A stretch of 5,964 nucleotides of DNA. It comes from Candidatus Heimdallarchaeota archaeon. GTDB lineage: Archaea; Asgardarchaeota; Heimdallarchaeia; Heimdallarchaeales; Heimdallarchaeaceae. The stretch spans positions 1 through 5,964 of the forward strand of contig DAOVRE010000116.1 in NCBI GenBank assembly GCA_030628305.1, read 5' to 3'. Both the position numbers and the translations under genes were made by a program. The notes beneath the pieces are model-generated. The model did not search any database, was not told the origin of the DNA, and saw nothing but the letters and a program-made list of their open reading frames with translations. Of this stretch, positions 1 to 5,964 are shown piece after piece. How positions within the stretch are numbered: position 1 is the first letter of the stretch; the number at the start of each line of letters is the position of its first letter.

Positions 1-54
1 ATTTATTAATCTTTAACTATTCTCAATAGAGTCGCAGAGATTATTTAAAATTAC

Positions 55-60
55 AAGGTG
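55..60 (+). promoter_or_regulatory. Shine-Dalgarno site of the IFT52-like gene
   Basis: AAGGTG lies five bases before the ATG at 66. It is complementary to the archaeal 16S rRNA 3' end (CACCUCC core) and fixes the start. The same hexamer precedes two other genes in the window. An AT-rich stretch at 1-10 (tttattaat) could be a TATA box giving a leader of about 35 bases, but that is weak. Confidence 0.7.
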
Positions 61-65
61 TTAAC

Positions 66-1424
66 ATGAAAATTTTGTTTGACGAAACCCAAAAAGAAAG
101 AGGTCTTATTTTTGATAATTTTCGAAAATTAGCTGAAACACTTGAAGATTCAGGACATCAAGTCAACCGCTTAGACACATTTCCAATTAAATATACAGTA
201 ATTTCAAAACATGATATTCTTGTATTTCTATGTCCTGATGGTTCAAAATTGTATGGACATGAAGTTAAAGCACTCTTAAGATTTTTAGATGAGGGTGGTT
301 CTGTAGCAATTTTTGCTAATGCTGGTGGAGATAGAGGATTAAACACCAATCTGAATACACTTTTGAAGCATTTTGATATGGAAATTGTAGCAAACCAGAT
401 TTTCGATTATAAAAACTACGACTTAAAACTAGAAAGTAACCCAGTTATCAGTAAATTCTTCGACCATTCCATTACCAAAGGGATTAAAGATGTTACAATG
501 GTATCAGGATGTTCAATCAACATAGGAAAGAAAGGAATAGAACTAGCAAGAACATCTTCGGATAGTGACCCTCCAAGTGTAACAGTTTTAGCTATCGCTT
601 CTTATGGGTTAGGGACAGTTTTGGTTGGTGGATCTTATTTAATGTTTTCTGATTTAAAATCAGGTTTGAAACTGAGGGGCAATAAGAAATTAGCTACCAA
701 TATTTTCAACTTCATTTCGGAGGTACCAATGGGTGAAACTGAAGAAATTACTGAAGAAGAACCAGAACCAGAACCAAAAAAACCTAGTAAAACTTCTCTT
801 CAACAACCACCTGTTCCCGAAACACATGCTCCTATTCCTGCAGTCACTCCAACATCAATCGTTCAGGAACTAAAAAAAGAAATGAGAATAAAAGAGCCAA
901 AAGAGGAAAAAACAGAAACTAAACTCTCTAAAGATGATATCTATCGCGCAATTGCAATAATTCAAGATTTAGAAAAAGATATTTCTGAACTCAACATAGA
1001 AGATCTAGGTTATAGAGATATTCTTCTTACAGATATGGCAAGAAGAAAAGGCGTTGATTATTCCCAAGTTTTACCGTATTTAGAGAAAATTCGAGAGAAA
1101 GAGAAACGAAAAGGTGAAACCAAGAAGAAACAAGAACACAAAGATAGTAGTATCGATAAGTCTTCCATTCCTTTACCAACACAAGCTGATAGGTTTGAGC
1201 AAGAGGTACTAGTTTTTGATGAATCTTTGGAGGAAAAAATACAAACAAGCAGCCAAGTACCAGTAGTTTCTCAACATTTGCAAAAATCTGATTTAACAGA
1301 GGTTGTAGATGCAATAAAAGAACTAAAGAATAGTGTCGACGTTTTAAGTGCAAATCTCATTCATCTAATGAGTGAAATTGTTCTTGAAATAAAAGAGGGA
1401 AAGGGCAAGAAAAGAATATTCTAG
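66..1424 (+). CDS. IFT52/GldG-like (GIFT-domain) protein with disordered linker and helical C-terminal tail
   Basis: Soluble 452-residue protein with no signal peptide or membrane segment. Residues 1-220 look like the GIFT domain shared by eukaryotic IFT52 (an intraflagellar transport B subunit) and bacterial GldG. The resemblance lies in an opening ILFDE strand, FLDEGGSVAIF (73-83), GGDRGLNTNLNTLL (87-100) and GTVLVGGSYLMFSD (183-196). These match, in order, IFT52 stretches recalled as YLDTGGDVFVM, GGESRFDTNINFLL and GKLAVLGSCHMFSD. Residues 221-285 are a Glu/Pro/Lys-rich linker with an EPEPEP run. Residues 286-350 are a charged helical segment, 351-405 look disordered, and 406-445 form an amphipathic, probably coiled-coil helix before a basic tail. 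The domain is a non-enzymatic ligand- or protein-binding fold in its relatives, so a scaffold or adaptor role is inferred. The ATG is supported by AAGGTG five bases upstream. It is first in a tight operon with DNA ligase. The fold-family call is fairly firm; orthology to IFT52 is not established, and GldG-like or DUF4350-type relatives are the alternatives. Confidence 0.72.
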   Translation: MKILFDETQKERGLIFDNFRKLAETLEDSGHQVNRLDTFPIKYTVISKHDILVFLCPDGSKLYGHEVKALLRFLDEGGSVAIFANAGGDRGLNTNLNTLLKHFDMEIVANQIFDYKNYDLKLESNPVISKFFDHSITKGIKDVTMVSGCSINIGKKGIELARTSSDSDPPSVTVLAIASYGLGTVLVGGSYLMFSDLKSGLKLRGNKKLATNIFNFISEVPMGETEEITEEEPEPEPKKPSKTSLQQPPVPETHAPIPAVTPTSIVQELKKEMRIKEPKEEKTETKLSKDDIYRAIAIIQDLEKDISELNIEDLGYRDILLTDMARRKGVDYSQVLPYLEKIREKEKRKGETKKKQEHKDSSIDKSSIPLPTQADRFEQEVLVFDESLEEKIQTSSQVPVVSQHLQKSDLTEVVDAIKELKNSVDVLSANLIHLMSEIVLEIKEGKGKKRIF

Positions 1425-1435
1425 GATAGATTTAT

Positions 1436-3205
1436 GTGAAATTCAAAGAATTATCGCAGTGTTATTTCAAATTGGAAAAAACACGGAAAAATCTTGAAAT
1501 GGTCGACATTTTAGCAGAGACAATAAAAGATTCTGATTCTAAAGAGATCGGAAAAATTGCTCTCTTAACTCTAGGTAAACTGTATCCAGATTTTATTGGA
1601 ATTGAACTAATGCTAGCTGAAAGAATGGCAATTAAGTCCTTAGCTATAGCTACAGGTAAAAGTGATAAATCTGTTCAAACCCTACTAGATGAAATTGGTG
1701 ATTTAGGAAAAACAGCTCACCAGCTATTAGAAAAAAAACCTCAATCAACTCTATTAGCATTTACTAAACAAGAAGAACGGCAAGAGCTAGATGTTCTAGA
1801 CATATGGGGAATTTTCGATTCTATAGCGAAAATGTCTGGAGAAGGATCATCAGACAGGAAGATTAGAACACTATCTGGTCTTATTTCTAAAGTTTCCCCA
1901 CTGGAAGCAAGATACATAATTAGGATGGTTTGCGGTCAATTAAGATTAGGAGTTGCAACTCAATTACTACTAGAAGCTATGTCTCTAGCTAAAACAGGCA
2001 CTAGAGAAAACAAAGATATTCTAGAAAGAGCTTATAACAGGACGTCGGATATAGAGTTTGTTGCATCGTCACTTTTTTCACAAGGTTTAGAGAGTATAAA
2101 AATAGTTGAAGTGAAAATTTTCAATCCTATAAGAGTCATGCTAGCACAAAGAGTTTCAAGCTCAGAAGAATTGCTGGAAAGATTCGGAGGGAAGGTTTCG
2201 CTAGAGTACAAATATGATGGATTGCGTGTTCAAATACATAAAAGGGGCTCAAAAATCAAGTTGTTTTCCAGAAAACCTGAAGATATCACACACCAATTCC
2301 CTGATGTCATTGAATTCATTAATGATGCTGCCAAAGAAGATGAGTTCATCATCGAGGGAGAAATTGTTGCTTATGATTTACAGAAAGACAAAATACTACC
2401 TTTTCAACATGTTTCACAAAGGAAAAGAAAGCACGATATCGACAAGAAAATCGGAGAGGTTCCAGTAAGAGTTTATCTTTTTGATTCACTTTTTGCTTTT
2501 GGGAAATCAGAGATAGAAAGCGATTATCTAAACAGGAGGAAGTTAATGGAAAAACTTGTTGAGACGAATGATAACATACAATTTTCTCATCAGACAATTG
2601 CAGAAAATTCAGATGATATCGAAAAATTCTTTCAACAAGCTCTAGAAAACGGCTGTGAAGGAGTAATGGGAAAGGATATTTCAAAAGGTTCTTTCTATCA
2701 AGCTGGAGCGAGAGGTTGGAATTGGGTAAAATACAAAGCTGATTATGTTGACAAACTATCAGATTCATTCGATCTTGTCATGTTAGGTGCTGATTATGGT
2801 AAAGGCAAGAGAGCGGGGTTGTATGGTACTTTCCTAGTTGGTTGCTTTGATCAGGACGATGCTGTATATAGAACGTTTACAAAAGTTGCCACCGGTTTTA
2901 GTGATAAGAACCTTCAATATTTTTACGATGTTCTCAAGAAATTGGAAAGAGCAAAACCCAAGGAAGTTGTAAGTGACACAGAATGCCAAATCTGGTTTGA
3001 ACCTTCTATAGTCATTGAAGTAACAGGAGCAGAAATTACCGTAAGTCAGATTCATACTTGTACAAGAGGTCTTTTGAGTGAAAAAACAGATGGATTAGCT
3101 CTTCGTTTTCCAAGATTCACAGGAAGGATTGTTGAAGATAAAGCTCCTGAAGACTCTACTTCAAATCAAGAAATACACACAATATATTTAAATCAAAAAA
3201 AATAA
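1436..3205 (+). CDS. lig: ATP-dependent DNA ligase, archaeal type
   Basis: Seals nicks between Okazaki fragments and in repair, using ATP to form a ligase-AMP intermediate. At 589 residues it has the usual archaeal length and all three domains. The N-terminal DNA-binding domain (about 1-225) contains RYIIRMVCGQLRLGVA (159-174). The adenylation domain has motif I KYDGLR (259-264, catalytic Lys259), motif III EFIIEGEIVAYD (303-314), motif IIIa VYLFDSL (346-352), motif IV EGVMGKD (408-414, Lys413) and motif V WVKYKADY (430-437). The OB-fold domain ends with motif VI RFPRF (557-561). All key residues are present, so it should be active. QSTLLAF (103-109) sits where archaeal ligases carry a PCNA-binding box and is a partial match. 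The start is GTG; an ATG two bases earlier is followed at once by a stop. AGGAT at 1423-1427 is a weak ribosome site overlapping the upstream stop codon. The 11-base gap to the IFT52-like gene implies co-transcription, perhaps translational coupling. Confidence 0.97.
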   Translation: MKFKELSQCYFKLEKTRKNLEMVDILAETIKDSDSKEIGKIALLTLGKLYPDFIGIELMLAERMAIKSLAIATGKSDKSVQTLLDEIGDLGKTAHQLLEKKPQSTLLAFTKQEERQELDVLDIWGIFDSIAKMSGEGSSDRKIRTLSGLISKVSPLEARYIIRMVCGQLRLGVATQLLLEAMSLAKTGTRENKDILERAYNRTSDIEFVASSLFSQGLESIKIVEVKIFNPIRVMLAQRVSSSEELLERFGGKVSLEYKYDGLRVQIHKRGSKIKLFSRKPEDITHQFPDVIEFINDAAKEDEFIIEGEIVAYDLQKDKILPFQHVSQRKRKHDIDKKIGEVPVRVYLFDSLFAFGKSEIESDYLNRRKLMEKLVETNDNIQFSHQTIAENSDDIEKFFQQALENGCEGVMGKDISKGSFYQAGARGWNWVKYKADYVDKLSDSFDLVMLGADYGKGKRAGLYGTFLVGCFDQDDAVYRTFTKVATGFSDKNLQYFYDVLKKLERAKPKEVVSDTECQIWFEPSIVIEVTGAEITVSQIHTCTRGLLSEKTDGLALRFPRFTGRIVEDKAPEDSTSNQEIHTIYLNQKK

Positions 3206-3222
3206 GTTAGAAGTGACATCAA

Positions 3223-3792
3223 ATGTTTGGTAAAAAAAATAAGCCTGTAAAAGATGAAACAAAAGGCAAAATTCCTGAAGCTTTGAAGATATTAATGACA
3301 AACATTTCAGATTATGAAGGTTATTCCGACCTTGAAGTTCGAAGTAATTCCGATAGAGCTTTTAGAAAGAAGCTTTTTATCCTGCTTCGTAGCTCCAAGG
3401 ACGCTATGGCTCAAGTAAACGAACTATTGATTCATTCTCAATTATTGACTAGCTGGGGCCCTTCAGGTATAGTTGCTAAACGTATTGAAGATATGCTGAG
3501 AGAGACCGATAACACTGACTACAAATACAGTACCTTCTTTGATGTAAAGAGTGTAGAAGGAGAACATGGCATCGATTTATCTATACTATATCTATTAGAA
3601 ATAGACATTTTGGACAATGCTGAAGAATTCAAAGAAAAAATTATTGAAAATCAAGTAAATCTAGAAGAAATGATGCTTGACACAGTAGAAATCAGCATTT
3701 CAAGTCTAATGTCCCAAAGCAAAAACTTGGAGAATATCTTTAACGAACGAAATGAGTTAATTAGAGCATTCGAAAAGATGAGTCTTAATTAA
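3223..3792 (+). CDS. Hypothetical helical protein, third gene of the ligase operon
   Basis: I do not recognise this 189-residue protein. It is soluble, with no signal peptide or membrane segment. It opens with a lysine-rich tail (MFGKKNKPVK), followed by a helical region at 15-30. A region at 42-95 is rich in predicted helices (RAFRKKLFILL, MAQVNELLIHSQLL), and a mixed segment follows at 100-130. The acidic helical C-terminal half (131-187) has heptad-like spacing in its last 35 residues and may form a coiled coil. No catalytic motif or cysteine cluster is visible. The ATG is preceded six bases upstream by AAGTGA, one mismatch from the archaeal ribosome-binding consensus. It starts 17 bases after the ligase stop, on the same strand, so it is probably on the ligase transcript. 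Its last 8 bases overlap the end of the opposing DUF167 gene. The basic start and helical build loosely recall ESCRT-III-like proteins, but I see no diagnostic motif and do not assign that family. Confidence 0.85.
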   Translation: MFGKKNKPVKDETKGKIPEALKILMTNISDYEGYSDLEVRSNSDRAFRKKLFILLRSSKDAMAQVNELLIHSQLLTSWGPSGIVAKRIEDMLRETDNTDYKYSTFFDVKSVEGEHGIDLSILYLLEIDILDNAEEFKEKIIENQVNLEEMMLDTVEISISSLMSQSKNLENIFNERNELIRAFEKMSLN

Positions 3793-4087
3793 TAACTCCA
3801 ATAATTGTTTTTTTCACTTCTTCCATTTTATCTTCAGTAACAGTGAGGATTTTTATTTTAGATTTATGTCCTTTGATTATTGAAAAAGATGAACTAGGAA
3901 CGTCAAAATATTTAGCAAGAAATTTGATTACAGCTTTGTTAGCTTTTCCTTTATCAGGAGGTTCCTTCACATAAATGTCAAAAGCATGTTCAGTAATCAA
4001 AATTTTCTTCTGAGTTGAACTAGGATGAACATTAAGAGTAATCATCAAAAAATCAGTTTTTTCAGAAATAAAAGAAGGGATTGACAA
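3785..4087 (-). CDS. DUF167/YggU-family small protein
   Basis: Small soluble protein of about 100 residues belonging to DUF167 (YggU/UPF0235), widespread in bacteria, archaea and eukaryotes and of unknown biochemical role. The family signature is clear: a strand MITLNVHPSSTQKKI, then EPPDKGKANKAVIKFLAKYF, then IIKGHKSKIKIL, where most members have a GxxSRxK-type motif. I chose the TTG at 4087 because AAGGTG (4099-4094 on the minus strand) lies six bases before it. The longer frame opens with a GTG at 4096, but that GTG is itself the end of the ribosome-binding hexamer. A shorter start at the ATG at 4045 has no ribosome site. The gene follows profilin by 28 bases on the same strand and is probably co-transcribed with it. 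This pairing does not explain its function. Its end overlaps the opposing gene by 8 bases. Confidence 0.88.
   Translation of the reverse strand: MSIPSFISEKTDFLMITLNVHPSSTQKKILITEHAFDIYVKEPPDKGKANKAVIKFLAKYFDVPSSSFSIIKGHKSKIKILTVTEDKMEEVKKTIIGVIN
3808..3814 (+). terminator. Possible T-run terminator of the ligase operon
   Basis: Seven consecutive T residues begin 16 bases after the stop codon of the hypothetical gene, followed by further T-rich stretches (3826-3829, 3851-3859). This fits archaeal intrinsic termination on oligo-T tracts. It lies inside the 3' end of the opposing DUF167 gene, so the rightward transcript would run antisense to that gene for a short distance. Confidence 0.35.
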
Positions 4088-4093
4088 GAAAAA

Positions 4094-4099
4094 CACCTT
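4094..4099 (-). promoter_or_regulatory. Shine-Dalgarno site deciding the DUF167 start
   Basis: Read on the minus strand this is AAGGTG, the same hexamer found before the IFT52-like and profilin genes. It sits six bases before TTG at 4087, the spacing seen for profilin. It contains the GTG that would be the longest possible start, which argues against that GTG. Confidence 0.5.
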
Positions 4100-4115
4100 A
4101 AAGGTAAGTTGCTTT

Positions 4116-4475
4116 CTAACCCACCTTGGCTGCTAAACGTGCTGTGGATGCATACGCATAGTTCTTCTCAACGTCTTTTGGAGACCATGCAACAACACAT
4201 CCATTCCACTTAGGACACCTACTTATGCAGATGTGACCTTGACCACCTAAATTTGTGGAGATAAGTCTTTCTGGAGTCATAGTAATAACTGTGAATTTGA
4301 GACCTCCACCAAAATCAATAGCATGATCTTGGTTTTTCCAAGCATTAAATGGTATCAATGGATCAACAGCCCAGTCCCCGTAAGTATAATATACCTTTAA
4401 ATCGTCTCCAACCAGCCAGGCAACGCCAATCGTACCTTCTTGACCTAATTTTGCTACTTCTTCTTCAAAGCTCAT
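4116..4475 (-). CDS. Profilin-like protein (Asgard type)
   Basis: Profilins bind monomeric actin and regulate filament assembly; Asgard archaea encode profilins alongside their actins. This 119-residue protein has the profilin layout: a short N-terminal helix, a strand TIGVAWLVGDDLKVYYTY (15-32), an acidic/aromatic segment around W35 and W46, then GGGLKFTVI (57-65), RLISTNLGGQGHICISR (70-86) and CVVAWSP (93-99), ending in a C-terminal helix (101-118). Eukaryotic profilin has GGTKYMVI, a glycine-rich hairpin ending GGITIKK and ALVFGIY in the same order. Length is close to the 120-140 residues typical of profilins, and there is no N-terminal disordered extension of the kind reported for some Heimdallarchaeal profilins. 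The ATG at 4475 was chosen because AAGGTGAT ends seven bases before it; a TTG at 4481 would abut that site. A roadblock/LC7 protein, of similar size and fold style, is the main alternative. It is probably co-transcribed with DUF167. Confidence 0.75.
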   Translation of the reverse strand: MSFEEEVAKLGQEGTIGVAWLVGDDLKVYYTYGDWAVDPLIPFNAWKNQDHAIDFGGGLKFTVITMTPERLISTNLGGQGHICISRCPKWNGCVVAWSPKDVEKNYAYASTARLAAKVG

Positions 4476-4481
4476 TAACAA

Positions 4482-4489
4482 ATCACCTT
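4482..4489 (-). promoter_or_regulatory. Strong Shine-Dalgarno site of the profilin-like gene
   Basis: On the minus strand it reads AAGGTGAT, eight bases matching the archaeal anti-Shine-Dalgarno sequence, six bases before the ATG at 4475. It is the best ribosome-binding site in the window. It decides for ATG 4475 over TTG 4481. Confidence 0.75.
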
Positions 4490-4520
4490 AATATTATGTT
4501 ATATTTTATCTTCCTCTATT

Positions 4521-4536
4521 TGATATTTTCTCTTAA
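4521..4536 (-). promoter_or_regulatory. Possible TATA/BRE promoter of the profilin-DUF167 unit
   Basis: On the minus strand the stretch reads CTTAAGAGAAAATATC followed by A. It contains an A-rich BRE-like part and an AAATAT core. A transcript starting about 25 bases downstream of the core would begin near 4500 and leave a leader of roughly 25 bases containing the ribosome site. A second AT box (4500-4509, ATAAAATATA) is closer and would leave no room for that site. The 194-base gap between 4476 and 4669 is otherwise featureless to me. Confidence 0.25.
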
Positions 4537-4669
4537 GGTAATTCTAATCTGATGCTACTTTTTCTTACATCCTATATTGGTTTGTTAATATCCAATCCAT
4601 CCAGTTCTTCCAAGATTCATTTGTTGTAAATCTCAGAACACTCGTGAACCTCTTAATGATGTAAAGAGT

Positions 4670-5230
4670 CTAAACTAATTTACTACTAGTTTTTGTGACT
4701 ATTTTTTTCTTATCATCTTTTGATAATCTGTAATAGTGTATAATCCATACAAGGACAGCGCAAAAAGACATCATCAGCCCTAAAGTGGAGATTAGAGTCC
4801 CCCATTGTTCAAGTCCTGTACTGGGAAAATTGTTCTCAAAATACCCAGAAATATCAGAATCGATCATAGAAGGGTCAGACATATTTATAAATATATCAAA
4901 ATGGAAAGAGAAGACACCATCAGATAATGGCCAAAAACAAGCAACATAAAACTGGCTCATGTCCATCAATATATGGCTAAAAACACTAACAGCGACAACT
5001 CCAGTGATGAAAAGATTTCTTTTTGTAAGGAGATAAACAGCAACAACAACTAAAGCTTGAATAAAAAAAGAATGTAAAATAACTCTATGCTTAAGCAAGA
5101 TATCTATATCATGATAAACAGACAGAGGGGATAAAAGAATTATCCATAACCACTGTTTTTTTTCTTTTCTTCCAAAGATTGCCATATTAACTAGTAGAGA
5201 TAATCCAAAATGTGTTGCTAAATCAGGCAT
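4670..5230 (-). CDS. DUF457/YdjM-like membrane-bound putative metal-dependent hydrolase
   Basis: Integral membrane protein of 186 residues with about four hydrophobic segments (roughly 8-20, 27-38, 54-88 as one or two spans, 146-166) and a lysine-rich C-terminal tail. The family signature is a set of conserved His and Asp residues: ATHFG (His7), HDID (40-43), HRVILHS (48-54) and SHILMD (85-90), followed by WPLSDG (100-105). This is the pattern of the DUF457/YdjM group, annotated as membrane-bound metal-dependent hydrolases; a real substrate is not known to me. Residues 106-145 form a polar loop rich in Asp, Ser and aromatic residues (including FHFD), probably outside the membrane. The ATG at 5230 puts the family's usual start (MPDLATHFG) at the N-terminus; the upstream ribosome site is weak (GATGAAA). 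It lies 127 bases after the YhhN gene and 194 bases before profilin on the same strand, so it may have its own promoter. Confidence 0.72.
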   Translation of the reverse strand: MPDLATHFGLSLLVNMAIFGRKEKKQWLWIILLSPLSVYHDIDILLKHRVILHSFFIQALVVVAVYLLTKRNLFITGVVAVSVFSHILMDMSQFYVACFWPLSDGVFSFHFDIFINMSDPSMIDSDISGYFENNFPSTGLEQWGTLISTLGLMMSFCAVLVWIIHYYRLSKDDKKKIVTKTSSKLV

Positions 5231-5332
5231 ACTATTTCATCAAAGTAATATTAGATTTCTTAGTGCTTAAATCTTACTCAATATTAGTAGGTAAAACAAT
5301 CTGATAACTGATGTTCAACGCTTGTTATACTT

Positions 5333-5347
5333 GAAAAGAAACAAAGA
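5333..5347 (-). terminator. T-rich tract after the YhhN-family gene
   Basis: On the minus strand this reads TCTTTGTTTCTTTTC, starting about ten bases after the YhhN stop codon. Archaeal transcription often ends at such T-rich tracts without a hairpin, and I see no convincing hairpin here. It would separate the YhhN gene from the DUF457-like gene. Base composition is AT-rich throughout, so the call is weak. Confidence 0.25.
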
Positions 5348-5357
5348 TAATGTTGAT

Positions 5358-5942
5358 CTATAAAAATATAACACCAAGCACAATCATTAGTTGACCTGCA
5401 ATATATGTAAACATTGTAATTACTCGTTCATACTTAAACACAGTTACAAATTTTGCATATCCATTTAGTATATCAGAAATTATAAACAACCATGCTCCTA
5501 CATATAGAAGTATTATCCCTTCTAATGTTCCATAGCCAAAAAGAAGGGTTGTGCTTATTCCCATTAACCCAATTACAATAATGTATATAGTTACAGCTGT
5601 TGTCATTTTGCCAGTATGTTTAGTCAAACGTGGATGGATCATAATTGCTGCAATTACAAAAGGTATCGCAAGTAAAACACTCCACCAGACAAAATGAACA
5701 AAATCTCCTGCTATATAGATAAAAGCAGAAATGTACAACAAATTTCCTAGAAGAAAAGAGACTAGACCTATTCTTAACCATGTGTGAGTTTTCTCAGGAT
5801 CAGGTAGCATCAAGAAGATGTCGCCAACAAATCCACCAATTATAGCACTACTGATTAACCAATTGATATTGACGTTCCCAATAACATAGAATAATAGAAG
5901 TAATGGCATGAGAAAGGGTTTTGTAAGATATCTAACAATCAT
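5358..5942 (-). CDS. YhhN/TMEM86-family membrane protein (lysoplasmalogenase-like)
   Basis: Multipass membrane protein of 194 residues with about seven or eight hydrophobic segments filling nearly its whole length. Characterised members of the YhhN/TMEM86 family hydrolyse the vinyl-ether bond of lysoplasmalogens. Family hallmarks are visible in order: KPFLMPLLL (8-16), GGFVGDIFLML (36-46, with Asp41), GLVSFLLGNLLYISAF (59-74), YIIVIGLMG in the middle, FIISDILNGYAKF (153-165, with Asp157) and YIAGQLMIVLG near the end. The two conserved aspartates, in GD and SD motifs, are the likely catalytic acids and both are present. Length is somewhat under the 200-240 residues common in the family but nothing obvious is missing. 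The ATG at 5942 is preceded by a weak purine-rich site (GGAAAAGAG); an earlier ATG hits a stop within six codons. Only 22 bases upstream are in the window, so its operon context on that side is unknown. Family is fairly sure; the substrate in an archaeon is not. Confidence 0.8.
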   Translation of the reverse strand: MIVRYLTKPFLMPLLLLFYVIGNVNINWLISSAIIGGFVGDIFLMLPDPEKTHTWLRIGLVSFLLGNLLYISAFIYIAGDFVHFVWWSVLLAIPFVIAAIMIHPRLTKHTGKMTTAVTIYIIVIGLMGISTTLLFGYGTLEGIILLYVGAWLFIISDILNGYAKFVTVFKYERVITMFTYIAGQLMIVLGVIFL

Positions 5943-5964
5943 GAATTTCTCTTTTCCATTATCA

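Follow-up and report, generated by a model that had tools for sequence, protein, structure and literature searches.

The GIFT gene and its protein

The window (the whole 5,964-nucleotide stretch of DNA analysed here) encodes a 452-residue protein with a GIFT domain at its front and a predicted helical tail, followed on the same strand by a DNA ligase gene and a gene for a smaller protein. The features are, in order:

66..1424, + strand: Asgard GIFT-coiled-coil protein, 452 aa (open reading frame, ATG to stop; Pfam IFT52_GIFT)
66..725, + strand: GIFT domain, residues 1-220
282..314, + strand: motif 1, FLDEGGSVAIF, residues 73-83
324..365, + strand: motif 2, GGDRGLNTNLNTLL, residues 87-100, with the shared GG[DE]x4TNxN signature
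612..653, + strand: motif 3, GTVLVGGSYLMFSD, residues 183-196
729..920, + strand: linker predicted to be disordered, residues 222-285 (pLDDT <50 at 222-261 and 273-285)
930..1142, + strand: helical region, residues 289-359, kept in Heimdall relatives (pLDDT 79-88 over 291-350; alignment)
1272..1406, + strand: long C-terminal helix, residues 403-447, predicted coiled coil (pLDDT 85-92 over 411-440)
1436..3205, + strand: ATP-dependent DNA ligase, the next gene (Pfam DNA_ligase_A_N/M/C; TIGR00574)
3223..3792, + strand: 189-aa protein, third gene of the cluster (no Pfam family over cut-off)

The GTG start of the ligase at 1436 lies 11 bases after the GIFT stop. Gaps measured across the surveyed loci are approximate because the ORF caller clipped some starts, including that of the window ligase. 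The 189-aa protein has a weak NCBIfam match, LIMLP_15305, far below cut-off.

A sequence-only reading of the window had proposed an Asgard host carrying an IFT52-like GIFT domain, and both proposals are borne out. All 15 of 15 related loci are from Heimdallarchaeota or Heimdallarchaeum, and the window DNA is 98.5% identical to Heimdallarchaeota isolate HM4_B41 over 5,133 bases and 88.7% identical to CSMAG_1088 over 5,975 bases. Pfam IFT52_GIFT (PF23355) matches the protein with an E-value of 8.9e-11 and 41.8 bits (cut-off 27.2), the best stretch being residues 3-138. When the protein was compared with the PDB by phmmer, IFT52 (E 1e-6) was the only molecule among the three sequences at E<=10, and a 13-row Asgard GIFT profile finds IFT52 there at E 3e-25, with the next match at E 0.047. 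IFT52 is also the best match in a fold comparison of the window GIFT domain. The match of this domain to IFT52 is far beyond chance, and the fold and PDB profile searches rule out a ThuA-like or other Rossmann family as the top match.

In mouse IFT52 (PDB 5fms) the three motifs have counterparts in the same order: YLDSGGDILVM (80-90), GGESRFDTNINFLL (94-107) and GKLAVLGSCHMFSD (from 213), with positions counted by hand. The spacing, which had also been claimed to agree, is kept between motifs 1 and 2, but the interval between motifs 2 and 3 is about 23 residues longer in mouse IFT52. Two of the three IFT52 motifs given in the sequence-only reading were right; the first, YLDTGGDVFVM, was slightly off.

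A monomer model predicts the C-terminal coiled coil, whose helix recurs in a separate model of the back half (pTM 0.36). Foldseek gave no match to that second model at E<=0.001, a null result that does not imply a new fold, and the back half has no Pfam match at E<=1. Matches to DotF/IcmG (E 0.0034) and to other coiled coils were taken as chance. The maximum 19-residue hydropathy of the protein is 1.6, below the threshold of 1.8, which argues against a membrane anchor.

An Asgard family and its kinship to IFT52

Searching 5.8 billion proteins with the window GIFT domain returned 94 at E<=1e-3, one of which (P0094) is apparently the window's own. Relatives P0001-P0049 are of the same type as the window protein and 418-474 aa long, except P0010 (266). 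Only two organism-named relatives are non-Asgard by label, P0084 (Zixibacteria) and P0089 (Bathyarchaeia); their identity to other Asgard family members is 76% and 88%, respectively, and their contigs are likely mis-binned. A query from another Asgard genome, L024, found 49 proteins of the same kind including itself, with the next match at E 0.55. The 13-row profile matches 191 of 227 Asgard genomes at E<=1e-15, and our own count of the tabulated results puts the number with a best E<=1e-50 at 157; none of genomes G030-G054 and G062-G074 is within the 157, through absence or incomplete assembly. PF23355 scores over cut-off in 209 of the 227, a figure that also counts other GIFT types, GldG-like membrane proteins among them. 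Of 14 non-Asgard control genomes, none has a match at E<=1e-3 and seven have one at E<=10, in no case over cut-off.

Members of the family share an architecture of an FDETQxERG-like start, the GIFT head, a charged or proline-rich linker and a helical end. Two cysteines of L024, C63 and C156, are near-invariant in the alignment of Asgard GIFT heads and are missing from the aligned IFT52 chains. In another Asgard protein, L025 (G080), the GIFT domain is followed within one open reading frame by regions that, by eye, look protein-isoaspartate methyltransferase-like and CHAT-like. For the lineages, the label Jord-type follows P0216 and P0217, which are named Jordarchaeaceae (P0216 groups with L099, L100 and L093), and the labels Thor-type and Loki-type are guesses. 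The domain match to IFT52 is already recorded in databases, and the UniRef name of P0047 begins 'IFT52 GI...'; what is added here is the spread of the family, its architecture and its gene order.

How close the family is to IFT52 was gauged with a model built from 18 eukaryotic IFT52 proteins and run on 135 proteins. L024 scores 90.2 bits and the Thor-type L034, L037, L040 and L051 score 56-70, and two other Asgard GIFT types reach 70.8 (L041) and 60.4 (L032). The window protein scores 35.8 bits and its Heimdall-type relatives go down to 29.5, against 38.0 (L021), 27.7, 22.6 and 20.3 for GldG rows, 22.5 for DUF6421 and -0.8 for haloarchaeal DUF4350. By this measure the Asgard family as a whole scores higher than GldG, but the score of the window protein falls within the GldG range, because L021 exceeds it.

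HHalign scores of group profiles against the IFT52 profile, from groups of 1 to 6 rows with few non-Asgard rows, are 149 for the L090 group, 133 for Loki-type, 121 for Thor-type, 118 for Jord-type, 107 for Heimdall and 90 for the L094 group, with other Asgard GIFT types at 89-133; GldG scores 79-80, S1P-like 80, DUF6421 64 and DUF4350 29. GldG, DUF6421 and haloarchaeal DUF4350 are represented by six rows in all, two of them Asgard GldG, and the IFT52 rows are from green algae and vertebrates only.

The GG[DE]x4TNxN signature is present in 119 of 120 rows from the IFT52 search (P0095-P0214, the best 120 of 1,448 proteins at E<=10, comprising named eukaryotes and unnamed rows labelled IFT52_GIFT) and in 90 of 92 of P0001-P0092. 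It occurs in 28 of 80 rows of a wider Asgard set (68 with a looser pattern), in 2 of 9 other Asgard GIFT rows and in 0 of 7 GldG/DUF/S1P-like rows. Since the best 120 of the 1,448 matches were examined, a closer bacterial protein could sit among the others.

These scores bear on the reading that the protein is an ordinary GldG/DUF4350-type protein, its IFT52 label being a by-product of the models that Pfam happens to contain. The GIFT fold is indeed common to ABC_transp_aux, DUF4350, ThuA and OST48, the Pfam seed may contain archaeal rows, and a GldG-type protein, L021, outscores the window protein. Relatives of the window protein score far higher, however, while the other GldG rows stay at 20-28 bits; the GldG rows L021-L023 and L055 (maximum 19-residue hydropathy 2.66 in L055) and haloarchaeal L056 have hydrophobic segments, whereas no segment of the window protein passes the threshold; and the Asgard family forms one clade apart from the GldG/DUF4350 rows. 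An ordinary GldG is disfavoured by the Pfam, IFT52-model and HHalign scores, even with the overlap of single-protein scores, and we regard this reading as very doubtful.

The careful tree has 48 rows and 246 columns, after four rows of the first tree (S_L027, D_L056, C_L021 and A_L105) had been left out; both trees carry long-branch warnings, which name D_L054, B_L041, B_L025 and GldG rows among others. Support for a single clade is 93/93 for the Asgard family and 100/100 for IFT52, and the branches joining them lack resolution; the free tree does not join the two. In AU tests IFT52 could be placed with the Asgard family (p 0.31), GldG (0.39), DUF6421 (0.44), SHNN-type (0.36), L032/L045 (0.21) or L041 (0.31), and its placement with Heimdall-type alone was marginally rejected (0.043).

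Shared ancestry of the GIFT domain in the Asgard family and in IFT52 is well supported. Because group scores are high and the AU test rejects neither IFT52+Asgard nor IFT52+GldG, sequence similarity favours Asgard kin for IFT52, while phylogeny leaves its sister open. The earlier proposal of a kinship closer than to GldG therefore holds in part: group profiles rank the Asgard family above the sampled GldG, but single scores overlap and the tree is undecided, giving an Asgard clade apart from GldG but no supported clade with IFT52. Overall, that interpretation stands for the IFT52-type domain and not for a sister relation to IFT52.

We also considered whether IFT52 descends directly from the Asgard GIFT-coiled-coil family, with the IFT88/70- and IFT46-binding parts gained later in eukaryotes. 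The rank of IFT52 as best match by Pfam, PDB sequence and fold, the group scores of 90-149 for six Asgard family groups against 29-80 for GldG/DUF6421/DUF4350/S1P-like, the common signature and an AU test that does not reject the join all point this way. Yet the free tree lacks that join, the alternative placements are equally allowed, and L041 and L032/L045 match IFT52 with scores as high as those of most family members; the sampling of IFT52 and of the six GldG/DUF6421/DUF4350 rows is narrow. We consider direct descent possible, if rather unlikely.

Gene neighbourhoods and a possible role

We surveyed 81 regions and found the GIFT gene in 80 (the exception is L156); the window and L087 are nearly one locus. 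Neighbours were named from Pfam scans of one to three members per cluster. The DNA ligase adjoins the GIFT gene in 24 of 25 Heimdall-type loci, and in the 25th the contig ends. The two genes share a strand in 23 of the 24, the 189-aa gene follows the ligase in 22, and among the 81 regions the ligase adjoins GIFT only in Heimdall-type loci. Elsewhere among the lineages, DNA polymerase B is at most five genes away from GIFT in 25 loci and a Rad50-like gene in 23, an Mre11-like (metallophosphoesterase) gene is near in 19 and a HIT gene adjoins in 22. In Loki-type loci a nucleotidyltransferase adjoins in 18 and a GPN-type ATPase is near in 15, and the DNA setting is not seen.

DNA replication or repair is our tentative choice as the most likely setting of the GIFT protein, because of the ligase adjacency in Heimdall-type loci and of DNA polymerase B and the Rad50/Mre11-like pair in another lineage. 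The DNA neighbourhood differs among Asgard lineages, and it may be a chance order kept by descent.

In the six Jord-type loci (L099, L100, L093 and three more), the gene that adjoins GIFT is ARPC4-like (Arp2/3 20-kDa subunit), and none of the six genomes has a further ARPC4 match at E<=0.01. A Gtr1/RagA-like GTPase adjoins GIFT in one Loki-type locus (L101). These neighbours would place the protein in the Asgard actin cytoskeleton or small-GTPase machinery instead of DNA maintenance, a reading that we find unlikely: GIFT and the ARPC4-like gene lie on opposite strands in 6/6 loci, this neighbourhood is confined to one lineage, ARPC4 is located elsewhere in G001 and G005, and 7 of 15 genomes have no match.

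We favour, with a probability of roughly one half, a soluble scaffold in DNA maintenance, made of an IFT52-type GIFT front and a predicted helical tail, and not a component of cilium-like transport. The GIFT head, which has a GATase1-like fold, would serve as the docking site for a partner protein or small ligand. The coiled-coil tail, carried by the flexible linker, would join copies of the protein to each other or bind a further partner. At what we take to be the GATase1 nucleophile position, judged by eye against GATase1 proteins, the head has no conserved cysteine. We infer a non-enzymatic docking head and a self-associating tail.

A broader version of the scaffold reading, which we put forward as a speculative possibility, is that the GIFT head of IFT52 came to eukaryotes from an ancestral soluble Asgard scaffold of the GIFT-coiled-coil type, one linked to DNA replication or repair and, in a single lineage, to an ARPC4-like gene. 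If true, part of the ciliary transport scaffold would predate cilia and descend from an Asgard housekeeping protein. To our knowledge, the pre-cilium origin of IFT proteins is an open question. The Asgard-wide soluble family is a concrete candidate stock for IFT52, because its GIFT heads, taken together, lie nearer to IFT52 than do the GldG-type proteins compared. The neighbourhoods suggest that the original job of the family was other than transport.

Comparison with IFT52 and other known systems

GldG / ABC_transp_aux (PF09822) belongs to the same fold family and matches the window protein weakly (E 2.8e-4, 20.7 bits, cut-off 34.7), and a Pfam scan of seven window proteins found an ABC transporter domain in none of them. 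DUF4350 (PF14258) stays below its cut-off of 30.4 in the window protein (E 0.006, 17.2 bits), while P0050 and P0064 of the Asgard family pass. DUF6421 of Nonomuraea starts with VLFDEAHSES, close to the ILFDETQKER of the window protein, but has a different C-terminal domain, and the DUF4350/DUF6421 group scores against IFT52 are lower. The Nonomuraea DUF6421 protein (L054, 2486-4609, + strand) has a GIFT-like start region with a DUF4350 match at E 2e-9.

The window protein does not match ThuA (PF06283) or OST48 (PF03345) at E<=1; within the family, L024 reaches 26.2 bits for ThuA (cut-off 33.4) and P0050 30.3 bits for OST48 (cut-off 36). The GIFT-like domains of OST48/Wbp1 (N-terminal) and site-1 protease, which are membrane or lumenal proteins, compare with the window domain at clearly lower Z than IFT52 does, and neither is among the nine sequences that the Asgard family profile retrieves from the PDB at E<=10.

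A viral origin was rejected: there was no relative among 51 pattern matches in viral contigs, and the best PHROG match had E 0.098. Three BFVD matches at E<=0.001 have only the fold in common. Among plasmid records the window matches only a Nonomuraea DUF6421 (E 4e-3) and IFT52 only a Tsukamurella DUF6421 (E 8); phage records gave one chance-level match to IFT52 (E 7).

The protein is not an archaeal IFT52 proper, because both later IFT52 domains are missing; IFT46 is over cut-off in none of 11 related genomes. IFT52_central (PF23352, IFT88/IFT70-binding) and Itf52_C (PF21178, IFT46-binding) have no match in the window protein at Pfam E<=1 or in L024, P0050, P0064 and L026 at E<=10, and both score in the IFT52 rows P0095 and P0136. 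Our own HMM of the IFT52 back half, from 14 IFT52 proteins, gives a best E of 2.4 among 80 Asgard rows. For IFT46 (PF12317), three of the 11 genomes have matches at E 0.11-0.46, the closest genome, G001, has none, and sub-threshold matches also occur in 2 of 14 control genomes at E<=1. The FDETQxERG start of the window protein is missing from the IFT52 rows read. No claim of an archaeal IFT52 turned up in what was searched of the open-licence literature.

What the window protein has in common with IFT52 (OSM-6), a core component of eukaryotic ciliary transport and a subunit of IFT-B1 (PDB 5fmr, 5fms, 8bd7), is the N-terminal GIFT domain. IFT52 spans the IFT-B1 complex (PMC10191852), and in IFT trains its GIFT domain joins IFT-B2 while its later parts bind IFT88/70 and IFT46 (PMC7561706, PMC10191852). 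Because the GIFT domain of IFT52 joins IFT-B2 in this way, a docking role for the Asgard GIFT head is plausible, though by analogy only.
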